NCBI RefSeq assembly: GCF_018449545.1
Contig: NZ_JAAVUR010000008.1
Location: forward strand, 1 to 64,000
DNA length: 64,000 bases
Source of the DNA: Granulicella sp. dw_53
GTDB lineage: Bacteria > Acidobacteriota > Terriglobia > Terriglobales > Acidobacteriaceae
Reading direction: 5' to 3'
A program made the translations under genes and the position numbers. The notes beneath the pieces were generated by a model, which searched no databases, was not told where the DNA came from, and saw nothing but the letters and a program-made list of their open reading frames with translations. Positions 1 through 64,000 of this stretch are shown here, in pieces; the stretch's first letter is position 1, and each line of letters opens with the position of its first letter.

Positions 1-94
1 ACAATGACGATGGCAGGCCAGCCTGCCGGCGCTGATTGAATGTCGAACCGGGGTCCTGAATGAGTTCGACGATGGACCCTGGCGACGCCATGTA

Positions 95-1354
95 TCACCT
101 GATCTTTGAGAGCGTTCGAGGCGACAGAGCTTCCATGGCGGACAATGCCATGAGGGAAGCGATCTCGCCTGGGTTGGTCCAGGACTGGACCGTCGCACAA
201 TTTTTGTGGATGTCTTCGTCTTCCAGGAGGCTTCTTAGAGAGGGCAGCATCTTCGAGGCGATTTGCTTCGAGTCGATCTGGAGGCCGCACCTCAGGCGTT
301 CCACGCGTTCGGCGTTGTCGAATTGATCGAATGCAAATGGTGTGACGAGTTGAGGTGTGCCGGACGCAAAGGCCTGAGAGACTGTGCCGATGCCGCCGTG
401 ATGCACCAGGGCTTTGACGCGAGGAAGCAACTTGCTTAAGGGCACATAGGGACGGGCTATCACGTTCGGCGTCAGGGTTGGTAGTGTCTTTCCATCGCTG
501 GCCAAGAAGATGCCCCGCTGGCCGAGTGCGTCCAATGCGTTTGCCGCCGCAGTGTAGTAGGACAGCCCATCCACTAGAGTTGAACCGGGAGTGAAGGCGA
601 CCGGGGGTGGGCCGTCGGCCAAGAAGTTCTCCAACTCAGCGTCGATCTGACGAAGACCCGACTGGTCGAAGAGAGGGAAGCCGGTCAATGTGAAGTTTGC
701 AGGCCAATCCGTCTGGATTGGGGCGAACCATGCAGGAAAGAGTCCGAGCACTCCCTGGGGCGAATATACCCAATTGCTCATAATTCGTTTCACGGGCGAT
801 AGCCCAAGTTCGGCGCGAAAGCGATTGATATCGGCACCCATGATTCGATCTATGAGGCCTCGCTCGAGCGCCCATAGCCAGGCCACTCGCAGGAGGTAGG
901 GCAACGTTCGCGGTATCGTTAAATGCTTGTCGATGGGAGGTTCTTTTGCGGAGGGGAAGGTGGATGGGGTTACTTGCAGAGTAAGGAGTGGGACGCCGTA
1001 CTTCTCCTGAAACAACCTTGCACCGAAGGCGATGGTATGGCACGCGATCACGGTGTCGTCCTCTACTTCGGATTGCAGAATCTCGAATACGGCCCGAATG
1101 GTGGGGGCCAGTTGCGTCCATATCTCTTTGAACGGAGTGCGTGGGTTCCAGAGCTCCGGGTTACCTACTGCGTCCCGATATCCCTTGTCCGTTCCCAGTG
1201 GCAGGAATCGCAGTCCGCAACGTTCGACTGCATGGGCAAATGGCGGATGCGTGCAAAACGATACTCTGTGCCCGTGTCTCGCAAATGTACGGCTTAGACC
1301 GAGCAAGGGATTTATATCTCCTGCCGTACCGATCGCAACAACAATAATGTGCAA
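95..1354 (-). CDS. Glycosyltransferase, MGT/YjiC-like (GT1 family)
   Basis: The 419-aa product has the two-domain GT-B layout of nucleotide-sugar glycosyltransferases. The N-terminus starts with a beta strand and a glycine-rich turn (GTAGDINP, about residues 9-16). The C-terminal donor-site signature is clear: HHGGIGT at about 318-324 and DQFDNA at about 343-348. By family it moves a sugar to a small lipophilic acceptor in the cytoplasm; the substrate cannot be read here. I take the TTG at 1352-1354 as start because an AGGAGA ribosome site lies a few bases upstream. It is divergent from the phosphoesterase. Confidence 0.85.
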   Translation of the reverse strand: MHIIVVAIGTAGDINPLLGLSRTFARHGHRVSFCTHPPFAHAVERCGLRFLPLGTDKGYRDAVGNPELWNPRTPFKEIWTQLAPTIRAVFEILQSEVEDDTVIACHTIAFGARLFQEKYGVPLLTLQVTPSTFPSAKEPPIDKHLTIPRTLPYLLRVAWLWALERGLIDRIMGADINRFRAELGLSPVKRIMSNWVYSPQGVLGLFPAWFAPIQTDWPANFTLTGFPLFDQSGLRQIDAELENFLADGPPPVAFTPGSTLVDGLSYYTAAANALDALGQRGIFLASDGKTLPTLTPNVIARPYVPLSKLLPRVKALVHHGGIGTVSQAFASGTPQLVTPFAFDQFDNAERVERLRCGLQIDSKQIASKMLPSLRSLLEDEDIHKNCATVQSWTNPGEIASLMALSAMEALSPRTLSKIR

Positions 1355-1545
1355 GCGTCTCTCCTGTTGTGATGCCTATCGGGAAACACAACAGGGATCG
1401 CTTTATTCACGAGAGGTCCGGCGTTGCCGATCTTTGGGATTAACTACGCAGGTTATGAGGGAATAACCCTAGCTTGTAGGGTGTCTTCTTCAGGAAGCTC
1501 GTTCCAACGAGCGTGCGCGATCCTCCGATTGAGAAGAAAAGAAGA

Positions 1546-2826
1546 ATGCCTGAATCTAAGACTCGATCCCCGCGGTTCAAATCGCTCTCCGTCGCGAAAC
1601 TCAGCAATATTCCCTGGCTTGGCCGAACGCGGGTCATGGCTCGATTTCAGCAGATGAAGACTAGACTGGAACCCGATGCGGACCGGCCGATGCTGTATAG
1701 GTTTCTGACGCAGGGGGTGCACCTGATTCCTTACGGCTGGGACTACCTGAAGGGGATATGGCATGGGAAACATAAGCCGTATCCGACCTATCTGGCGGAT
1801 GGGAGAGATGGCGTTTACCCGCTTCGAGCCGCTGATGGAGGAGAGGTCATCAAGATTTCGATTGCCGGGGACTGGGGTACAGGGTCCAACGAGTCTTATA
1901 AGGTGGCGGAGAAGATGTCGGCTTGTAAGGCGGATTACACAATCCATCTCGGCGATATCTACTACGTGGGAGATGACAGCGAGGTGAAGGAGAACTTTCT
2001 TGGCCAGATGACAGACAAGTACACGCCTGTGTCTTTTCCTAAGGGCTCTGTCGGTACGTTCGCGATGTTGGGGAACCATGAGATGTATGGAGGTGGCGCT
2101 CCTTACTTCGGAGAGATGTTGTCGTACTGTGAGACGGGGGCGGGTGGGAGCCAGAAGGCTAGTTTCTTTTGCCTGGAGACGTCCGCGTGGCGCATTCTCG
2201 GGCTCGACACAGGGTATAACTCTTTCGGTTTTCCTATCCTTGGGGAGATCCCCGACGTTCTCCCCAAGGACCCCTTCTTCAGGGTGGATTGTCATCTTCC
2301 GGATGAGTTGATCGATTGGCTTCGGACGAATGTCAGGCCGCAGGAAGATAAGAAGCCGACTTTGTTGTTGTCGCACCATCAGTACTTCAGCGCATTTCCG
2401 GACGCGGCGTTTACACGCCCGGCGGAGCAGCTCCAGGAGTTCTTCGCAGGGCAAGAGGTGGTCTGGATATGGGGCCATGAGCATCGGCTTGCCATCTACG
2501 ACGTCTTTTCTCCCGATGGGAGCATTCGGTGCTATGGCCGGTGCGTGGGCAACGGAGGAATGCCGGTCGAGTGTGGTACGCCGGATCCGGAGAAGGCTCC
2601 GATTACGTTTTACGATTCGAGGTGCGACTATCCGATCGGGGATGGAAGCAATGGCGGGTGGAATGGCTTTTTAAACCTGACACTCGATGGTCCGACGATG
2701 ACGTTGGACTATCGGGACCTAGAGAACCGGCAACTTTTTCTCGAGACGTTTGTTGGGAGCTCGGATGGCAGTCTTCGATACTCGTATCAGACGCCGGTTC
2801 CGGTATTGAAGCGGGTTTTCCCCTAA
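1546..2826 (+). CDS. Calcineurin-like metallophosphoesterase
   Basis: Metal-binding motifs of the calcineurin-like family appear in order: GDWGTGS, HLGDIYYVGD, GNHEMYGG, SHHQYF and WGHEH. The usual Asp, Asn and His ligands are therefore present, and the enzyme probably hydrolyses a phosphoester with two metal ions. The substrate is unknown. A GTG at 1513 would add 11 residues, but ATG 1546 follows a purine-rich AAGAAAAGAAG stretch and is preferred. No signal peptide is obvious. The 3' end overlaps the convergent mlaF by four bases. Confidence 0.85.
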   Translation: MPESKTRSPRFKSLSVAKLSNIPWLGRTRVMARFQQMKTRLEPDADRPMLYRFLTQGVHLIPYGWDYLKGIWHGKHKPYPTYLADGRDGVYPLRAADGGEVIKISIAGDWGTGSNESYKVAEKMSACKADYTIHLGDIYYVGDDSEVKENFLGQMTDKYTPVSFPKGSVGTFAMLGNHEMYGGGAPYFGEMLSYCETGAGGSQKASFFCLETSAWRILGLDTGYNSFGFPILGEIPDVLPKDPFFRVDCHLPDELIDWLRTNVRPQEDKKPTLLLSHHQYFSAFPDAAFTRPAEQLQEFFAGQEVVWIWGHEHRLAIYDVFSPDGSIRCYGRCVGNGGMPVECGTPDPEKAPITFYDSRCDYPIGDGSNGGWNGFLNLTLDGPTMTLDYRDLENRQLFLETFVGSSDGSLRYSYQTPVPVLKRVFP

Positions 2827-3695
2827 TCGCCGGCTTTGTCGGGAGTGTTCTCGCCGAGGTACTCGCGGATGAAGGGGTCGGTGGAGTGGACGAGATCGAG
2901 CGTTGAGCCGTCGAAGACGACGTTGCCTTCGTTGAGGACGAGGAAGCGGGTACTGTCGTCGATGCCGTTGTTGGGGATGCGCTCCATCTTGCCGGCGGCC
3001 TGGTCGAAGTGGTGGGTGGCGAGGGTGAAGGCGTCCTGCAGGCGGTGGGTGATGAGCAGCGAGGTGGTGTGGGAGACGTCGCGCTGTTTGACGACCAGTT
3101 CGACGATAGTGGTCGAGGTGATGGGGTCGAGGCCGCCGGTGGGGGAGTCGTAGAGGATGAGATCAGGGCCGGTGATGATGGCGCGGGCGATGGAGACGCG
3201 CCGGCGCATTCCGCCGGAGAGTTCGGAGGGGAACTTGTCGATGGCGTTGGCCAGATCGACGAAGTTGAGCACCTCTTCGACGCGTTTGTGGGATTCGTCT
3301 TCGGGGATGAGTTCTTCGTGGAGACGGTAGGCTACGTTGTCTTCGACAGAGAGGGAGTCGAAGAGGGCCGATTCCTGGAAGACCATGCCGATGCGGGCGC
3401 GGAGCTTGAAGAGGTCTACCTCGCGCATGGCGGTGACGTCTTCGCCGAAGACGCGGATGGTTCCGGAGTCGGGCTTGATGAGGCCGTTGGCGAGCTTCAT
3501 GAGGACGGACTTGCCGCAGCCGGCGGGGCCGAGGATGATGCGGGTTTCGGCGGGGTGGACGATGAAGGAGATGTCCTTGAGGACGACCTTGTCGTCGAAG
3601 GAGATGGAGACGTTCTCGAAGGAGACTACGGGGTCCGTGATTTCGGGTTTTGTCTGGCTGGCGTCGGTTTGGAGTTCGGACTCGGGCATGGTCAA
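2823..3695 (-). CDS. mlaF: MlaF-like phospholipid-transport ABC ATPase
   Basis: A 290-aa ABC ATPase of the Mkl/MlaF type, which powers lipid traffic between outer and inner membranes. Walker A is GPAGCGKS (56-63), the signature is LSGGMRRR (159-166) and Walker B is LILYDSPTGGLDP (from 179). The residue after the Walker B aspartate, normally the catalytic Glu, is Ser184. The gene starts 3 nt after mlaE, so the two form an operon. No mlaD substrate-binding gene lies beside them. Confidence 0.88.
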   Translation of the reverse strand: MTMPESELQTDASQTKPEITDPVVSFENVSISFDDKVVLKDISFIVHPAETRIILGPAGCGKSVLMKLANGLIKPDSGTIRVFGEDVTAMREVDLFKLRARIGMVFQESALFDSLSVEDNVAYRLHEELIPEDESHKRVEEVLNFVDLANAIDKFPSELSGGMRRRVSIARAIITGPDLILYDSPTGGLDPITSTTIVELVVKQRDVSHTTSLLITHRLQDAFTLATHHFDQAAGKMERIPNNGIDDSTRFLVLNEGNVVFDGSTLDLVHSTDPFIREYLGENTPDKAGD

Positions 3696-3698
3696 GGG

Positions 3699-4478
3699 TT
3701 ACCTGCCGAAGATGCCGATCATGAGCCGGCTGATGAGGAAGTCGACCACGATGATGAAGACGGAGGAGACGACGACGGCCTGGGTGGTGGCGCGCCCTAC
3801 TCCCTGGGTTCCGCCCTTGGTGTTCATGCCGAAGTAGCAGCCGACGCTGGCGATGATGAAGCCGAAGAAGAGGGGTTTGGTGAGGCCCTGGACGACGTCG
3901 GCGTAGACGAGCGCGCGGTAGGAGTTGTGGAAGTAGGTCGAGGCGTTGAGGCCGAGGAGGGCGACGCTGACCAGGGCTCCACCGGCGATGCCCACGGCGT
4001 CGGACATGATGGTCAGGAAGAAGAGCATGAAGATGGTGGCGCTGAGGCGCGGAGTGACGAGCTTGCGGACGGGGTCGGTGCCGAGGGCGCGCATGGCGTC
4101 GATCTGCTCGGTGACCTTCATGGAGCCGAGCTCGGAGGCCATGCCGGAGGCGTTGCGGCCGGAGACCATGAGGCCGGTGAGGACGGGACCGAGCTCCTTG
4201 ACCATGGAGAGGGCGACGAGGTTGCCGGTCATGCTGACGGCGCCGAACTCCTGCAGGGAGGTGGAGGACTGGAGGGCAAGGACGCACCCGGTAAAGAAAC
4301 CGGTGAGGACGACGATGGGCAGGGAGCCGAAGCCGATGGAGTCCATCTGGGTGAAGATATCGGCCCAGTAACGGGGGCTGGAAAAAAGATTCGCGAAGGC
4401 GCGACCGGCGAGGACTGAGTAATCCTGGATGGCCGCGACTTTCTGCTTGGCGAAGATCTCTGGAGAGACGAAGGACAT
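3699..4478 (-). CDS. mlaE: MlaE-like ABC permease
   Basis: The 259-aa membrane protein has the MlaE-family features: several hydrophobic segments, the stretch LTGFFTGCVLALQSS near residues 58-72, and the conserved loop ELGPVLTGLMVSGRNAS. It is the likely membrane partner of the ATPase encoded 3 nt downstream. By family it forms the permease core of a retrograde or anterograde phospholipid transporter. Confidence 0.88.
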   Translation of the reverse strand: MSFVSPEIFAKQKVAAIQDYSVLAGRAFANLFSSPRYWADIFTQMDSIGFGSLPIVVLTGFFTGCVLALQSSTSLQEFGAVSMTGNLVALSMVKELGPVLTGLMVSGRNASGMASELGSMKVTEQIDAMRALGTDPVRKLVTPRLSATIFMLFFLTIMSDAVGIAGGALVSVALLGLNASTYFHNSYRALVYADVVQGLTKPLFFGFIIASVGCYFGMNTKGGTQGVGRATTQAVVVSSVFIIVVDFLISRLMIGIFGR

Positions 4479-4609
4479 TGGTTATCTGGCTCAATGTATC
4501 AGATGCGGGGTGGGGGCAACCGACTGTATCAAGTTTTGATTGGACTTGTGAGCAGTTTGGGGAGGGATTGAAGGTGCGGTGAGGGGGCAGGAATGAGAAG
4601 ATAGAGGGG

Positions 4610-5677
4610 ATGACTCAAAGGATGATGGCGGCGGTGCTGCACGGCAAGGAAGACCTACGATTGGAGCAGGTGCCGATTCCGCATGCTTGCGCAGGGGAGC
4701 TCGTGGTCCGTGTAGGGGTAGCGCTGACGTGCGGGACCGATCTGAAGGTGTATCGCAGGGGATATCACGCCATGATGCTGAAGCCTCCGATGCCGTTTGG
4801 CCATGAATTAGCCGGGACGGTGGTGGAGGTTGGAGCAGGGGTGACCGCGTTCAAGGCAGGGGATCGGGTGGTGGCTCTGAACTCCGCTCCCTGCGACGTG
4901 TGTTTTTTTTGCAGGCATGGACAGCAGAACCTTTGTGAGGACCTGATCTTCAACAATGGGGCTTATGCGGAGTTTATACGGATTCCGGCGAGGATTGTGG
5001 AGAAGAATACGCTGCTGATCCCGGATGGGGTTCCGTTCGAGCATGCGGCTCTGACGGAGCCGCTGGCTTGCGTGGTGCGGGGGATGGAGGAGAGCGGAGC
5101 GCAGGCGGGAAGCTCGATGATCGTGATTGGGGCGGGACCGATTGGGGTGATGTTCATGCAGGTGGCCGCTTTGAGTGGGGTGCATGTGATCGCCGTGGTG
5201 AAGCGAGACGACCAGGTGGAGACGGCGAGGCTGTTTGGAGCGGAGCAGGTGGTGCAGATCGGCGAGGGTGTCGATGTGGTGGAGGCGGCCAGGGCGCTGA
5301 CGCCGGAGGGGCGTGGGGCGGATGTAGTGATCGAGGCGGTGGCGACTCCGATGACCTGGGAGTGGGCGGTGGATATGGTGCGGAAGGGCGGGGTGGTGAA
5401 CTTCTTTGGCGGTCCGCCGAGCGGGACGAGGGTGGAGCTGGATACGAACCGGCTGCACTATGGCGAGATTACGTTGAAGGCGAGCTTTCATCACACTCCG
5501 GCGACCTGCAGGACGGCGTTTGAGCTGATCGCCAGTGGCCGCTTCAAGAGCGCGGAGGCGATTACAGGGCGTGTAGGGCTGGAGGAGGTTCCGGCGATCT
5601 TCGACCGAATGCTGGACCGGGCGACGAGTGGCCGGGAGATCAAGACGGCGGTATTTCCGGGTGGCGTGCCGCGATGA
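4610..5677 (+). CDS. Zinc-dependent alcohol dehydrogenase (MDR family)
   Basis: The 355-aa medium-chain dehydrogenase has catalytic zinc ligands Cys41, His65 and Glu66 (CGTD, GHE), four structural-zinc cysteines (95, 98, 101, 109) and a Rossmann motif GAGPIG at 174-179. It should oxidise an alcohol or reduce a carbonyl with NAD(P). Its stop overlaps the next start as ATGA. That coupling to the squalene-synthase-type genes suggests a role near isoprenoid or hopanoid metabolism, but the substrate is not known. A GAGGGG ribosome site precedes the start. Confidence 0.88.
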   Translation: MTQRMMAAVLHGKEDLRLEQVPIPHACAGELVVRVGVALTCGTDLKVYRRGYHAMMLKPPMPFGHELAGTVVEVGAGVTAFKAGDRVVALNSAPCDVCFFCRHGQQNLCEDLIFNNGAYAEFIRIPARIVEKNTLLIPDGVPFEHAALTEPLACVVRGMEESGAQAGSSMIVIGAGPIGVMFMQVAALSGVHVIAVVKRDDQVETARLFGAEQVVQIGEGVDVVEAARALTPEGRGADVVIEAVATPMTWEWAVDMVRKGGVVNFFGGPPSGTRVELDTNRLHYGEITLKASFHHTPATCRTAFELIASGRFKSAEAITGRVGLEEVPAIFDRMLDRATSGREIKTAVFPGGVPR

Positions 5678-6615
5678 CGGGGAGCGTTGCGATGCGTGAT
5701 TCGTTCGAGAACGTTCCAGCGGAGCCCCAGAGAGTGGAGGAGAGGCCGACGCTGGAGGAGGCGCGGGCCTGGTGTCGGGAGTTGACGAGTTCCCCTTCTG
5801 AGAACTTTCGGGTGGCTCTGTTTTTTCTGCCGAAGAGGTTGAGAACGCACTTCGAGTGCCTGTACGCGTACCGCCGGGTGTTGGCTGACCTGGTGGGGGA
5901 GACGGCTGATCCGCAGGCGGCGTTGCGGGTGCTGCGTTCGTGGCAGGGGATGCTGGATGAGTGCTATGACGCTCCGGAGCGGTCGATGCATCCGGTGTTC
6001 GTGGCGCTGCGGGAGACGATTGTGGAGTTCGATCTACCTCGGATACTCTTCCTGGATCTGGTGCGGGGGTTTCAGTTGGACGAGGTGAGGCCGGTTTGCC
6101 AGACATGGGAGGAATTGTTGGAGTATTCGCATCATTCGGCGAATTCTGTAGGCCGGTTAGTGTTATTGCTATGCGGGTATCGGGAGGAGGAGCTGGCGCT
6201 GCTATCGGACAAGTTTTGTACGGCTCTGCAACTGGCGAACCTCTGGCAGGATGTGGTGGAGGATGCGGAGCGCGGGCGGCGGTATATTCCGGAGGAGTCG
6301 CTGGTGAGGTTTGGGGTGGATGAGGGGCAGATTGAAGGTCGAGTGTTTACGCTGGAGTTTCGGGCGATGATGCAGGAGCTGGTGACGAGGACGAGGGCGA
6401 TGCTGTTAGAGGGCGGAGCGATCAGCGGACGGGTGGATCCAGAGTTGGCGGTGACGTTGGATCTGTTTCGCAAGGGTGGCGAGGCGATTCTGGATGAGAT
6501 CGTGGCGCAGGATTACGATGTGCTGCGTGGGCGCCCGGTAGTGACGAAGGTGAAGAAGTTGTCGCTGCTGGCCGGAGCGCTGATGTCCAAGGCGCGGATG
6601 GGGTTTTCACGGTGA
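5674..6615 (+). CDS. hpnC: HpnC-like squalene/phytoene synthase family protein
   Basis: A 313-aa trans-isoprenyl synthase family member. In characterised systems HpnC turns presqualene diphosphate into hydroxysqualene after HpnD acts. The second Asp motif is intact (DVVED, 193-197, in a QDVVEDAERGRRY context). The first motif, usually DDxxD, reads ADLVG at 71-75, so both key aspartates are missing. The region around residues 153-163 matches the family's SAN-VGRL pattern. It overlaps the dehydrogenase by ATGA and hpnD by GTGA. An alternative start at 5692 has a better ribosome site (GGGGAG). Confidence 0.8.
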   Translation: MTGSVAMRDSFENVPAEPQRVEERPTLEEARAWCRELTSSPSENFRVALFFLPKRLRTHFECLYAYRRVLADLVGETADPQAALRVLRSWQGMLDECYDAPERSMHPVFVALRETIVEFDLPRILFLDLVRGFQLDEVRPVCQTWEELLEYSHHSANSVGRLVLLLCGYREEELALLSDKFCTALQLANLWQDVVEDAERGRRYIPEESLVRFGVDEGQIEGRVFTLEFRAMMQELVTRTRAMLLEGGAISGRVDPELAVTLDLFRKGGEAILDEIVAQDYDVLRGRPVVTKVKKLSLLAGALMSKARMGFSR

Positions 6616-7517
6616 CGGTAGCAGAGGCTTATTTGGAGTGCCGCGTGATCGCGCGGCGTGAGGCAAAGAATTTTTACTACTCGTTTCGGGTGTTGCCTCG
6701 ACATAAGAGCGATGCCATGTGCGCGATGTACGCGTTCATGCGGCGGGCGGACGATATCGCCGATGATGAGTCGATCTCTATCGCCGAGCGGCGCGGGGTG
6801 ATGGCGAAGTGGGTGGCGGAGTGGCGGGCGGTGCAGGCGGGCGCGGTGTCGGAGGACGCGGTGTTTGTCGCGGTGCGGGATGCGCAGGGGCGGTTCGGGA
6901 TCTCGGATGAGCTGCTGGACCAGTTGGTGCAGGGGACGACGATGGATCTCGATCTGGAGCCGGGAGCAGAGGGGAGCGTGCAGACGTATGCCACCTTCGA
7001 GGAGCTCTACCGGTACTGCTACCTGGTGGCTTCGGTGGTGGGGCTGGTTTGCATCCGTATCTTTGGGTACAGCGATCCACGAGCAGAGAAGCTGGCCGAG
7101 GAGACGGGCGTGGCGTTTCAACTGACGAATATTCTGCGGGATGTGAAGGAGGACGCGGAGCGGGGAAGGGTGTATCTGCCGCTCGACCTGCTGGGGGAGT
7201 TTGGGGTGAGTGTGGAGCGGGTGCTAGAGCTGTCGGCGGGGAGTGCGATGGAGCCGAACGAGCGGGCGATGCTGGCTTCGTTGGGGGCGAAGGCGGAGGG
7301 GTACTATGGATCGGCTGCAAAGCTACTGCCTCTGATCGATCGGGACAGCCGGGCGGCGCTTTGGGTGCTGGTGACGATCTATCACGAGCTGCTGGTGCGG
7401 ATCGGGCGTGCGAATGGCGATGTGTTTTCGGAGCGGGTGAGTGTGCCTACTACGGGGAAGCTGGCGATCCTGGGACGGGGGATGGGGATGGCGGCTTGGA
7501 ACCGGGTTGTGGCTTGA
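6612..7517 (+). CDS. hpnD: Presqualene diphosphate synthase HpnD
   Basis: A 301-aa squalene/phytoene synthase family enzyme with both metal-binding Asp motifs intact: DDIAD (47-51) and DVKED (177-181). It also has the ERGRVYLP stretch typical of HpnD. By family it condenses two farnesyl diphosphates to presqualene diphosphate, the first step toward squalene and hopanoids. The GTG start overlaps the hpnC-like stop (GTGA), so translation is coupled. The usual partner hpnE (flavin desaturase) is not in the window. Confidence 0.88.
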   Translation: MTVAEAYLECRVIARREAKNFYYSFRVLPRHKSDAMCAMYAFMRRADDIADDESISIAERRGVMAKWVAEWRAVQAGAVSEDAVFVAVRDAQGRFGISDELLDQLVQGTTMDLDLEPGAEGSVQTYATFEELYRYCYLVASVVGLVCIRIFGYSDPRAEKLAEETGVAFQLTNILRDVKEDAERGRVYLPLDLLGEFGVSVERVLELSAGSAMEPNERAMLASLGAKAEGYYGSAAKLLPLIDRDSRAALWVLVTIYHELLVRIGRANGDVFSERVSVPTTGKLAILGRGMGMAAWNRVVA

Positions 7518-7542
7518 TCGGTGGCTGGTTGAGGAAGGCTTA

Positions 7543-7571
7543 ACACCGATTTGCACGGATTACACCGATTT
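7543..7571. repeat. Two-copy short direct repeat after hpnD
   Basis: The 10-mer ACACCGATTT occurs at 7543-7552 and again at 7562-7571, a 19-base period, in the hpnD 3' gap. Similar dispersed repeats occur in many acidobacterial genomes (recollection, not searched). Confidence 0.45.
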
Positions 7572-7637
7572 GGTCTTGCCTCTGGGTGTGTGGCTTTGCT
7601 CTGGCTCGATGGAGACGAAGGATCTTCTTGTGCGGCG

Positions 7638-8027
7638 TTAGTGGGCTACGAGGGCTACGCCGATGCAGACGAAGAGGGCGGCGAACCAGCGACGGCGGTC
7701 TACGTTTTCGTTCAGGAAGAGCTTGGCGGCGGCGGCGTTGCCGATGAAGGTGAGGGAGGCGCTGGCGGGGGCGGCCAGTGAGACCTCTACCTTGCTGAGG
7801 GTGAAGAGCAGGGAGAAGAAACTGAGCGCCATGCAGAGGACGCCCAATAGGAACATGGGGCTGCCTACGACGGCTTTGATGGCTCCGGGCAGGCCGGATT
7901 TGGCGCGGATGAGGTCCAGGTCGCCGATTCTGCGCATGGCTCCGGCGGTGAGGACGTCTCCGGCGATGGCGGTGAGGGCCACAGTTACGATAGTGGCCCA
8001 GGTCTCGAAGGTGCTGACGGGGGTCAT
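7638..8027 (-). CDS. EamA/SMR-like four-helix transporter subunit
   Basis: The 129-aa protein is almost entirely hydrophobic with about four membrane helices, the size of one EamA or small-multidrug-resistance half. The C-terminal helix RRWFAALFVCIGVALVAH is typical of the family. It overlaps the gene upstream by four bases (8024-8027), so the two probably form a heterodimer. The substrate is unknown. Confidence 0.7.
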   Translation of the reverse strand: MTPVSTFETWATIVTVALTAIAGDVLTAGAMRRIGDLDLIRAKSGLPGAIKAVVGSPMFLLGVLCMALSFFSLLFTLSKVEVSLAAPASASLTFIGNAAAAKLFLNENVDRRRWFAALFVCIGVALVAH

Positions 8028-8449
8028 TTGGCGGTGCCTGCGGGGAGAAGCGGTTCCGGGTGCTCGGTGAGGGAGGGTCCGTTGGCGACGAAGCCTACGC
8101 CGCAGACGATGAGCAGGATGCCGAGCCAGCGGTAGAGCGAGATGTGCTCATGCTGCCAGAAGTAGGCGATGATAGCGACCACGATGTATCCGACGGCGGT
8201 GGAGGGAAGGACGAAGGTGAGGTCGGCCCAGCTTAGGGCGGTGAGATAGCTGGCGAAGAAGCCGAGAAGCAGGAGGATTCCGGCGATGACCCAGGGATTC
8301 TTCAGCGCGGTGAAGAGGAGGCCCAGGTTGTGTAAGGAGACGGGGCCTACCTGCGACATGCCGTGCGATAAGAGGGTATCCCCGATCGACGCGGTGAGCA
8401 TGACGGCGAGGAGGACGAGATATCGCTGCGGGGTGAGGGTATGTTTCAT
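8024..8449 (-). CDS. EamA/SMR-like transporter subunit, partner
   Basis: About 141 aa from the ATG at 8447-8449, with four predicted helices. The RWLGILLIVCGV stretch is the typical EamA terminal helix. Longer upstream readings run through a REP-like repeat and look non-coding. It is paired with the next gene through a 4-nt overlap, and the heterodimer is my inference. The location between hpnD and hpnJ hints at, but does not show, a lipid-linked cargo. Confidence 0.7.
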   Translation of the reverse strand: MKHTLTPQRYLVLLAVMLTASIGDTLLSHGMSQVGPVSLHNLGLLFTALKNPWVIAGILLLLGFFASYLTALSWADLTFVLPSTAVGYIVVAIIAYFWQHEHISLYRWLGILLIVCGVGFVANGPSLTEHPEPLLPAGTAK

Positions 8450-8551
8450 CGGGGCTCTGAGGTAGATGCTTGAGTCTGAACTTCTGATCGAAATATCGGA
8501 TTTGATCGACGTTGTTGCTTCGAACAGAGGGGACGACCAAATCGAAATACA

Positions 8552-8582
8552 GGGGTCCTTCACTGCGTTCAGGATGACGGCG
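8552..8582. repeat. REP-like dispersed repeat
   Basis: The stretch around GTCCTTCACTGCGTTCAGGA matches a widespread bacterial dispersed repeat whose reverse reading gives the spurious peptide HPERSEGP. It sits just upstream of the half-transporter pair. Confidence 0.5.
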
Positions 8583-8642
8583 TAAAACAAAGGCTCTAAA
8601 CAAGCAGATGGCTATGCAGGCAGAGCAGCGAAGAGCCGAATG

Positions 8643-8677
8643 AAAAAGCGGCCAGCATAGATTCATGCTGGCCGCTT
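8643..8677 (-). terminator. Rho-independent terminator after hpnJ
   Basis: A 13-bp perfect stem (8646-8658 with 8665-8677, GCGGCCAGCAT core) is followed on the minus strand by a T run. It lies directly after the hpnJ stop. Confidence 0.85.
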
Positions 8678-8694
8678 CGAGGTGCGGTCGAGAG

Positions 8695-10182
8695 TTAGGC
8701 GTTCATGCTGACGGATTCCTGCGCCTTGATTGCATTGGCCTTCTTGACTTCGCGGACGGCCTTATTGCGCTGGGCGCGGAGGGTCATGAAGGATTTGGCT
8801 TCGGTGTAGAGGCGGGGGACGTCGCGGTTGACGATGGCCTGCCAGACGACACGGAAGGCGGCCTTCGGGCGGAAGTAGTACTCGTCGTAGAACTTGTGAA
8901 CCATCTCCATGACGTACTCGACCGGGAGACCGGGGTATTCGATGTGCGCCATCTGGTGGCCGCCGTCGTCGGACATGGCTTCGTTGGTGATGAAGCCGTT
9001 GGCCTTTGCGTAGTCGAAGAACTCGGTTCCGGGGAAGGCGTGCGCGATGGAGACCTGGATGGTCTCGCAGTCGAGCTGCTTGGCGAACTCGATGGTGTTG
9101 CGGATCGACTCACGGGTCTCGCCGGGGAGGCCGAGGATGAAGTCGCCGTGGATGACCAGGCCGAGTTTGTGGCAGTCGCGGGTGAAGTCGAGCGCACGTT
9201 GTACGGTGGCACCCTTTTTGATGTTCTTGAGGATCTGGGGGTCGCCGGACTCGTAGCCGACGATGAGCAGACGGCAACCGGCTTCCTTCATGGCTTTGAG
9301 GGTGGCGAAGTCGGTGGTGACGCGAGAGGTGCAGGACCAGGTAAGGCCGAGGGGCTTGAGCTTTTCGCAGAGCTCGATGGTGCGGGCGGCCTGGATGTTG
9401 AAGGTGTCGTCGTCGAAGAAGAACTCTTTGACGTGGGGGAAGAGCTCCTTGGCCTGCTTCATCTCGGCGGCGACGTCGTCTGTCGAACGCTTGCGCCAGG
9501 CGTGGCCGGAGAGGGTCTGGGGCCAGAGGCAGAAGGTGCACTGGGCCGGGCAGCCGCGGGTGGAGTAGAGCGAGACGTAGGGGTGGAGGAGGAAGGGGAC
9601 GTTGTATTTGGTGACGTCGAGGTCGCGGTGGTAGATCTCGGTGGCCCAGGGCATCTCGTCGAGCTGCTCCGGGGTGACCTGCGCGCGGTCGGGGTTGTGC
9701 AGGATCTTGCCGGTGGCCTTGTCCTTGTAGCTGACGCCTAGGATCTCTTCGAGGCGCTTGCCGTTGGCGTATTCGACGACGGAGAAGTCGAACTCGCGGC
9801 GGCAGATGAAGTCGATGGCGGGGCACTCGTTGAGGGCCTTGTCGGGCGAGGTGGTGACCGGCGGCCCGACGAAGGAGATCTTGATGGAGGGATAGGTCTG
9901 TTTGATGACCTCGGCCATTTTCTGGTCGCCTTCCCAGCCCATGGTGCTGGTGAAGAGGACGAGGAACTCGTAGTCTTTGAGGATTTCGACGACTTCCTGC
10001 CACTTGATGTGGTGGGGTGGCGCGTCGAGAAGGCGAGAGCCTTCCAGCATTCCGGCCGGGTAAGTGAGCCAGACGGGATACCAGTAGGATTCGATCTCGC
10101 GGGTAGCGGGCCAGCGGGAGCTGGCACCACCGTCGAACTTCTCAAAGGAGGGCGGGTTCAGGAACAGCGTTTTAAGAGGCAT
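8695..10182 (-). CDS. hpnJ: Hopanoid-associated radical SAM protein HpnJ
   Basis: A B12-binding-type radical SAM enzyme of about 495 aa. The N-terminus (KTLFLNPPSFEKFDGG) and the REIESYWYPVWL stretch fit HpnJ. The iron-sulfur motif is CPAQCTFC (Cys 211, 215, 218 from this start), followed by a TIM-barrel core with GLPGETRESI. HpnJ is linked to building the side group of bacteriohopanepolyols; the exact step is known only by family. ATG 10182 fits the family start; an in-frame ATG at 10203 adds seven residues. Confidence 0.87.
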   Translation of the reverse strand: MPLKTLFLNPPSFEKFDGGASSRWPATREIESYWYPVWLTYPAGMLEGSRLLDAPPHHIKWQEVVEILKDYEFLVLFTSTMGWEGDQKMAEVIKQTYPSIKISFVGPPVTTSPDKALNECPAIDFICRREFDFSVVEYANGKRLEEILGVSYKDKATGKILHNPDRAQVTPEQLDEMPWATEIYHRDLDVTKYNVPFLLHPYVSLYSTRGCPAQCTFCLWPQTLSGHAWRKRSTDDVAAEMKQAKELFPHVKEFFFDDDTFNIQAARTIELCEKLKPLGLTWSCTSRVTTDFATLKAMKEAGCRLLIVGYESGDPQILKNIKKGATVQRALDFTRDCHKLGLVIHGDFILGLPGETRESIRNTIEFAKQLDCETIQVSIAHAFPGTEFFDYAKANGFITNEAMSDDGGHQMAHIEYPGLPVEYVMEMVHKFYDEYYFRPKAAFRVVWQAIVNRDVPRLYTEAKSFMTLRAQRNKAVREVKKANAIKAQESVSMNA

Positions 10183-10301
10183 ACTAGTTCTCAAGTTTAC
10201 CATTTAGCAAAGGGGTTAGGTTTTTTTTCTGGGGATCCCGGTGGGGTTCCGTCTTTGGTTCGGATGGATCGGAGGTGGTTGCTTCGAAAAGGCTTGTGGG
10301 A

Positions 10302-11726
10302 TTAATGGGGCGCAAGCTCCGAGGTGACGGATTGTGACTGGGAGGCGGATTTGAGCCAATCTTCCAATTGGCCGCTCTGGCGAAGCAGGTTGATCTGTAC
10401 CTGGTGGAGCTGGAAGTCGGCGTCGAGGAGCTCAAGAAAGCGCTGGCGTTCCTGGATGCGGGCGTTTTGCTCGTCCTTCGGGGTCATGAGGGGGGCGCTG
10501 CCGGAGCCGCCTCCGGCCTGAAGTTGGACGAGAAGGACGTCGAGCTGATTCTGGGCGAGCTCGCGGTCGATGGAGGCAAGTTCGACGCGGGCGGAGAGCT
10601 CGGAGGAGGCGTGCTGGAGCTTGAGGCGTCCTTCCTGAAACTGATTACGAATGTTCCGGGCGTCCTGTTCGGCGTGGAGGAGGTCGGCGGAGGACTCCAA
10701 TACTTTGTCGCGGTGGACGCGGTCGTAGAGAGGTACGGTGATCTGACCGCCGATGGCTGCGGCGTTCAAGGTGTTGTCGCTGAAGGCGGGGTAGTAGGTG
10801 GAGTAGTTGTTGATGTTGCTGAAGCGGCTGTATTGCGCGAAGAAGGTGACCTGAGGGCGGAAGAGGTAGCGCTTGTCTCCGGCGTTGATCTGGCGCTTTA
10901 CGGTGACGTTGGCGAAGGCGGCCTTGACGCCGGGGGAGTCGGCGACGGTGTCCGTGGAGGGCGACGGGGTGGGGAATGCCGGGATGCTTTCGGTGACGGT
11001 GAGGAGGTTGGTGGCGGGCAGACCGGTGAGGCGGGCCAGGTGGTCGGCGTAGGAGTCTACCTCGTCTTCCAACTGGATGAGCTGGAGGTGGATTTGTGCG
11101 GAGGTGCGACGCGCTTTAAGGAACTCGGTGGTGTTCTCCTGGCCGGCGTCGAGGCGGACCTGAACGATGGATACGAGCCGAGTGGAGAAGCCCTGTTCCT
11201 GGATCATGGTGTTTCTGCGCTGCTGGGCGCGGTCGAGGGCTAGATAGGTGATGGCGGCGTCTTCGGCGACCTGTTGGCGTATCTCGCGGAGGGTCTGGTT
11301 GGCGGCCTCGAGGCCGGCGCGGGCTGCACTGATGTAGTCGCGCTGGGCGGCGTTATAGAGCAGCGACTGGGAGGTGATGGTGAAGAGGGTCGGCTGGCCG
11401 AGAGGGGCGCCGTAGGAGTAGGCGAGGCCGGCGCTTCCGACGAGGCTGGGGATGTAGACGTCGCGGGATTCGCGGAGGGCGGCGAGGGAGCGGTTGACGT
11501 CGGCCTGGGCGACGCCGACCCGGGGGCTGTTGCGCAGGGCGAGATCGATGGCGGTGGTGAATGAGATCTGCGCCAGGGCAGAGGTTGCGGCTCCGACGAG
11601 GAAGGACGCTGCGACGAGGGCGCGAAGAAGTCCGAGCCTGCGGGGAGTGCGTATTTTGGGTGCAGCAGAGACGAACAAAGTCATGAGGATCGAATGAGAC
11701 GCGGATTGAGATGCGTTGAAGCTCAT
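10302..11726 (-). CDS. TolC-family outer-membrane efflux protein
   Basis: About 474 aa with an N-terminal signal region ending near SALAQ, then the long alpha-helical duplicated OEP pattern of TolC channels (TAIDLALRNSPRV near the start of the mature part). ATG 11726 has an AGGAAAG ribosome site. A GTG at 11783 overlapping the TPR stop (GTGA) would add 19 residues before the signal. It is the last gene of the adaptor-TPR-TolC operon and probably supplies the outer-membrane duct. Confidence 0.85.
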   Translation of the reverse strand: MSFNASQSASHSILMTLFVSAAPKIRTPRRLGLLRALVAASFLVGAATSALAQISFTTAIDLALRNSPRVGVAQADVNRSLAALRESRDVYIPSLVGSAGLAYSYGAPLGQPTLFTITSQSLLYNAAQRDYISAARAGLEAANQTLREIRQQVAEDAAITYLALDRAQQRRNTMIQEQGFSTRLVSIVQVRLDAGQENTTEFLKARRTSAQIHLQLIQLEDEVDSYADHLARLTGLPATNLLTVTESIPAFPTPSPSTDTVADSPGVKAAFANVTVKRQINAGDKRYLFRPQVTFFAQYSRFSNINNYSTYYPAFSDNTLNAAAIGGQITVPLYDRVHRDKVLESSADLLHAEQDARNIRNQFQEGRLKLQHASSELSARVELASIDRELAQNQLDVLLVQLQAGGGSGSAPLMTPKDEQNARIQERQRFLELLDADFQLHQVQINLLRQSGQLEDWLKSASQSQSVTSELAPH

Positions 11727-11779
11727 GGTACCGCTTTCCTGAGGGCTCGGCGGTTCAGGTGCGCAGATGGGCCAGAGGT

Positions 11780-12763
11780 TCACGAGCTTTGCAGAGCCTT
11801 GCGGGCGGGTTCGAATGAGCTGGCCAGTGCCAGGGCAGAGGCGTATTGAGTATGGGCCGAGGAAGAGTCGCCGCGCTTGGCGAGGAGTTTGCCGAGTTGC
11901 AGGTAGACCTTGAAGGCGGGGGCTTCATCCGTCTTTGCGGGAGAGGCGAGGTATTCGCGGAGTAAACGCTCGGCGAGATCGGGCGAGCGATGGGCGGTGG
12001 TGAGGATACTGGCAGCGTCCACCAGGGCGGCGTTCTTCGGTTGGAGAGCGAGTGCGGACTGGATGGCTGCGACGGCCTGGTCGGGCTGCTTATGGCGCTG
12101 GTAGAAGTCGGCGAGGTCGATCCAGGCGGCTGCGGACTTACCTATGGCGATGGCTACCTTGAACTCGGCCTCGGCTTTGGCGGAGTCGCTTTGCTTGTCG
12201 GCCAGGAGGGCGCGGAGGCGATGAGAGTAGACGGGAAACTGGGGCTCGATGCGGGTGATCAGGGCCATGGCTTTGTCGCTGCCGCCGCCGACGAAACCTG
12301 GAGCGTTGATATAAAACTGGCCGAGGTCGCTGGCGGCACGGGGAGCGTTGGGATCCAACTGCACGGCTCGTTCAAACTCGTCGCGGACCTTTTTCGCAAG
12401 GCCCAAGGCGGTGAAGGGGCTGGCGTGCGATGCCTTCAAGCCGTAGGCACGGCCGAGCCAGAGGTGATTCTCGCTACTGTTGGGGGCGTTGGATATGGCG
12501 AGTTCGCACTCGTGGATCGCGGGGTCGGCCATCTCCTGCGCGTAGAAGACGCGGCAGAGAAGCTGGTGGGCGAGAGCGTTGGTGGGCTGGGTGGAGAGGA
12601 TCGAACGGAGGGTTGCGGCGGCCTCGTCGACTTTTCCTTGCTGGAGGGAGGTGTTTGCCTTGGCGATGGAGGCGTCTTCCGCCTGGGCTAAGGGCTGGAG
12701 CATCGGGAGTAAGAGTAGCAGAGCGAAGCAGAGGATCGATGCTGAGCGCGCGGCCGTGGGCAT
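11780..12763 (-). CDS. Exported TPR-repeat protein
   Basis: The 327-aa protein has an N-terminal hydrophobic signal ending near PLAQA, then several tetratricopeptide-like helical pairs through the whole length (for example KVDEAAATLRSILSTQPTNA). It is probably periplasmic and binds protein partners. It lies 2 nt after the adaptor and just before the TolC gene, so it likely helps assembly or regulation of the export system. No enzymatic motif is seen. Confidence 0.75.
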   Translation of the reverse strand: MPTAARSASILCFALLLLLPMLQPLAQAEDASIAKANTSLQQGKVDEAAATLRSILSTQPTNALAHQLLCRVFYAQEMADPAIHECELAISNAPNSSENHLWLGRAYGLKASHASPFTALGLAKKVRDEFERAVQLDPNAPRAASDLGQFYINAPGFVGGGSDKAMALITRIEPQFPVYSHRLRALLADKQSDSAKAEAEFKVAIAIGKSAAAWIDLADFYQRHKQPDQAVAAIQSALALQPKNAALVDAASILTTAHRSPDLAERLLREYLASPAKTDEAPAFKVYLQLGKLLAKRGDSSSAHTQYASALALASSFEPARKALQSS

Positions 12764-12765
12764 CC

Positions 12766-14004
12766 CTATTCGATGACCTTGACGGCGAGTCCGGGTGAGA
12801 GGTCGCGATTGCTGGTGGCATTGAGGGCGACCGTATCCTTGTCCGTAAGGCCGCTGACGATCTCGACGCGGGTCAGATTGAAGATTCCAATCACTACCGG
12901 GGTTCTGATGAGCTTTCCGCCGATGACGCGGTAGACGAAGTCGCCGCCTTCGGTGTGCAGGGCCTCACGCGGGACGCTGAGGACGTTGAAGCGCTGCGCG
13001 GTTGTAACGGTGACCGTTACGTTCGTATTTGGGAGCAGATCGCCGCGAGCGTCGTCGACTGTGATGAGGCATTCGCCGACGTTGCGGGTGCCATAGGTGA
13101 TGACGGTGGTGGGGGCGCGTTCGATGTGGCCGTGCCACGCCTGGGTCGGTTTGGCGTCCCATACGATCTTGACGGCCTGACCAGGAGCGAGCTTGCCGAT
13201 TTCAGGTTCATCGAAGTAAGCCCGGATCTGGATGCGGTTTAGATCGGCGACGTCCATGAGGTCTTCGCCAGCGGGGACGAAGTCGTATTCGGCTACTGGA
13301 ATGGAGTAGACCGTTCCGGATTTGGGGGTGCGGATATTGACGCTGGCGTAGCCGACGTTGGCTGCTTTCAGAGCGGCCTGAGCATCTACAAGCTGAGCCT
13401 GCGAACGAGCGCGTTCGGCGGAGCTGTAGCGTCCCGTGGTCCGCTGCTGGAGGCTTTGCAAGGTGCTGTTCGCGGTAAGGAGGCGCTGTTCGGCGGCTGT
13501 GACCTCGGCGGCGGAGGCTGCGCCCTTCTGCTGGAGGCTGCGGAGGGCCTGCACGTCGGAGGTCGCCTGCTTTTGCTGCATCTGGGCGCGGTTGAGATCG
13601 CCTGCCATGCCGATGCGCTCGTCCTGGGAGCCGTTCTGCTGAACGTCGTGGGCGCTGACTTCGGCAGAGCGAAGCGCGGCGGTCGCGGAGGCGAGACGGG
13701 CGGCAGCGTCGGAGTCGTTCAGTTTGACGAGGAGCTGTCCGGCTTTGACCTTCTGTCCCACTTCGACGAAGATCTCTTCGACGACGCCAGGGGCCATAGC
13801 ATGGGCCTGGAACTCGTCTACGGGCTCGACCTTACCGTTGGTGGAGACGGAGCTAACGAGGTTCTGGTGATTGACCCCAGCTGCGCGTACTTCGACGAGA
13901 TCGCGTGAGAACGACTTGACGCCAAGGACGACAAGAAGTGCGGCAACGAAAACAATACCCAAAATTGCAAGAGGGCCAGGTCGGCTTTTTTGTAGAGTTG
14001 GCAT
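12766..14004 (-). CDS. Efflux periplasmic adaptor (HlyD/MFP family)
   Basis: About 412 aa with one N-terminal membrane anchor (PLAILGIVFVAALLVVLGV), a lipoyl-like region (VVEEIFVEVGQKVKAGQLL), a long coiled coil rich in Ala, Gln and Ser, and a beta-barrel domain. By family it bridges an inner-membrane pump to TolC. No RND or ABC pump gene is adjacent. The start at 14004 is chosen because the anchor begins there; a longer reading reaches 14058. Confidence 0.85.
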   Translation of the reverse strand: MPTLQKSRPGPLAILGIVFVAALLVVLGVKSFSRDLVEVRAAGVNHQNLVSSVSTNGKVEPVDEFQAHAMAPGVVEEIFVEVGQKVKAGQLLVKLNDSDAAARLASATAALRSAEVSAHDVQQNGSQDERIGMAGDLNRAQMQQKQATSDVQALRSLQQKGAASAAEVTAAEQRLLTANSTLQSLQQRTTGRYSSAERARSQAQLVDAQAALKAANVGYASVNIRTPKSGTVYSIPVAEYDFVPAGEDLMDVADLNRIQIRAYFDEPEIGKLAPGQAVKIVWDAKPTQAWHGHIERAPTTVITYGTRNVGECLITVDDARGDLLPNTNVTVTVTTAQRFNVLSVPREALHTEGGDFVYRVIGGKLIRTPVVIGIFNLTRVEIVSGLTDKDTVALNATSNRDLSPGLAVKVIE

Positions 14005-14100
14005 CCGGTCAGCAGTCAGTATATAAGACGCCGCTGCACCGCAAACGAAGCAGAACATTTCGATGCAATTGGTTGCATGGCGAGAAGGTCGCGTGAAAGC

Positions 14101-15963
14101 TCATTGAGGCACAGCGGAAACACTGAGACGCAGATCGACCAGTTCGAGGTCAAGGCCGGGAAAGCGGGGGTTTGACTTCTCTTTGAGGCGGTAGGCGATG
14201 TCGATGTGGGATCCGGGCTGGAGCTGGAGATCTTCGGAGATGCGTCGCCAGTCGGTACGCCGGGTCCAGCCGAGGGCGGTGACGGTGTTGGGAGAGCCTT
14301 CGTGGCGAAGGGTAAGGCAGATGTGCTTGTCCTTGATGACGCGAACGGGAGCGGCGAGGGTGAGACCGCAAGTGACGAGAATAGGCTCGGGATTGCCGAT
14401 GCCGAAGGGGCCACAGCGAGTGAGCCACTCGAAGAAGGAGGGAGAGATATCGCCGAGGAGCACCTCAGCGTCGCAGGCGAGAGGCGGGCAGAGCAGAGGC
14501 GAGGTGAGGAGCGGTGTTGCGTGTGCCTCCATACGGGCACGAAGCAGGGGAAGGTTGCCTGAGGGCAGGGAGAAGCCTACGGCGTGGGCGTGGCCGCCAA
14601 AACGTGTAAAGACGAGCGTGGCGTCAGCTTCAGAGGCGGCGTGGACGGCGGTGAGGGCGTCCAGAAGGTGAAAGCCCTGGACGGAGCGGCCCGATCCGTG
14701 GGCGTGGCCGTCTTCGTGGGTCAGGATGAGGGCTGGCCGGCCGGTGCGGTCGACGACGCGGGAGGCGAGTATGCCGAGCACGCCGCGATGCCAGTCGGGA
14801 TCGTCGAGGACGATGCAACCGGCGGGGAATGCGCCTTCCAGATCACCTGGCAGGGTGCGGATGGCTTCGAGTTGGGTTTCGATGGCGGCGAGGGCCTGGG
14901 CTTCGGTGGCGCGGCGGTCGTCGTTGAGGCGGTTGAGCTTTTCCGCGAGGGTGGTGGCGCGGGCGGTGTCTTTGGTGAGAAAGAGCTCGACGACATCGCT
15001 GGCGATGTCCATGCGGCCGGCGGCGTTGATGCGCGGGGCGATGCGGAAGCCAACCTCGGTGGCGGTCGGGGGGCGGTTGAGGGGGATCTCGGCGATCTGC
15101 ATGAGGGCGCGCAGGCCGGGCTGGACGGGGTTGCGCAGCTCGCGTAGACCAAGGGAGACGATGGCGCGGTTCTCGCCGATGAGAGGGACTGAGTCGGCCA
15201 CGGTGGCGATGGCGACGAGCTTGAGGAAGGAGGGAAGGAGCTTTTTGTTGAGACGTTCGAGCTCGATCGCGGGGTCGGGGGCGGTCTGGGCAGAGGCCAG
15301 AAGAATTGCGTGAGCGAGCTTGAAGGCTACGGCGGCGCCGCAGAGGTGCTTGTTGGGGTAGGGGCAGTCGTGTTGGGCGGGGTTGATGACTGCGATGGCC
15401 TCCGGGATGCCGATGGCGTCGTCGGGGAGGTGGTGGTCGGTGACGATGAGGTCCAGGCCGAGGACTTTGGCTTCTTCGGCGGCGGCGAAGGCGCGGATAC
15501 CGGTGTCGACGCTGATGACGAGGCGGACGCCCGCTGCTGCCGCCTGGGCGAGGATGCCGGTCTGCATGCCGTAGCCCTCGCGGATGCGGTGGGGAACGTG
15601 ATAGGTGACCTGGGCGGGGTTTTCTTTGGGGGCGATTCGTTCGATGGCGGTCTTGAGGAGGACGGTGGCGGTGGTGCCGTCGACGTCGTAGTCGCCGTAG
15701 ATGAGGATGGGATCGGAGTCGCGGATCGCTTGCTGGATGCGCGCCACGGCCTTGGTTATGCCGAGCATGAGCAGGGGATCGTGGAGCTGATCGAGCGAGG
15801 GCCTGAAGAAGGTTTGTGCTGCCGCAGTATCCGAGATGCCGCGGGAGAGAAGCAGGGCGGCGATGGGGAGTGGGCAGTCGAGCTGGGTCGCCAGATGCTG
15901 CGCTGCGTCAGGGGCGAGCGGCGGGATGGTCCAGTCGGGTTGGCTGGATCGTGCGGTAGACAT
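14101..15963 (-). CDS. recJ: Single-strand DNA exonuclease RecJ
   Basis: A 620-aa DHH-family nuclease. The metal-binding motifs are GDYDVDG (90-96) and DHH (176-178). The DHHA1 motif GGHAHAVGFS follows near residue 465, and a C-terminal OB-like domain ends the protein. Length and motif order match RecJ. It degrades single-stranded DNA 5' to 3' in recombination and mismatch repair, in the cytoplasm. Its neighbours do not form an obvious DNA-repair operon. Confidence 0.95.
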   Translation of the reverse strand: MSTARSSQPDWTIPPLAPDAAQHLATQLDCPLPIAALLLSRGISDTAAAQTFFRPSLDQLHDPLLMLGITKAVARIQQAIRDSDPILIYGDYDVDGTTATVLLKTAIERIAPKENPAQVTYHVPHRIREGYGMQTGILAQAAAAGVRLVISVDTGIRAFAAAEEAKVLGLDLIVTDHHLPDDAIGIPEAIAVINPAQHDCPYPNKHLCGAAVAFKLAHAILLASAQTAPDPAIELERLNKKLLPSFLKLVAIATVADSVPLIGENRAIVSLGLRELRNPVQPGLRALMQIAEIPLNRPPTATEVGFRIAPRINAAGRMDIASDVVELFLTKDTARATTLAEKLNRLNDDRRATEAQALAAIETQLEAIRTLPGDLEGAFPAGCIVLDDPDWHRGVLGILASRVVDRTGRPALILTHEDGHAHGSGRSVQGFHLLDALTAVHAASEADATLVFTRFGGHAHAVGFSLPSGNLPLLRARMEAHATPLLTSPLLCPPLACDAEVLLGDISPSFFEWLTRCGPFGIGNPEPILVTCGLTLAAPVRVIKDKHICLTLRHEGSPNTVTALGWTRRTDWRRISEDLQLQPGSHIDIAYRLKEKSNPRFPGLDLELVDLRLSVSAVPQ

Positions 15964-15994
15964 TTAGCAGTTGCTCAGGTGTGCTTGGGGAGCT

Positions 15995-16468
15995 CTAGTC
16001 TTCCGTATCGCCGTCGTCGACTACGATTCCGCCGAGATCGGTGACGGTCTCGATGAGGGTCTGGAAGCGGTCGTACCAGTCGGTGGCGGTCTCAAAGATA
16101 AACATGACGCCCTGGTGGGCGAAGCCGAGCTGCAGGTAGCCGACCTTGCCGACGTGGTTGACGAGGTATTCGGCGTCGTCGATCTCGGCGTTGTCTTCCG
16201 AATCGCCGGAGAAGGACTGTTCGCGGAGCTGATCGAGGAGGATCGCGATATCGGATTTCTCGAGCACGACCTCACTCATGGTGACGAAGGGGGCTCCGGC
16301 GGCCTTGGCGTGTTCTACGAAATCCTTCCATCCGTCGGGGTTTTCTTCTTCGAAGATTACGGTGGGAACCTCTTCGGTGACGTATCCATTGAGCCGGCGC
16401 ATTCCGTGGCCGGCGATGAAGGCGACCATGTCGTCTTTGAGCGAGATGAGATTATCGGGTTGCATCAA
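15995..16468 (-). CDS. Conserved hypothetical protein
   Basis: A 157-aa acidic soluble protein with no signal peptide or membrane helix. I do not recognise a named domain. The composition and ordered secondary-structure pattern look like a real folded protein. It ends about 30 nt upstream of recJ in the same direction and could share its transcript. The opposite strand carries the divergent ferredoxin gene. Confidence 0.65.
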   Translation of the reverse strand: MMQPDNLISLKDDMVAFIAGHGMRRLNGYVTEEVPTVIFEEENPDGWKDFVEHAKAAGAPFVTMSEVVLEKSDIAILLDQLREQSFSGDSEDNAEIDDAEYLVNHVGKVGYLQLGFAHQGVMFIFETATDWYDRFQTLIETVTDLGGIVVDDGDTED

Positions 16469-16532
16469 GCAAGTATTGTCTCAGAAAAGCGGGTCGGCTG
16501 GCTTGTGCTGGAATAGAGAGACGGAGGACGGC

Positions 16533-16898
16533 GTGGCTAAGTTCGAACGGCATGTGTTTATCTGCACGAATGAACGGGATGAGAGCGCGGCTCGGCCGAG
16601 CTGCCTTCCTGAGGGCAGCAAGAAGCTGAAGGGGGCTTTCAAGGACGCGCTGAAGGATGCGGGGCTGAAAAACCGCGTGCGGGCGAATGAGTCGGGGTGC
16701 CTGGACCAGTGCGAGCATGGGCCGGTGGTGGTGGTGTATCCGGATGCGGTCTGGTACGGATTTGTGAAGGCCAAGGATGTAGAGGAGATCGTGACGGAGC
16801 ATCTGGTGCACGGGAGACCGGTGGAGCGTCTGCGGCTGGCGGAGGGATGTCTGAATACAGAGGCATGTCCGCACCGGAAGGGGGGCAAGCAGAAGTAA
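16533..16898 (+). CDS. Thioredoxin-like [2Fe-2S] ferredoxin
   Basis: A 121-aa protein from GTG 16533, which has a GGAGG ribosome site 5-6 nt upstream. It begins KFERHVFICTN and has cysteines in a CTNERDESAARPSC pair and a CLDQC pair, the four ligands of thioredoxin-fold [2Fe-2S] ferredoxins. It probably carries electrons in the cytoplasm; the partner is unknown. The C-terminus carries two further cysteines. Confidence 0.82.
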   Translation: MAKFERHVFICTNERDESAARPSCLPEGSKKLKGAFKDALKDAGLKNRVRANESGCLDQCEHGPVVVVYPDAVWYGFVKAKDVEEIVTEHLVHGRPVERLRLAEGCLNTEACPHRKGGKQK

Positions 16899-16957
16899 TG
16901 GATGGGGATACGGGCGGATCTGGCTAAGATTTGCATGATATATTCAAGGGAAAGTCA

Positions 16958-17236
16958 ATGATTTTTTCTAAAGATTATGTAGGTTATTTGGCGCGTCAGA
17001 CGGTGAAGCATCTGATTGCGGAGAAGATGATCGCGACGGCGAATCCTGCTGTGGTGAATGAACGGGTGACGGCGGCGATGGTGGACGAGCTTTCGCTCGA
17101 AGACCGCATCAATGATGAGGTTCGGGTGATCCTCGAGGCCTTCCAGGACGATATGCGGAAGACTGGCGCCAGCTATCCGGAGATGTTCAAAAAAGTGAAG
17201 AACGAGCTGGCGCGCAAGTATAAGGCGGTGCTGTGA
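16958..17236 (+). CDS. DUF507 family protein
   Basis: A 92-aa helical protein starting MIFSKDYVGYLARQTVKHL, which I recognise as DUF507. An AGGGA ribosome site precedes it. It overlaps the next DUF507 gene as GTGA, so the two are translated together. Function is unknown. Confidence 0.78.
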   Translation: MIFSKDYVGYLARQTVKHLIAEKMIATANPAVVNERVTAAMVDELSLEDRINDEVRVILEAFQDDMRKTGASYPEMFKKVKNELARKYKAVL

Positions 17237-17508
17237 GGATCTCGCGCGACAAACTGAATAAGCTGGCTCACACGGTCGCGGATACGCTGGCGGAGATCGA
17301 GCAGGTCGACTTTCTGGAGGATCGGAATACGATTCGCCAGGAGGCTCGCAAGGCGCTCGAAAAGCTGCTGATGGAAGAGACCAAGATCGATGCGGCGGCG
17401 CGGCTGAAGATCTCGTCGCAGCGGAAGATCATTACGGAAGGCTCCCAGGAGTGGGACATCCTCTATCGGAAGTATTACAACGACGAGGTCAAGAAGCTGG
17501 GGCTGTAA
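17233..17508 (+). CDS. DUF507 family protein, second copy
   Basis: A 91-aa DUF507 member starting at GTG 17233, in a 4-nt overlap with the first copy. The C-terminus has the family's EWDILYRKYYNDEVKKLG pattern. It is likely the partner of the first protein in a heteromer. Function is unknown. Confidence 0.78.
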   Translation: MRISRDKLNKLAHTVADTLAEIEQVDFLEDRNTIRQEARKALEKLLMEETKIDAAARLKISSQRKIITEGSQEWDILYRKYYNDEVKKLGL

Positions 17509-17598
17509 GTCTGTCCCTGCAATGGTTGAGTTTAGGGATTGGGCTTGCTATACTTTGAAAATGCGCTGGAGAGAACAGCCTCCTTCAATGTGTGATTT

Positions 17599-17675
17599 GG
17601 CGTTATGGTGTAACTGGTTAACACGTCGCCCTCTCAAGGCGAAGAGTCCGGGTTCGAGCCCCGGTAACGCTACCA
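17599..17675 (+). tRNA. tRNA-Glu (CTC)
   Basis: A cloverleaf of about 77 nt with CCA encoded. The acceptor stem is GGCGTTA with TAACGCT. The anticodon loop is CTCTCAA, giving CTC for GAG codons. The T arm has GGTTCGAGCC. Confidence 0.93.
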
Positions 17676-17757
17676 AATCTCCTTCCTTCGTGTCAGTTTT
17701 TAGGTTCTGACCATGCGGACGGCATATAGTTGTAACGGTAGGAAGTTGTGTGTGTTT

Positions 17758-17834
17758 GGCGCCATGGTGTAACTGGTTAACACGCGGCCCTTTCAAGGCT
17801 GAGAGTCCGGGTTCGAGCCCCGGTGGCGCTACCA
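17758..17834 (+). tRNA. tRNA-Glu (TTC); prophage integration site
   Basis: A complete cloverleaf with CCA. The acceptor is GGCGCCA with TGGCGCT (G-U first pair) and the anticodon loop is CTTTCAA, giving TTC. From the anticodon stem onward it is identical to a fragment at 58438, so the prophage entered here and kept the gene intact. Confidence 0.95.
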
Positions 17835-17837
17835 AAA
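17785..17837 (+). other. attL: attL core, 53-bp direct repeat
   Basis: Identical over 53 bases to 58438-58490. It covers the anticodon stem through CCA of tRNA-Glu(TTC) plus three bases. A prophage fills the space between the two copies and a tyrosine integrase lies beside the right copy. Confidence 0.93.
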
Positions 17838-18344
17838 CAGACATATAAATCAATCAGATGCAGGTAGCCCGTAAATAGCAAAAGTGGCGATTCTCTGAAA
17901 AGGGTTCAAAAGGGTTCATTATCCTGGAAATAATGCCATCCCATGCATCACCCATGGAGAATTAGTTTGTTGAATGCAGTCCTATGCATTAGGATTGATT
18001 TCGGACTAGTACCGCCGGATAACCGCCAAGTGAGAAGTTCACCTCTGGTATAAGGGCGTTGCGCCGTCAGATTCAAACCCACGCGATACCCTCTCATCAG
18101 CATGGTATCGGTAGGGCAACCACACTGTAATGGCATGACTCTTAGTGATGCTAGTGGTGACGGAAGCAAGATAGTTTACCAAGGCCAGTGATTCGCAATC
18201 TTCATTCCTTCTGGTCGGGGAATCCTACACACAATTAGAGCAATGGCAGTAGCCATTCGTGCGTCTCGATCCTTTTGCATCAGGGATTGTGACTTCTCTG
18301 TTTGTGTTGGTTCCACGATGCCCAACCAAGGAGATGAAACCGCG
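17838..18344. other. Gene-poor prophage left end
   Basis: About 500 bases with no convincing coding region. It holds the 19-bp repeat at 17902-17920 and a hairpin at 18084-18110 (CGATACC with GGTATCG). It probably carries integration sites and the early promoter. Confidence 0.6.
17902..17920 (+). promoter_or_regulatory. Candidate arm-type integrase site, left
   Basis: The 19-mer GGGTTCAAAAGGGTTCATT, itself two GGGTTCA units ten bases apart, lies 65 bases inside attL. The same 19 bases in the same orientation occur at 58296-58314. The integrase-binding role is inferred from position. Confidence 0.55.
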
Positions 18345-18626
18345 ATGTCTAAGAATTGCCGAACTCTATCAGCCCCATTCACCATCAACCAGATTATTGC
18401 TTCCCATCTTGCGGATATCGAACAGAGCTTGGCCCCTGAGAAACTGACACCCGAGGTTAGGGCGGAGTTTGAGAAATCCTTTACAGATTCATTATCAGGG
18501 CCGGGTCCGTTCCTATTGGTCGGTCAGACCTTCTCAACGTTCAAGCACAGTGATGGTTCGTTCAGCCATCCTCCTGTAAACATCGTCGAGTCCGATGGCG
18601 GCAATCTCATTCTGGAGTTGAGCTAA
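18345..18626 (+). CDS. Prophage hypothetical protein, early operon
   Basis: A protein of about 93 aa from ATG 18345, with AAGGAG about 11 bases upstream; ATG 18318 is an alternative. It has no domain I recognise. Its stop overlaps the next start (TAATG), so it opens a translationally coupled early operon. Confidence 0.55.
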   Translation: MSKNCRTLSAPFTINQIIASHLADIEQSLAPEKLTPEVRAEFEKSFTDSLSGPGPFLLVGQTFSTFKHSDGSFSHPPVNIVESDGGNLILELS

Positions 18627-18856
18627 TGGCTAACACTCCCAAGGGTTCATCAGAACAGATTTTGTTTAACGTCAAGGATGCGGGTAGGATGCTAGGCGGC
18701 TTGTCACCGCGTAGCATCCGTTACCTGATTGCTAATAATGTCCTAAAGGTAAGGCGGCTTGGGGCGCGGGTCTTTATTCATAAAGATGAACTGGTTCGGT
18801 TCGCCTCCACCGACCATATAGCCAATATTGCTCCTCAGATCCAGGAGGTGGCGTAA
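18626..18856 (+). CDS. Small HTH protein, excisionase-like
   Basis: A 76-aa protein with one helix-turn-helix of the MerR/excisionase (HTH_17) type: NVKDAGRMLGG, SPRSIRYLIANNVLKVRRLG, then FIHKDELVRFA. Proteins like this bind DNA as excisionases or small repressors. It overlaps neighbours on both sides (TAATG). Its nearness to attL supports an Xis role, but a second similar protein exists at 20835. Confidence 0.7.
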   Translation: MANTPKGSSEQILFNVKDAGRMLGGLSPRSIRYLIANNVLKVRRLGARVFIHKDELVRFASTDHIANIAPQIQEVA

Positions 18857-19755
18857 TGGAAGACACCAAAATCAACTGGGCTAGACACACCTTCAATGCT
18901 TGGAAAGGATGCACTCGCGTAGATCACGAGTGCACCTTCTGCTATGCCGAGAACCTCATCGATCAGCGATACGGTGCCAATCTCCTCCCCATTTGGGGCC
19001 AGAATGGTGAACGTCCTAAAACCATCGATGCCAACTGGAAACATCCGTACAGGTGGAACAAAGAGGCTCAGGAAGCTGGTGAGACACGCTTTGTGTTTTG
19101 CGGGAGTCTTATGGACTTCGCAGAGGACAATCCAAAGATCAAACCTGAGTGGCGAGAACAACTGATCGAGATGATTAGGAACACGCCGAATCTGACGTGG
19201 TTGTTGCTCTCCAAGCGTCCTGAGAACTTCCCTAAATACTTACCCGCCAAGCCATTGCCTAACGTTTGGTTGGGCACCAGTGCAGGACACGGTAACGAGA
19301 GCGCATTGGGGCGAATAAAGGCCCTACAGGGCCTTCCTGTCGCCAAGGGTTGTCATCGTTTCATTAGCGCAGAACCTTTGCTGGAAAAGGCATCGGCACC
19401 GGGCAGAATCTTGCCTTTAGTGGCTAAGAATGGAACGTTGGACCTGTCCGGCATTTCGTGGTTGATATGTGGTGGCGAGTCAGGTTCAGCAGCGCGTCCC
19501 TTCGATATCGCAGCCGCATACCGCGTATTCGAACAATGCAGAGCACAGGGCGTAAAGTTCTGGTTCAAGCAGGTTGGCGATTTCACGATGGACAGCGAAA
19601 CGTTCATCGAGACGCATAAGGACATCCACAACCTCTCCTACGTACCCCAGAAATACCGAAAGATGATTGTTCGGGAGCGTCCCGCCGGTGTGAAGGTCAG
19701 GAAGTGTGTCACGAAGATACACTCGAAGGCTAAGAAAGGCGCGGTGGCGGCATGA
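18856..19755 (+). CDS. Phage Gp37/Gp68-like protein (DUF5131)
   Basis: A 299-aa member of the DUF5131 phage family. Near the N-terminus are cysteines 19, 26 and 29 (CTRVDHECTFC), a three-Cys pattern resembling the iron-sulfur site of radical-SAM-like proteins. Family patterns FVFCGSLMDFA, LLLSKRPENFP and WLICGGESG follow. Function is not established for the family. It sits in the middle of the coupled early operon. Confidence 0.82.
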   Translation: MEDTKINWARHTFNAWKGCTRVDHECTFCYAENLIDQRYGANLLPIWGQNGERPKTIDANWKHPYRWNKEAQEAGETRFVFCGSLMDFAEDNPKIKPEWREQLIEMIRNTPNLTWLLLSKRPENFPKYLPAKPLPNVWLGTSAGHGNESALGRIKALQGLPVAKGCHRFISAEPLLEKASAPGRILPLVAKNGTLDLSGISWLICGGESGSAARPFDIAAAYRVFEQCRAQGVKFWFKQVGDFTMDSETFIETHKDIHNLSYVPQKYRKMIVRERPAGVKVRKCVTKIHSKAKKGAVAA

Positions 19756-20450
19756 TTGACACCTTAGCCGATCTCATCACCACTAAACTCGATATGTTCG
19801 TGCAGACTCAGTTCGCTACTGAGGATGTGCTTGCTAAGGAACAGAAGTTGCGTCCGGCGTTGATAAAAGCTGTGCGGAATGACCGAACAGCCTCCTATGA
19901 ATTGGGGCGTTTGCTGAACGAATATCAAAAACTCTTCCCCGGTGGGCTGTCTGGCCTTTCCCACGCACTGTGTATCAGCCGTAGCACGGCGAACAGGGCT
20001 AGGAATCGGTACAGGCGAGCTAATCAATTACCCGAGCAGGTAAGGGAATTGGCCTTGATTCGTGGATTCGACGTCGCTGCACCAGAGAACGCTTATCTCT
20101 TGAAGGCGTTGACTGAGAACGTCTCAGAGGGATTGTCTGGAAAAGAGATTGAGTCCGCCGTAGACGAGAAAATTGCGGCTATGGAAAAGGTCCAACTTCA
20201 GGCAAAGGAAAAGCGTCAAGCAAAAGCTGCTGCATCCCGCTTGGCCAAGAACGAGAATCTTCCCACTGGCGATATCACCAGCGAGAGGGTCGAAGCAATC
20301 TCTAAACCCGTATTCCTGTCTATGCTTGTACCCTTTGTCGATCAGGTGTTGGACATGGGGTTGAGCAAGAAACAGGGACTGGCGGTATTCGCTAAGGCCT
20401 GGGATGACCGACATGGTATGGGGATAGGGGAGCATACCGAAAACACATAA
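19752..20450 (+). CDS. Prophage hypothetical with HTH-like segment
   Basis: A 232-aa soluble protein. Residues near 75-100 (SHALCISRSTANRARNRY) look like a helix-turn-helix, and residues 140-170 form a Lys/Ala/Glu-rich helix. It overlaps the previous gene by ATGA. A DNA-binding regulatory role is plausible but not shown. Confidence 0.55.
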   Translation: MIDTLADLITTKLDMFVQTQFATEDVLAKEQKLRPALIKAVRNDRTASYELGRLLNEYQKLFPGGLSGLSHALCISRSTANRARNRYRRANQLPEQVRELALIRGFDVAAPENAYLLKALTENVSEGLSGKEIESAVDEKIAAMEKVQLQAKEKRQAKAAASRLAKNENLPTGDITSERVEAISKPVFLSMLVPFVDQVLDMGLSKKQGLAVFAKAWDDRHGMGIGEHTENT

Positions 20451-20528
20451 GCAAGACATAGCGGGGTGGCTCTGAGAGTTTGGAGCCATATCACATCAAC
20501 GATTCATCAATCATAGAAAGAGACAAAC

Positions 20529-20729
20529 ATGAACAAGCAAACGGAAATGAAGAAGACTGTACCAGTAAAGGCCGCGAGGGAGTATTCCGAACTGTCCCCT
20601 GCTGAAAAGGCAAAGAAATCCTATGTCGATCAACTTATAGCTTACAAAGAAATCGATTGGAGAAAATTGACGATTGATCAATTGAAGAGAATCACCGAAG
20701 AGGTGAGGAACCCGCCAAACGCACAATAG
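20529..20729 (+). CDS. Small charged prophage protein
   Basis: A 66-aa Lys/Glu-rich helical protein with a GAGA-type ribosome site. It is followed at once by a strong terminator. Not recognised. Confidence 0.5.
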   Translation: MNKQTEMKKTVPVKAAREYSELSPAEKAKKSYVDQLIAYKEIDWRKLTIDQLKRITEEVRNPPNAQ

Positions 20730-20747
20730 ATAAGCCGATCCGCTGTT

Positions 20748-20773
20748 ATGGCCCCCTGAATGGGGGCCATTTT
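20748..20773 (+). terminator. Rho-independent terminator
   Basis: A 9-bp perfect stem ATGGCCCCC with GGGGGCCAT, a 5-base loop and a TTT tail. It closes the early operon. Confidence 0.85.
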
Positions 20774-20834
20774 CAGGGATGAAGATGGCGTGGAGCTAAG
20801 CTACTCACTAATCTTAGAAAGTAGGAAAATTGCT

Positions 20835-21035
20835 ATGCTCACCGCCGCGCCATCCATTGAGAGATTGCTCTACAGCAGGAAAGAGGCAGCATTCCTCCTC
20901 AGCATCTCTACCAGGACCTTGGATACATACATTGCAGTAGGGAAGTTGAAAGTGAGGAAGCTAGGAGGGAGGAAACTGATTCCGAAAGCTGAATTGGTTA
21001 GGTTCGCGGCGCGGGATCAGGCGAGTCCTGCGTAA
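20835..21035 (+). CDS. Second small HTH protein, excisionase-like
   Basis: A 66-aa protein from ATG 20835, with AGGAAA 8 bases upstream. It reads YSRKEAAFLLSISTRTLDTY, then GKLKVRKLGGRKLIPKAELV, a clear HTH_17 fold related to the protein at 18626. It is a candidate excisionase or Cro-like regulator. A terminator follows directly, so it is a separate unit. Confidence 0.68.
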   Translation: MLTAAPSIERLLYSRKEAAFLLSISTRTLDTYIAVGKLKVRKLGGRKLIPKAELVRFAARDQASPA

Positions 21036-21053
21036 ACCTTGTTTGTCTCATTC

Positions 21054-21090
21054 ATGGCCTGTCTCTTCAATGGGACAGGCCATTTCTTTT
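21054..21090 (+). terminator. Rho-independent terminator
   Basis: A 10-bp stem ATGGCCTGTC with GACAGGCCAT and a TTTCTTTT tail, directly after the small HTH gene. Confidence 0.82.
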
Positions 21091-21137
21091 GCTCTGGCGT
21101 TGCCATTGCGTTCAAGGTAGATTTAGTAGCGCCAATC

Positions 21138-21863
21138 ATGACAACCCCACCGAAGTCCGAAGAACAAGAGCGTAAGGTCACGGGCAAAATACATGTTCGT
21201 GGTGAAATTACAGTTGAGCCAAGCGAGGAAGAAAAACTCCTGCGTGAAGCCACATCAAACGAGCAGCAGACAAAGGATAACGAGTCAAAGTGGATTGCAA
21301 GAGCGACGCTTGGATTGGTAACTCTATACGCGAGTCTCACATGGTGGCTGGGATGCAGCACTCGCAATATGGTTAACTACAGTCACGACCAACTAGTCTA
21401 TTCGCAGCGACCGTGGGTTGGGCCCGAGCTTGGAGAAACTGTCATTACACTACGTGAGAATGATCTTCAAGTGCAGTGGGATATCCACTTTAGGAACTTT
21501 GGAAGCTCCCCCGCCCTCAAAGTCAAAATGCATACTCATCTCTTTGCCCCGGCAGAACGACCAGACTTTGTGCAGATAGAGCAAAAGATAGCAACTTTGG
21601 ATGTGTCACAGGACGGAGAATTCAACATCTTCAATGGACAAAGCGCCCCTAATCGGGGATTTAGTAGTGCTCGTTATGATGTCGAGACAAAAGAAGCTAT
21701 CAAGGCCGAGACTTTTAAACTTGTCCTTGGCGGAAAGATTGTTTACAGCGACGAGTTCGGAGAAAAAGATCATATGACTACGTTCTGCGTTATCTATGTC
21801 CCAAGCAGGGATGCGCACCCAGAATCATGGATCACATGTCCGGTGAAGGATATCGCTAACTAA
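21138..21863 (+). CDS. Membrane-anchored hypothetical protein
   Basis: About 241 aa from ATG 21138. The N-terminal 60 residues are charged. One membrane helix follows near WIARATLGLVTLYASLTWWL, then a beta-rich domain beginning SQRPWVG. Proteins with this layout are common in accessory and defence regions, but function is unknown. The longer reading starting at 21039 runs through the terminator stem and is rejected. Confidence 0.55.
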   Translation: MTTPPKSEEQERKVTGKIHVRGEITVEPSEEEKLLREATSNEQQTKDNESKWIARATLGLVTLYASLTWWLGCSTRNMVNYSHDQLVYSQRPWVGPELGETVITLRENDLQVQWDIHFRNFGSSPALKVKMHTHLFAPAERPDFVQIEQKIATLDVSQDGEFNIFNGQSAPNRGFSSARYDVETKEAIKAETFKLVLGGKIVYSDEFGEKDHMTTFCVIYVPSRDAHPESWITCPVKDIAN

Positions 21864-21875
21864 CTTCAGACCAGA

Positions 21876-21910
21876 AATGGCTATCTTCTAAACGGGATAG
21901 CCATTTTCTT
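21876..21910. terminator. Bidirectional terminator
   Basis: The stem AATGGCTATC with GATAGCCATT is followed by TTCTTTG on the plus strand and has A-rich sequence on the other side. It lies between convergent genes. Confidence 0.75.
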
Positions 21911-21943
21911 TGTCTATTCCTGGCCCTCTGTATGGGCCAGGTG

Positions 21944-22255
21944 CTATCGATAAGTTGGTTGTGGGAAATGAGCTTCGTCCTCAAATCCTTCTGCGATGGC
22001 AGCGTCACGGTAATATGCAGCTCTACCATTGGCAGCTTCGATTGCTTGATGATCCTCACTCAATAGAAACTTGGCGACGGCTTCGGCGGGACTATCACCT
22101 TCAAGACCCGTAGAGTCGCTAGTATGTAATTGGGTGACTGCTACGGTGAATATCAGATTCTCTTGTTTAGTCACAAAGATGCTACGGATGATGCTCTTAC
22201 CATCCGCGAGAAGCTTACGAAGCTTGTAGTCTGCTGGTGTTGTCATGGACGCCAT
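21944..22255 (-). CDS. Small minus-strand prophage protein
   Basis: A 103-aa reading frame with GAGG 5-6 bases before its ATG at 22255. Sequence is protein-like: basic N-terminus, then SIIRSIFVTKQENLIFTVAV beta strands and an acidic helical end. Not recognised. It is divergent from the HEPN-like gene at 22318, so the two share a 62-base regulatory gap and could be functionally linked. Confidence 0.5.
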   Translation of the reverse strand: MASMTTPADYKLRKLLADGKSIIRSIFVTKQENLIFTVAVTQLHTSDSTGLEGDSPAEAVAKFLLSEDHQAIEAANGRAAYYRDAAIAEGFEDEAHFPQPTYR

Positions 22256-22317
22256 AATACCTCAGTTGTATTAGGGGCATTTGCTTTGTTCTCAAGTCGA
22301 ACGGGTATGATGTCGCA

Positions 22318-23508
22318 ATGAATATTCAATCTCGCGTTCTCGATAGGCTCATCGCTGCACGGCACCTGATTGATAGCTCTGGCCAGGAACTGACGTCATT
22401 CTCAGGGCCTTTGGCGGTGGCGCAAAAGATATTGCTAGGTCATGATGCTGCTGAGCTAGTTCTGTCTGCTTTAAAATCGCATCTGAATCTGAAAACGGAC
22501 CAAAACTTCATGCCAATCGCTAGAGCGGTATGTGCCCAAGCCTTCGAGGATGATAGTCAACTTGGAGCTGCAGTCGATGCATTCGATCACCTCAATGACT
22601 TACGAGTGGCATTCAAGCACCGAGGCAATCTCCCGGATGTATCAACGAACTATCAGTTGTTCTCTGAGGTTGTCGATTTCCTGGATATCCTATGCGATTG
22701 CATCATTGGAAAACCGCTAGTTCAGATCGATCAATTATCAGCCGTCTCCGATGCCTCGGTCAGGGACATCCTTGTTTCTGCTCGAACTTGGATCGGAGAG
22801 GAGAAATATAAAGAGGCTCTTGAAACAGTTTCGCGTGCTCTTTCCGACGCATTTAAAACCTTAAATGTGCCTCCTTATATGAGACCTGGAAAGGTATCTA
22901 CAGAAGACGCTCTTCTTCTTTCGGGTAGGGGAATTGATCCTGCAAGTTTCCTCACAATGCAGAAGTTCTTGCCTCTAACGTACGACGGGGACGAGTTTCA
23001 TTGGAATCTACGGGAAAATGGCCACGAGATGAATTGGACGGAATCAAACGCTAACTTTTGCCTGCAAATGGCCACATCAACTATCCTCCGGCTCCAGAAT
23101 GCACAAGAAATTCCAACCCCGAGCGACTTTTATACATGGTTCCACGACGTCGTTGAAGTTACAGTTGCCACACCGACTGTCCTTTTATACAAGGGAGGAT
23201 TTGGAATGGCTCGTCTTGACAGTCACTTCAACTTGTTCCGCAAGGGAAGCCGAATATCCGGAAGGGTAAAAGGTTCATGGCGTAAGGAGCTTGATTTACA
23301 GGAGATGAGCAGTTCCGATTTAGAGCATGTGCCGTATATCGTTCTCGAATCTCCAAAGCATGATCTGATCCCGCAAGTACCCTCCGGACTTAGCGCCTTA
23401 TTTGAGCGTCACTTTCTTTTATTCGTTGCGGACGAGGTGACAATAAGTTATGAAAGCAATGGTATGCGGGAGGCGATTCTCAGGCGTCGCATCGAGCAGG
23501 GCGAATAG
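22318..23508 (+). CDS. HEPN-like domain protein, candidate effector
   Basis: A 396-aa protein. The first ~150 residues fit a HEPN-type helical bundle: ILLGHDAAELVLSALKSHL (39-57) and LRVAFKH (95-101), which gives an Rx4H pattern (R96, H101) like the RNase motif of HEPN toxins. The remaining ~230 residues are unfamiliar. HEPN proteins often cut RNA in toxin or abortive-infection systems. The domain call is by eye and the activity is inference. Confidence 0.5.
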   Translation: MNIQSRVLDRLIAARHLIDSSGQELTSFSGPLAVAQKILLGHDAAELVLSALKSHLNLKTDQNFMPIARAVCAQAFEDDSQLGAAVDAFDHLNDLRVAFKHRGNLPDVSTNYQLFSEVVDFLDILCDCIIGKPLVQIDQLSAVSDASVRDILVSARTWIGEEKYKEALETVSRALSDAFKTLNVPPYMRPGKVSTEDALLLSGRGIDPASFLTMQKFLPLTYDGDEFHWNLRENGHEMNWTESNANFCLQMATSTILRLQNAQEIPTPSDFYTWFHDVVEVTVATPTVLLYKGGFGMARLDSHFNLFRKGSRISGRVKGSWRKELDLQEMSSSDLEHVPYIVLESPKHDLIPQVPSGLSALFERHFLLFVADEVTISYESNGMREAILRRRIEQGE

Positions 23509-24671
23509 CTGCCTGAAATATGGGTCGAAAACAGGTAGCCCCGTAACGATCAGTTCTTAAAATATCTTCACCACAGAGCTGTATGAATCGAACTGAAACA
23601 GTTCCGAGGGGATGCTTTCGAGCATCCCCTTTCTGTATCTGTTCCACGCTGTAAGGAGCCTACACACTATCTGAACAGCTCAGGGTAGGGATTGGTATGC
23701 TTGGGTCCATCAGAAGGCACACGAAGGCCTTAGAGTAGAGTAGTTATCTTTCCTATCCAGACCATTGGTGATCCTCTACAGATCCATAGTCTTCATTACA
23801 TAGCTAATTTGATACTCTCAGGACATCTATCGTGACTACCTCTGCGGGCTCACCGTATGAACAGGCTGTACCGAATTAAAGTGTCACGACGTTGGGTTAT
23901 CACTCCAATCTCCCAGGACCTTCGTATGTATGAGTATGTCTCATACGCCCTGGGGGCTATTGTCCATTACTTGAGTAGCCAGTTTAGATTCTGGCCGGGA
24001 ATCACGCTTACGCTGATTCCCCCTAGAGCAGACCTTCATCTACTTGTGGGCCTGATAGTGTGTTGGCTAACCCGATTTTGATCTCAAATGACTTTGAGAC
24101 TGGTGACCAGTTTGTAAAGCTGGAGGACATCTGGTGGATGCGGACCTCTTGTTACTGAGGCAGATAAGGTATTAGCCAATCTTCTTATTCTGCTACCTAT
24201 ATAAATTGTATGGATCGAGGCGCGATCATCAAAACCTCGATGATGTTGCAATTGTCCCTACCCCTTTAAATAGAATCCCTTTCCACGATCAGTTTGCAAA
24301 AGAATTTATTACCCGCGTAAACATTGGCTATAACGCCGTCTCGGGCATAAATGTGCCTTCGCTTAGATTCTGATTGCCTGATGAATTGAGGATGGTGATC
24401 GACCAGAGGGTGAATGTTACTTGGTGAGACTCGGTTATGGGTATTGAGGCAATTCGGATGCAATGTACCTATCGCTGTACATCTAAGCTTCGCGAGTTTT
24501 TGCAGCAGCGACGCCCAGAATTAGAAATCGCCAATGAATACGCCACTAAAATAAAGTTTATAAATCCGCATCAACATCCGATACTAGAAACAAGTAGAGG
24601 GGTAGAAACCACCTCTATTGAATCCTCCAGAAGGATCAATTTCATAAGCACCATCATCCTTGGAGGATGCA
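23509..24671. ncRNA. Non-coding, hairpin-rich region; possible large structured RNA
   Basis: No convincing gene in about 1.15 kb. It holds many perfect inverted repeats: 23607-23630, the nested pair 23912-23917/23949-23954 with 23928-23934/23940-23946, 23997-24004/24014-24021, 24082-24088/24093-24099 and 24214-24220/24235-24241. At 24225-24246 ATCATC and GATGAT could form an alternative stem. This density suggests a structured transcript, but an origin or regulatory zone is also possible. Confidence 0.4.
23607..23635 (+). terminator. Strong hairpin with TTCG loop
   Basis: A 10-bp stem AGGGGATGCT with AGCATCCCCT, a TTCG tetraloop and a TTCTG tail, about 100 bases after the HEPN-like gene. Confidence 0.75.
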
Positions 24672-25274
24672 ATGTCTAAACTCACACCTGTCGCTCGTCT
24701 AATTGAAAAACTTGATCTCGTAAGCTCTAGCACAGATTGCTGGCTGTACCTTGGTGCTCTCGCCCCGAATGGCTATGGGATCTTTAACGATGGCGATGAA
24801 GGTTCGGTCCTTCTTCATCGATACGCCTACAACCTCTTTTACGGTCCAATTCCAGAGGGCAAAGTGGTGATGCACAAATGCAATGTAAAGAATTGTTGCA
24901 ATCCAAAGCATCTCAAAGCAGGAACTCAGAAACAGAACATCGCCCAATGTATCAGGGAAGGCCGAAAGCCCAAGACATATAAAAAGCGTCGCCCTGTTAC
25001 CGAATCTGAGTTGAATGAAATTCGTACCCGCCATGCGGCCGGGGAATCGGCCTACAAGATTGGTAAATCCCTCAATCGCTCAGAGCCTCTGCTTAGCGCC
25101 ATCCTGTCAGGGAAGACCCACAAACCAAAGCCTCCGAAGCCTATTGCCCCGGCGACTCAGAAACAGAAGCAGATTGCGGCCCTCGAAGACTTCAGCACTG
25201 ATCTCAAGACAATAATAAACGCTAATAGGAAGCCAGTTGCGGCTGAGAAAGTTGGCCAAAAGAAGGCCGCATAG
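24672..25274 (+). CDS. HNH endonuclease
   Basis: A 200-aa protein from ATG 24672, with GGAGG upstream inside a CATCC/GGATG hairpin. The HNH_3-type core reads DCWLYLGALAPNGYG, LLHRYAYNLFYGP, VVMHKCNVKNCCNPKHL. A helix-turn-helix-like segment (SAYKIGKSLNRSEPLLSAI) follows. Such proteins are phage homing or packaging nucleases. Its position directly after the hairpin-rich non-coding region is notable. Confidence 0.82.
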   Translation: MSKLTPVARLIEKLDLVSSSTDCWLYLGALAPNGYGIFNDGDEGSVLLHRYAYNLFYGPIPEGKVVMHKCNVKNCCNPKHLKAGTQKQNIAQCIREGRKPKTYKKRRPVTESELNEIRTRHAAGESAYKIGKSLNRSEPLLSAILSGKTHKPKPPKPIAPATQKQKQIAALEDFSTDLKTIINANRKPVAAEKVGQKKAA

Positions 25275-25525
25275 TGAAAACCGTAAGAAATTACCCAGAT
25301 GAGACGGAAGGGCAACGAAAGCCCTTCCGTGCAGCATGGCCCACAGCACCATCGCTGAAGCCAGGTGCGGAGATGATGGATGCATGTTGTGAGGGTCATC
25401 CAGAGGCACTAGCGATCAGGGATGCGTGGAGATTTACAGCCAGCAGGGGAACTCGTATCACCATCCTGTCCAAAGAAGACTATGACAGGCTCGTAGAGCG
25501 CGTCAGCATTACGTTTGGAGGATGA
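25274..25525 (+). CDS. Small prophage hypothetical
   Basis: An 83-aa protein from GTG 25274, whose first base is shared with the HNH stop. No recognised domain. It is coupled to the sigma-like gene that follows. Confidence 0.55.
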   Translation: MKTVRNYPDETEGQRKPFRAAWPTAPSLKPGAEMMDACCEGHPEALAIRDAWRFTASRGTRITILSKEDYDRLVERVSITFGG

Positions 25526-25996
25526 TTGACGTTAGATGAACAATACGCTCTATGGGCCAAGGACGGCTCAGAAGAGGCACTGAACGGGTTAATGGAACAC
25601 GTTCGACAAAGAGCAATGACTCTCACTCGTGACGATGACATAGCCCAGCAAGTGGCAATGACCATTCTGGGGAAGTTGCATACCTTCGAGCCTCAAGATC
25701 AGACCGCGTTCACGCGATACGTATCATCAACAGTGAAGAACCGCCGTCTACAACGCGACTACGTTAGAACCTTCGCGTCGATAGACGATGGCGAGTGGGA
25801 AGAAACATCGCCAGAGCATGGTCATTCATACGTTTCTCTATCCGCAATGACTGTCTTTCAAAAGCAAATAGCGACAGCTATGATCCAAGGATATTCACTG
25901 AAAGAGATTGCGGGACAGTTGAGTCTCAAAGAATCGACACTCAGAAAGAAATTATTTGATTTACGTAACGAAAAGCCTCTGCCGAAAGATATATAA
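25526..25996 (+). CDS. Phage-encoded sigma-like factor
   Basis: A 156-aa protein resembling a small ECF-type sigma factor. The sigma-2-like part is DDIAQQVAMTILGKLHTF to YVSSTVKNRRLQRDYVR. The sigma-4-like HTH is MIQGYSLKEIAGQLSLKESTLRKKL. It starts at TTG 25526, right after the previous TGA, with GGAGG upstream. It may direct RNA polymerase to late phage promoters, an inference from family and place. Confidence 0.65.
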   Translation: MTLDEQYALWAKDGSEEALNGLMEHVRQRAMTLTRDDDIAQQVAMTILGKLHTFEPQDQTAFTRYVSSTVKNRRLQRDYVRTFASIDDGEWEETSPEHGHSYVSLSAMTVFQKQIATAMIQGYSLKEIAGQLSLKESTLRKKLFDLRNEKPLPKDI

Positions 25997-26116
25997 ACAG
26001 GGAGCCTTATAAACTCCTGAGTCATTCGGCACGATCCAGCCGCGAGCGCATGAGACATAGCAGCATCAGAAATGGATCAATCTTTAGTCCTGATCTTGAC
26101 ATCCTCCAATCAGGCA

Positions 26117-26141
26117 CGCCTCTACTGCAATGGTAGAGGCG
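26117..26141 (+). terminator. Hairpin, likely terminator
   Basis: A 9-bp perfect stem CGCCTCTAC with GTAGAGGCG and a 7-base loop. The tail CAATTTAT is weak. It lies after the sigma-like gene. Confidence 0.6.
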
Positions 26142-26306
26142 CAATTTATCTTCGCCTCTCCCGAGTCATGTATCTAAACATGGTTCGCCAAGGCTGTGTG
26201 TATCCCTCCCTCCTTCTTCAGTTAGCGGATAGACGCAGTCTGTTTCATCGCGGTGCGTCCGAAATTCGTACACTGTGAGCACTCCTTAGTCAGTTCTGCA
26301 TATAAG

Positions 26307-26852
26307 ATGGCAGGCATGACAATGCTTCCGCCTGATGCCAGAGTCCTCATCTATAAACGAACCCATAAGGGCGACCCAGACCAAAGGGGTCAGTTTGGGA
26401 TCAATTGCTGTATGGGATCTTTCAGAAGTCGAGACTATTATGCCGTGATCGGAATTGGCGGTACCAGCGAAAGGCCAGTAGCGGACGGTATCGACCGGAA
26501 GCTCAATTGGATCGGCGTCGGAGCGAAAAGACACCCGATTAATGACGGAACACAGCACCTAGTCACATTCGACAGATTTGTCTTATACGAAGACGCAGGT
26601 CGGGATTTCGAAAAGATTGCACCGATTATAGCGCGTCAGTTTTATGAAGGCGATGCGCGGCAGCTTGTCTACGACAAATCCCGGAAGGATAGAACGTTTA
26701 GTAGGGAAGAGACCGCAGAGATAAACTTCATCCTGAGTCTGGCCGATAACGCGAAGCCGTCCAACCGGAAATCGCTGCCAATGACAATCGATTGCAAATC
26801 TGAACACTGTGGCTGTTCAACTCCGAAGGAACGCAAGAAGGCGGACTGTTAG
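26307..26852 (+). CDS. Prophage hypothetical protein
   Basis: About 181 aa; the start is uncertain (26307, 26316 or 26322). Ordered beta segments are seen (RVLIYKRTHKGDP, GQFGINCCMG, DYYAVIGIGG, NWIGVGAK), and the C-terminus is Cys-rich (CKSEHCGCS). The pattern faintly recalls nucleotide-modification-associated phage proteins, but I cannot support that. The product is convergent with the DUF4062 gene. Confidence 0.55.
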   Translation: MAGMTMLPPDARVLIYKRTHKGDPDQRGQFGINCCMGSFRSRDYYAVIGIGGTSERPVADGIDRKLNWIGVGAKRHPINDGTQHLVTFDRFVLYEDAGRDFEKIAPIIARQFYEGDARQLVYDKSRKDRTFSREETAEINFILSLADNAKPSNRKSLPMTIDCKSEHCGCSTPKERKKADC

Positions 26853-26858
26853 GCAGTA

Positions 26859-28217
26859 TTAATATCCTGTTACGGGATCAAGAGAATCGACATACTTGTA
26901 CCCGGCATTTGTAACCTTGCTGATGGGACCCGACGAATGAGCTACGAATCCCAAACGTTTAAGCTCTTCTAAGGCAGCGGTCCATAGGGCTACTGTACGT
27001 GGAGAATTGTCGCCTTTGCCGAATTGTTGGCCACCCGCAGACATAGTATTGAGCCCGATTGAATTGCGAACGAGAATATCCCCGCCCTTGCTCGCGGCCT
27101 GTTTTAAGATTGTTTCTGCAGCTTCACTCAAAAGCGGTTGACTACTAGTTGACGGACTGGGTATTGCCGACTGAGTAATCTCAAGACCCGCGTAGCGGGC
27201 TTCATTGAGTTCCATAGCGAGATGGCGTCTAAACTGTCGTCTGAAGTCGTCGGTGTCACGAAACGCTGTATACCAACTCTTCAGCCTGCATTCATCTCGA
27301 TAGCTAACAAGAGCGGCATACTGCTCTCGGTCGTAGTCACGGGGTAATGGAGCCTCAGAAAAATATAATTTCACGGACTTTTGTCGATCAGCATGACGAG
27401 TAATTTCCTCCACCGTGCCACTTTGGAAATCTGGTGTTTGAGTCCCCAATCGCATACCGAAAATTCCTACTAAGATGTCGGCTCTATCTAAGATTTGTTT
27501 GTTGACCAGCGCCTGAGGATGAGCACCATATTGCGGATTGGTGTTGGTTTCCCATTTATCTGGCAAAAGAACGATATTGCGAGAGGCGGAATGCAATGCA
27601 TTCCAGTCATTTATTTCTTCAGTTGCTGCTCGTCGTTCTTCTTGAACATCTCCAGGAGAAGCAATCATCACTCTTAGAACGGTAGCGTTAAAACCCATTT
27701 TCTTGCCTCCGGAATTCTCTATTTGTGGCAGTCTGGAACTCTTGTCCGGTGACTGACGACTTTTGAGTTTTGCTAAGCTCACTTTGCTTCTTGCTTGCAA
27801 TAGCGCACGACCACCAACTCTGTCCATCTCTTGTTTAAGTTGATCGGTGATAGCCGGTATTTGGGCGGCCCCCAGGGTCTGAGGTAGTTGAGGTGTGTAC
27901 TTTGCTTTCGAAATCAACTCCAACTTTGCGATGATTTCACTCTCTATCTCATCTGTGATCGGAATATTCAGTTCTTTGCATGTGTCCAGATATATCGCGG
28001 TGTGAACCGCGATTTTCTCCTCCAGCCACTTCGTATAGGTTCCATGCACAAGTTTGATTCCGGGACCAGAGTTCGTGAGTCCCCGGGCAGATGCTTGTGA
28101 TGCCGCCTCTCTGCGCGCCGCTTCACGTTCGACTATTAGCTTCTCGTCAGCGGCGAGCAACGAGATTTGTATGTGCCTCTGAACATCGTTTGCAAATGGC
28201 ATTCGCCAATCGTACAC
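26859..28217 (-). CDS. DUF4062 plus winged-helix protein, candidate defence gene
   Basis: A 452-aa protein with three parts. Residues 1-173 are mostly helical and unfamiliar. Residues ~174-340 match a DUF4062-type domain (VMIASPGDVQEERRAATEEI, VNKQILDRADILVGIFGMRLG, GTVEEI), related to TIR/SLOG-type conflict domains. Residues ~362-445 match the C-terminal winged helix often attached to it (LLSEAAETIL, WTAALEELKRLGFV). A second start at 27698 has its own GGAGG. It runs against the phage genes and diverges from a methyltransferase, which suggests an accessory immunity gene. Confidence 0.7.
   Translation of the reverse strand: MYDWRMPFANDVQRHIQISLLAADEKLIVEREAARREAASQASARGLTNSGPGIKLVHGTYTKWLEEKIAVHTAIYLDTCKELNIPITDEIESEIIAKLELISKAKYTPQLPQTLGAAQIPAITDQLKQEMDRVGGRALLQARSKVSLAKLKSRQSPDKSSRLPQIENSGGKKMGFNATVLRVMIASPGDVQEERRAATEEINDWNALHSASRNIVLLPDKWETNTNPQYGAHPQALVNKQILDRADILVGIFGMRLGTQTPDFQSGTVEEITRHADRQKSVKLYFSEAPLPRDYDREQYAALVSYRDECRLKSWYTAFRDTDDFRRQFRRHLAMELNEARYAGLEITQSAIPSPSTSSQPLLSEAAETILKQAASKGGDILVRNSIGLNTMSAGGQQFGKGDNSPRTVALWTAALEELKRLGFVAHSSGPISKVTNAGYKYVDSLDPVTGY
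27696..27710 (-). promoter_or_regulatory. Internal ribosome binding site and start in the DUF4062 gene
   Basis: On the minus strand GGAGG lies 7 bases before an in-frame ATG (27698) that begins MGFNATVLRVMIASPGD. Stand-alone family members start with very similar residues, so a 279-aa short product is likely in addition to, or instead of, the 452-aa form. Confidence 0.6.
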
Positions 28218-28260
28218 GCCGACCTAAAACCAATCCATCAATATCTATAGGGCTGAACAA

Positions 28261-29058
28261 TTGTCCCAATTGCCAATCAATACGATCACCCAGGGCGACT
28301 GTCTTGAGGTCATGAAGCACATCCCCGATGGGACAGTGGATTGCATCATCTGTGATTTGCCTTATGGAACTACGCAGAATAGATGGGATGCAGTTATTCC
28401 AATGGAGCAACTCTGGTCTGAGTGGAAGCGAATATGCAAACCCGGCGCACCGATCATTCTGTTTACCCAGCAGCCGTTTACGACTACGGTTGCGGCCAGC
28501 AATCTGAAACATCTCAAGACAGAATGGATATGGGAAAAGCCCCAAGGAACAGGTTTCCTGAATGCTAAACTTTACCCGCTGAAGTCACACGAGAACATTC
28601 TCGTATTCTGTGACCGCAAGCCTCCTTATTACCCTCAGATGGAAACCGGCTCTAAGCCATACGTCACAGGTAGAGGCAAGAAATCATCCAATTACGGCCA
28701 GTTTGAGAACACTGTCACAGTCAACACGGACGGTTCACGCTATCCGAAAACAGTCCTCAGATACGCAGCGGAGAAGGGTCTGCATCCGACTCAGAAGCCT
28801 ATTGCATTGATCGAGTACTTGATTAGGACCTACACGGTGGAGGGGTCAACTATCCTGGATTGCGCTTGTGGCAGTGGGACTACCATCGTTGCCTGTGACA
28901 ACACGGGACGAATTGGAATCGGCATAGAAAGTGATGCGACCTATTTTGAAATAGCTGTAAATCGTATCAATGAAAATCGAGACCGTTTAAAACTACCCAA
29001 GATAGTACCTTCTCCAAAGCTTGACCCACACGGCAAAGATTTATTGGATGCCGCATAG
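28261..29058 (+). CDS. DNA methyltransferase, N4/N6 class
   Basis: A 265-aa adenine or cytosine-N4 methyltransferase. The catalytic motif is DLPY (32-35), then HPTQKP (175-180) and the AdoMet motif LDCACGSGTT (199-208), the beta-class order. It starts at TTG 28261 after AGGG. No restriction enzyme is adjacent, so it looks solitary and may protect phage DNA or mark it. It diverges from the DUF4062 gene by a 43-base gap. Confidence 0.88.
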   Translation: MSQLPINTITQGDCLEVMKHIPDGTVDCIICDLPYGTTQNRWDAVIPMEQLWSEWKRICKPGAPIILFTQQPFTTTVAASNLKHLKTEWIWEKPQGTGFLNAKLYPLKSHENILVFCDRKPPYYPQMETGSKPYVTGRGKKSSNYGQFENTVTVNTDGSRYPKTVLRYAAEKGLHPTQKPIALIEYLIRTYTVEGSTILDCACGSGTTIVACDNTGRIGIGIESDATYFEIAVNRINENRDRLKLPKIVPSPKLDPHGKDLLDAA

Positions 29059-29289
29059 TTAGCGAATCATTTGGAAATGGCGTAAAGCCATCTCAATGGC
29101 TGATCGCTTGGAATCAGGGCAAGGTTTCATGCGAACTGCCGTATTCATCCGATTGTGTGCAATTCGTGTAGTGAGACCGTTATCTGCCTTCACATGAGCT
29201 ATCCAGCAGGGCCTTGGCGTGAATCCGTGATGCAGTGCTACATAATCTGATATTTGATCGTAAGTCGCACCGCCAGAAGTTCTAGTCAT
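29059..29289 (-). CDS. Small conserved accessory protein
   Basis: A 76-aa protein with a pattern I have seen in other bacteria: YDQISDYVALHHGFTPRPCWIAHVK, then CPDSKRSAIEMALRHF. It is probably a folded DNA- or protein-binding module; no function is established. It is convergent with the methyltransferase, the two stop codons nearly touching. Confidence 0.65.
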   Translation of the reverse strand: MTRTSGGATYDQISDYVALHHGFTPRPCWIAHVKADNGLTTRIAHNRMNTAVRMKPCPDSKRSAIEMALRHFQMIR

Positions 29290-29393
29290 TCGCCAATGTT
29301 ACACCCGAGCTAATCGGCATATCGCTGCTCCGTAAGGGCGTGTTTGGGATGACGAGAGCAGGGAAATGTGTCTCTCACAAACGATATAAACCA

Positions 29394-29771
29394 ATGCCTA
29401 AAGCTAGCCTTAGACCATGCCGAAAGGCAGGATGTTCCGCGTTAATAGAATCGGGCTATTGCGAGAAGCACAAGACTGTAGGCAGTGCTCAAGACAGGCT
29501 ATATCGTGGTAACGCAGCCAGCAGAGGGTATGACAGAGCATGGAGCAAGGTACGCAATGAAGCATTGAAGAGGGATTGCTATCTCTGCCAGCACTGTTTA
29601 AAATCGGGCCAAGTCACGTCAGCCTCTGATGTAGATCACATAGTCCCCATATCAATAGCACCAGATAAAAGACTAGACATAACCAACCTCCAGTCACTAT
29701 GCCGTCCATGCCATAGAGCGAAGACCATCAGTGATCAGAAGCAATACGCAACGCAGAGTGTGTCACGGTGA
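29394..29771 (+). CDS. HNH endonuclease (packaging-associated type)
   Basis: About 125 aa from ATG 29394. The core is a zinc-cluster HNH: CYLCQHCLKSG, DVDHIVPI, LDITNLQSLCRPCHRAKT. In many HK97-like phages this nuclease sits just before terminase and helps cos cleavage. Here one minus-strand gene intervenes before the terminase. Confidence 0.85.
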   Translation: MPKASLRPCRKAGCSALIESGYCEKHKTVGSAQDRLYRGNAASRGYDRAWSKVRNEALKRDCYLCQHCLKSGQVTSASDVDHIVPISIAPDKRLDITNLQSLCRPCHRAKTISDQKQYATQSVSR

Positions 29772-29776
29772 CACAC
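29758..29776. promoter_or_regulatory. Perfect 19-bp dyad
   Basis: GTGTGTCAC-G-GTGACACAC is a perfect 9+1+9 inverted repeat overlapping the 3' end of the HNH gene. Such a dyad could be an operator or part of the packaging-site region. Confidence 0.45.
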
Positions 29777-29945
29777 CTGTGATGATGCACCATGCATAGC
29801 CTAGATCGAACCTCATGCTAAGTCATTGAGAGTCAATCACATAGCGCATAGGGGTATGGGGTGTAAATCCTTTAGTTGCAACAGATGCGGAGACCAAGCC
29901 CGGGTTTGAGATTTATGCACGCGATTTGAATTCCACTTTTGTGTT

Positions 29946-30380
29946 TCAAATCTTTAAATCCTTGCCGAAGTAGAGAACGAGAAGTGCGGTCGTGACAGCA
30001 AGCCAAACCTTAGCAGAGACATCCTGAGTGTATTTAAACAGTTCCCAATCTGATACTTCAGTAGTGCCTGGATAAAACGGTCGACGCCTACCTTGCCTGT
30101 AAATGCCCTGGAACTCGAACCAGAAGAAAAGGGGCGGAAGGACGACCCAACTTACCAGAACGGCTACTTCCACTTGCCGATACCATGGCCATTCTTTCAC
30201 TGGGATTTCCTTAAGCGGGCAGTTGTTTCCCCAATAGATGGCACCAACGCCCAATACAAACGAAAGAATCAGTAAGACTCCGGAAATCCAGAGCAGACAG
30301 TTGTAGAACCTATCGGGTGTCAGTTTCAGAATCGTTTTTGGGGATGCTTCATGAATCGACTGTTTATTCATTTCATTCAT
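29946..30380 (-). CDS. Membrane protein, possible moron
   Basis: A 144-aa protein with three hydrophobic helices (CLLWISGVLLILSFVLGVGA, VAVLVSWVVLPPLFFWF, VWLAVTTALLVLYF). It lies on the minus strand between HNH and terminase, breaking an otherwise plus-strand packaging module. It may be a prophage-expressed membrane protein such as a superinfection-exclusion factor; this is inference. Confidence 0.6.
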   Translation of the reverse strand: MNEMNKQSIHEASPKTILKLTPDRFYNCLLWISGVLLILSFVLGVGAIYWGNNCPLKEIPVKEWPWYRQVEVAVLVSWVVLPPLFFWFEFQGIYRQGRRRPFYPGTTEVSDWELFKYTQDVSAKVWLAVTTALLVLYFGKDLKI

Positions 30381-30474
30381 ATGATCTCTTGACGAACTGT
30401 GAAAGTGGATGGGTCGGCAACATTCTTCGTCTTCCCGTGGCTTTAGTCAACAAAAAATAGGGAGTCAACTAGCG

Positions 30475-30960
30475 ATGCCAGGACGTAAACGACTGCCTGC
30501 CTCTGTAAAGGAGGCTAATGGCAACCCAGGTCATAGACCAATTCAACCTGATGCCGATTTCTCAAGTGCCGGTGCCATCGGTGAACCTCCAGCTTGGCTG
30601 GACGATGAGGCTAAACGTGAATTCACCCGAATAGTCGAGGCCCTAGAGGATATGGACCTACTCCACTCCACAGATGTGGGTGTCCTAGCCAGCTACGCCG
30701 TCAATTACTCGCGTTGGGTCCATGCCGAACGACGAATCTCCACTGAAGGCACGGTCCTCCTCGTAGAAGGTAGCCAAGGCCAATCGAAACATGTAAAGCA
30801 TCCAGCATTGATGGTCAGCTCTGACGCTCAGAAGCAAATGATTCGCGCAGGGGCATTGATCGGACTGAACCCAGTAGACAGAAACAGACTCAGCGCCAGC
30901 CCTAAACAGTTGGCCAATCCCTTTGCATCGTTGTTAGACGGAGATGACGAGGACGAATAA
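30475..30960 (+). CDS. terS: Terminase small subunit (P27 family)
   Basis: A 161-aa protein from ATG 30475, after GGGAG about 10 bases upstream. The start GRKRLPASVKEANGNPGHR and the helical core (ARRIVEALEDMDLL-like region) fit the P27 family, which recognises the packaging site and regulates TerL. Confidence 0.85.
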   Translation: MPGRKRLPASVKEANGNPGHRPIQPDADFSSAGAIGEPPAWLDDEAKREFTRIVEALEDMDLLHSTDVGVLASYAVNYSRWVHAERRISTEGTVLLVEGSQGQSKHVKHPALMVSSDAQKQMIRAGALIGLNPVDRNRLSASPKQLANPFASLLDGDDEDE

Positions 30961-30980
30961 CAGACCGCACCGGGAAAGGA

Positions 30981-32654
30981 ATGCCAGCAGATTACGCAGC
31001 CAAAGCAAATGAGTACGCAAGGGCTGTAGTTGCGGGCGAGATTATTGCATGTCGTTGGATCAAGTTGGCGTGTCAACGCCATTTGGATGATCTAACCAAG
31101 GTCTCTGATCCCGATTACCCCTACAAGTTCAGCTCAAAGAAAGCGGCCAAGATATGTAGATTTGCCGAGATGCTGCCCCTCGGTGGTCGTTGGGGAGGAA
31201 AGGGAATCACCCTTACTCTTCAGCCGTGGCAATGTTTCATCCTGGCCTGTACGTTTGGCTGGCTCCACAAGAAAGACAATCTCAGACGATTCCGAACCGT
31301 CTACCTGTACGTCCCTCGTAAGAATGGAAAGTCATTCCTGAGTGCCGTTGTTGGCCTCTACATGCTCCTGCTGGACGGTGAGCAACAGGCCGAGATTTAT
31401 ACCGGTGTCACGACCGAAGAACAGGCTCAGTACGTCTTCAGACCGGCTCAGCAGATCGTTAGAAAGACACCCGGCCTCAAGGCAATGGGTGTTCAGTGTC
31501 TCGCTAATGCAATAGTCATACCCGTAACTGAATCCAGGATGGCTACCACCATTGGTCAGCCTCCAGATGGTTCATCTCCTTCCTGCGCGTTGCTAGATGA
31601 ATCCCACGAATGGTCAAACGACCATTTGATGTCCACCATGCAAACGGGCATGGGAGCAAGATTACAGCCTCTCACTTGGGTGACTACCACCGCTGGATAC
31701 AACACAGCCGGTCCCGCCAAGCTGATGCAGGATGACCTTCAGGACGTTCTGGAAGGCATCAAGCAGGATGATGAGCTATTCGGTCTGATCTATGGCCTCG
31801 ATGTTGGCGACGATTGGAAAGATGAATTGGCGATACACAAGGCCAATCCCAATCTTGGTATCAGCGTAGGACTCGATTACCTCAAGTCACAGCAACTCAA
31901 GGCGATTCAAAGCCCACGGCTACAGACCCAGGTAAAGACAAAGCATTTCAATATCTGGTGTGCATCTGCCGTCGGTTGGATGGACATGGATAGGTGGCAA
32001 CGCTGTTCAGACACATCCCTGAACATTGAAGACTTCGCGGGTGAAACCTGTTGGGCAGGTCTGGACCTCGCATCCAAACTCGACCTCACTGCCTACATCC
32101 TCATTTTCATGAGGGTGATCGAAGGCAAGCAACACTTCTACCTATTCCCACGTTTTTACCTTCCATCAGCTCGAATCGATGATCCAGCCAACGGTCACTA
32201 CAAGCAGTGGTCAGAACTGGGATATCTCGAAGCGACCCCGGGCGAAGTTAACACCCATGCAGAGTTGCGTGAGCAGATCTCGGCAGATGCTAAGCAATTT
32301 GACATGCGTGAAGTCGGCCACGATCCCCACGGTGCTAGTCAGCTTGTCGCCTCGCTCATGGAAGAGGGTTTGACTTGCATTGAGTTGCAGCAAACCTGGA
32401 AATACCAATCCGAACCCATGAAGACGCTCGAAGCGTTGGTCATGGATGGCCGGTTACACCACGACGGTAACCCCGTCATGACGTGGAACATTGCCAACAC
32501 CATCGTTCACCATCTCAGAAATGAAGTCATCACCCCGGATAAGGCCAGTGCTGAAAAGAAAATTGATGGCACTGTTGCCACAATCATGGCTCTTGGCCGC
32601 GCCACCATTACAGCACCAGCAGAAGCATGGTTTGAACCATTTGTCCTGCGATAA
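30981..32654 (+). CDS. terL: Terminase large subunit
   Basis: A 557-aa packaging motor. The ATPase motifs are VPRKNGKS (111-118) and ALLDES (203-208). The nuclease part follows, with GLDLASKLDLTAY and later acidic residues. The family is the HK97/lambdoid Terminase_1 type. It drives DNA into the prohead and cuts it. Confidence 0.93.
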   Translation: MPADYAAKANEYARAVVAGEIIACRWIKLACQRHLDDLTKVSDPDYPYKFSSKKAAKICRFAEMLPLGGRWGGKGITLTLQPWQCFILACTFGWLHKKDNLRRFRTVYLYVPRKNGKSFLSAVVGLYMLLLDGEQQAEIYTGVTTEEQAQYVFRPAQQIVRKTPGLKAMGVQCLANAIVIPVTESRMATTIGQPPDGSSPSCALLDESHEWSNDHLMSTMQTGMGARLQPLTWVTTTAGYNTAGPAKLMQDDLQDVLEGIKQDDELFGLIYGLDVGDDWKDELAIHKANPNLGISVGLDYLKSQQLKAIQSPRLQTQVKTKHFNIWCASAVGWMDMDRWQRCSDTSLNIEDFAGETCWAGLDLASKLDLTAYILIFMRVIEGKQHFYLFPRFYLPSARIDDPANGHYKQWSELGYLEATPGEVNTHAELREQISADAKQFDMREVGHDPHGASQLVASLMEEGLTCIELQQTWKYQSEPMKTLEALVMDGRLHHDGNPVMTWNIANTIVHHLRNEVITPDKASAEKKIDGTVATIMALGRATITAPAEAWFEPFVLR

Positions 32655-32663
32655 GGATTTCCC

Positions 32664-34388
32664 TTGGGTCTAAAATCCGCTATTCAGAAATTCGCATCAG
32701 AGATGCGGACTTCCGAGATTACCAAACTGGAGCTGCGTGGCAGCGGTGATCCTCTCAATAATCCAGCTATTCCTCTGTCTACCGCAGGGTTCCTGTCATG
32801 GGCTTTCAGTGGCGAACCGACGGCAGCAGGGGAGCAGATCAACGTACACACATCTTTACAGCAGATGACGGTGTACGCCTGCATAAAAGTTCTGTCGGAA
32901 TCTGTTGCGTCCCTGCCCGTCAAGGTTTACGAAGTGCTTGATGGTAAGGGGAAGAAAGAGACAACGAATCATACCCTTGCTGAACTCCTTGGCGTAGCGC
33001 CGAACGATGAGATGACGGCTTTCAGTTTCTGGGAAGCAATGGTCGGGGCATTAGCTCTTACCGGCAATTGCTATGCAGAAATTCAACGTGACGCTGTCGG
33101 ACGACCTGTTGCTCTGTGGCCTCTAAATCCTCTCCTTACCGAACCAAAGCGCGATAGCGCAGGCAATCTCGTCTATGAAACTACAGACGGAATGCAACAG
33201 GGTAAGTTCCGAGTCATAGCGTCTGAAAACGTTCTACATGTACCTCTGTTTTCCTTCGACGGGTTGAAGGGCATCAATCCAATTCACCTCGCACGTCAGG
33301 GAATCGGCCTCGCTAGAGCCGCTGAGAAGTTCGGTGGCCGTTGGTTTGGCAATGGTGCCCGTCCCGGTGGTCTGCTCAGCAATACAGGCGGTTCTGTCCC
33401 AACTCCCGCTCAGATGACCTCCATGAGAGAGTCCTGGGAGCGGTCTCAAGGGGGAGAGAACCAAGGGACTGTTGCAGTTCTGCCAGGCGGTTGGACCTAC
33501 ACCCCTATGGGTATCAATCCAGATGACTCTCAGTTTCTAGAGACCCGCCAGTTTCAGCGTACTGAGATTGCTGCTTTATTTCGAGTCCCTCCTCACATGG
33601 TTGGTGACAATTCGAAGCTGTCCAACAGCAACGCGGAGCAGTCGGCTCTGATGTTTGTCACTGACACTCTACGTCCTTATCTATCCAGATTAGAGGCTGA
33701 GATTGCCCGCAAGCTATTACCTCGTCAGGGACGAAACTCTGGACGGTATCTTGTCCAATTCGATGTAACCGAACGTCTACGCGGTGACTTTTCTACCACC
33801 ATGACTGGCTACGCCACCGGCAAGCAGTGGGGGTTCCTTAGCACGAATGATGTACGCGAATCGTTGGGCCAGAACCCAATCGGGCCAGAGGGTGACATTT
33901 ATTGGTCACCTGTGAACATGCAGAACTCCGCTCGTCTGCTCGATACCGAATCCACCCTAGACCAGACTATCGGCGGTCCTACGCCACTCCCAGACGCTGT
34001 GCCAACCACGGATGAACGTTCAATGCTTGAACGCTATTCGTCTGCATACATCACGATCTATAGAGATGCCTTCGGACGGCTATTGAAACGTGATAAGCGC
34101 GATTTGAGCACCATTACAGCCATATTTACACCAGTTCTGACCTCTATTGCAGAGGCGGCAGCAGGTTATGCAAACGGCTCTGATGCGGCCAATTCCTCTA
34201 AGAATATTGAATCTGTTTGTCGCTCTATGGCGAAACGTGCCGAAACTTACACAGAGGCAAATATAGACGCCCTCGCCCAGCATGAATTCATCAAGGCTGT
34301 CCGTTCTATACATATCCTCACCCATCGTGACATAGCAGGTGCGAAGGCAGAGGCCAGCGTTACCATCCCGGAGACAGTAAATGAGTAA
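32664..34388 (+). CDS. Portal protein (HK97 family)
   Basis: A 574-aa protein starting at TTG 32664 with AAGGAT upstream. Portal family patterns include VYACIKVLSESVASLPVKVY, ALTGNCYAEIQRD and FRVPPHMVGD. It forms the dodecameric DNA entry gate. The C-terminal 100 residues are extra compared with the HK97 portal. Confidence 0.92.
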   Translation: MGLKSAIQKFASEMRTSEITKLELRGSGDPLNNPAIPLSTAGFLSWAFSGEPTAAGEQINVHTSLQQMTVYACIKVLSESVASLPVKVYEVLDGKGKKETTNHTLAELLGVAPNDEMTAFSFWEAMVGALALTGNCYAEIQRDAVGRPVALWPLNPLLTEPKRDSAGNLVYETTDGMQQGKFRVIASENVLHVPLFSFDGLKGINPIHLARQGIGLARAAEKFGGRWFGNGARPGGLLSNTGGSVPTPAQMTSMRESWERSQGGENQGTVAVLPGGWTYTPMGINPDDSQFLETRQFQRTEIAALFRVPPHMVGDNSKLSNSNAEQSALMFVTDTLRPYLSRLEAEIARKLLPRQGRNSGRYLVQFDVTERLRGDFSTTMTGYATGKQWGFLSTNDVRESLGQNPIGPEGDIYWSPVNMQNSARLLDTESTLDQTIGGPTPLPDAVPTTDERSMLERYSSAYITIYRDAFGRLLKRDKRDLSTITAIFTPVLTSIAEAAAGYANGSDAANSSKNIESVCRSMAKRAETYTEANIDALAQHEFIKAVRSIHILTHRDIAGAKAEASVTIPETVNE

Positions 34389-35103
34389 TCGTGAAATACG
34401 TCAGATCAAGGGTCTTGAACTGAGGGTGGCAACCAACGCCAATGGTCAGCGTACCCTGTCCGGTTACTCTGCCGTGTTTAGTTCTCTCTCTGTGGATATG
34501 GGTGGTTGGTTTGAACTGATCTCGCCTTCTGCCTTCACCCGCACTTTACAGGAGAACCCTGATGTTCTCTGTCTCTACTCTCATGACACGTCCTTGGTCT
34601 TAGGCCGCACTAAATCCAGCACGCTGTCCTTATCGATCGATCAGACTGGATTACGATTCGAGTGCATCCTGCCGGACACCTCAACGGCCAATGACCTCAT
34701 TGTGTCCATCGAACGCGGAGACGTTGACGGCTGTAGTTTCGGATTTGTCTGTCAGTCTGATGTTTGGTCTGAAGATAGCGAGGATCGTATCGTTCGTACC
34801 TTGCTAGACGTTGATCTCTATGAAGTCACGATCACCGCCGCACCGGCATATCAAGCAACGTCGGTTGCATTACGTTCTGCCCCAACGGAAATCAGATCAC
34901 GTATTACCGAGAGTCGAAGCCCAGGTTGTGTTTGTCCCTGTCCAGGATGCGTAGCAGGCGACTGCCTCGATTGTTCTGACGCAGATTGCGACGAAGATAA
35001 TTGCGAACATCGTGACGACAGTGACGATATTGAAATCGACTCTAGATCCCTTCTCTGGCATTTAGAGATGCGTCTCAAGCTCGCATTAGCCCGCCTCAAA
35101 TAA
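34381..35103 (+). CDS. HK97-type prohead protease
   Basis: A 240-aa serine protease of the HK97 family. It shows TLSGYSAVFSSLS, FELISPSAFTRTL and YSHDTSLVLGRT, the family His being in YSHD. It overlaps the portal by 8 bases. The acidic, Cys-rich C-terminal tail (CVCPCPGCVAGDCLDC) is unusual and may bind a metal. Confidence 0.85.
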   Translation: MSNREIRQIKGLELRVATNANGQRTLSGYSAVFSSLSVDMGGWFELISPSAFTRTLQENPDVLCLYSHDTSLVLGRTKSSTLSLSIDQTGLRFECILPDTSTANDLIVSIERGDVDGCSFGFVCQSDVWSEDSEDRIVRTLLDVDLYEVTITAAPAYQATSVALRSAPTEIRSRITESRSPGCVCPCPGCVAGDCLDCSDADCDEDNCEHRDDSDDIEIDSRSLLWHLEMRLKLALARLK

Positions 35104-35238
35104 TCCCACCCATAAGTTTGCAAGGCCACAACGATCAGCCCGCCTGATTGCGTTAAATCGTGCCGTTTTTCCTTGCCGCAATGAAGCCCCGGCCAGCCGC
35201 TGGTGATGCTGTCATGCACCGCAGTACACAGGAACCCA

Positions 35239-36438
35239 ATGAATTTGAAAGATATGCAGGAACAGCGCACTAAGCTGATTAGTGACGCGCAGAAGATCGT
35301 GCTTCAAGATAGCGTAACCACTGAACAGCGTGCCGAGGCTGAGGCCATGCTCGTCGATGTTGACAAGCTAGAAGCTGATATCAACCTCGTCCAGAAGTTA
35401 GAAAAGTTAGAAGCAGAGACTCGCGCAACGACTCGTCCATCCCGTCCCACCCCCGGTGCGGTTGCCTCGGATAGGGAAGAGCGTGATGGTTTAGCGGCTA
35501 AGGCGTTTGAAAAATACATCCGTTATGGAGCCAGTGAACTTACCCACGAGGATCGTTCCGCACTACGTGAAAAGCGCGATCTAACCACCACCAATGCCGC
35601 TTATACCATCCCTCAGCAGTTCCTTGGAACTCTGATCGATGCACAAAAGATGGTTGGAAATACGGTGTCCATCGTTGGCAAGAAGGTCACTAACAACAAT
35701 GGCGCACCAATCAAGGTGAGCTTCTCCAACGATGTTGGTAACACCCTTACCACAATGACCGGTGAAAACACCGTGGTCACCGAGTCCGATCCTTCCTTCT
35801 CTGGCCTGATCATGCAGACCGACACCCTAGCCACAATGGTAAAGGTATCTATACAGGAACTTGAGGACAGCTACTTTGACCTCAACTCTTGGCTACGTGA
35901 CAAGTTTGCTCTCCGTTACTACAGAGGTCTGGAAACTCTCATTACTGCGGGTAACGGTTCAAACATCGCCTCAATCGTTGCCGGTGCGACTCTTGGGGCA
36001 ACTACGGTCGCTGCCAATGGGCCAACTTTTGACGACTTTACCGCTATCTACGGGGCACTCGACCCAGCATACGAGAACTCCGCATCCTGGGTAATGTCTA
36101 GCACCACTCGTGCCTACATCATGGGTCTCAAGGACACGTTGAATCGTCCTCTTTTTATCCCTAACCCATCCAGCGGTGTACTGGACACCATTCTTGGCCG
36201 TCCAGTTGTCCTGAATCAGGCGCTTTCCGTTGCAACTACGGCGGCTGCAACTGGCATCCTCTATGGCGATTTCAGCCAGGGTTATCTGCTTCGCACTGAC
36301 GGTGATCTTGCTATTCGCCGTCTGGACGAGAGATTTGCCGATGCCCTAGAAGTCGGATTTCTTGCTTATGCGCGTGTTGGCGGAGTAAGCACCGACGCAG
36401 GAACCCATCCCATCCTTAAACTCGTAACCCACGCCTAA
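35239..36438 (+). CDS. Major capsid protein (HK97 fold)
   Basis: A 399-aa protein from ATG 35239 with AGGAA 5 bases upstream. An N-terminal coiled-coil delta region (QEQRTKLISDAQK) precedes the capsid core (AYTIPQQFLGTLIDAQK, GLETLITAGNGSN). The N-terminal part is likely removed by the protease. Confidence 0.92.
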   Translation: MNLKDMQEQRTKLISDAQKIVLQDSVTTEQRAEAEAMLVDVDKLEADINLVQKLEKLEAETRATTRPSRPTPGAVASDREERDGLAAKAFEKYIRYGASELTHEDRSALREKRDLTTTNAAYTIPQQFLGTLIDAQKMVGNTVSIVGKKVTNNNGAPIKVSFSNDVGNTLTTMTGENTVVTESDPSFSGLIMQTDTLATMVKVSIQELEDSYFDLNSWLRDKFALRYYRGLETLITAGNGSNIASIVAGATLGATTVAANGPTFDDFTAIYGALDPAYENSASWVMSSTTRAYIMGLKDTLNRPLFIPNPSSGVLDTILGRPVVLNQALSVATTAAATGILYGDFSQGYLLRTDGDLAIRRLDERFADALEVGFLAYARVGGVSTDAGTHPILKLVTHA

Positions 36439-36477
36439 TCCTTCTGTGTGAGGCCATGTCATCAGGAGTGGCCTCGC

Positions 36478-36684
36478 ATGAGGTTCCCTATGCTAATCAG
36501 AATCCTACAAACGTTTGTGGATGTTGCCTCCCCGCGCCCGATCCTTGCAGACGAATTGCTCGATGTACCAGAAACGCTAGCTGTCCCTTGGGTCACTAAG
36601 GGGCTGGCAGAAAGTTATTCAAAGCTTCAAATCTTCTCAGAGACACCACGTAAAGCCAAACGTGAAAAGGCCATCCGTCCATAA
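36478..36684 (+). CDS. Small prophage protein after capsid
   Basis: About 68 aa from ATG 36478, with AGGAG upstream. Its stop abuts the connector start. Not recognised; possibly a head accessory protein. Confidence 0.5.
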   Translation: MRFPMLIRILQTFVDVASPRPILADELLDVPETLAVPWVTKGLAESYSKLQIFSETPRKAKREKAIRP

Positions 36685-37362
36685 ATGCCTCTCAACCTAA
36701 AACTCGTGACGCCACCGGTTGCAGAGCCTGTCTCCCTTGCCTTGGCGAAGGGTCATTTGCGTGTGGACTTTCCTAATGATGACGATCTTATCGCCATGTA
36801 CGTGACCGCCGCCCGCCAGTATGCAGAGATATATACCCAACGTGCAATATTCACTCAGACTTGGCTACGTACCCTCGACAACTTCCCGTTATGGACCGGC
36901 TGGAATGGAACGACCAATCCAGTAGATCGTCAGAATTGGCCGTATTATGCCGGATTATGGGATCAGCTCACGATTGAGCTACCTTGGCCTTCCACTGTAA
37001 GCGTCACCTCAATTACCTACCTGGACTCGACCAACACTCTCCGAACATTAGACCCTGCGCAATATTACGTGGATACAACATCTGAGCCTGCGCGAATCGT
37101 GCCAGCAAATGGAAGCTATTGGCCAACAGTGATGACCTACGTGCCCGGCGCAGTGAAGATCACTTACATTGCTGGCAGCTACGGCGATGGAGTGGATATC
37201 AATACCTGTCCTCAGACGATAGTGATGGCCATCCTTCTCTTAGTTGGTCATTGGTATGAACACCGCGAGAATGCCAGCGAACTCAATCTCAAGAACATTC
37301 CTCTGGGAGTCAACACATTGCTCGATCAGGCCAAGCTAGAGATTGCTTCATTCCGGCCATAA
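36685..37362 (+). CDS. Head-tail connector protein (phiE125 gp8-like)
   Basis: A 225-aa protein with the family start LKLVTPPVAEPVSLALAKGH and mid patterns RAIFTQTW and WYEHRENA. It docks below the portal as an adaptor. Confidence 0.82.
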   Translation: MPLNLKLVTPPVAEPVSLALAKGHLRVDFPNDDDLIAMYVTAARQYAEIYTQRAIFTQTWLRTLDNFPLWTGWNGTTNPVDRQNWPYYAGLWDQLTIELPWPSTVSVTSITYLDSTNTLRTLDPAQYYVDTTSEPARIVPANGSYWPTVMTYVPGAVKITYIAGSYGDGVDINTCPQTIVMAILLLVGHWYEHRENASELNLKNIPLGVNTLLDQAKLEIASFRP

Positions 37363-37370
37363 GGACATTC

Positions 37371-37721
37371 ATGCAAGCCGGAAGACTCAATCGACGTATT
37401 CAGATCCAGTCCCAGACCACCACACAAGATGAGTTTGGCCAGCGTCAGCAAATATGGGAAACAGCATATGGCTGCTGGGCCTCCCTCGATATACAGAACT
37501 CTGCCCTGATATACAGCACGGCGGAATTCATTAGCAAGGTAGTCACCCGCATCACCATGCGTTGGACCTCTAGGATCATCATCTCCTCCGCCAATCGTGT
37601 CGTCTACGTAGAACCCACAACAGGGGTAAAGCACACGTATGAAATTGAGGCCGTGCTGAATACGCGACAAGGGAATAGAGAGCTGGTCCTGATGGCATAT
37701 GAACTGTCCGGGAGTGAATAG
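37371..37721 (+). CDS. Head closure protein (SPP1 gp16 type)
   Basis: A 116-aa protein of the phage_H_T_join kind, starting QAGRLNRRIQIQSQ, then VTRITMRWTSRI and NTRQGNRELVLMAYE. It closes the head after packaging. Confidence 0.82.
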   Translation: MQAGRLNRRIQIQSQTTTQDEFGQRQQIWETAYGCWASLDIQNSALIYSTAEFISKVVTRITMRWTSRIIISSANRVVYVEPTTGVKHTYEIEAVLNTRQGNRELVLMAYELSGSE

Positions 37722-38093
37722 ATGATCGAGCAACAGCTATTCAGCATTCTCTCCAGTGCTCTTCCAATTACTACTATCTGCGACTCTCGTATATACCCTC
37801 TGGTCCTACCCACCGATCCGACTTTACCCGCTATCACTTATAGCCTTGTGGGGGGATCGTCTCGATCTACTCAGGACACGCAGGGAAATCAAAGATATCG
37901 GATAGAAGTCAACTGCTGGGGAAACACATATGGAGATGCAGTCACCCTCCGCTATGCCGTCATATCCGCACTAGGCCAATACAGCGCCGATGGCATCTTT
38001 ATCTCGCTCATCCAGCCAACGGATTTCTTTGATCATGACCTGCTCCAGTACAGGGCAATGGCCGAGTTTTACGTTTTCAGCAATTTCAATTAG
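37722..38093 (+). CDS. Tail completion protein (DUF3168-like)
   Basis: A 123-aa protein whose start is in direct contact with the previous stop. Pattern LPAITYSLVGG and RYRIEVNCWG fits DUF3168, the tail terminator-like component. Confidence 0.78.
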   Translation: MIEQQLFSILSSALPITTICDSRIYPLVLPTDPTLPAITYSLVGGSSRSTQDTQGNQRYRIEVNCWGNTYGDAVTLRYAVISALGQYSADGIFISLIQPTDFFDHDLLQYRAMAEFYVFSNFN

Positions 38094-38112
38094 CACCCAC
38101 AGGAGTATCACC

Positions 38113-38595
38113 ATGTCAGGATTTACACCCGTAGCAAGCAAGGCCGCAGTCATTGGTGCAGGAACCATCCTATCTATCCTTGGACCTTCAGGGGTCCTAC
38201 CTGCCATAACCGCCATTCCCCTCGGTGAGATATCCGATGGATCATTCGACGGTTGGAAGACCAGCACTACTACTGCCACAAACTTTGACTCAGGTAACGT
38301 CGTCAAGAATCTTGGAACCTTGTTTGACTGGGGAACGATGTCCTGTACGTACAACAACGTTCCTTCTAATGCAGGTCAGCTTGCTCTCCTGGCCGCTGCA
38401 AAGTCTCGCGTTGCGTATGACTTCACCCTTCAATTGCCTGTAGAGCCTCTCTGGGGCCAGACCACAACCGGCAATCTGTACACCATTTCAGCAATCGTGA
38501 CGTCGGCTGGCGGGTTTGATTTCTCTCAGACCAAGGTATCCACCTGCAAGCTCACGCTTCAGATCAACGATATCGTCATCACTCCCGGTAGCTAG
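38113..38595 (+). CDS. Major tail tube protein
   Basis: A 160-aa protein from ATG 38113, AGGAG at 38101. Its position between tail completion and chaperone, and its beta-rich sequence with Gly/Thr/Ser, indicate the tail tube protein. A hairpin follows, as is common after abundant structural genes. Confidence 0.75.
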   Translation: MSGFTPVASKAAVIGAGTILSILGPSGVLPAITAIPLGEISDGSFDGWKTSTTTATNFDSGNVVKNLGTLFDWGTMSCTYNNVPSNAGQLALLAAAKSRVAYDFTLQLPVEPLWGQTTTGNLYTISAIVTSAGGFDFSQTKVSTCKLTLQINDIVITPGS

Positions 38596-38606
38596 TTCAA
38601 AGTAAT

Positions 38607-38637
38607 GGGGCGTCCCTCGCTATGAGGTAGACGCCCC
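38607..38637 (+). terminator. Stable hairpin after tail tube gene
   Basis: The stem GGGGCGTC (38607-38614) with GACGCCCC (38630-38637), and an inner CCTC/GAGG pair. There is no T run, so it may be an attenuator or an mRNA-stability hairpin. Confidence 0.6.
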
Positions 38638-38669
38638 TACTGTGGGTTCCCAAAGAACCAAAGGTTCGC

Positions 38670-39056
38670 ATGTCAAAAGTAAAAGTAGCAGGTAATCCTG
38701 AGATTGATCCGACGTTGCCAAAGATTGCAATCAAACTCGGGAAGGAAACGTTCTATCTCTGTTTCACCTTTAAAGCCCTCGCATTGGCTCAGAAAAACCT
38801 CCGTGACATTGGCATCGAAGTAAATCTGCTGATGGCATTGGATTTATCGACCATGGACGCCCTCAAACTTGTCCCTCTCTTCTACGCGGCCCTGATCACC
38901 CATCAGCCCAAGATCACCATCGACAAGGTAACTGAACTGGTGACGTTGAAGAACCTGGGCACGATCTTTGAGACCATCGCACAGGCATACGGAGCGTCAC
39001 TTGCTGATCCGACGCCAGAGGACGATAAGACGGACCCCGATCAGCCGGTAGTGTAG
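38670..39056 (+). CDS. Tail assembly chaperone, short form
   Basis: A 128-aa G-type chaperone. Starts SKVKVAGNPEIDPTLPKIAI. It guides tape measure during tail assembly. Near its 3' end lie a CCCC run and a hairpin, which probably make a fraction of ribosomes shift to the frame -1 extension. Confidence 0.8.
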   Translation: MSKVKVAGNPEIDPTLPKIAIKLGKETFYLCFTFKALALAQKNLRDIGIEVNLLMALDLSTMDALKLVPLFYAALITHQPKITIDKVTELVTLKNLGTIFETIAQAYGASLADPTPEDDKTDPDQPVV

Positions 39057-39412
39057 CCCCGGCTCAAGATAAATGGCTGCACTTCTGGTCCATAGCCAGA
39101 TACGATCTTCGTCTATCTGCTGATGAGTTCTTTGACCTGACCCCGAAACAATTAGATGCGTTGTTGAAACGCCATCGCAGCAGCATTGAAAATTCTGAGT
39201 TCATGTTGGCACAACTCACTTCTTGGGTGGCTAACACCGGATTCAGAACATCAGAGAAGCCGACCGTTCCAGTGGATTTCATGCCCTCCCGGTGGGGAAA
39301 GAAACCATCACCCAAATCCAGCTCAGCGGCGGTCCGCATGACGAAGAAGAAACGTCAGCAATTGTCATCCAGCCTGAATGCGATGCTTAGCCAACTTGTG
39401 AGGACGAACTAA
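39029..39412 (+). CDS. Tail chaperone frameshift extension (GT-type)
   Basis: In the -1 frame the sequence is open from 39029 to 39412 and reads KWLHFWSIARYDLRL, then SADEFFDLTPKQLDALLKRH, a conserved pattern of phage tail chaperone second halves. No start codon precedes this conserved block. A -1 slip on CCCC (39035-39038) joins it to the first 123 residues, giving about 247 aa. A 6-bp hairpin (39043-39048 with 39059-39064) follows the slip. Confidence 0.75.
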   Translation, partial: DGPRSAGSVAPAQDKWLHFWSIARYDLRLSADEFFDLTPKQLDALLKRHRSSIENSEFMLAQLTSWVANTGFRTSEKPTVPVDFMPSRWGKKPSPKSSSAAVRMTKKKRQQLSSSLNAMLSQLVRTN

Positions 39413-39924
39413 TGCCAGACGAAGGATTTTCTATCGGCATAGAAGGTCTGTCTGAACTCCAGACCAAGTTGAATGATCTTGGGACAAAAGCTGCTGAACG
39501 GGCCATCAGAAAGGCTCTCAGAGCTGGTGCTGAAATTGAGCAAGCGGCCATTTCTGAACGTGCCCCCGTTAAGGTGGGCACAGGTGGCTTGTTGCCTAAT
39601 GGAGCCCTAAAGAACGACATCGTTGTCAGGATGAAGCGGGACGATCAAGGTTCTCTGGTGGCCATCGTTACGCCAGACAAGTACACAGCGCATGTCGCCC
39701 GTTGGGTGGAGTATGGCCATCGCATGGTCACAGGTGGGTATTCTCGGCTGCTTCCCGATGGCAGAACGAGAGGCCCCGGAAAAGCGGCAGATGAGGACGT
39801 ACCCGAACACCCTTTTATCAGACCGGCATTCGAGGCCACAGAACAAGAAGTGGCTGCGGTTATGACTACCACCCTCATTGAAGAGATAGAGAAAGAAGCA
39901 TCACGCAAGGGAACCAATGCCTAG
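39412..39924 (+). CDS. HK97 gp10-like tail protein
   Basis: A 170-aa protein with the gp10 pattern: GLSELQTKLNDLGTKAAERA, RAPVKVGTGGL, RWVEYGHRM, HPFIRPAFEAT. The start overlaps the chaperone extension (TAATG). In most relatives this gene precedes the tail tube; here it follows the chaperone. Confidence 0.78.
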   Translation: MPDEGFSIGIEGLSELQTKLNDLGTKAAERAIRKALRAGAEIEQAAISERAPVKVGTGGLLPNGALKNDIVVRMKRDDQGSLVAIVTPDKYTAHVARWVEYGHRMVTGGYSRLLPDGRTRGPGKAADEDVPEHPFIRPAFEATEQEVAAVMTTTLIEEIEKEASRKGTNA

Positions 39925-42220
39925 CTCAGCCGGATCAGTCAATATCAATCTCTCGATGAACGCAGTGACGTTCACGCAGGGGATTAAGAATGCCCAGGCC
40001 GAGCTAGACAAGTTTGCAGGGAAGTCCAAACAAGCGGGTCACTCGACCGTCTCCTCAATGCAAGCGGCTTCTGGTGCTATCCGAGAATTAGAGGGGAACT
40101 TTACCAACAACGTCAGGGCCGTGGAACGGTTCATCACGACCATTCCTGGCGTTGGCAATGCGCTAAAGGCAGCATTTCCCCTTATCGGCGGCCTTGCTTT
40201 TGGCGCAATGATTGGCGAACAAATCACCAAGATTGCAACCTTCATTAAGACAGCAAACGAGATGCCCAGAGCAATCACTCAGGGTTTTGCTGCTCTAAGC
40301 CTCGCATCAAAGACATCTACCGATCAACTCCAATTAACCAACGATACCCTCCAGAACTCAATCAACAGGCTAGAACACAAGCCTGAGAACAATCTGAAGA
40401 TTGTTATGGATGAGGCACGTCTCGCGGCGGATAAGCTGGCCGGATCGATTGAAAAGAGCAATGCCGCAGTCAACGATTTGCTCTCTAAGAACCATCTGTC
40501 AGGTTGGGCACTTCTCTTGGGTAAGCAGGGAACCGCCGACCGTGAGGGAACTGCAAAGGCATTTGGACGTCAGGCTGATAGCAATGCATACGATCTAGCC
40601 AACGCCACTACACCCGAACAGACTGCTGCGGCACAAAAGGCACTCAAAGCCACTCAGGATGCTCAACTGGCTGAAGCCCGTACAGATCTTGCCAAACGGC
40701 TCAGTCAAGCGAACTCATCTGATCATCTGGACAATGGCGCAAACATTGCCATAGACAAAGGTGTAATCACCGCGATCCTGAATCAGCAGAAGCAATCTGC
40801 TGCTGAACTTCAAAATGCAGATCTTGAAGCAAGGAACAAAAAGCTAGAGGGTGATAAGGCTGCGCGTATGGCAGCACAGGAAGCCCAGAAGAAGGCTGAT
40901 GCCGAAGCTCTCAAAGAACTACAAGCAGCACACCTCGCATGGGACGCCGAAGAAACTCGATCACAGGGTGACGAGGTAACGTATTGGGCTAATCGAATTG
41001 CCAGTCTAACCGCTGGCTCAGCAGCCTACCGAGAATCACAGAAGAAATCTAATGAGGCTATCGTTGCCCTCAATCGTTCCAACTCAGAGGCTATAACCAA
41101 GTTCACCACTGAGTACATGAATGACTTCCAAAAGTCCTCTGGCCTGTCTGGCCAAGACTCAAAGAATCTGAATCATCAGGGTGGGTCAGCGAATGATTAC
41201 ATTCAATCGTTGCGCCAGAGCATTGATCTCAATAAACAGAATTCCTCTGCCATAGCGGAAAACTCAATTCAGATGGCCTATGCGACTGGTCAGATGACGA
41301 GACTGAACGCGGCACAAGCCCTGGCCAATCTACACACTCAGGACTATGCTGATGCTCTCTCAAAACTGAAAGATCAGCGAGAGGCCATCAGTAGCTCGAT
41401 CGAATACAACAGCAATCCTCTTGGACGTAAGGCAGCATTACAGAACAATCAGAACCAACAAGACGCTCTTAACTCCTCTCGCACCATCCAGGTGGGTCAA
41501 GATTCCCTTGGGACCAACACATCTGGTACATCAGGATTTGTTGGTGCAAAAGACGCCCTAGATGAATTCGTTATCGCCTCCCGCGATGCCGCTTCTCAAA
41601 TGCGGGATCTGACCAGCAATATTCTTGGTGGTCTGAATCAGCAGATCGTTGGCGCTATGTCTGGACAGAAGACTAACTTCGGCAACTTCGGAGCCGGTGT
41701 ATTCCGTTCGGTTGCCAATACAGGTTTGCAGAAGGCAGAAGGTTCCGTTCTCAGTACCTTTGGATTTGGTAGCGGCGCAAAGTTAGGTACTAAAGGCAAT
41801 CCCATGTATGTCATCTCTGCTGGGATTAGTTCTGCGGTATCTGGAGCTGCTTCTGCAATAGGAAAGGTGACTGGCGGTTCTGGCGGCTTCGGTAGCAGCA
41901 TTATGGGTGCTCTCAAGGGTGTCATTCCGTTCCTAGCGGATGGCGGACCTATCAATGGTCCCGCAATCGTGGGAGAACAAGGCCCAGAGTTGTTCAACCC
42001 AGGCACATCCGGAACGATCACTCCAAATCACAAGCTGGTCAGTTCAGGGAGTGGTGATATCCATTTCCATCCCGGTGCAATTGACGCCCGAGGTTCCAAT
42101 GACCCCGCTCAGGTTGAGGCCGCCGTGCAACGCGGTATAGCCAAGGCTGCTCCACACATCATGGCCGGATCGGTTCAAGCCATGCAGGAACACAACAAGC
42201 GTCGATCACCCGGTAGATAA
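39917..42220 (+). CDS. Tail tape measure protein
   Basis: A 767-aa protein with long Ala/Gln/Lys-rich helices, a hydrophobic segment near 75-105 and the C-terminal tape-measure ending (ADGGPINGPAIVGEQGPELF). It sets tail length and takes part in DNA entry. It overlaps the gp10-like gene by 8 bases. Confidence 0.9.
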   Translation: MPSSAGSVNINLSMNAVTFTQGIKNAQAELDKFAGKSKQAGHSTVSSMQAASGAIRELEGNFTNNVRAVERFITTIPGVGNALKAAFPLIGGLAFGAMIGEQITKIATFIKTANEMPRAITQGFAALSLASKTSTDQLQLTNDTLQNSINRLEHKPENNLKIVMDEARLAADKLAGSIEKSNAAVNDLLSKNHLSGWALLLGKQGTADREGTAKAFGRQADSNAYDLANATTPEQTAAAQKALKATQDAQLAEARTDLAKRLSQANSSDHLDNGANIAIDKGVITAILNQQKQSAAELQNADLEARNKKLEGDKAARMAAQEAQKKADAEALKELQAAHLAWDAEETRSQGDEVTYWANRIASLTAGSAAYRESQKKSNEAIVALNRSNSEAITKFTTEYMNDFQKSSGLSGQDSKNLNHQGGSANDYIQSLRQSIDLNKQNSSAIAENSIQMAYATGQMTRLNAAQALANLHTQDYADALSKLKDQREAISSSIEYNSNPLGRKAALQNNQNQQDALNSSRTIQVGQDSLGTNTSGTSGFVGAKDALDEFVIASRDAASQMRDLTSNILGGLNQQIVGAMSGQKTNFGNFGAGVFRSVANTGLQKAEGSVLSTFGFGSGAKLGTKGNPMYVISAGISSAVSGAASAIGKVTGGSGGFGSSIMGALKGVIPFLADGGPINGPAIVGEQGPELFNPGTSGTITPNHKLVSSGSGDIHFHPGAIDARGSNDPAQVEAAVQRGIAKAAPHIMAGSVQAMQEHNKRRSPGR

Positions 42221-42282
42221 AACCCACCACAAGCGCAAGGTCGAAGGACTTCTGCCAAGTACAAAAGGAGTCCTTTCAATCC

Positions 42283-42645
42283 ATGCCTTTTCGCAACCGT
42301 CTTAGAAATCACGTCCTTTTCGCCATCAGAGTTGCCATTCTCGGTATCTGTGCCTTCACAGCAATTAGCGGGCGTTACCCACCTGCTTCCGCTCAGAAAG
42401 CTCGCTTCGAGATACAAACCGTTCCGGTTATCACTACGGAAGATGCGCGGCAAGATGACAAATTGGATTCGATCAACAAACACCTCCAGGCTACAGATGA
42501 CAACGTGAAAGCTCTTCAGGTTCTCACGGCACAGGTTGCCTCCGATGTAGCAGTCAAAGAAGGACAGATAAGCGTCCTCCTTGGCATCGTCTGCCTACTA
42601 GCTGGCGGTGGCCTCGTGATTCAGATCAAACGTAAATCGGTCTAA
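42283..42645 (+). CDS. Small bitopic membrane protein in tail region
   Basis: A 120-aa protein with an N-terminal hydrophobic segment (VLFAIRVAILGICAFTAISG), a middle helix with coiled-coil character and a C-terminal membrane helix (ISVLLGIVCLLAGGGLVIQI). It could be a membrane-spanning accessory or spanin-like protein. Not recognised. Confidence 0.55.
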   Translation: MPFRNRLRNHVLFAIRVAILGICAFTAISGRYPPASAQKARFEIQTVPVITTEDARQDDKLDSINKHLQATDDNVKALQVLTAQVASDVAVKEGQISVLLGIVCLLAGGGLVIQIKRKSV

Positions 42646-42679
42646 CCCTCCCGCAATATCCCCTCTACACAGGACCTTC

Positions 42680-43330
42680 ATGATCTCACTCATCTCCCTG
42701 AACGGGAATACCGTTTCGGTGGTTAGCCTCCCTGCGACTAGCGGAGCGTTTCAGTCCGTGGAGTGGAACAATACCACGGCTGTTGCGAACGTTTCATCCA
42801 TATTTACCGGACAGGTACAGACGCAGCAATGGCCGGGTGCGGATATGCGCTACGGTACAGCCACTCTGCCACCTATGACGCAGGCTCAGGCCAGACCTTG
42901 GAAGGCAGCTCTCATGCAGCTACAGGGTATGAGCAATGCTTTTCAGCTTGGCGATCCCATGGGCGCTATGCCGACTGGCACGGTGCTCGGCAATCCGTTG
43001 GTAGACAACGTGACCACACCTGTTGGTGCTGGTAGCCAAACATTCCATACCAAGGGTTGGGCCGCTTCGCAAATCAATCTGCTTCTCCCCGGCGACTACA
43101 TACAGATTGGATTTCGCCTGCATACCGTTCTGGACTCCGTTGTCTCGGACAGCTCTGGTAAGGCCCCAATCAACATATGGCCTTCATTGCGAGAGGTTCC
43201 GCTCGATGGTTTGACGGTCGTGACTCACAACCCCGTTGGTCTATTCAGGCTGGCCAACAACAAGGTCACTTGGTCAGAAGACGTTACCAAGCTCACACGC
43301 CTTTCCTTTCAGTTTCAGGAGTACCGCTAA
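42680..43330 (+). CDS. Minor tail protein, distal-tail type
   Basis: A 216-aa beta-rich protein between the tape measure and the tail tip. It has FQSVEWNNTTAVANVSS and ends in a strand-rich FQFQEY. Position fits a distal tail or minor tail protein L-like role. Confidence 0.65.
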   Translation: MISLISLNGNTVSVVSLPATSGAFQSVEWNNTTAVANVSSIFTGQVQTQQWPGADMRYGTATLPPMTQAQARPWKAALMQLQGMSNAFQLGDPMGAMPTGTVLGNPLVDNVTTPVGAGSQTFHTKGWAASQINLLLPGDYIQIGFRLHTVLDSVVSDSSGKAPINIWPSLREVPLDGLTVVTHNPVGLFRLANNKVTWSEDVTKLTRLSFQFQEYR

Positions 43331-43891
43331 ATGCCTCGCCAACTTGATCCAGCAATGGCTACGGCTCTAGCTACCAATCACATTCAACCCTTCTTTATGG
43401 CCGTGCTGAGCTTTAAGACATCGATGCAGTGGGTCTGGAGCGGAGTAGGGAATCTCGTATGGAACTCGCAGACCTTCGTTGGAGTGGGTTCGTTCGCCAA
43501 GATTGGAACTATTCAGGAAGGCGCTGATGCCAATTCCAATGCCTATGGAACCACCGTCACTCTAAGCGGTATCGATCCCGTTCTCTTACAGGACTGTCAG
43601 ACCGATATGGTGCCGGGTGCACAGGCTACCTTGTGGTTCGGTCTATTGACCAACGGCGTAATGGTGGGCTCACCCTATCAGATCTTCTCCGGGACGATGG
43701 ATCAACCAACGATTAGTTGGGATCAGGACACCATCACAATCACGCTGGCTCTTGAGAGCAAGATGCTCAACCTTGCCCGTCCTAGCAACCGCCGCTATAC
43801 CTCTGCTGACCAACGTCTCTACTACCCCACGGATACAGCCTTCGGTTGGGTGGAACAACTGAACGATCTTGCTGACGTCTGGGGAGGCTAA
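43331..43891 (+). CDS. Minor tail protein, hub-like
   Basis: A 186-aa protein beginning RQLDPAMATALATNHIQPFF, with conserved ESKMLNLARPSNRRYT and DQRLYYPTDTAF stretches. This is a common tail-hub family beside the NlpC/P60-like and tail-tip genes in siphoviruses. Confidence 0.7.
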   Translation: MPRQLDPAMATALATNHIQPFFMAVLSFKTSMQWVWSGVGNLVWNSQTFVGVGSFAKIGTIQEGADANSNAYGTTVTLSGIDPVLLQDCQTDMVPGAQATLWFGLLTNGVMVGSPYQIFSGTMDQPTISWDQDTITITLALESKMLNLARPSNRRYTSADQRLYYPTDTAFGWVEQLNDLADVWGG

Positions 43892-43900
43892 AGGAAATTT

Positions 43901-44359
43901 ATGTCACTCGCAAAACACCCGCACTGGCGGGAGAAGCATTTCCATGCCTTCCTCCTGGAACGCTCTGACATTCCCTTCGCCTGGGGAACCAATGATTGCG
44001 CCCTATTTGCTGCGGACGCCATTCAAGCCTGTACGGGTATTGATATCGCTGCTGACTTCCGTGGCAAGTACACCACTCAACTCGGGGCACTCCGAACCAT
44101 CAGCAAGCTAACCGGTGGCTCAAGCATCGTGGATGCCGCTACCTACTGTGCCGAGAAGCACAACCTTACCGAACATACACATCCCCTGATGGCCAAGCGT
44201 GGCGACCTCGTGGTCATAGACAACGCGGGAACTCTCATTGCCGGGGTGGTTCACCTGAACGGCCGGGAAGTTATCTCGGTATCCGAGAACGGCCTCGTTC
44301 GCCTGCCTATTGCCGATCTAAACGGCCAACCCAATGTTGTCCGCGCCTGGAGCATTTAA
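43901..44359 (+). CDS. NlpC/P60-like tail peptidase (DUF6950-like)
   Basis: A 152-aa protein with the catalytic Cys in WGTNDCALFAADAI and a His in AGVVHLNG. By family it cuts cell-wall peptide during DNA entry at the tail tip. Directly abuts the tail-tip gene. Confidence 0.75.
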   Translation: MSLAKHPHWREKHFHAFLLERSDIPFAWGTNDCALFAADAIQACTGIDIAADFRGKYTTQLGALRTISKLTGGSSIVDAATYCAEKHNLTEHTHPLMAKRGDLVVIDNAGTLIAGVVHLNGREVISVSENGLVRLPIADLNGQPNVVRAWSI

Positions 44360-47300
44360 ATGTCAAAAGCAGTTGAAGGTGCAGTACTCCTAGCGGGAGC
44401 GGCAACCCTTGGTGCGTTCACAATGGGTATCGGTGGTGTGGCCTTAGAAGGACTCACACAAGGTCAGTGGGCGATCAACGCCATTGTTGGCCTCGCTGCT
44501 GGTGGAATTTCCATGGAAGCTGGGGCTATCGCTGGTGCCCTAGCGAACAACAGCGGTCTTCCTATCACCACACGTCAGGCCGCTGCGAACAGACAAATCA
44601 TCTATGGCGAGCAGCGTGTAGGCGGAATCATCATTTACAAGTCCACCACAGGTGGCAGCCACGACCAGCTCAACTATGTAATTGCCATTGCAGCTCATCA
44701 AGTGGAATCCATAGTGAATCTGTACCTTGATGGCCGTCAGGTGCATTGGCAAGCTGGAAGCGCAGGGAACTCTACTCGTAATGGAGTCAACTTTGGTGGA
44801 AATGCAGACGGCGGAACCTACGTTGGTCCTGATGGGATCAACTATAACTTTGGCGGCACCGGACACTCTGGAATCTATTGCGAGGCTCGCTACGGGGATC
44901 AAGCTCCGGGTGACGTAATTACTGGCCTCACAGCCAATGACCCGGTCTGGGCTGCTTCAGCAGATGGTTCTCCTTGGGTTGGAGGGTGCTGCTACGTCTA
45001 TCTCAAGATAGAGGCCAACCCCTCTCTATTCCCCGGTGAACCCGAGATTCGTTTCACTGTTCGCGGAAAGAACAACATCTGGGACCCACGTTCGCAGACC
45101 TCCGGTTACACAAACAACTGGGCATTATGCGTTGCCGACGTAATCACTGATCCGGTCTACGGATTAGGTGACAACAGCGTCAATCAGCTTCAGCTCATAG
45201 CTGCGGCGAACGTATGCGATGAAATCGTGCCTCTCGCCGTCTCGCCCGGCAACTTGACCGAAGCCCGGTATACGACCAATTACCACTACGACACTTCCGT
45301 TGCTCCGGGGTCAGTTCTGGACACGATGCTACTTGGTGCCGCTGGCCGTCTCAGTTGGATTGGGGGGCAATGGTTCATATGGCCCGCCTATTGGCAGGGA
45401 CCAAGCTTCACGTACGACGAGAGCATTCTGACCTCTCAGGTTCAATGGAAGCCTTACCGCTCAACTCGTGACCTTATCAACCGGGTCAACGGTACGTATA
45501 TAGCTCCCACCTATCCATACAACGTCGCCGGCAATCTTTATGACCAGAACGGTTGGTACAACGGGCAGATTCAGAACAACTTTCCGTATGCATGGCAACC
45601 GACCAATGCTCCCCAGTATGCTTCTGACCACCTGCACGGATACCCCTCGGACGAATGGTTACTGGCTGACCAGAACATTCAGCGTCCTATGGAGTTGGCT
45701 CTTGCAACTTGCATCTCTGTCACCCAATGGCAGCGTGTAGCCAAGATAAATCTCCTACGTAACCGTCAGCAGGGTTCAGGAACGTTAGAGATGGGTCTAG
45801 CTGCGTATTCAATGCAGCCGACTGATGTGTTCCAGCTTAACTACACTCCGGGACATTGGACCAATAAGATTCTGGAAGTCACCGGCACCAGCTTCAAGGT
45901 TGCTGCGGATCAGGACGGTGGAGCCCCAAGCATTAGGGTCAGCTACAACGTTATCGAGACCGACTCCTCTGTATACGAGTGGAATCCTACGGCTGAAGAA
46001 TTGACGCCAATGGATGCACCTGCTTCACCGTCTCAAACGCCTCTCATACCAGCCGTACCTACCAACTTCAGGCTTGTGTCTGGTCCCGGTACCGCAATTC
46101 TTGGAGATGACGGGTCAGTAATCCCAGTCATTGAGATTCAGTTCGATACCCCGCTGGACAACCAAGCGGTTCAGATTCAGGTTCAATATCAACTCGTTGG
46201 TGCTGCCTCATGGCTTTCCGCACCGGCCATTGATATCAGTCTCAACATTGGTTTGATATCCGGGGTGGTCGGTGGGCAGGTCTATAACGTCCGCATCCGG
46301 TCTACGCGAGCTAACGGCGTCTCATCGGATTGGGTTCAGATAAGCAACTACACCGTAGTGCCCACAGGCTCCTTCCTTGGAACGTTGAGCGGCCTTGTGC
46401 CTCAGATTTATACCGGGTTGAGCAACAATCTCGTACCTAATGGAGACTTCATTACAGGCGACGGTAAAGGTTGGTCAACAGCGAGCGCAGAATATCGGGT
46501 TGAGAACGGCGGTATGCTCATTGGCATAGCCGGACCTGGAGGTCACGCATTCTCCCCTGCGTTTGCTGTTCAACCGGGTAACAAATACCGTATTCAATTT
46601 GTCGGTGGAGTCGCGGTAGATGGTTCGCGTGTCTTCTATCAACGAATCTTCTACGGGTCGCAGTACTCGGCAGCCTCTATCAATGACGGTGGTGTGCCCG
46701 GATACATGGGTCTATTCGATTTCCTCCCGGGCGGAGATATGAACAATGCGTGGGTTACGTATACCTACGACTGGGTTTGTCCTCCCGGGGCCTACTATGC
46801 GTCTCTTGCTATGTATTCCATCGGAACCGCGATGCCAGTGTTTGGTCGCGTAGTTGCACAGGATTATTCAGCCTCTGGCGAATGGGGTGCGGATGTCACG
46901 ACCTCGCAGCCGATCTCCTACAGCGGGAGTAGCGAATCAATTGTGCCCAATGGGGGATTCGTCCTCGGGACTCTACAGGGCTGGGCCAACGCCGGTTTCT
47001 CCTATAGTGTGGACGGGTTCGGACCTCGTATATATGCATCGGGAAGCTCTGGAGCATCATGCTTTTCTCCGAGTTTTGCCGTTGTGCCGGGACAGAAATA
47101 CCGACTGAATTACGACGTCTATAACGGATCGGGCGCGGGTGGAATTTATCTGCGTATGGCTTGGAACTCGTCCCGTCTCGACAACATCAGTGATTTTGGG
47201 ACCGGCAATGTTCAGGACTTCGTAGCTTCTGGAAGCATTCCAAACACTCCCACCGTATACTCCTTCGATTGGACTTGCCCTGCCGGGCAATTCTACGCAT

Positions 47301-47530
47301 CGATGAACATATATGCAGTGGGAGCTTCCGACCTCGCTTGCAAATACGTCTCATGTATCCCCTATGCGGCATCAGGCCAATGGGGTTCTGACGTGACCGG
47401 AGCCAACACATCCCACGATACGAGCAATGTCTCCGGTGTTCCTGCCTCAACCATTGCTCAGGTTGTCCCTACTGGATACAAGCTCTACATCAACAACGGG
47501 GCACGCTCCTACTCCCTACAGGCGGTCTAG
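44360..47530 (+). CDS. Tail tip/host-specificity protein (gpJ-like)
   Basis: A 1056-aa central tail protein. The N-terminal domain has RQIIYGEQRVGGIIIYK, a known gpJ-type pattern. A fibronectin-III-like part is at about 560-660. The last ~360 residues are two tandem beta-sandwich repeats (about 688-850 and 859-1018), each with VPNG near the start, FSPxFAV and a late YAS pattern. These look like carbohydrate-binding modules and probably set host range. Confidence 0.85.
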   Translation: MSKAVEGAVLLAGAATLGAFTMGIGGVALEGLTQGQWAINAIVGLAAGGISMEAGAIAGALANNSGLPITTRQAAANRQIIYGEQRVGGIIIYKSTTGGSHDQLNYVIAIAAHQVESIVNLYLDGRQVHWQAGSAGNSTRNGVNFGGNADGGTYVGPDGINYNFGGTGHSGIYCEARYGDQAPGDVITGLTANDPVWAASADGSPWVGGCCYVYLKIEANPSLFPGEPEIRFTVRGKNNIWDPRSQTSGYTNNWALCVADVITDPVYGLGDNSVNQLQLIAAANVCDEIVPLAVSPGNLTEARYTTNYHYDTSVAPGSVLDTMLLGAAGRLSWIGGQWFIWPAYWQGPSFTYDESILTSQVQWKPYRSTRDLINRVNGTYIAPTYPYNVAGNLYDQNGWYNGQIQNNFPYAWQPTNAPQYASDHLHGYPSDEWLLADQNIQRPMELALATCISVTQWQRVAKINLLRNRQQGSGTLEMGLAAYSMQPTDVFQLNYTPGHWTNKILEVTGTSFKVAADQDGGAPSIRVSYNVIETDSSVYEWNPTAEELTPMDAPASPSQTPLIPAVPTNFRLVSGPGTAILGDDGSVIPVIEIQFDTPLDNQAVQIQVQYQLVGAASWLSAPAIDISLNIGLISGVVGGQVYNVRIRSTRANGVSSDWVQISNYTVVPTGSFLGTLSGLVPQIYTGLSNNLVPNGDFITGDGKGWSTASAEYRVENGGMLIGIAGPGGHAFSPAFAVQPGNKYRIQFVGGVAVDGSRVFYQRIFYGSQYSAASINDGGVPGYMGLFDFLPGGDMNNAWVTYTYDWVCPPGAYYASLAMYSIGTAMPVFGRVVAQDYSASGEWGADVTTSQPISYSGSSESIVPNGGFVLGTLQGWANAGFSYSVDGFGPRIYASGSSGASCFSPSFAVVPGQKYRLNYDVYNGSGAGGIYLRMAWNSSRLDNISDFGTGNVQDFVASGSIPNTPTVYSFDWTCPAGQFYASMNIYAVGASDLACKYVSCIPYAASGQWGSDVTGANTSHDTSNVSGVPASTIAQVVPTGYKLYINNGARSYSLQAV

Positions 47531-47532
47531 CC

Positions 47533-47886
47533 ATGCCATTCCAACTGAGAGATGAGACTGGTGGCTTCAATGTCATGTACGTGGACAATGCTAATCAAAT
47601 GGGGTTGGGTAGTCTTCCGAACGGCGGAGTTGCTTTGACGGTGCAGGGAAACAGCCTTCTCTCGCAGTCAGGCAACTTCGGTTGCGGGGTGCTGGTGGCG
47701 GGTTCACAGGCCGGGTACGAAGGCGCTGTATTCGCTCCTGCCAACGGGACGGCGACGGTAGCAATCTCTGCAGCCCAGCAACCTACCGTCACCTCATCCC
47801 TTCCAACTCTGGCCGCCGACGCCAACAACGTCGTCTTCAATAATGCGGGTGGTGGTGCCATCAACGCACTCTACGCAATCTGGTAA
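47533..47886 (+). CDS. Short fibre-like protein, copy 1 of 3
   Basis: A 117-aa protein starting FQLRDETGGFNVMYVDNANQ. The N-terminus resembles the next two products. It ends with an Ala-rich beta stretch. Probably a tail-fibre or baseplate accessory. Confidence 0.55.
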   Translation: MPFQLRDETGGFNVMYVDNANQMGLGSLPNGGVALTVQGNSLLSQSGNFGCGVLVAGSQAGYEGAVFAPANGTATVAISAAQQPTVTSSLPTLAADANNVVFNNAGGGAINALYAIW

Positions 47887-47890
47887 ATCT

Positions 47891-48259
47891 ATGGGCTTCA
47901 ATATTACAGACTCGACGGCAGGTACTCAGCGGCTTGCCATCGACTACTCAGCCAACGTTGAGGTAGGCCCAGCTACACCCTCTGCACCTCTATCCGTTGG
48001 CGGAAGGGCCACTCTGAACGGGGCCAACCTTGCTCAGTCAATCGTCCTTCCCCCTGGACTACCTCGTATCACTGGCTCGGTGTTCGTCAGTCCCGGGAGC
48101 GAGATTGGCGTGTTTGCTCCCACGGCTGCGGGATTCGGTTCTGTCTCAAATGGCGGGGGTGGAGGAGTCGGCCGATTCACACCGGACAAGACCATCTTCT
48201 ACGTTTACTCTTTCGACCCTCACCTGACCGGGGTTACGGTCACATACACGGTGTTCTAA
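47891..48259 (+). CDS. Short fibre-like protein, copy 2 of 3
   Basis: A 122-aa protein from ATG 47891, beginning GFNITDSTAGTQRLAIDYSA. The N-terminus parallels the flanking genes, while the C-terminal half differs. Probable fibre accessory. Confidence 0.55.
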   Translation: MGFNITDSTAGTQRLAIDYSANVEVGPATPSAPLSVGGRATLNGANLAQSIVLPPGLPRITGSVFVSPGSEIGVFAPTAAGFGSVSNGGGGGVGRFTPDKTIFYVYSFDPHLTGVTVTYTVF

Positions 48260-48766
48260 ATGATTGTCATTAGAGATGAAACTGCTGGGTTTGTGGTTCT
48301 CACCATCGACAACAACGGCAACATAGCATTTGGTGACGGTACACCAGTCACAGCTTTGAGCCTCGCCAGCAACGGAATCATAGACAGTAACGGTCACATC
48401 ATTCACGGTGTTGGATCATGCTCGATGAATGCTCCTTCAGGCAGCGTGAACTGTGGTGTCAACCAATCCGTCACGGTGGCAACCCAGGGTGGCCGAATCC
48501 CTACCGTCCAACTCGACACGAGCTACCCCGCTCAATGGATTCAGATCGCATACCAACTTCCTGGTTCTGATCCTGACTGGCCGAACAGCGGATATGAAAA
48601 CTCTCTTGGTGGGCGGAACGGTATCCCGGTGCACACTGCGAATCCTGATGTTGGTAGCTTCACCGCCTATAACCAGAACGTCATCGATGCCGCATTCACT
48701 AATCCAGGCAGTCAGTATTACGACCCGCAGTGGAACACAGCAGTCTTCAGCTATAGGTGGCTATAA
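48260..48766 (+). CDS. Short fibre-like protein, copy 3 of 3
   Basis: A 168-aa protein beginning IVIRDETAGFVVLTIDNNGN. The N-terminus is like the two genes before it. The rest is unlike them and has a Tyr/Asn-rich end. Confidence 0.55.
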   Translation: MIVIRDETAGFVVLTIDNNGNIAFGDGTPVTALSLASNGIIDSNGHIIHGVGSCSMNAPSGSVNCGVNQSVTVATQGGRIPTVQLDTSYPAQWIQIAYQLPGSDPDWPNSGYENSLGGRNGIPVHTANPDVGSFTAYNQNVIDAAFTNPGSQYYDPQWNTAVFSYRWL

Positions 48767-48769
48767 CAA

Positions 48770-49012
48770 ATGATTTATTTCCTAGAACACGACTCAACAG
48801 GGTTTATCTACCACGTCTGCGCTGACCCAGACGCCTCAATTGTTCCGTTGATTAACCGTGTGCTTCCTCTCAACGCAGACAAGACACCAGTTGCCCTCAG
48901 CCTCCCGGTAGGTATTGATGTTGCAACGTACTCGACTCTCGTAACGGATGGGATGGACAAATACACATTCGATTCAGCAACGAACACCATTGTTAAGAGA
49001 GTGGTGGCGTAA
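48770..49012 (+). CDS. Small tail-region protein
   Basis: An 80-aa protein, MIYFLEHDSTGFIYHV, overlapping the next gene by one base (TAATG). Not recognised; probably fibre chaperone or accessory. Confidence 0.5.
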   Translation: MIYFLEHDSTGFIYHVCADPDASIVPLINRVLPLNADKTPVALSLPVGIDVATYSTLVTDGMDKYTFDSATNTIVKRVVA

Positions 49013-49665
49013 TGGCGACCAGTCTACTGAATTCCCTTGATCACTATTGTTTTCGTTCGCCTGTCCTCAACCTGCACAAACATCCTGACCTTCACCGCTG
49101 CGACCGAGGGCATGCTCATGCGGCTATGGTGCAATCGACCACGGTCCATGAGAAGCAACACCGCGATCCGACAGTAGATTGTCCCGCATGTAATGAACTC
49201 GCTCAGGCCATGGCCGTAGGAGCGATACCTTGCACGATATCCGTACACATTGATATGGCGCGGAAGGCTGGCCTCGTCGATGACAAAGGCGCTGTGACTT
49301 GTCCTCAGTGTGGTGGCCCTATGACCTTGGTTCCAGGGCAACACATTGCTGAGGTTCACGCCAAGCTCTGTACAGACCCCTGCATTCATTACCCCGACCT
49401 GCACAAAGCAGGAAAGCTGAGTGATGAGGACTTCACAGCTTGGAAAGCAACTCTCACCCGCGCTGAATTGCTAGGCCACTACTGGCGCGTTCCTGAGCAG
49501 CATATCGTTGCCACATTCACCCACGAAGAGACGGCATTGATTGACTCCGACCGGGAAGCATTCAATGAGTTAGTCAACACAAGAATTCGTGAACGTGCTG
49601 AAGCAGCCCTCCTGCATCAGATTCCGCATCGCCACAAAACTACGAAGCAAACCATCACTCTGTAG
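49012..49665 (+). CDS. Zinc-ribbon-like tail-region protein
   Basis: A 217-aa protein with CPAC and CPQC pairs and further His/Cys residues ([14 protein letters not shown]), suggesting one or more bound zinc ions. Helical C-terminus. Not recognised. Confidence 0.5.
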
Positions 49666-49700
49666 TTTCCTCCCCGCAACACCCACCGCAAGGAATACCC

Positions 49701-51653
49701 ATGAATCGACTGTTCAAGTCAGCCGCTGCACTCCTATGTGCATTCGGCTTCGGCTACATGGCCCAAGGTCAACTCACGACCATTACCGCCAGCTCTATCA
49801 AGATGAGTGGCATCCTTATTGCCTCTGGTTCTGTCACCTTCACTCCTGTAAGTCTGAGTGGTCAGCCTATTCCATTTGCTCAAGCTGGTGGCGGGTTGAA
49901 CTCACCCGGCGCATTCACATGCACGATCACGGCTGGCGCTATCATTGGAGCCTGCCAGATCCCTGACGCGGCTCTGACTACACCCGCGAACATCCTTTAC
50001 TCGATTCAGATATCCTCTACGGCCAATCAGCGTGCATTCGTATTGCCCTCTGTCCCAAACATTACTGGTCATACCTGGGCCTTGGATGCTTATGCTCCTT
50101 CGGCTCAGACAAGCAATTCCCAGAACATTCAGGTTGCATATGGGACGGCTGCGCCTCCTAACGTCTGTGTGAGTCCGTCATTTTACGTTCGGAACTTTGC
50201 AGGTGGTCAGCTTTACATGTGCGTTGGCGGAGTGCCCACCCTAGTGACAGGTTCGGGTGGTGACGGAACGGTCAATGCTTCAACTATGGCCGCTGCGGTT
50301 GCTGGTCTAACGGGTTGCTCGGTCGCAGGGAATGCGTGGAATCCTGCTACGAACACCTGTATTGCGGCCTCAGCGGGGTCTCAAGGACCGCAAGGAAATC
50401 CGGGTGCTAAGGGTGATACCGGAAGTACTGGCCCTGCTGGATCGGCTGGAGCTGCTGCAACCATCACCGTAGGAACGGTCAGCTCACTACCTGCGGGTTC
50501 AACTCCAACAATCACTAATACAGGTACGTCATCCGCTGCAGTTTTCTCTTTCGGCATTCCTGCGGGGGCAACCGGAACGAAGGGTGATACGGGGGCAGCG
50601 GGTTCAACAGGGCCGACTGGTCCCAAGGGTGACACCGGAGCTACTGGCGCTACAGGACAAACCGGTCCGAAGGGCGATACCGGAGACGTAGGTCCGCAGG
50701 GTCCAGCCGGTGGTAGTGGTGGCGTGGAGTTCGGTACTACGGCTGGAACCGCAGCAGAGGGAAATGATTCCCGTATCGTTGGCGCGCTTCAATCCGCAAA
50801 TAACCTGAGCGATCTTGTCAGCGCTGCAACCGCCAGAACCAACTTGGGTTTGGGTTCGGCTGCTACTACTGCCTCATCCGCTTACGACGTCGCTGGAGCC
50901 GCCTCAGCAGCTCAGACAGCCGCTATAGCAACGGCTATTGCTACGGCTGCCAATGCATCGAATCTCACTAGCGGAACCGTGCCTGTTGCTCGAATACCAA
51001 CACTGAATCAGAACACCACTGGCACGGCAGCTTCATTGTCTACGACCGCTGCTCATAGCCTTGTCTATGCAACGCCGACTGGAGCTACAGGTGTGGGAAG
51101 TTTCAGATCGCTCGTCTCTAGTGATATCCCTGCACTATCCTACTTGGCCAACACAACTCAGCTTGCGGTAACGAAGGCGGCGATCACTAGCAACTTCCTC
51201 AATTCGTACAACAGCGCCACGGGTGCCTTCACCTCAGCCCAGCCCGCATTCACCGACATCAGCGGGACCGTAGCCTCGGCTCAATTGCCCTTGGCTACTT
51301 CCTCTGCGTTCGGCGCGTTCAAACCCGATGGGACGACGATCACCTGCACCAGCGGCGTTTGCTCAGCCGTAGTGTCAGTCGCAGATACCCCGGTCTCAAT
51401 CTCCGGTGGCACCCAGGCTGCGAATTCTTGTAGTGCATCCGCTACGACTGTAACCATGACCAACGCGACTTCATTGATGATCCCGTTGGTAGGCTACTCC
51501 GCCGACCCAACTGCTATCACCGGATGGGGCTCAACGGGTGGCATGGTCATTGCAGGTTGGTTCACCTCCAACACACTCAACTACAAACTCTGCAATCAGA
51601 CCTCAAGCTCGATCACCTATGGAGCTATCACGTTCAATGTGGGAGCCAAATAA
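49701..51653 (+). CDS. Collagen-like tail fibre with signal-like N-terminus
   Basis: A 650-aa fibre. The first ~24 residues ([20 protein letters not shown]) look like a Sec signal. Two Gly-X-Y collagen-like tracts lie at about 230-252 and 290-345 ([20 protein letters not shown]). The C-terminal third is Ser/Thr/Ala rich, ending in a beta domain. The ATG-TAA overlap joins it to the next gene. Confidence 0.75.
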
Positions 51654-52417
51654 TGTTGAAGACTATTGCTTCACTACTTCTATTCGCTCAAATGATAGGT
51701 CCGGGACGGACAGGTAGTACGGCTTCGTCTGGTGGTCCTGCCGTCTGTGGACCTCTAGGTTACACAACGAATCTGGCCCTGAGATTAGAAGCTACCAATA
51801 TCGCTTCTTGTGCTGGTGCTTTCTCTGGTTGGCCTGATAGCAGCGGATTGAGCAACACAGCGAATATGGTGGGTGGGCCTATTTGTACCTCAACCGGAGG
51901 ATCTAATGGTGGTGCCTTTGTCACCCTGAATGGAACTCAGTATGGAAATTTAGCGACAGGTATAGCTCCTGCTCCATCAGATGTCGGTTACACAATCTTC
52001 GCTGTTGCCTCTCCATCGAGTGCCGCTAAAGGTAAGTTGACTGGATCATCAGTGAATGCTGGTGCTTTTTCGTACTTTATTGGAGACGGAACGCACATAG
52101 AACAAGGAGCGGATATTGGCCAGACAGTAGCTCTAGGTATGGGAACAACTTCCATGACAGCTAATTCCTGGCATCAGATAAATGTGGCTTTTACGGGAAC
52201 AAACGCTATCTTTAGAATCGATTCCACCACCGATGGAACCACTACTTTTTCATCCACATTCGCTCAACAAACCATAAATCTTCTATTCGCTGAGCATTCT
52301 CTACAAGAAATTTACAACGGCAAAGTAGAAGCCATTCTGATTTACCGCGAAAACATGACTCTGACGAATAAGCAGACGGTCGAATCCTACATGCGCTGCA
52401 AATACTCGGTGAACTAG
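51653..52417 (+). CDS. LamG/lectin-like exported protein
   Basis: About 254 aa from ATG 51653, which overlaps the fibre stop. A hydrophobic start (TIASLLLFAQMIG) is followed by a concanavalin A-like domain: LALRLEATNIASC, GWPDSSGLSN, VTLNGTQYG, VAFTGTNAIFRID, EAILIYRENMT. It probably binds glycans at the tail or on the cell surface. Confidence 0.65.
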   Translation: MLKTIASLLLFAQMIGPGRTGSTASSGGPAVCGPLGYTTNLALRLEATNIASCAGAFSGWPDSSGLSNTANMVGGPICTSTGGSNGGAFVTLNGTQYGNLATGIAPAPSDVGYTIFAVASPSSAAKGKLTGSSVNAGAFSYFIGDGTHIEQGADIGQTVALGMGTTSMTANSWHQINVAFTGTNAIFRIDSTTDGTTTFSSTFAQQTINLLFAEHSLQEIYNGKVEAILIYRENMTLTNKQTVESYMRCKYSVN

Positions 52418-52422
52418 CCACT

Positions 52423-52671
52423 ATGAAAGACTTCATTATTCATGCAGTAAAGAACTGGCACAGCACGGTTCAATCTATTCTGACCTCCACATTGGCCATC
52501 ACAGGTGGGCTGGCTGGCCTTAGCATTCTTTCGCCTCAAACGGCTACGATCCTTGGCACAGTGAACGTCATTGCGAAGATCGGATTGGGGATGCTTCAGA
52601 CTGACGGTATCGTGATTCCTGCCGGAAGCACCGTCTCCCAGACTCAAAGCGTGACCGTCAAGACACCGTAG
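52423..52671 (+). CDS. Small membrane protein, candidate holin
   Basis: An 82-aa protein with one or two hydrophobic segments (ILTSTLAITGGLAGLSIL, ATILGTVNVIAKIGLGML). It sits at the end of the tail module before a terminator, the usual holin position. No matching endolysin is adjacent, so the call is tentative. Confidence 0.5.
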   Translation: MKDFIIHAVKNWHSTVQSILTSTLAITGGLAGLSILSPQTATILGTVNVIAKIGLGMLQTDGIVIPAGSTVSQTQSVTVKTP

Positions 52672-52714
52672 CAGGGAACAGGCGAGCGACCTTTCAAGTT
52701 CAATCTAAGTGCTG

Positions 52715-52743
52715 AGGCCATCTTCTAACCGGGATGGCCTTTT
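52715..52743 (+). terminator. Rho-independent terminator
   Basis: The stem AGGCCATC with GATGGCCT and a TTTT run ends the late structural operon. Confidence 0.8.
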
Positions 52744-52887
52744 GCACGTCTGCCGTCGACGCTAACCCCATTAAATTTAACAACTTAAAAGATCCCATTT
52801 ATGGCCTTGACTCCGTGCCGGTGCGGAGTAACACTCCCGAGGCTAAGCGGAGCTGAATCTTGCACTTAGCAGCTACCTGCTTTCAAA

Positions 52888-52909
52888 GGGGCCTCTCCCA
52901 TGAGGCCCC
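52888..52909 (+). terminator. Hairpin before the HExxH gene
   Basis: An 8-bp stem GGGGCCTC with GAGGCCCC and a 6-base loop. It may be a terminator or a leader structure of the next gene. Confidence 0.5.
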
Positions 52910-52934
52910 CAAGTTGTTTAACCGGAGGAACACA

Positions 52935-53402
52935 GTGAAACGTATTGCTGCTCTTATCATCCTTGGAATTTCTACCTGCCTCGTCCACGCTCAGACAAAG
53001 ATTCTCTACAACTCCAGCCACGCCAAGGCGGGATCACCAATTCCTCAAGAGTGCCTCGCTGCGGGTGCTGCTCTCATGCACGGATTGGTTTCGTATCCTC
53101 ATCCAGCCAAATGGACCTACATCATCTCGTGTGATGACTTTGCATGGTCGGACACGATGATGGCTGCGCGTAACGATAGAGGAAAGTTGATCTATGGAGC
53201 CACCAACCCTGAGAACTTCACAACCTTGCTTCGTGGCTCAACACTGAGGGATGACGGCGACCGTCGAGTAACGGCGGAACATCTCATAGCTCATGAACTC
53301 GCCCACATCTTTCTGCAAAGTAACGATGATGCCAAGGTAGAAAAGTTGGCTCAGTCCTGGCTGATAGAACGTCACGCCTCAGTATTGGTGGCGGCGAACT
53401 AA
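52935..53402 (+). CDS. Exported zinc metallopeptidase-like protein
   Basis: A 155-aa protein from GTG 52935 with GGAGGA upstream. Residues 1-19 form a Sec signal (RIAALIILGISTCLVHA). The mature part has an HExxH motif (H120, E121, H124 in AHELAHIF). It should be exported and bind zinc. It lies after the putative holin and might help lysis or modify the envelope. Family unassigned. Confidence 0.6.
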   Translation: MKRIAALIILGISTCLVHAQTKILYNSSHAKAGSPIPQECLAAGAALMHGLVSYPHPAKWTYIISCDDFAWSDTMMAARNDRGKLIYGATNPENFTTLLRGSTLRDDGDRRVTAEHLIAHELAHIFLQSNDDAKVEKLAQSWLIERHASVLVAAN

Positions 53403-53671
53403 TGAGACTACGACGACCGACTCCGCAACAAGGACGCGCCTTAGAACTACTCGGCCATGCCATCGAATATTTGATGGATTCTTATGTGATCGTTGTATCT
53501 GCTAATGGTAGTAAGGACGACCGCGAGGCCATTCAACTCCTGATGCGTTTAAACATGGATGTGTTTAGCGAATGTGAGGAAAGTGTGTCGTTTATTCAGT
53601 GGTCAGCAGATTCATTTACCCGTTGGTTCAAACGGCAATTTGCTATCAAGGAATCAACGTTAGACGAATAG
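53402..53671 (+). CDS. Small prophage protein
   Basis: An 89-aa protein overlapping the previous stop by one base (TAATG). Helical, soluble, with Trp near the end (FIQWSADSFTRWFKRQF). Not recognised. Confidence 0.5.
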   Translation: MRLRRPTPQQGRALELLGHAIEYLMDSYVIVVSANGSKDDREAIQLLMRLNMDVFSECEESVSFIQWSADSFTRWFKRQFAIKESTLDE

Positions 53672-53694
53672 AGCTGACATTCAATACAACAAAG

Positions 53695-53725
53695 AGAGGC
53701 CATCCTGATTGGGATGGCCTCTTTC
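53695..53725 (+). terminator. Rho-independent terminator
   Basis: An 11-bp stem AGAGGCCATCC with GGATGGCCTCT, a 6-base loop and a T-rich tail. Confidence 0.82.
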
Positions 53726-53749
53726 TCGTTTACCATGGCGAATAGAGGA

Positions 53750-54013
53750 AACATGAATATGGAAACAATCATTGAGCAAATCGATGCAGAGATCGTTAGA
53801 TTACAGCAAGCAAAAACTCTACTGGTACGCAATGATGTAAAGCGTGGTCCGGGCCGACCGAAGGCAAAGGCAGATGATCTTGTATCCAAGATTCTTGCTG
53901 TTGTACCCGTTAGACGTGTGATGAGTGCTGAGGGTAAGGCCCGGATTGCTGCTGCTCAGAAGATTCGTTGGGCGAAGGCAAAGAGAGCAGCTAAGAAAGC
54001 AAAGTCAGCTTAG
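53750..54013 (+). CDS. Small basic DNA-binding-like protein
   Basis: An 87-aa protein, ATG 53750. An N-terminal coiled coil is followed by a basic RGPGRPKAKA AT-hook-like motif and a Lys/Ala-rich end (RIAAAQKIRWAKAKRAAKKA). It probably binds nucleic acid. Confidence 0.6.
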   Translation, partial: NMNMETIIEQIDAEIVRLQQAKTLLVRNDVKRGPGRPKAKADDLVSKILAVVPVRRVMSAEGKARIAAAQKIRWAKAKRAAKKAKSA

Positions 54014-54086
54014 TTATCCGTCTCACATTTCCGGTCGCTTTTGTGCACGCTTCCGAACAACTGGTGCTTAGAGGGGGCAACGATCA

Positions 54087-55514
54087 TTATCGTGACGTCA
54101 GCCCCCATGTATTTAGCTGATCTATATAGGAAGTCACGTTTTGCAAAGTGTCCGTCATGATCCAAGTCTTGAAAGTCCACGTTCCAGTTGTAATTCCTCC
54201 ATCATAGTGAACCTCCCACTTTGCGAAATTGCTTCCATACTGTTGCGATGGACCGCCTGAGTTGTCGTAAAAGACAAACCCAGCGTTCGGTGAGTTCACA
54301 AATATTCCCATTGCCATCGAGGTGGGAGTAGTACCCGAGGCCAAAATCACTGCCTGTGGGCCGGGATTTAATGGAACGTCATATCCAGTGCCTGCGGACG
54401 TTCCTTGCTGTACGGCCAATAATGGGACAGTCGTCAAACTTCGACTGATCGGATTGTAGTAATAGTAATTATTAAATTGGGCGTTGAGATAACCTGTGGG
54501 TGCTTCAACAACTGCTTCGTTCATGGCGGCTGAATGTACTATCGTCTGATAAAGAGCTAAGGGCCAGTGGCGATCCTGATTGTCGGGCCCGACCCAATCC
54601 AAGGTTATAGTTTTTCCGATAGTGACATCAGGGTATATGACAGGATGATCTGCATCTCCTCCAAAGTTTGAGGGATTCCAATCAATAGGGACAGCGGCTG
54701 TCGACTGGGTACTCCCCGATGTAACGATTGATACGCACGGAGAGGGATGACGTGCATCGACGTTGATGTCTGGAGTTCCAAAAGTGTCACCAGCTTCTTC
54801 TAGCGACGACTGCGAACCAGTCGGGTACATTGCAGCTTGGAGCTGACGGCCATAGTCGTAATCATTTATAAATTGAACTCCATTCCACCACCATTCCCAT
54901 ACAGCGCATCCAGTAGCGATATTCGATTTCACTTCCACTCCGCCGCCATAAACAGATGCGAGTGATACGTCGGTGCCCGGATAGCGAGCATACCCATACC
55001 CGAGAGCTGCCTCAGAAGCATAAAAGGGAAGGTTCTGTGGATGAGCCACAGGAGACTGATCAACTACCAAAGCATGGTCACCTGCGTTAGGAGATGCCGG
55101 TTGGTTGTCATAAAAGCGGGTTAGTGCAGAAGTTCCAGTCTTGGCGGTGCCACTTGACCACATATAGCCGAGGATACCTTCTGTTATGAATCCGCCTTCG
55201 CCTGCCACAGTCGAGTCCATATGATCGGTAGCCTGTTGATTCACTAGACGATACAACGGCTGAAGCCCAGAGATAGGCACATTAGCGCTGTCAGTTGTCC
55301 GTGATGGAACGTAGAAAACTCCAACATGGGGGTGCATATCACGTTCATTCGCGCTCGTAGTGCTCGTGTAATCCGGGCCTAGTTGCATCTCCCAAATGGT
55401 GCTCAATCGTATAGGGGCCTCGGGAAGGCCTTGGGCCTGACATGGCAATCCGAGAGAGAAAAACATAAGAAGTGGGAGTATGCGATGTTGCAACGCTAAT
55501 CCTCTTGATAGCAT
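54087..55514 (-). CDS. Exported protein of unknown function, candidate conversion gene
   Basis: A 475-aa protein with a clear signal peptide (HRILPLLMFFSLGLPCQAQ) and an AAGGAA site before ATG 55514. The mature part is rich in Gly, Tyr and Trp (CAVWEWWWNGVQFINDYDYG) with many predicted beta strands. No catalytic motif is clear. It runs opposite to the lytic genes, next to the integrase end, so it may be expressed in the lysogen and change the host surface. Confidence 0.65.
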   Translation of the reverse strand: MLSRGLALQHRILPLLMFFSLGLPCQAQGLPEAPIRLSTIWEMQLGPDYTSTTSANERDMHPHVGVFYVPSRTTDSANVPISGLQPLYRLVNQQATDHMDSTVAGEGGFITEGILGYMWSSGTAKTGTSALTRFYDNQPASPNAGDHALVVDQSPVAHPQNLPFYASEAALGYGYARYPGTDVSLASVYGGGVEVKSNIATGCAVWEWWWNGVQFINDYDYGRQLQAAMYPTGSQSSLEEAGDTFGTPDINVDARHPSPCVSIVTSGSTQSTAAVPIDWNPSNFGGDADHPVIYPDVTIGKTITLDWVGPDNQDRHWPLALYQTIVHSAAMNEAVVEAPTGYLNAQFNNYYYYNPISRSLTTVPLLAVQQGTSAGTGYDVPLNPGPQAVILASGTTPTSMAMGIFVNSPNAGFVFYDNSGGPSQQYGSNFAKWEVHYDGGITTGTWTFKTWIMTDTLQNVTSYIDQLNTWGLTSR

Positions 55515-55849
55515 TGGAATTCCTTTCCAGGGCAGATTGGTAACGCATTTCGCGGTACGAGTAAACAATAGAAAATTTGCAGTGTGAGACTCGGTGCACT
55601 ATACGTATATCCAAAATATGCGATCAATAGTTATGAAGGGATGAACACTTAATTCTGGCTACTGCGTGGGTTCGATTATGGGAAATATAACTAATCTCCA
55701 AAGATCCCACCGAATCTACCCTTCACCTCATTGAACTTGTATCGATTCCGGGAGGTACACGCAGCTCAGGTAGCATTCCCAATATGGAACCGAACGAATA
55801 TTGACCGAGGGAGTAAAACCCGCCTGATCAATTGAGGCTCCAATCTCCG
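55515..55849. other. Intergenic region, divergent promoters
   Basis: About 330 bases between the exported-protein gene (minus) and the KH gene (plus). No coding region seen; it must hold the promoters of both. Confidence 0.5.
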
Positions 55850-56128
55850 ATGAATGACATTCAAATAATCGTTGACTGGATGGATAGCCTAATCCAGGTG
55901 CTGGTGGATTACCCAAAGGATGTTTTTGTGAAGGCACTACCCACTTCAGAGGGTTTCACTTTGTCTGTCATAGTCAATCCGGTTGACACCGAAAAGCTGA
56001 TCGGTAGAGAAGGCAGTAACGCTGAGGCTCTTCAACAACTTCTAGTGGAAGTCGGCATGGTGAAAAACCTGAAGCTCAGCTTGGATATTGAGGGGCAACA
56101 GGCTCCTCAGGAGAATGCAGTCCGATAG
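55850..56128 (+). CDS. KH-domain RNA-binding protein (KhpA-like)
   Basis: A 92-aa protein with a type-II KH motif: TLSVIVNPVDTEKLIGREGS with the GxxG loop GREG (52-55), then AEALQQLLVEVG and KLSLDIEG. It resembles KhpA, a small RNA-binding protein. ATG 55850 fits the domain start. Not expected in a phage. Confidence 0.72.
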   Translation: MNDIQIIVDWMDSLIQVLVDYPKDVFVKALPTSEGFTLSVIVNPVDTEKLIGREGSNAEALQQLLVEVGMVKNLKLSLDIEGQQAPQENAVR

Positions 56129-56156
56129 CTGTCATCCTTGGGCTAGATTGGTCTGT

Positions 56157-56438
56157 CTAGTTCGGTCGGTCTATTTTCTGCTCCACAAATCCAATCGCTC
56201 TCAATACGTCTAGAGGGACATTCTTCTGAAAGACCAACATCGTGCAATTGGAATCGAAGTCCTCAGATAGCGCTTCCTCGGATTCCTCAGGGTTGATCAG
56301 TTCGGCGCATAGAAGTTCACATATGCAGAATGACTTGGTTTGGTAGACCTTCAGCCAACTCCGAACAGGTTTCGCCGGGGCCAACACGAGGACCCTATAA
56401 CCTTCCGTTGCACGGGTAATTAGAAGTCTGGCATCCAT
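56157..56438 (-). CDS. Small minus-strand prophage protein
   Basis: About 93 aa, ATG at 56436-56438, inside a palindromic CATG shared with the opposite-strand start at 56437. The sequence is protein-like (GYRVLVLAPAKPVRSWLKVY, then FQKNVPLDVLRAIGFVEQ). No ribosome site is obvious. Not recognised. Confidence 0.45.
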   Translation of the reverse strand: MDARLLITRATEGYRVLVLAPAKPVRSWLKVYQTKSFCICELLCAELINPEESEEALSEDFDSNCTMLVFQKNVPLDVLRAIGFVEQKIDRPN

Positions 56439-56628
56439 GCCGGAGAGTATAGAGCAGACTCGTAAAAGCATCGTATTGATTGTGCCTATAAGCAGTCTTG
56501 CGCCGATTCAAGCCGGATATTTTCTCCCGAATCGGAACGGAGGTCGTATCGCTCGGTCACTACGGCAAGTCCTTATGGCCGTGAGTGCAAAGAAAGACCT
56601 CAATCTGACTTTGGATATTGAGGGGTAA
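56437..56628 (+). CDS. Second, divergent KH-like protein
   Basis: A 63-aa protein. Its end (RQVLMAVSAKKDLNLTLDIEG) is close to the end of the first KH protein, and NRNG takes the place of the GxxG loop. The N-terminal strand is shorter, so it may be a degenerate paralogue. Confidence 0.5.
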   Translation: MPESIEQTRKSIVLIVPISSLAPIQAGYFLPNRNGGRIARSLRQVLMAVSAKKDLNLTLDIEG

Positions 56629-56860
56629 TCAAACTCTCATGGATAAAGACGTCCTTCCTCAATGAATACAAGGAAAATTGGAGACTTCCACAGGGATATC
56701 TGGGATTTATTAAGTTTGCCGCATGATTTGAACAGTGAATATGGGGATTCTCGCATGTGGCCACAATACGTTGCGCCTTTATACTTGACGACCCCATTGG
56801 GTAGCGGTACCTTACGGCTGCAACTGTAATTAAATCTGCTTTTCCACAGGAGCTTCAATC

Positions 56861-56986
56861 ATGGCAACATCACCCAAACAAGCATCGCAGGCCGGGAAGG
56901 ACCTGCGGAAACCCTCAACCCCAAAGGCAGACCGTGGCCCCATCGCATCTGCTCTGTCCCAAACGAAACGTTCCCCCAAACGATAA
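56861..56986 (+). CDS. Tiny basic protein
   Basis: A 41-aa frame with an AGGAG ribosome site and protein-like sequence (SPKQASQAGKDLRKPSTPKA), basic and probably disordered. Similar tiny proteins recur in phages and bacteria; function unknown. Confidence 0.55.
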   Translation: MATSPKQASQAGKDLRKPSTPKADRGPIASALSQTKRSPKR

Positions 56987-56987
56987 T

Positions 56988-57042
56988 CCGTAGTCCAAAT
57001 TACGCCCCCGAGCGGAGGCAATGCCGTGAGGGGGCACTACGG
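56988..57042. terminator. Nested hairpin, bidirectional terminator
   Basis: Outer CCGTAGT (56988-56994) pairs with ACTACGG (57036-57042); inner GCCCCC pairs with GGGGGC; a short CGG/CCG lies within. It lies between convergent genes, the tiny protein and the integrase. Confidence 0.65.
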
Positions 57043-57088
57043 AGGCCACTATCCATTCCCAATCTCACCTGAACAGAGGTGAATCCTA

Positions 57089-58258
57089 CTATGCAGCTCT
57101 GGATCGGTTTATCTTCGCCATTGCTTCATGCATTTGCTCGTTATCGACATGCGCATATCGCTGAGTAGTGGCGATGGAGCCATGACCACACAGAATCTGT
57201 ACGATTTTTAGATTGACTCCTGCTGCAACCAGACGGCTGGCAAAGGAATGCCTCAAATCGTGCCATCTGAATTGCTTTATACCCGCCTCATTGCGTGCAT
57301 CTGTCCACCATTCCCTATTAACTGCAATGTTGAATACTCGGCCATCAGAAGACATCCTCTGGCGTTCGCCATCTTGGAGACGGGTAATCTCCTCCTGAAT
57401 GGTACGAAGCTCCTGGAGGGCTTCGTACACGTCATCAATCATGGGTATGGTTTGAGGTTTGCCCGTCTTGTTCATGGCTGGAGGGATATGCAGCTCCCGA
57501 TTGTCAAAGTCAATATGTTCGGACCATTTTAGGTTGTATTGATTGCTTTTACGTAGTCCAGTACCAAGGGCTAGAGTCAACTCATGAGGGTGGCAGCGAA
57601 GGAACAGCTTGCGGAGCCTGTGGTGTTCTGGGCATTCAGCAATCCACTTGTCTAGGACCTTCCTAATCGCCTCTTCCTCTTCTGGCCGAAGTTGGCGAGG
57701 ATGGTCAGGTGCCTCTACATGGAACTGTTGCTGATCCCGTACGGGATTGTGATCTACCTTCCCCGAATCCATGGCAACGCGGTAGACGCTGGAGAGAACA
57801 GAACGATACCTGTTCAGGGTAGCGGGTTTCTTATTCAGGCTCAGTAGCCAATTCCTTATTTCATAGCCTTTGATCGATGCAGCAGAACGGCCATTGAAGC
57901 CCTCCAGAATCGCCTTTACGCGTTGTTTAGGACTGGACTGGTCTCTCGGTGGTTTGGGGCACGAAGGGCTGCTTATAAAGGCTAAATAATCCTCACATAG
58001 CTGGTTGATTGTGATCCCAGATTGAACACCATCTATTTGAGAGAGGGTTCGCGTCTGTTCCTTGGCTGACTTGGCGACAGTTCCAGGGACGACACCCCGT
58101 TTGATGAGTTTCGTTTTGGCAAGTTCGGCCTCTGCCTCAGATTGAGAGCCTATTCGTCTACGGACGTTCTTTCCATCAAACCTGTACCGGATATACCAAA
58201 TACCGCTGCCTGGAACCTTCTCGAATACGCCGGAAACTGCTTTAGGTTTACGCGCCAT
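57089..58258 (-). CDS. int: Tyrosine-family integrase
   Basis: A 389-aa phage integrase. N-terminal arm-binding and SAM-like domains precede the catalytic part with R236 (GTGLRKSN), lysine near 264-267, HxxR at 333-336 (HDLRH), H359 (CGHG) and nucleophile Y368 (TQRYAH). All catalytic residues are present, so it should be active. It is transcribed away from attR, 180 bases inside it, and its upstream region carries the 19-bp repeat. Confidence 0.95.
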   Translation of the reverse strand: MARKPKAVSGVFEKVPGSGIWYIRYRFDGKNVRRRIGSQSEAEAELAKTKLIKRGVVPGTVAKSAKEQTRTLSQIDGVQSGITINQLCEDYLAFISSPSCPKPPRDQSSPKQRVKAILEGFNGRSAASIKGYEIRNWLLSLNKKPATLNRYRSVLSSVYRVAMDSGKVDHNPVRDQQQFHVEAPDHPRQLRPEEEEAIRKVLDKWIAECPEHHRLRKLFLRCHPHELTLALGTGLRKSNQYNLKWSEHIDFDNRELHIPPAMNKTGKPQTIPMIDDVYEALQELRTIQEEITRLQDGERQRMSSDGRVFNIAVNREWWTDARNEAGIKQFRWHDLRHSFASRLVAAGVNLKIVQILCGHGSIATTQRYAHVDNEQMHEAMAKINRSRAA

Positions 58259-58295
58259 AACTCCTAGCCTCTGGGTCTACGTTATCACCGTTCCG

Positions 58296-58314
58296 GGGTT
58301 CAAAAGGGTTCATT
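58296..58314 (+). promoter_or_regulatory. Candidate arm-type integrase site, right
   Basis: An exact copy of the 19-mer at 17902-17920, 38 bases upstream of the integrase start and 124 bases inside attR. It could serve recombination and also control of int. Confidence 0.55.
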
Positions 58315-58437
58315 CGTACTAGTAATGGCATTATGTGGCAGGGAAGTGCAATGGAGACAAAACTCATAATATCCAATGAATACGCAGTGTTTCGTTGCAT
58401 CTCATTGCAGAAGCGAAATGGTCAAATTCCATAAATC

Positions 58438-58490
58438 CGGCCCTTTCAAGGCTGAGAGTCCGGGTTCGAGCCCCGGTGGCGCTACCAAAA
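58438..58490 (+). other. attR: attR core, 3' tRNA-Glu fragment
   Basis: A 53-bp copy of the tRNA 3' part, without the 5' half, so not a working tRNA. It marks the right end of the prophage. Confidence 0.93.
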
Positions 58491-58849
58491 ATCAATCACT
58501 TACGAGATACGCCTTCGAGAGCTGCGGGTGCATCTTTGGCGGAGCTAGCCGGAAGGTGTTGGGTTCGGCGTTCGAACCTGCAACGGCGGAAACATTAAGG
58601 GTGCCCGGAGAATGTGAGTCCGAGCGAATCTACCGTTTGGTTCGGATCGTTGTTCCCTCAAACTCTTGGAGACGATCAGAGCTTGGAATCGACCGGCTCG
58701 GAAGCAGGGCAAGGCAGCAATTTTGATCGTTCCTTTGGCCCTGGGCCTCCCCAAAAGGTTAACCTGTTTCTCGATCCGAGCATTCGGACCTTCGTTCCTG
58801 TCTAAACCCACGATCGAGCTATTTTCTTACAATGTGAGTCGTCAGAGGT
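58491..58849. other. Intergenic region
   Basis: About 360 bases between attR and the hydrolase gene; no coding region seen. Confidence 0.5.
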
Positions 58850-59650
58850 TTATGGCTGAAGCGAACTGGCGGCTTTCTCGACGAGAGCCGATATATCTGG
58901 AGCGTGACTTATCATGGCTAGGTGTCCCGATTGAAGGGTGAGTGTCGTGGCGTTCATTCGCTTTGCCATTGTCGCCTCGAGTGTCGGAGAGATCACTCTG
59001 TCGTTGCTCGCAACGACATACCAGGTAGGAACAAGCTTCCAAGCCACTTGTGTCACGGATGCATTAAGCGCATTCGGGGCTGAAACGGGTCCTTGTGTTG
59101 CCGCGACTGTCGTCTGATCGGCAGCGGACAGATCCTGTGCGAGATCGTTTGCAACTCCCGTGTCGGATACCGTTAGGAAGCCAGAGGTATCCATCGAGAA
59201 ATCGTTGTTGATAGGGGTTGATGGGACCGTACCATTTAGCGATACCGCAGATTCCCCCAAATCAGGCGCGTAGGCAGACACATATACCATGCCTGCAACC
59301 TTGGGATCGACGCCGGCCTGTGTGATGACCACCCCTCCGTACGAATGGCCTACGAGCAGGGTCTTGCCAGTTTCACGTCCCAGGGCGCGCTGTACGACTG
59401 CCACGTCATCTGCCAGCGACGTAAGCGGTAGTTGAACTGCCGTTACGTTGTAGCCGTCTGCATGCAGCGTCGCAATGACGTCATCCCAGCATGATCCGTC
59501 GGCCCACGCGCCATGCACTAGTAGTACATTCTTGATACCTGAAGGCCCCGATGCTTGTACGACCGGTGAGCTCTGAGAAGTGCAGCCGCTCAGCGCGAGC
59601 GCGGCAAGGATAAGCGGTTTGGAGCCATTAAATAAAGTGGATTTGAACAT
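58850..59650 (-). CDS. Alpha/beta hydrolase lipoprotein
   Basis: A 266-aa exported hydrolase. The N-terminus has a lipobox (ALSGC), so it is probably a lipoprotein. The core shows VLLVHGAWADGSCW, the nucleophile elbow GHSYGG and a late SGHLAM His region. It is a paralogue of the gene at 60515. Substrate unknown; this subfamily contains many esterase-like proteins. Confidence 0.82.
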   Translation of the reverse strand: MFKSTLFNGSKPLILAALALSGCTSQSSPVVQASGPSGIKNVLLVHGAWADGSCWDDVIATLHADGYNVTAVQLPLTSLADDVAVVQRALGRETGKTLLVGHSYGGVVITQAGVDPKVAGMVYVSAYAPDLGESAVSLNGTVPSTPINNDFSMDTSGFLTVSDTGVANDLAQDLSAADQTTVAATQGPVSAPNALNASVTQVAWKLVPTWYVVASNDRVISPTLEATMAKRMNATTLTLQSGHLAMISHAPDISALVEKAASSLQP

Positions 59651-59751
59651 CTAGTGGTCCTTTCCCTTCTAGTCTTCTAGTGAAGATGGGACATGAGTGA
59701 TTCGACAGAATGCCAGGCTTGCGAGTGTTGGCAGAGTCGGTGGTGTTTGTC

Positions 59752-60206
59752 TCAGTGGAGCGCCAGAAAGACTAGGGCGATCGCGACAACATCCTCAAGT
59801 AGAGCCGCCGGCAGATCGCGCCCAAATAATCGCGCGGCAGTGGCTCTCGCCTTGGAACCTGCGAGTGTTCCGAGAATGCTGCCGACGATTCCCGCCAGAA
59901 CTCCCATAAGAAGATGTTCGTGTGAGACGCCTATTGCCGCACCAGTGAGTGCACCCATCAACATCCGAGCACCGAATTGCGGAGGAACAAGCCGGCTTGG
60001 GGTTTTGGGCAGCTTGTCGGTAACTAGCTCACCGATCGCGAGCAGGCTAGTAACGAACGGCGTTGCTCTAAAACCCAAAAATGCAAGCATGTCCCCTGAA
60101 GGGGTAACTTATCGGAGCTAGCTGCCCAGCTAACAGCCGCGAGGCCAACAAGAGCGCGAAGACCACACGCAACACCCACTACGAAGGCCGAGATTAAGAC
60201 GGACAT
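59752..60206 (-). pseudogene. DUF4126 membrane protein gene, frameshifted
   Basis: The N-terminal part (SVLISAFVVGVACGLRALVG, from 60206) and the C-terminal part (LAFLGFRATPFVTSLLAIGE to 59752) lie in different frames. Inserting one G after the TG at 60089-60088 restores T-W-L-A-F-L-G, the expected family sequence. A single-base deletion or a sequence error is likely. The intact protein would have about four membrane helices. Confidence 0.75.
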
Positions 60207-60514
60207 ACAATGTTCTCCTTTAAAAGATGGTTCGGCGAATCGGCAGGTAAAAAAAGAGCCTGTCCTTAGGCTGTTGGAGGAAGAAGGTTCCCAGAATAAA
60301 GTGGACTCAGCGCAAGGAAGACGAGGCAGTCAATTCCATCTCCGGTATACCCCTTGAATTTTTCAGCAATAGAGGAGACCGGTTCTGGCGAGATCGGATA
60401 GCGTCGTTCATGCTGTCTCTGTATAAGAAGAGATGATCTGACGCATCCTGTTTCGCAAGGTACGTCAGATAGCATCACTTCCGCTATTGTGTGAGAGAAG
60501 AACAACAGCTTGTT
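60207..60514. other. Intergenic region
   Basis: About 300 bases. One open frame (60266-60505, minus) has no ribosome site or recognisable features, so nothing coding is claimed here. Confidence 0.5.
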
Positions 60515-61306
60515 CTACTTCGAAGCGGCCTTTGATGCCGCATCGAGGATCACATTAGCAACTTTCGCTGGTTGAGCGAGCATGATTACGTGGCTGGAGG
60601 AGACAGTAGTGGTTGTCGCGCCGATCTTTTTTGCCTGAGCGGCTTCGAGTTCGGGTGAAATCGTCCGATCGGTTGTAGCGACGATGTACCACGAGGGTTT
60701 CGACTTCCACGCCGGATTTGTGACCTCACCCTTCATGGCGCCAACGCTCGTTGGCACTTGGGTAGCCGTGAGGATGGCAATTTCTTTGGGGGAAAGGTCT
60801 TGCGCCATATCTTCAGCTATCCCTTTAGGAGTCAGTTTGAGGAAACCACTCTTGTCTGGACGCAACTCTGAGCCTACGGGTGTTGCAACGCTCGTGATGA
60901 GGCCGAAAGCGGATTCTCCCTTATCCGGTGCGACTGCCGAAACATAGACGAGTCCCGCGACCTTCGGATCATTTCCGGCTTCGGTGATGACAGCTCCGCC
61001 GTAGGAGTGACCGACGAGCAATACCGGCCCGTCCTCGAGATCAATAGCCCGCTGCGTTGCTGAAACATCGTCCGCGAATGATGTTAGCGGGATCTGAACA
61101 GCAACAACATGCAACCCCTTCGCCTCCAGCAATGGAATGATCTTGGACCAGCACGAACCGTCCGCCCATGCCCCGTGAATGAGCAGTACGGTTTTTACCG
61201 CTGCATTGGGTTGCGTTTGTGCCGTCGCCTTAGTCGCAGGAACGGTGATCGCGAGTAGTGTGGCGCACGTCGCCATCACATTCCTAACAAACTTGAATGC
61301 TTGCAT
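60515..61306 (-). CDS. Exported alpha/beta hydrolase, paralogue
   Basis: A 263-aa hydrolase from ATG 61306, with AAGGAG upstream. A signal peptide (ATCATLLAITVPATKATAQ) precedes VLLIHGAWADGSCW and GHSYGG. It is very similar to the gene at 58850 but has a plain signal rather than a lipobox, so it is probably soluble in the periplasm. Confidence 0.82.
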   Translation of the reverse strand: MQAFKFVRNVMATCATLLAITVPATKATAQTQPNAAVKTVLLIHGAWADGSCWSKIIPLLEAKGLHVVAVQIPLTSFADDVSATQRAIDLEDGPVLLVGHSYGGAVITEAGNDPKVAGLVYVSAVAPDKGESAFGLITSVATPVGSELRPDKSGFLKLTPKGIAEDMAQDLSPKEIAILTATQVPTSVGAMKGEVTNPAWKSKPSWYIVATTDRTISPELEAAQAKKIGATTTTVSSSHVIMLAQPAKVANVILDAASKAASK

Positions 61307-61520
61307 TATCTTTCTCCTTGGTGAACGGAAGGTCCGCACAAGACTCGCAGCTGCTCTGTCAGACCCCGTACGGACTGCCAATGCGAACAAGCACACAGTT
61401 CTTGTGGCCATTCTCACATTCGCTATCCTGTTTCATCTGAGCGTAGTTCTGGATGAGGGGAGGCATCTAGGCGAAAACTATCAAAAACTGGCCATTCCTG
61501 CTGGAAATATCAAGGTGACG

Positions 61521-61550
61521 GAAAAGAAAAGACCCGCCATGACGGCGGGC
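61521..61550 (-). terminator. Rho-independent terminator for the AraC operon
   Basis: On the minus strand the stem CCCGCC/GGCGGG is followed by TCTTTTCTTTTC. It lies just after the second AraC gene. Confidence 0.8.
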
Positions 61551-61593
61551 CACTTGCATGATGGATCGGGTACTTAAGTCCACTTATTCGAGG

Positions 61594-62496
61594 TTACTTT
61601 TTTGAGTTGCGCCACTCACCGGGACTCTGCTTTAAGAATCGCCGAAACGATTTATTCAAAGCAGATTGATCCGGGAAGCCGCAGCGGAGTGCGATGTCTG
61701 CGAGTGGAAGATCCGAATGTAAGAGATAGGTCTTTGCCATATCGATTCGCCGTTCGATGAGCCAACGATAAGGGGGGCGCCCAAAAGTCTTTCGGAACGC
61801 GCGGGCAAAATGACTGACAGATAATTCACATTCGGCAGCCACGGAATAGAGCGAAGTTTTGCCCTGCAAATTCGCCTCCAAAAACTCAGTAGCTCGACGA
61901 ATTTGCCACGCCGACAATCCACCTCTGGTTGAGGTCTCTTTTTCGAAGCCTCTTCCATAACGATGTACAGCATGCGCGAGGATTCCAAGTCCTACCTGAT
62001 CCACGAATAATTGAGACGAAGAGTGGGGATTTCTCAATGCGGGCAAAAGAGCCAGGCCTAAGGAATGAAGAGTTTCATCGACACCCTTCCTGCCCCGCAG
62101 GAGATTATCAATTGGGTTCATTTGGTTGTCGTAGCAGAATCCGTTCAAAGTCTTACGAGGTATGTAGAACTGAAGAAAGTAATATGGCTCTGGAAGGTAA
62201 AGAACCGGCGGCTTTTCAAGGTCGGAGATACAAGCAGAACCTGCGGAGAGTTTCTCTTCCAGGGCAAGCCGTCCGCGAACCCATAGGGAGCTATTGTTGT
62301 TCTCCCGCAGATGAAGATGGATTGAGAATGCTTCTTCAGCAGGTACAGGCAAAGGGAGCTCAGGCATCCCGTCAGAACGGAGTTCAGTTACTGCAAATTG
62401 AAGTTGTCTGGCTGACTAAACAGTCAGCGTTGGAGCAGAGGAGAGATGGAAGTATCTCCCAAATTTTGTGCCGTATGCCCCTTGTTCGCTGGTCAT
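61594..62496 (-). pseudogene. AraC-family regulator with in-frame amber codon
   Basis: An ATG at 62496, overlapping the upstream AraC stop as ATGA and preceded by AAGGAG, opens a frame reading TSEQGAYGTKFGRYFHLSS. A TAG at 62418-62416 (codon 27) interrupts it. The same frame then continues as SARQLQFAVTELRSD and on to a full AraC HTH pair at the C-terminus. A shorter product could start at 62367 (257 aa). The DNA-binding end is intact. Confidence 0.7.
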
Positions 62497-63461
62497 GATC
62501 GCAACTCCTTGTGGAGGCGCGCGTCGCCATCGCTTGAACTGGTGCGGTCGCGAGTCATCACCCGTCGCCATACTCCGGGAGTTACCCTGTGAATTCGCTT
62601 GAAGGAGCGGTTGAGTGCCGATTGATCCGCAAATCCACACTGAATGGCGATCTCCGCGAGGGGCAGCCGGGAATTCGTCATAAGATCTCTCGCCCTATCC
62701 ACCCGAAGTTCCGTCAACCACTTATAAGGCGGCCGGCGAAAAGTTTGTTTGAAGGCCCGAGCGAAGTGGCTCACTGATAGTTCGCATGCTGCGGCAACTT
62801 GCTTGAGGGCAATGTTGCCGTCCAGATGAGCCTCCAATAACTCTGTTGCTCTTCGCATCTGCAGAAAAGAGAGTCCACCTTCAAACTTCGGAGCCGATAT
62901 CGTCACACCGCCATACGAGGAGACAAAATGACAGTTCAAGGCATGCAAAATATAATCCAGGAAGATCTTCGAAACATGATTGGGTTGCGCTAGCGAGGTC
63001 AGAAGAGTCTTCCCCAAGTGGTAGACGACAGTATCAAATGCTCCAAGCGGCCAGACCAATCGCTTCACAGGCGGCAATCGATGGGCATATGCAACTTCAT
63101 CGAGAGCAGCTTGAGTGATATACACCACCAATGCGTCGAAGGGATTTGGTAGGAAAAGTGCGGGCTCCTCTTGTAAGTCGATTGCACTAACGCTCCCAAT
63201 TGGGTAAAGACCGCTCGATACCTTTTTGCGCCCAAAAAATTGCTCGAGAAAAGGTATAGCTTTGAGTTGCAATGCAACGAGATAGCCATGCTCACCAATG
63301 AGCGGAGGTGCAAATTCTGGAAGACCTTCGCTGCTCTGAACCCTCCCAAACGAGAACGAGGCAATCTCGGACAACTGGACTTCCGCAGTAGGAGAATCCC
63401 TGAGATACATGTTTTTGGCGAGTTGATTCCAGAACGTAGGGACTTCGATGGACGTCTCCAT
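62493..63461 (-). CDS. AraC-family transcriptional regulator
   Basis: A 322-aa regulator. The last ~100 residues carry two helix-turn-helix motifs (KQVAAACELSVSHFARAF and LAEIAIQCGFADQSALNRSF). The N-terminal ~200 residues form the sensor part. It overlaps the second AraC gene by ATGA, so the two are one operon. The exported hydrolases downstream are possible targets. Confidence 0.85.
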   Translation of the reverse strand: METSIEVPTFWNQLAKNMYLRDSPTAEVQLSEIASFSFGRVQSSEGLPEFAPPLIGEHGYLVALQLKAIPFLEQFFGRKKVSSGLYPIGSVSAIDLQEEPALFLPNPFDALVVYITQAALDEVAYAHRLPPVKRLVWPLGAFDTVVYHLGKTLLTSLAQPNHVSKIFLDYILHALNCHFVSSYGGVTISAPKFEGGLSFLQMRRATELLEAHLDGNIALKQVAAACELSVSHFARAFKQTFRRPPYKWLTELRVDRARDLMTNSRLPLAEIAIQCGFADQSALNRSFKRIHRVTPGVWRRVMTRDRTSSSDGDARLHKELRS

Positions 63462-63988
63462 AACCCGATCTAACCTTTCCTTAGAGATGGCCCCAAAGCG
63501 TCGATAGATCGTTGAAGGCGGCTGGAAGAAAGAGCCGACCTACCCGAAAAGAGAACTGTCGATTGCTATCTGCCAACTAACAACCGTGAAGCCAGAATTG
63601 CTTGTGAGGCACACATGTCCATTAGCATGTAGGCCCAAAGCGGCATCCTGGGTTTCTCCTTAGGAGTGTGATTTTACAAATAAAATGTGAGCAAACATAG
63701 ACCTGGAAGAAGGTAAGTGTTTGTCTAACGCATAAAATTATGATAATGCCATCAGAGCCAAACTCCCTTCCATTTGAGTAGCGTCGACGATCGAAGTGGA
63801 GACTTCGGGTGACTGCAGCCTGTGGATAATTGGCGTAGCTCCTTATTGCACTGGCAGGCGGCGTAAATCAGAATGATTCCGTATACTGGGCTGGCCCATC
63901 AGACATGGCTTGTGCACTTCTTTTGAATTCTGACTGTTGCAACCTCTGTCGGTGGGATGAAAGATCAACTCCGAGGAGATTTTTACGA
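63462..63988. other. Intergenic region
   Basis: About 530 bases with no convincing gene. It must hold the AraC operon promoter and that of the gene at the right edge. Confidence 0.5.
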
Positions 63989-64000
63989 TGTTTATTTCGA
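63989..64000 (+). CDS. Possible gene start cut by window edge
   Basis: An ATG with GAGGAG 9 bases upstream opens at the very end. Only the first codons are visible (Met-Phe-Ile-Ser). Confidence 0.35.

Follow-up and report, generated by a model that had tools for sequence, protein, structure and literature searches.

What does a gene that faces against the direction of its own prophage encode, and from which start codon is it made? The gene lies in the window, the whole stretch of 64,000 nucleotides analyzed here. Its long ORF holds a GGAGG sequence 7 nt before an in-frame ATG at position 27698, giving 279 instead of 452 aa. Both elements are present in the sequence as the sequence-only reading of this DNA had described them; that reading took them for an internal ribosome site and proposed a two-product prophage immunity gene. 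The features of the gene are as follows.

26859-28217, minus strand: long ORF, 452 aa from GTG
26859..27698, minus strand: DUF4062 and winged-helix protein, proposed main product, 279 aa, start ATG 27698
27706..27710, minus strand: GGAGG Shine-Dalgarno (SD) sequence, 7 nt 5′ of ATG 27698
27699..28217, minus strand: 173 codons upstream of that ATG and in frame with it, with predicted helices, candidate N-terminal domain of the 452-aa form
27204..27683, minus strand: DUF4062 (TIR-like) domain spanning about residues 6-165 of the 279-aa protein, based on Pfam, AlphaFold2 (AF2), and VIA-align
27405..27410, minus strand: Glu97-Glu98 of SGTVEEI, candidate catalytic glutamate, near-invariant in 13 rows
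26877..27131, minus strand: winged helix at the C terminus (putative sensor, AUX), about residues 190-274, predicted by AF2

The surrounding element is a prophage of about 40.7 kb in a member of the Acidobacteriota. Its prophage nature, also claimed earlier, is borne out by an att repeat, an integrase gene, and terminase, portal, protease, and capsid genes, the latter four following each other in order at 30981-36438.

17785..17837: attL, 3′ part of tRNA-Glu(ttc), 53-bp exact repeat
28261..29058, plus strand: divergent N6/N4 DNA methyltransferase
29340..29771, plus strand: HNH endonuclease, upstream of the terminase genes
30981..32654, plus strand: terminase large subunit
32664..34388, plus strand: portal protein of the same prophage (PF04860, phrog_12)
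57089..58258, minus strand: tyrosine integrase, just inside attR
58438..58490: attR, second copy of the 53-bp repeat

The DUF4062 gene is present as a single copy in the host genome. As had been noticed, it opposes the phage direction and diverges from the methyltransferase gene. The portal gene of the prophage starts 4966 bp from ATG 27698. Three other observations concern the same element. Just inside attL, a DUF5131 gene (PF07505; PADLOC PDC-M30B/M41B, E 6e-36) is followed by a gene for 232 aa (18856-20450, plus strand), and the two are a candidate second defense pair of the prophage. A 144-aa ORF (29946-30380, minus strand) likewise opposes the phage genes and lies immediately before the gene of the small terminase; it matches no family above cut-off and is read as membrane-spanning. 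Near the integrase end there are two 37-nt direct repeats (56062-56098 and 56592-56628, 81%).

A terminase match was found in five of 62 same-genus genomes besides the window's own, at 70% in genome G031 and at 32 to 46% in the others. The G031 prophage is collinear with that of the window over the HNH, small and large terminase, portal, protease, and capsid genes, and the 18 kb examined contain no counterpart of the DUF4062 or methyltransferase genes. It carries a TIR gene 2.3 kb upstream of HNH (L058:7324-8247; PF13676; PADLOC TIR-TM, E 3.2e-57), and the G031 genome has a DUF4062 gene elsewhere (L004). Because the TIR gene sits near the place that the DUF4062 gene occupies in the window, this prophage family, as judged from two prophages, appears to carry exchangeable TIR-type cargo.

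The start codon was compared in 25 distinct relatives, which were set on the window sequence, ungapped, from the IASPxD motif. The input comprised 27 ids (the window, the 25 relatives, and L028, whose broken signature left it without a row); L031, which is the same Larkinella locus as L023, was left out. An ATG at the exact codon of ATG 27698 occurs in 20 of the 25, and a near-aligned ATG in L026 (four codons before) and L047 (one codon after). In 13 of the 25, a count that excludes L030, which begins at a contig edge, the open upstream frame contains no ATG, GTG, or TTG, and these proteins are therefore not longer at the N terminus. Three relatives, L003, L005, and L045, have 192, 179, and 168 open upstream codons, respectively, and lack a start codon at the aligned site, with an ATG in L005 five codons before it. 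L044 combines the aligned ATG with 123 open codons upstream, which means that an open upstream frame alone proves little. Homologues that always carry the N-terminal part, the finding that the earlier reading had said would speak against it, are nearly the opposite of what this comparison gave; nor do long and short forms recur as a conserved arrangement, the long upstream frame without an aligned ATG being confined to the three relatives just named.

The closest relative by sequence, L017 (identical to L002; 55-56% identity), has its ATG at the aligned codon. It comes from Edaphobacter lichenicola X5P2 (Tunturiibacter lichenicola in the NCBI taxonomy, Acidobacteriota), whose genome, G002, is listed as belonging to the same genus as that of the window. 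An Escherichia coli homologue, whose chromosomal neighborhood includes relaxase, TraD, and RepL genes, is also 279 aa long, 37% identical, and uses the same start codon. Plasmid matches, too, fall mainly on the region that follows the internal ATG: among the best 20 of 189 plasmid records, they begin at residues 143-179 of the long form; two of the 189 were examined for their start. The upstream frames of six relatives that start at, or one codon from, the aligned codon (L006, L017, L044, L046, L047, and L048) have no clear likeness to the window N terminus, with 42 to 430 of 500 shuffles scoring as well.

The ribosome-binding site itself is unusual in this DNA. In 34 other window ORFs, hand-picked and counted without their ends, a GGAGG 5-9 nt 5′ of the ATG was found at one of 164 in-frame internal ATGs. 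That single case lies in a 396-aa ORF (22318-23508, plus strand) with no Pfam, PHROG, or PADLOC match. Using the consensus anti-SD octamer, the computed pairing of ATG 27698 is −8.8 kcal/mol, stronger than at 29 of 31 window ORF starts (uncurated starts from the ORF caller) and exceeded at the other two; among 400 random ATGs, 1.5% pair as strongly. The possible starts of the long form pair less well (GTG 28217, −3.4; ATG 28202, −2.4; TTG 28160, −5.1 kcal/mol). Folding the RNA around either start showed nothing remarkable. Within 26700-28700, a scan for sigma-70-type promoters found none upstream of the gene on its own strand, and the numbers of promoters and terminators predicted were close to those in shuffled sequences. 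Because the ATG is conserved, its SD sequence strong, and the long-form starts weak, the 279-aa form is probably the standard protein. Based on these comparisons, of which conservation at the exact codon is the strongest argument for a real start site, GGAGG-ATG 27698 is most likely the ordinary start of the gene and not that of a second, special product, and the label of an internal ribosome site is better replaced accordingly.

This leaves the 173 codons upstream. A first-order Markov model of the same stretch stayed open for 173 codons in 12 of 20,000 trials, which makes a chance open frame unlikely. The prophage-like codon score of these codons (0.008; shuffles −0.144, SD 0.052) is the best of the six frames, but 23 of 24 prophage ORFs score higher. 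For the 279-aa part, the score is 0.09 (shuffles −0.077, SD 0.041). AlphaFold2 predicts helices at residues 6-44, 51-82, 89-105, and 119-150 with low to middling confidence. Searches with the N-terminal 173 residues gave nothing in Pfam even at E ≤ 10, only the own genome among 396 genomes of the phylum at E ≤ 1e-3, and no match in plasmids or phages at E ≤ 1. Next to 15 homologues, no upstream gene resembles the N terminus (best E 0.82).

In L003 and L005, two same-genus relatives, DUF4062 is preceded by a long N-terminal extension that we read as helical. The window N terminus and that of L003 match with a BLASTP E value of 0.008 in a single comparison, and 43 of 2000 and 22 of 1000 shuffles score as well. 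For L033 the count is 45 of 2000, and hhalign of the window N terminus against the L003/L033 pair gives an E value of 0.0077 at a probability of 5%. No likeness was seen to the N termini of L005 (427 of 2000 shuffles as good) or L045 (283 of 1000), and hhalign of the L003/L033 pair against the L005 N terminus gives an E value of 0.21. On these alignments, homology of the window N terminus to the same-genus extensions is at best suggestive.

Searching with the L003 N terminus gave matches in four of 299 genomes of the class: G054 (its own), G014, G106 (L033), and G671 (L035). The last (E 5.8e-4) was dropped, as it reads as a repeat protein. The G014 match is a decayed DUF4062 gene of the L003 type with several in-frame stops (G014:C2:1619472-1620455; L007, L009, and L034). 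L033 (1180-1989, minus strand) carries the L003-type region at 46% identity with a different C-terminal part and without DUF4062, so the region may be a mobile module. Two viral contigs, L037 and L038, were discarded as N-terminal relatives because their matches lie on the opposite strand of a long phage ORF, taken for a structural gene, and matches of the profile A2 HMM in G054 and G011 are circular because both rows sit in A2.

Could the gene nevertheless make two products, with the helical N terminus of a 452-aa form tuning the activity of the 279-aa form as a brake, an extra sensor, or a localizer? The codon use and openness of the upstream frame, its four predicted helices, the extensions of L003 and L005 (179 to 192 open codons before DUF4062), and the weak similarity to L003 point that way, and internal in-frame translation is reported for Cas11b (PMC11899642). 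Against this stand the weak SD pairing of the long-form starts, the restriction of the N-terminal part to its own genome among the 396 of the phylum, its absence from plasmids and phages at E ≤ 1, the low hhalign probability, the shuffles for L005, and a codon score below nearly all prophage ORFs; in L044, the open codons before the aligned start show no likeness to the window N terminus (374 of 500 shuffles as good). Taken together, we consider this reading rather unlikely. That the long form is the only product, with GGAGG-ATG a coincidence inside a fused gene of the kind that L003 and L005 suggest, is highly improbable: 3 of the 25 relatives (L003, L005, and L045) have 168 to 192 open upstream codons and no aligned start codon, but L017 and 19 others have the aligned ATG, and SD pairing at ATG 27698 is strong. 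We regard the 173 codons as probably a helical region that was added or fused, its gene boundary lost while the original start was kept. Because they score weakly as coding and two same-genus extensions exist, a 452-aa form is possible, at most as a minor product.

The 279-aa protein has the two domains that had been recognized earlier. Pfam matches DUF4062 (PF13271) at residues 9-99 with 29.4 bits (cut-off, 24.7); the E. coli homologue, with 23.5 bits, falls just under the cut-off. The AF2 model (pLDDT 80.5) predicts a TIR-like α/β domain followed by a winged helix. Within residues 6-169, VIA-align matched DNPH1 (Z 12.8, rmsd 2.9, 130 aligned), a chain of the RPS4/RRS1 TIR heterodimer (Z 11.3), NAD+-bound SARM1 (10.5), AbTir (10.4), and SPARTA (10.1). 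The best Foldseek hits include RAS and lumazine synthase, Rossmann-like folds with E values similar to those of TIR proteins, which means that the fold match alone is not TIR-specific. PDB sequence hits to de novo TIM barrels (E 0.0045, 25 residues) were judged spurious. Glu97 and Glu98 are near-invariant in 13 rows; L027 lacks the EE pair. Deoxyribosyltransferases have a GTxxE motif, and by analogy with it Glu98 is favored as the catalytic residue. PADLOC PDC-S60 matches the protein with an E value of 7e-31 over a stretch of about 172 residues that holds DUF4062. The match covers only positions 4-181 of the 906-position model and not its full length, and the window protein, unlike PDC-S60, ends in a winged helix. 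No paper on PDC-S60 was found by name, a kind of search that misses things.

A profile built from nine winged-helix rows matched proteins in 8 of 250 genomes of the family, the window's own included. The other seven matches are five DUF4062-type proteins (L044-L048; L047 and L048 above the Pfam cut-off, L044, L045, and L046 below it), a SEFIR/TIR_2 protein (L049), and L050, which reads as an unrelated HemW-type protein and was rejected as spurious. A further SEFIR/TIR_2 protein, L010, matches the winged helix at residues 368-445 (E 2.6e-4) and PADLOC bSEFIR with an E value of 2.4e-69. L010 and L049 thus share the C-terminal winged helix of the window protein, with a SEFIR/TIR_2 effector in place of DUF4062. 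Judged from these profile matches, this suggests that the winged helix is an exchangeable sensor. Our literature search found no paper joining a winged helix to SEFIR/TIR defense proteins, and the link may still be published.

Relatives of the DUF4062 gene occur in three viral contigs (L029, L030, and L031); none was found in 50,697 phage records. The gene in L030 lies beside an integrase gene, that in L029 is 2.5 kb away from a large ORF encoding an M23-peptidase domain, and that in L031 directly follows the gene of an XRE repressor. Defense genes near relatives are AbiTii (L017) and CAP12-TIR/STING (L031). At L031:771-2820, a nucleotidyltransferase gene and a CAP12-TIR/prokaryotic STING gene are found besides DUF4062.

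A preprint by Osinski et al. (May 2026; PMC13174449) describes DUF4062 as a TIR-like NADase. In its Swarozyc protein KpSwz, a C-terminal HTH/winged AUX domain binds portal protein, the Bas14 portal activates the protein, and an NADase activity that depends on E97 aborts phage infection (PMC13174449). Like Swarozyc as described there, the window gene is a single gene in a mobile/defense context and encodes an N-terminal DUF4062 TIR-like domain, a conserved glutamate, and a predicted C-terminal winged helix as a putative AUX domain (PMC13174449). DUF4062, a predicted TIR-like fold, and a conserved glutamate pair, by which Swarozyc is recognized, were all found in the window protein; Glu97/Glu98 were set beside E97 of KpSwz by description. 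Similarly, the winged helix was aligned with that of the E. coli homologue, and its likeness to the KpSwz AUX is one of described fold only; with KpSwz compared by description, its hairpin anchor W238/Y239 was not located in the window protein. As far as that account describes Swarozyc, the window gene differs in lying in an Acidobacteriota prophage, about 5 kb from the phage's own portal gene, with 173 in-frame upstream codons.

We consider it likely that the prophage cargo is a Swarozyc-type defense protein, made mainly from ATG 27698, that would act as a portal-sensing NADase and cause abortive infection. The ORF, the conserved start, the DUF4062 match, the predicted fold and winged helix, the conserved glutamates, the prophage location, the relatives in three viral contigs, and the winged helix in common with SEFIR proteins were all computed here. 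NADase activity, the portal trigger, and abortive infection would follow by analogy with KpSwz. For the earlier claim of a prophage immunity gene, this means that a role in defense is supported and that immunity itself is carried over from Swarozyc (PMC13174449). By this analogy, the 279-aa protein would wait as an inactive oligomer with its TIR-like NADase held off (transferred from the account in PMC13174449). Once another phage assembles portals inside the lysogen, the winged helix would capture a phage structural protein, probably the portal, the protein would cluster on portals, and its TIR-like domains would hydrolyze NAD+. Loss of NAD+ would abort the infection and so protect neighboring lysogens.

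A different role, as a regulator or lysogeny-maintenance factor whose winged helix binds, for instance, DNA, appears quite improbable to us. The winged-helix fold itself and the position of the L031 gene directly after a repressor gene would fit it, but SGTVEEI is conserved, SEFIR/TIR_2 proteins, one of them matching bSEFIR, bear this winged helix too, and the AUX of KpSwz is winged and binds portal (PMC13174449).

If the window protein is a portal-sensing killer, its position 5 kb from its own portal gene implies a need to spare its own phage. We expect that the own portal does not trigger the protein or that the gene is silent during the phage's own lytic growth. Sparing could come about through a non-matching portal, through silence in lytic growth (the gene runs counter to the phage genes), or through an inhibitor, for which the long form would be one candidate. 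BstA is a comparable case of prophage-encoded abortive infection with self-immunity (PMC8585504), and like it the window gene would be a prophage-borne defense gene that needs to spare its own phage. BstA takes a different route: according to its abstract, the protein moves to where phage DNA replicates, and a DNA element, aba, confers self-immunity (PMC8585504). There is a slim chance that a prophage Swarozyc gained a helical domain and kept its original start, yielding a 279-aa NADase along with a 452-aa long form. If so, the long form would join the TIR assemblies as a built-in brake, so that the phage's own portals could be made without killing the factory cell.

The gene puts a likely portal-sensing NADase into the genome of a phage whose own portal gene lies about 5 kb away. 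The question of how phages can carry a weapon against a part that tailed phages build becomes directly testable. The winged-helix sensor common to DUF4062 and SEFIR proteins, in turn, suggests a portable detector of phage structures.
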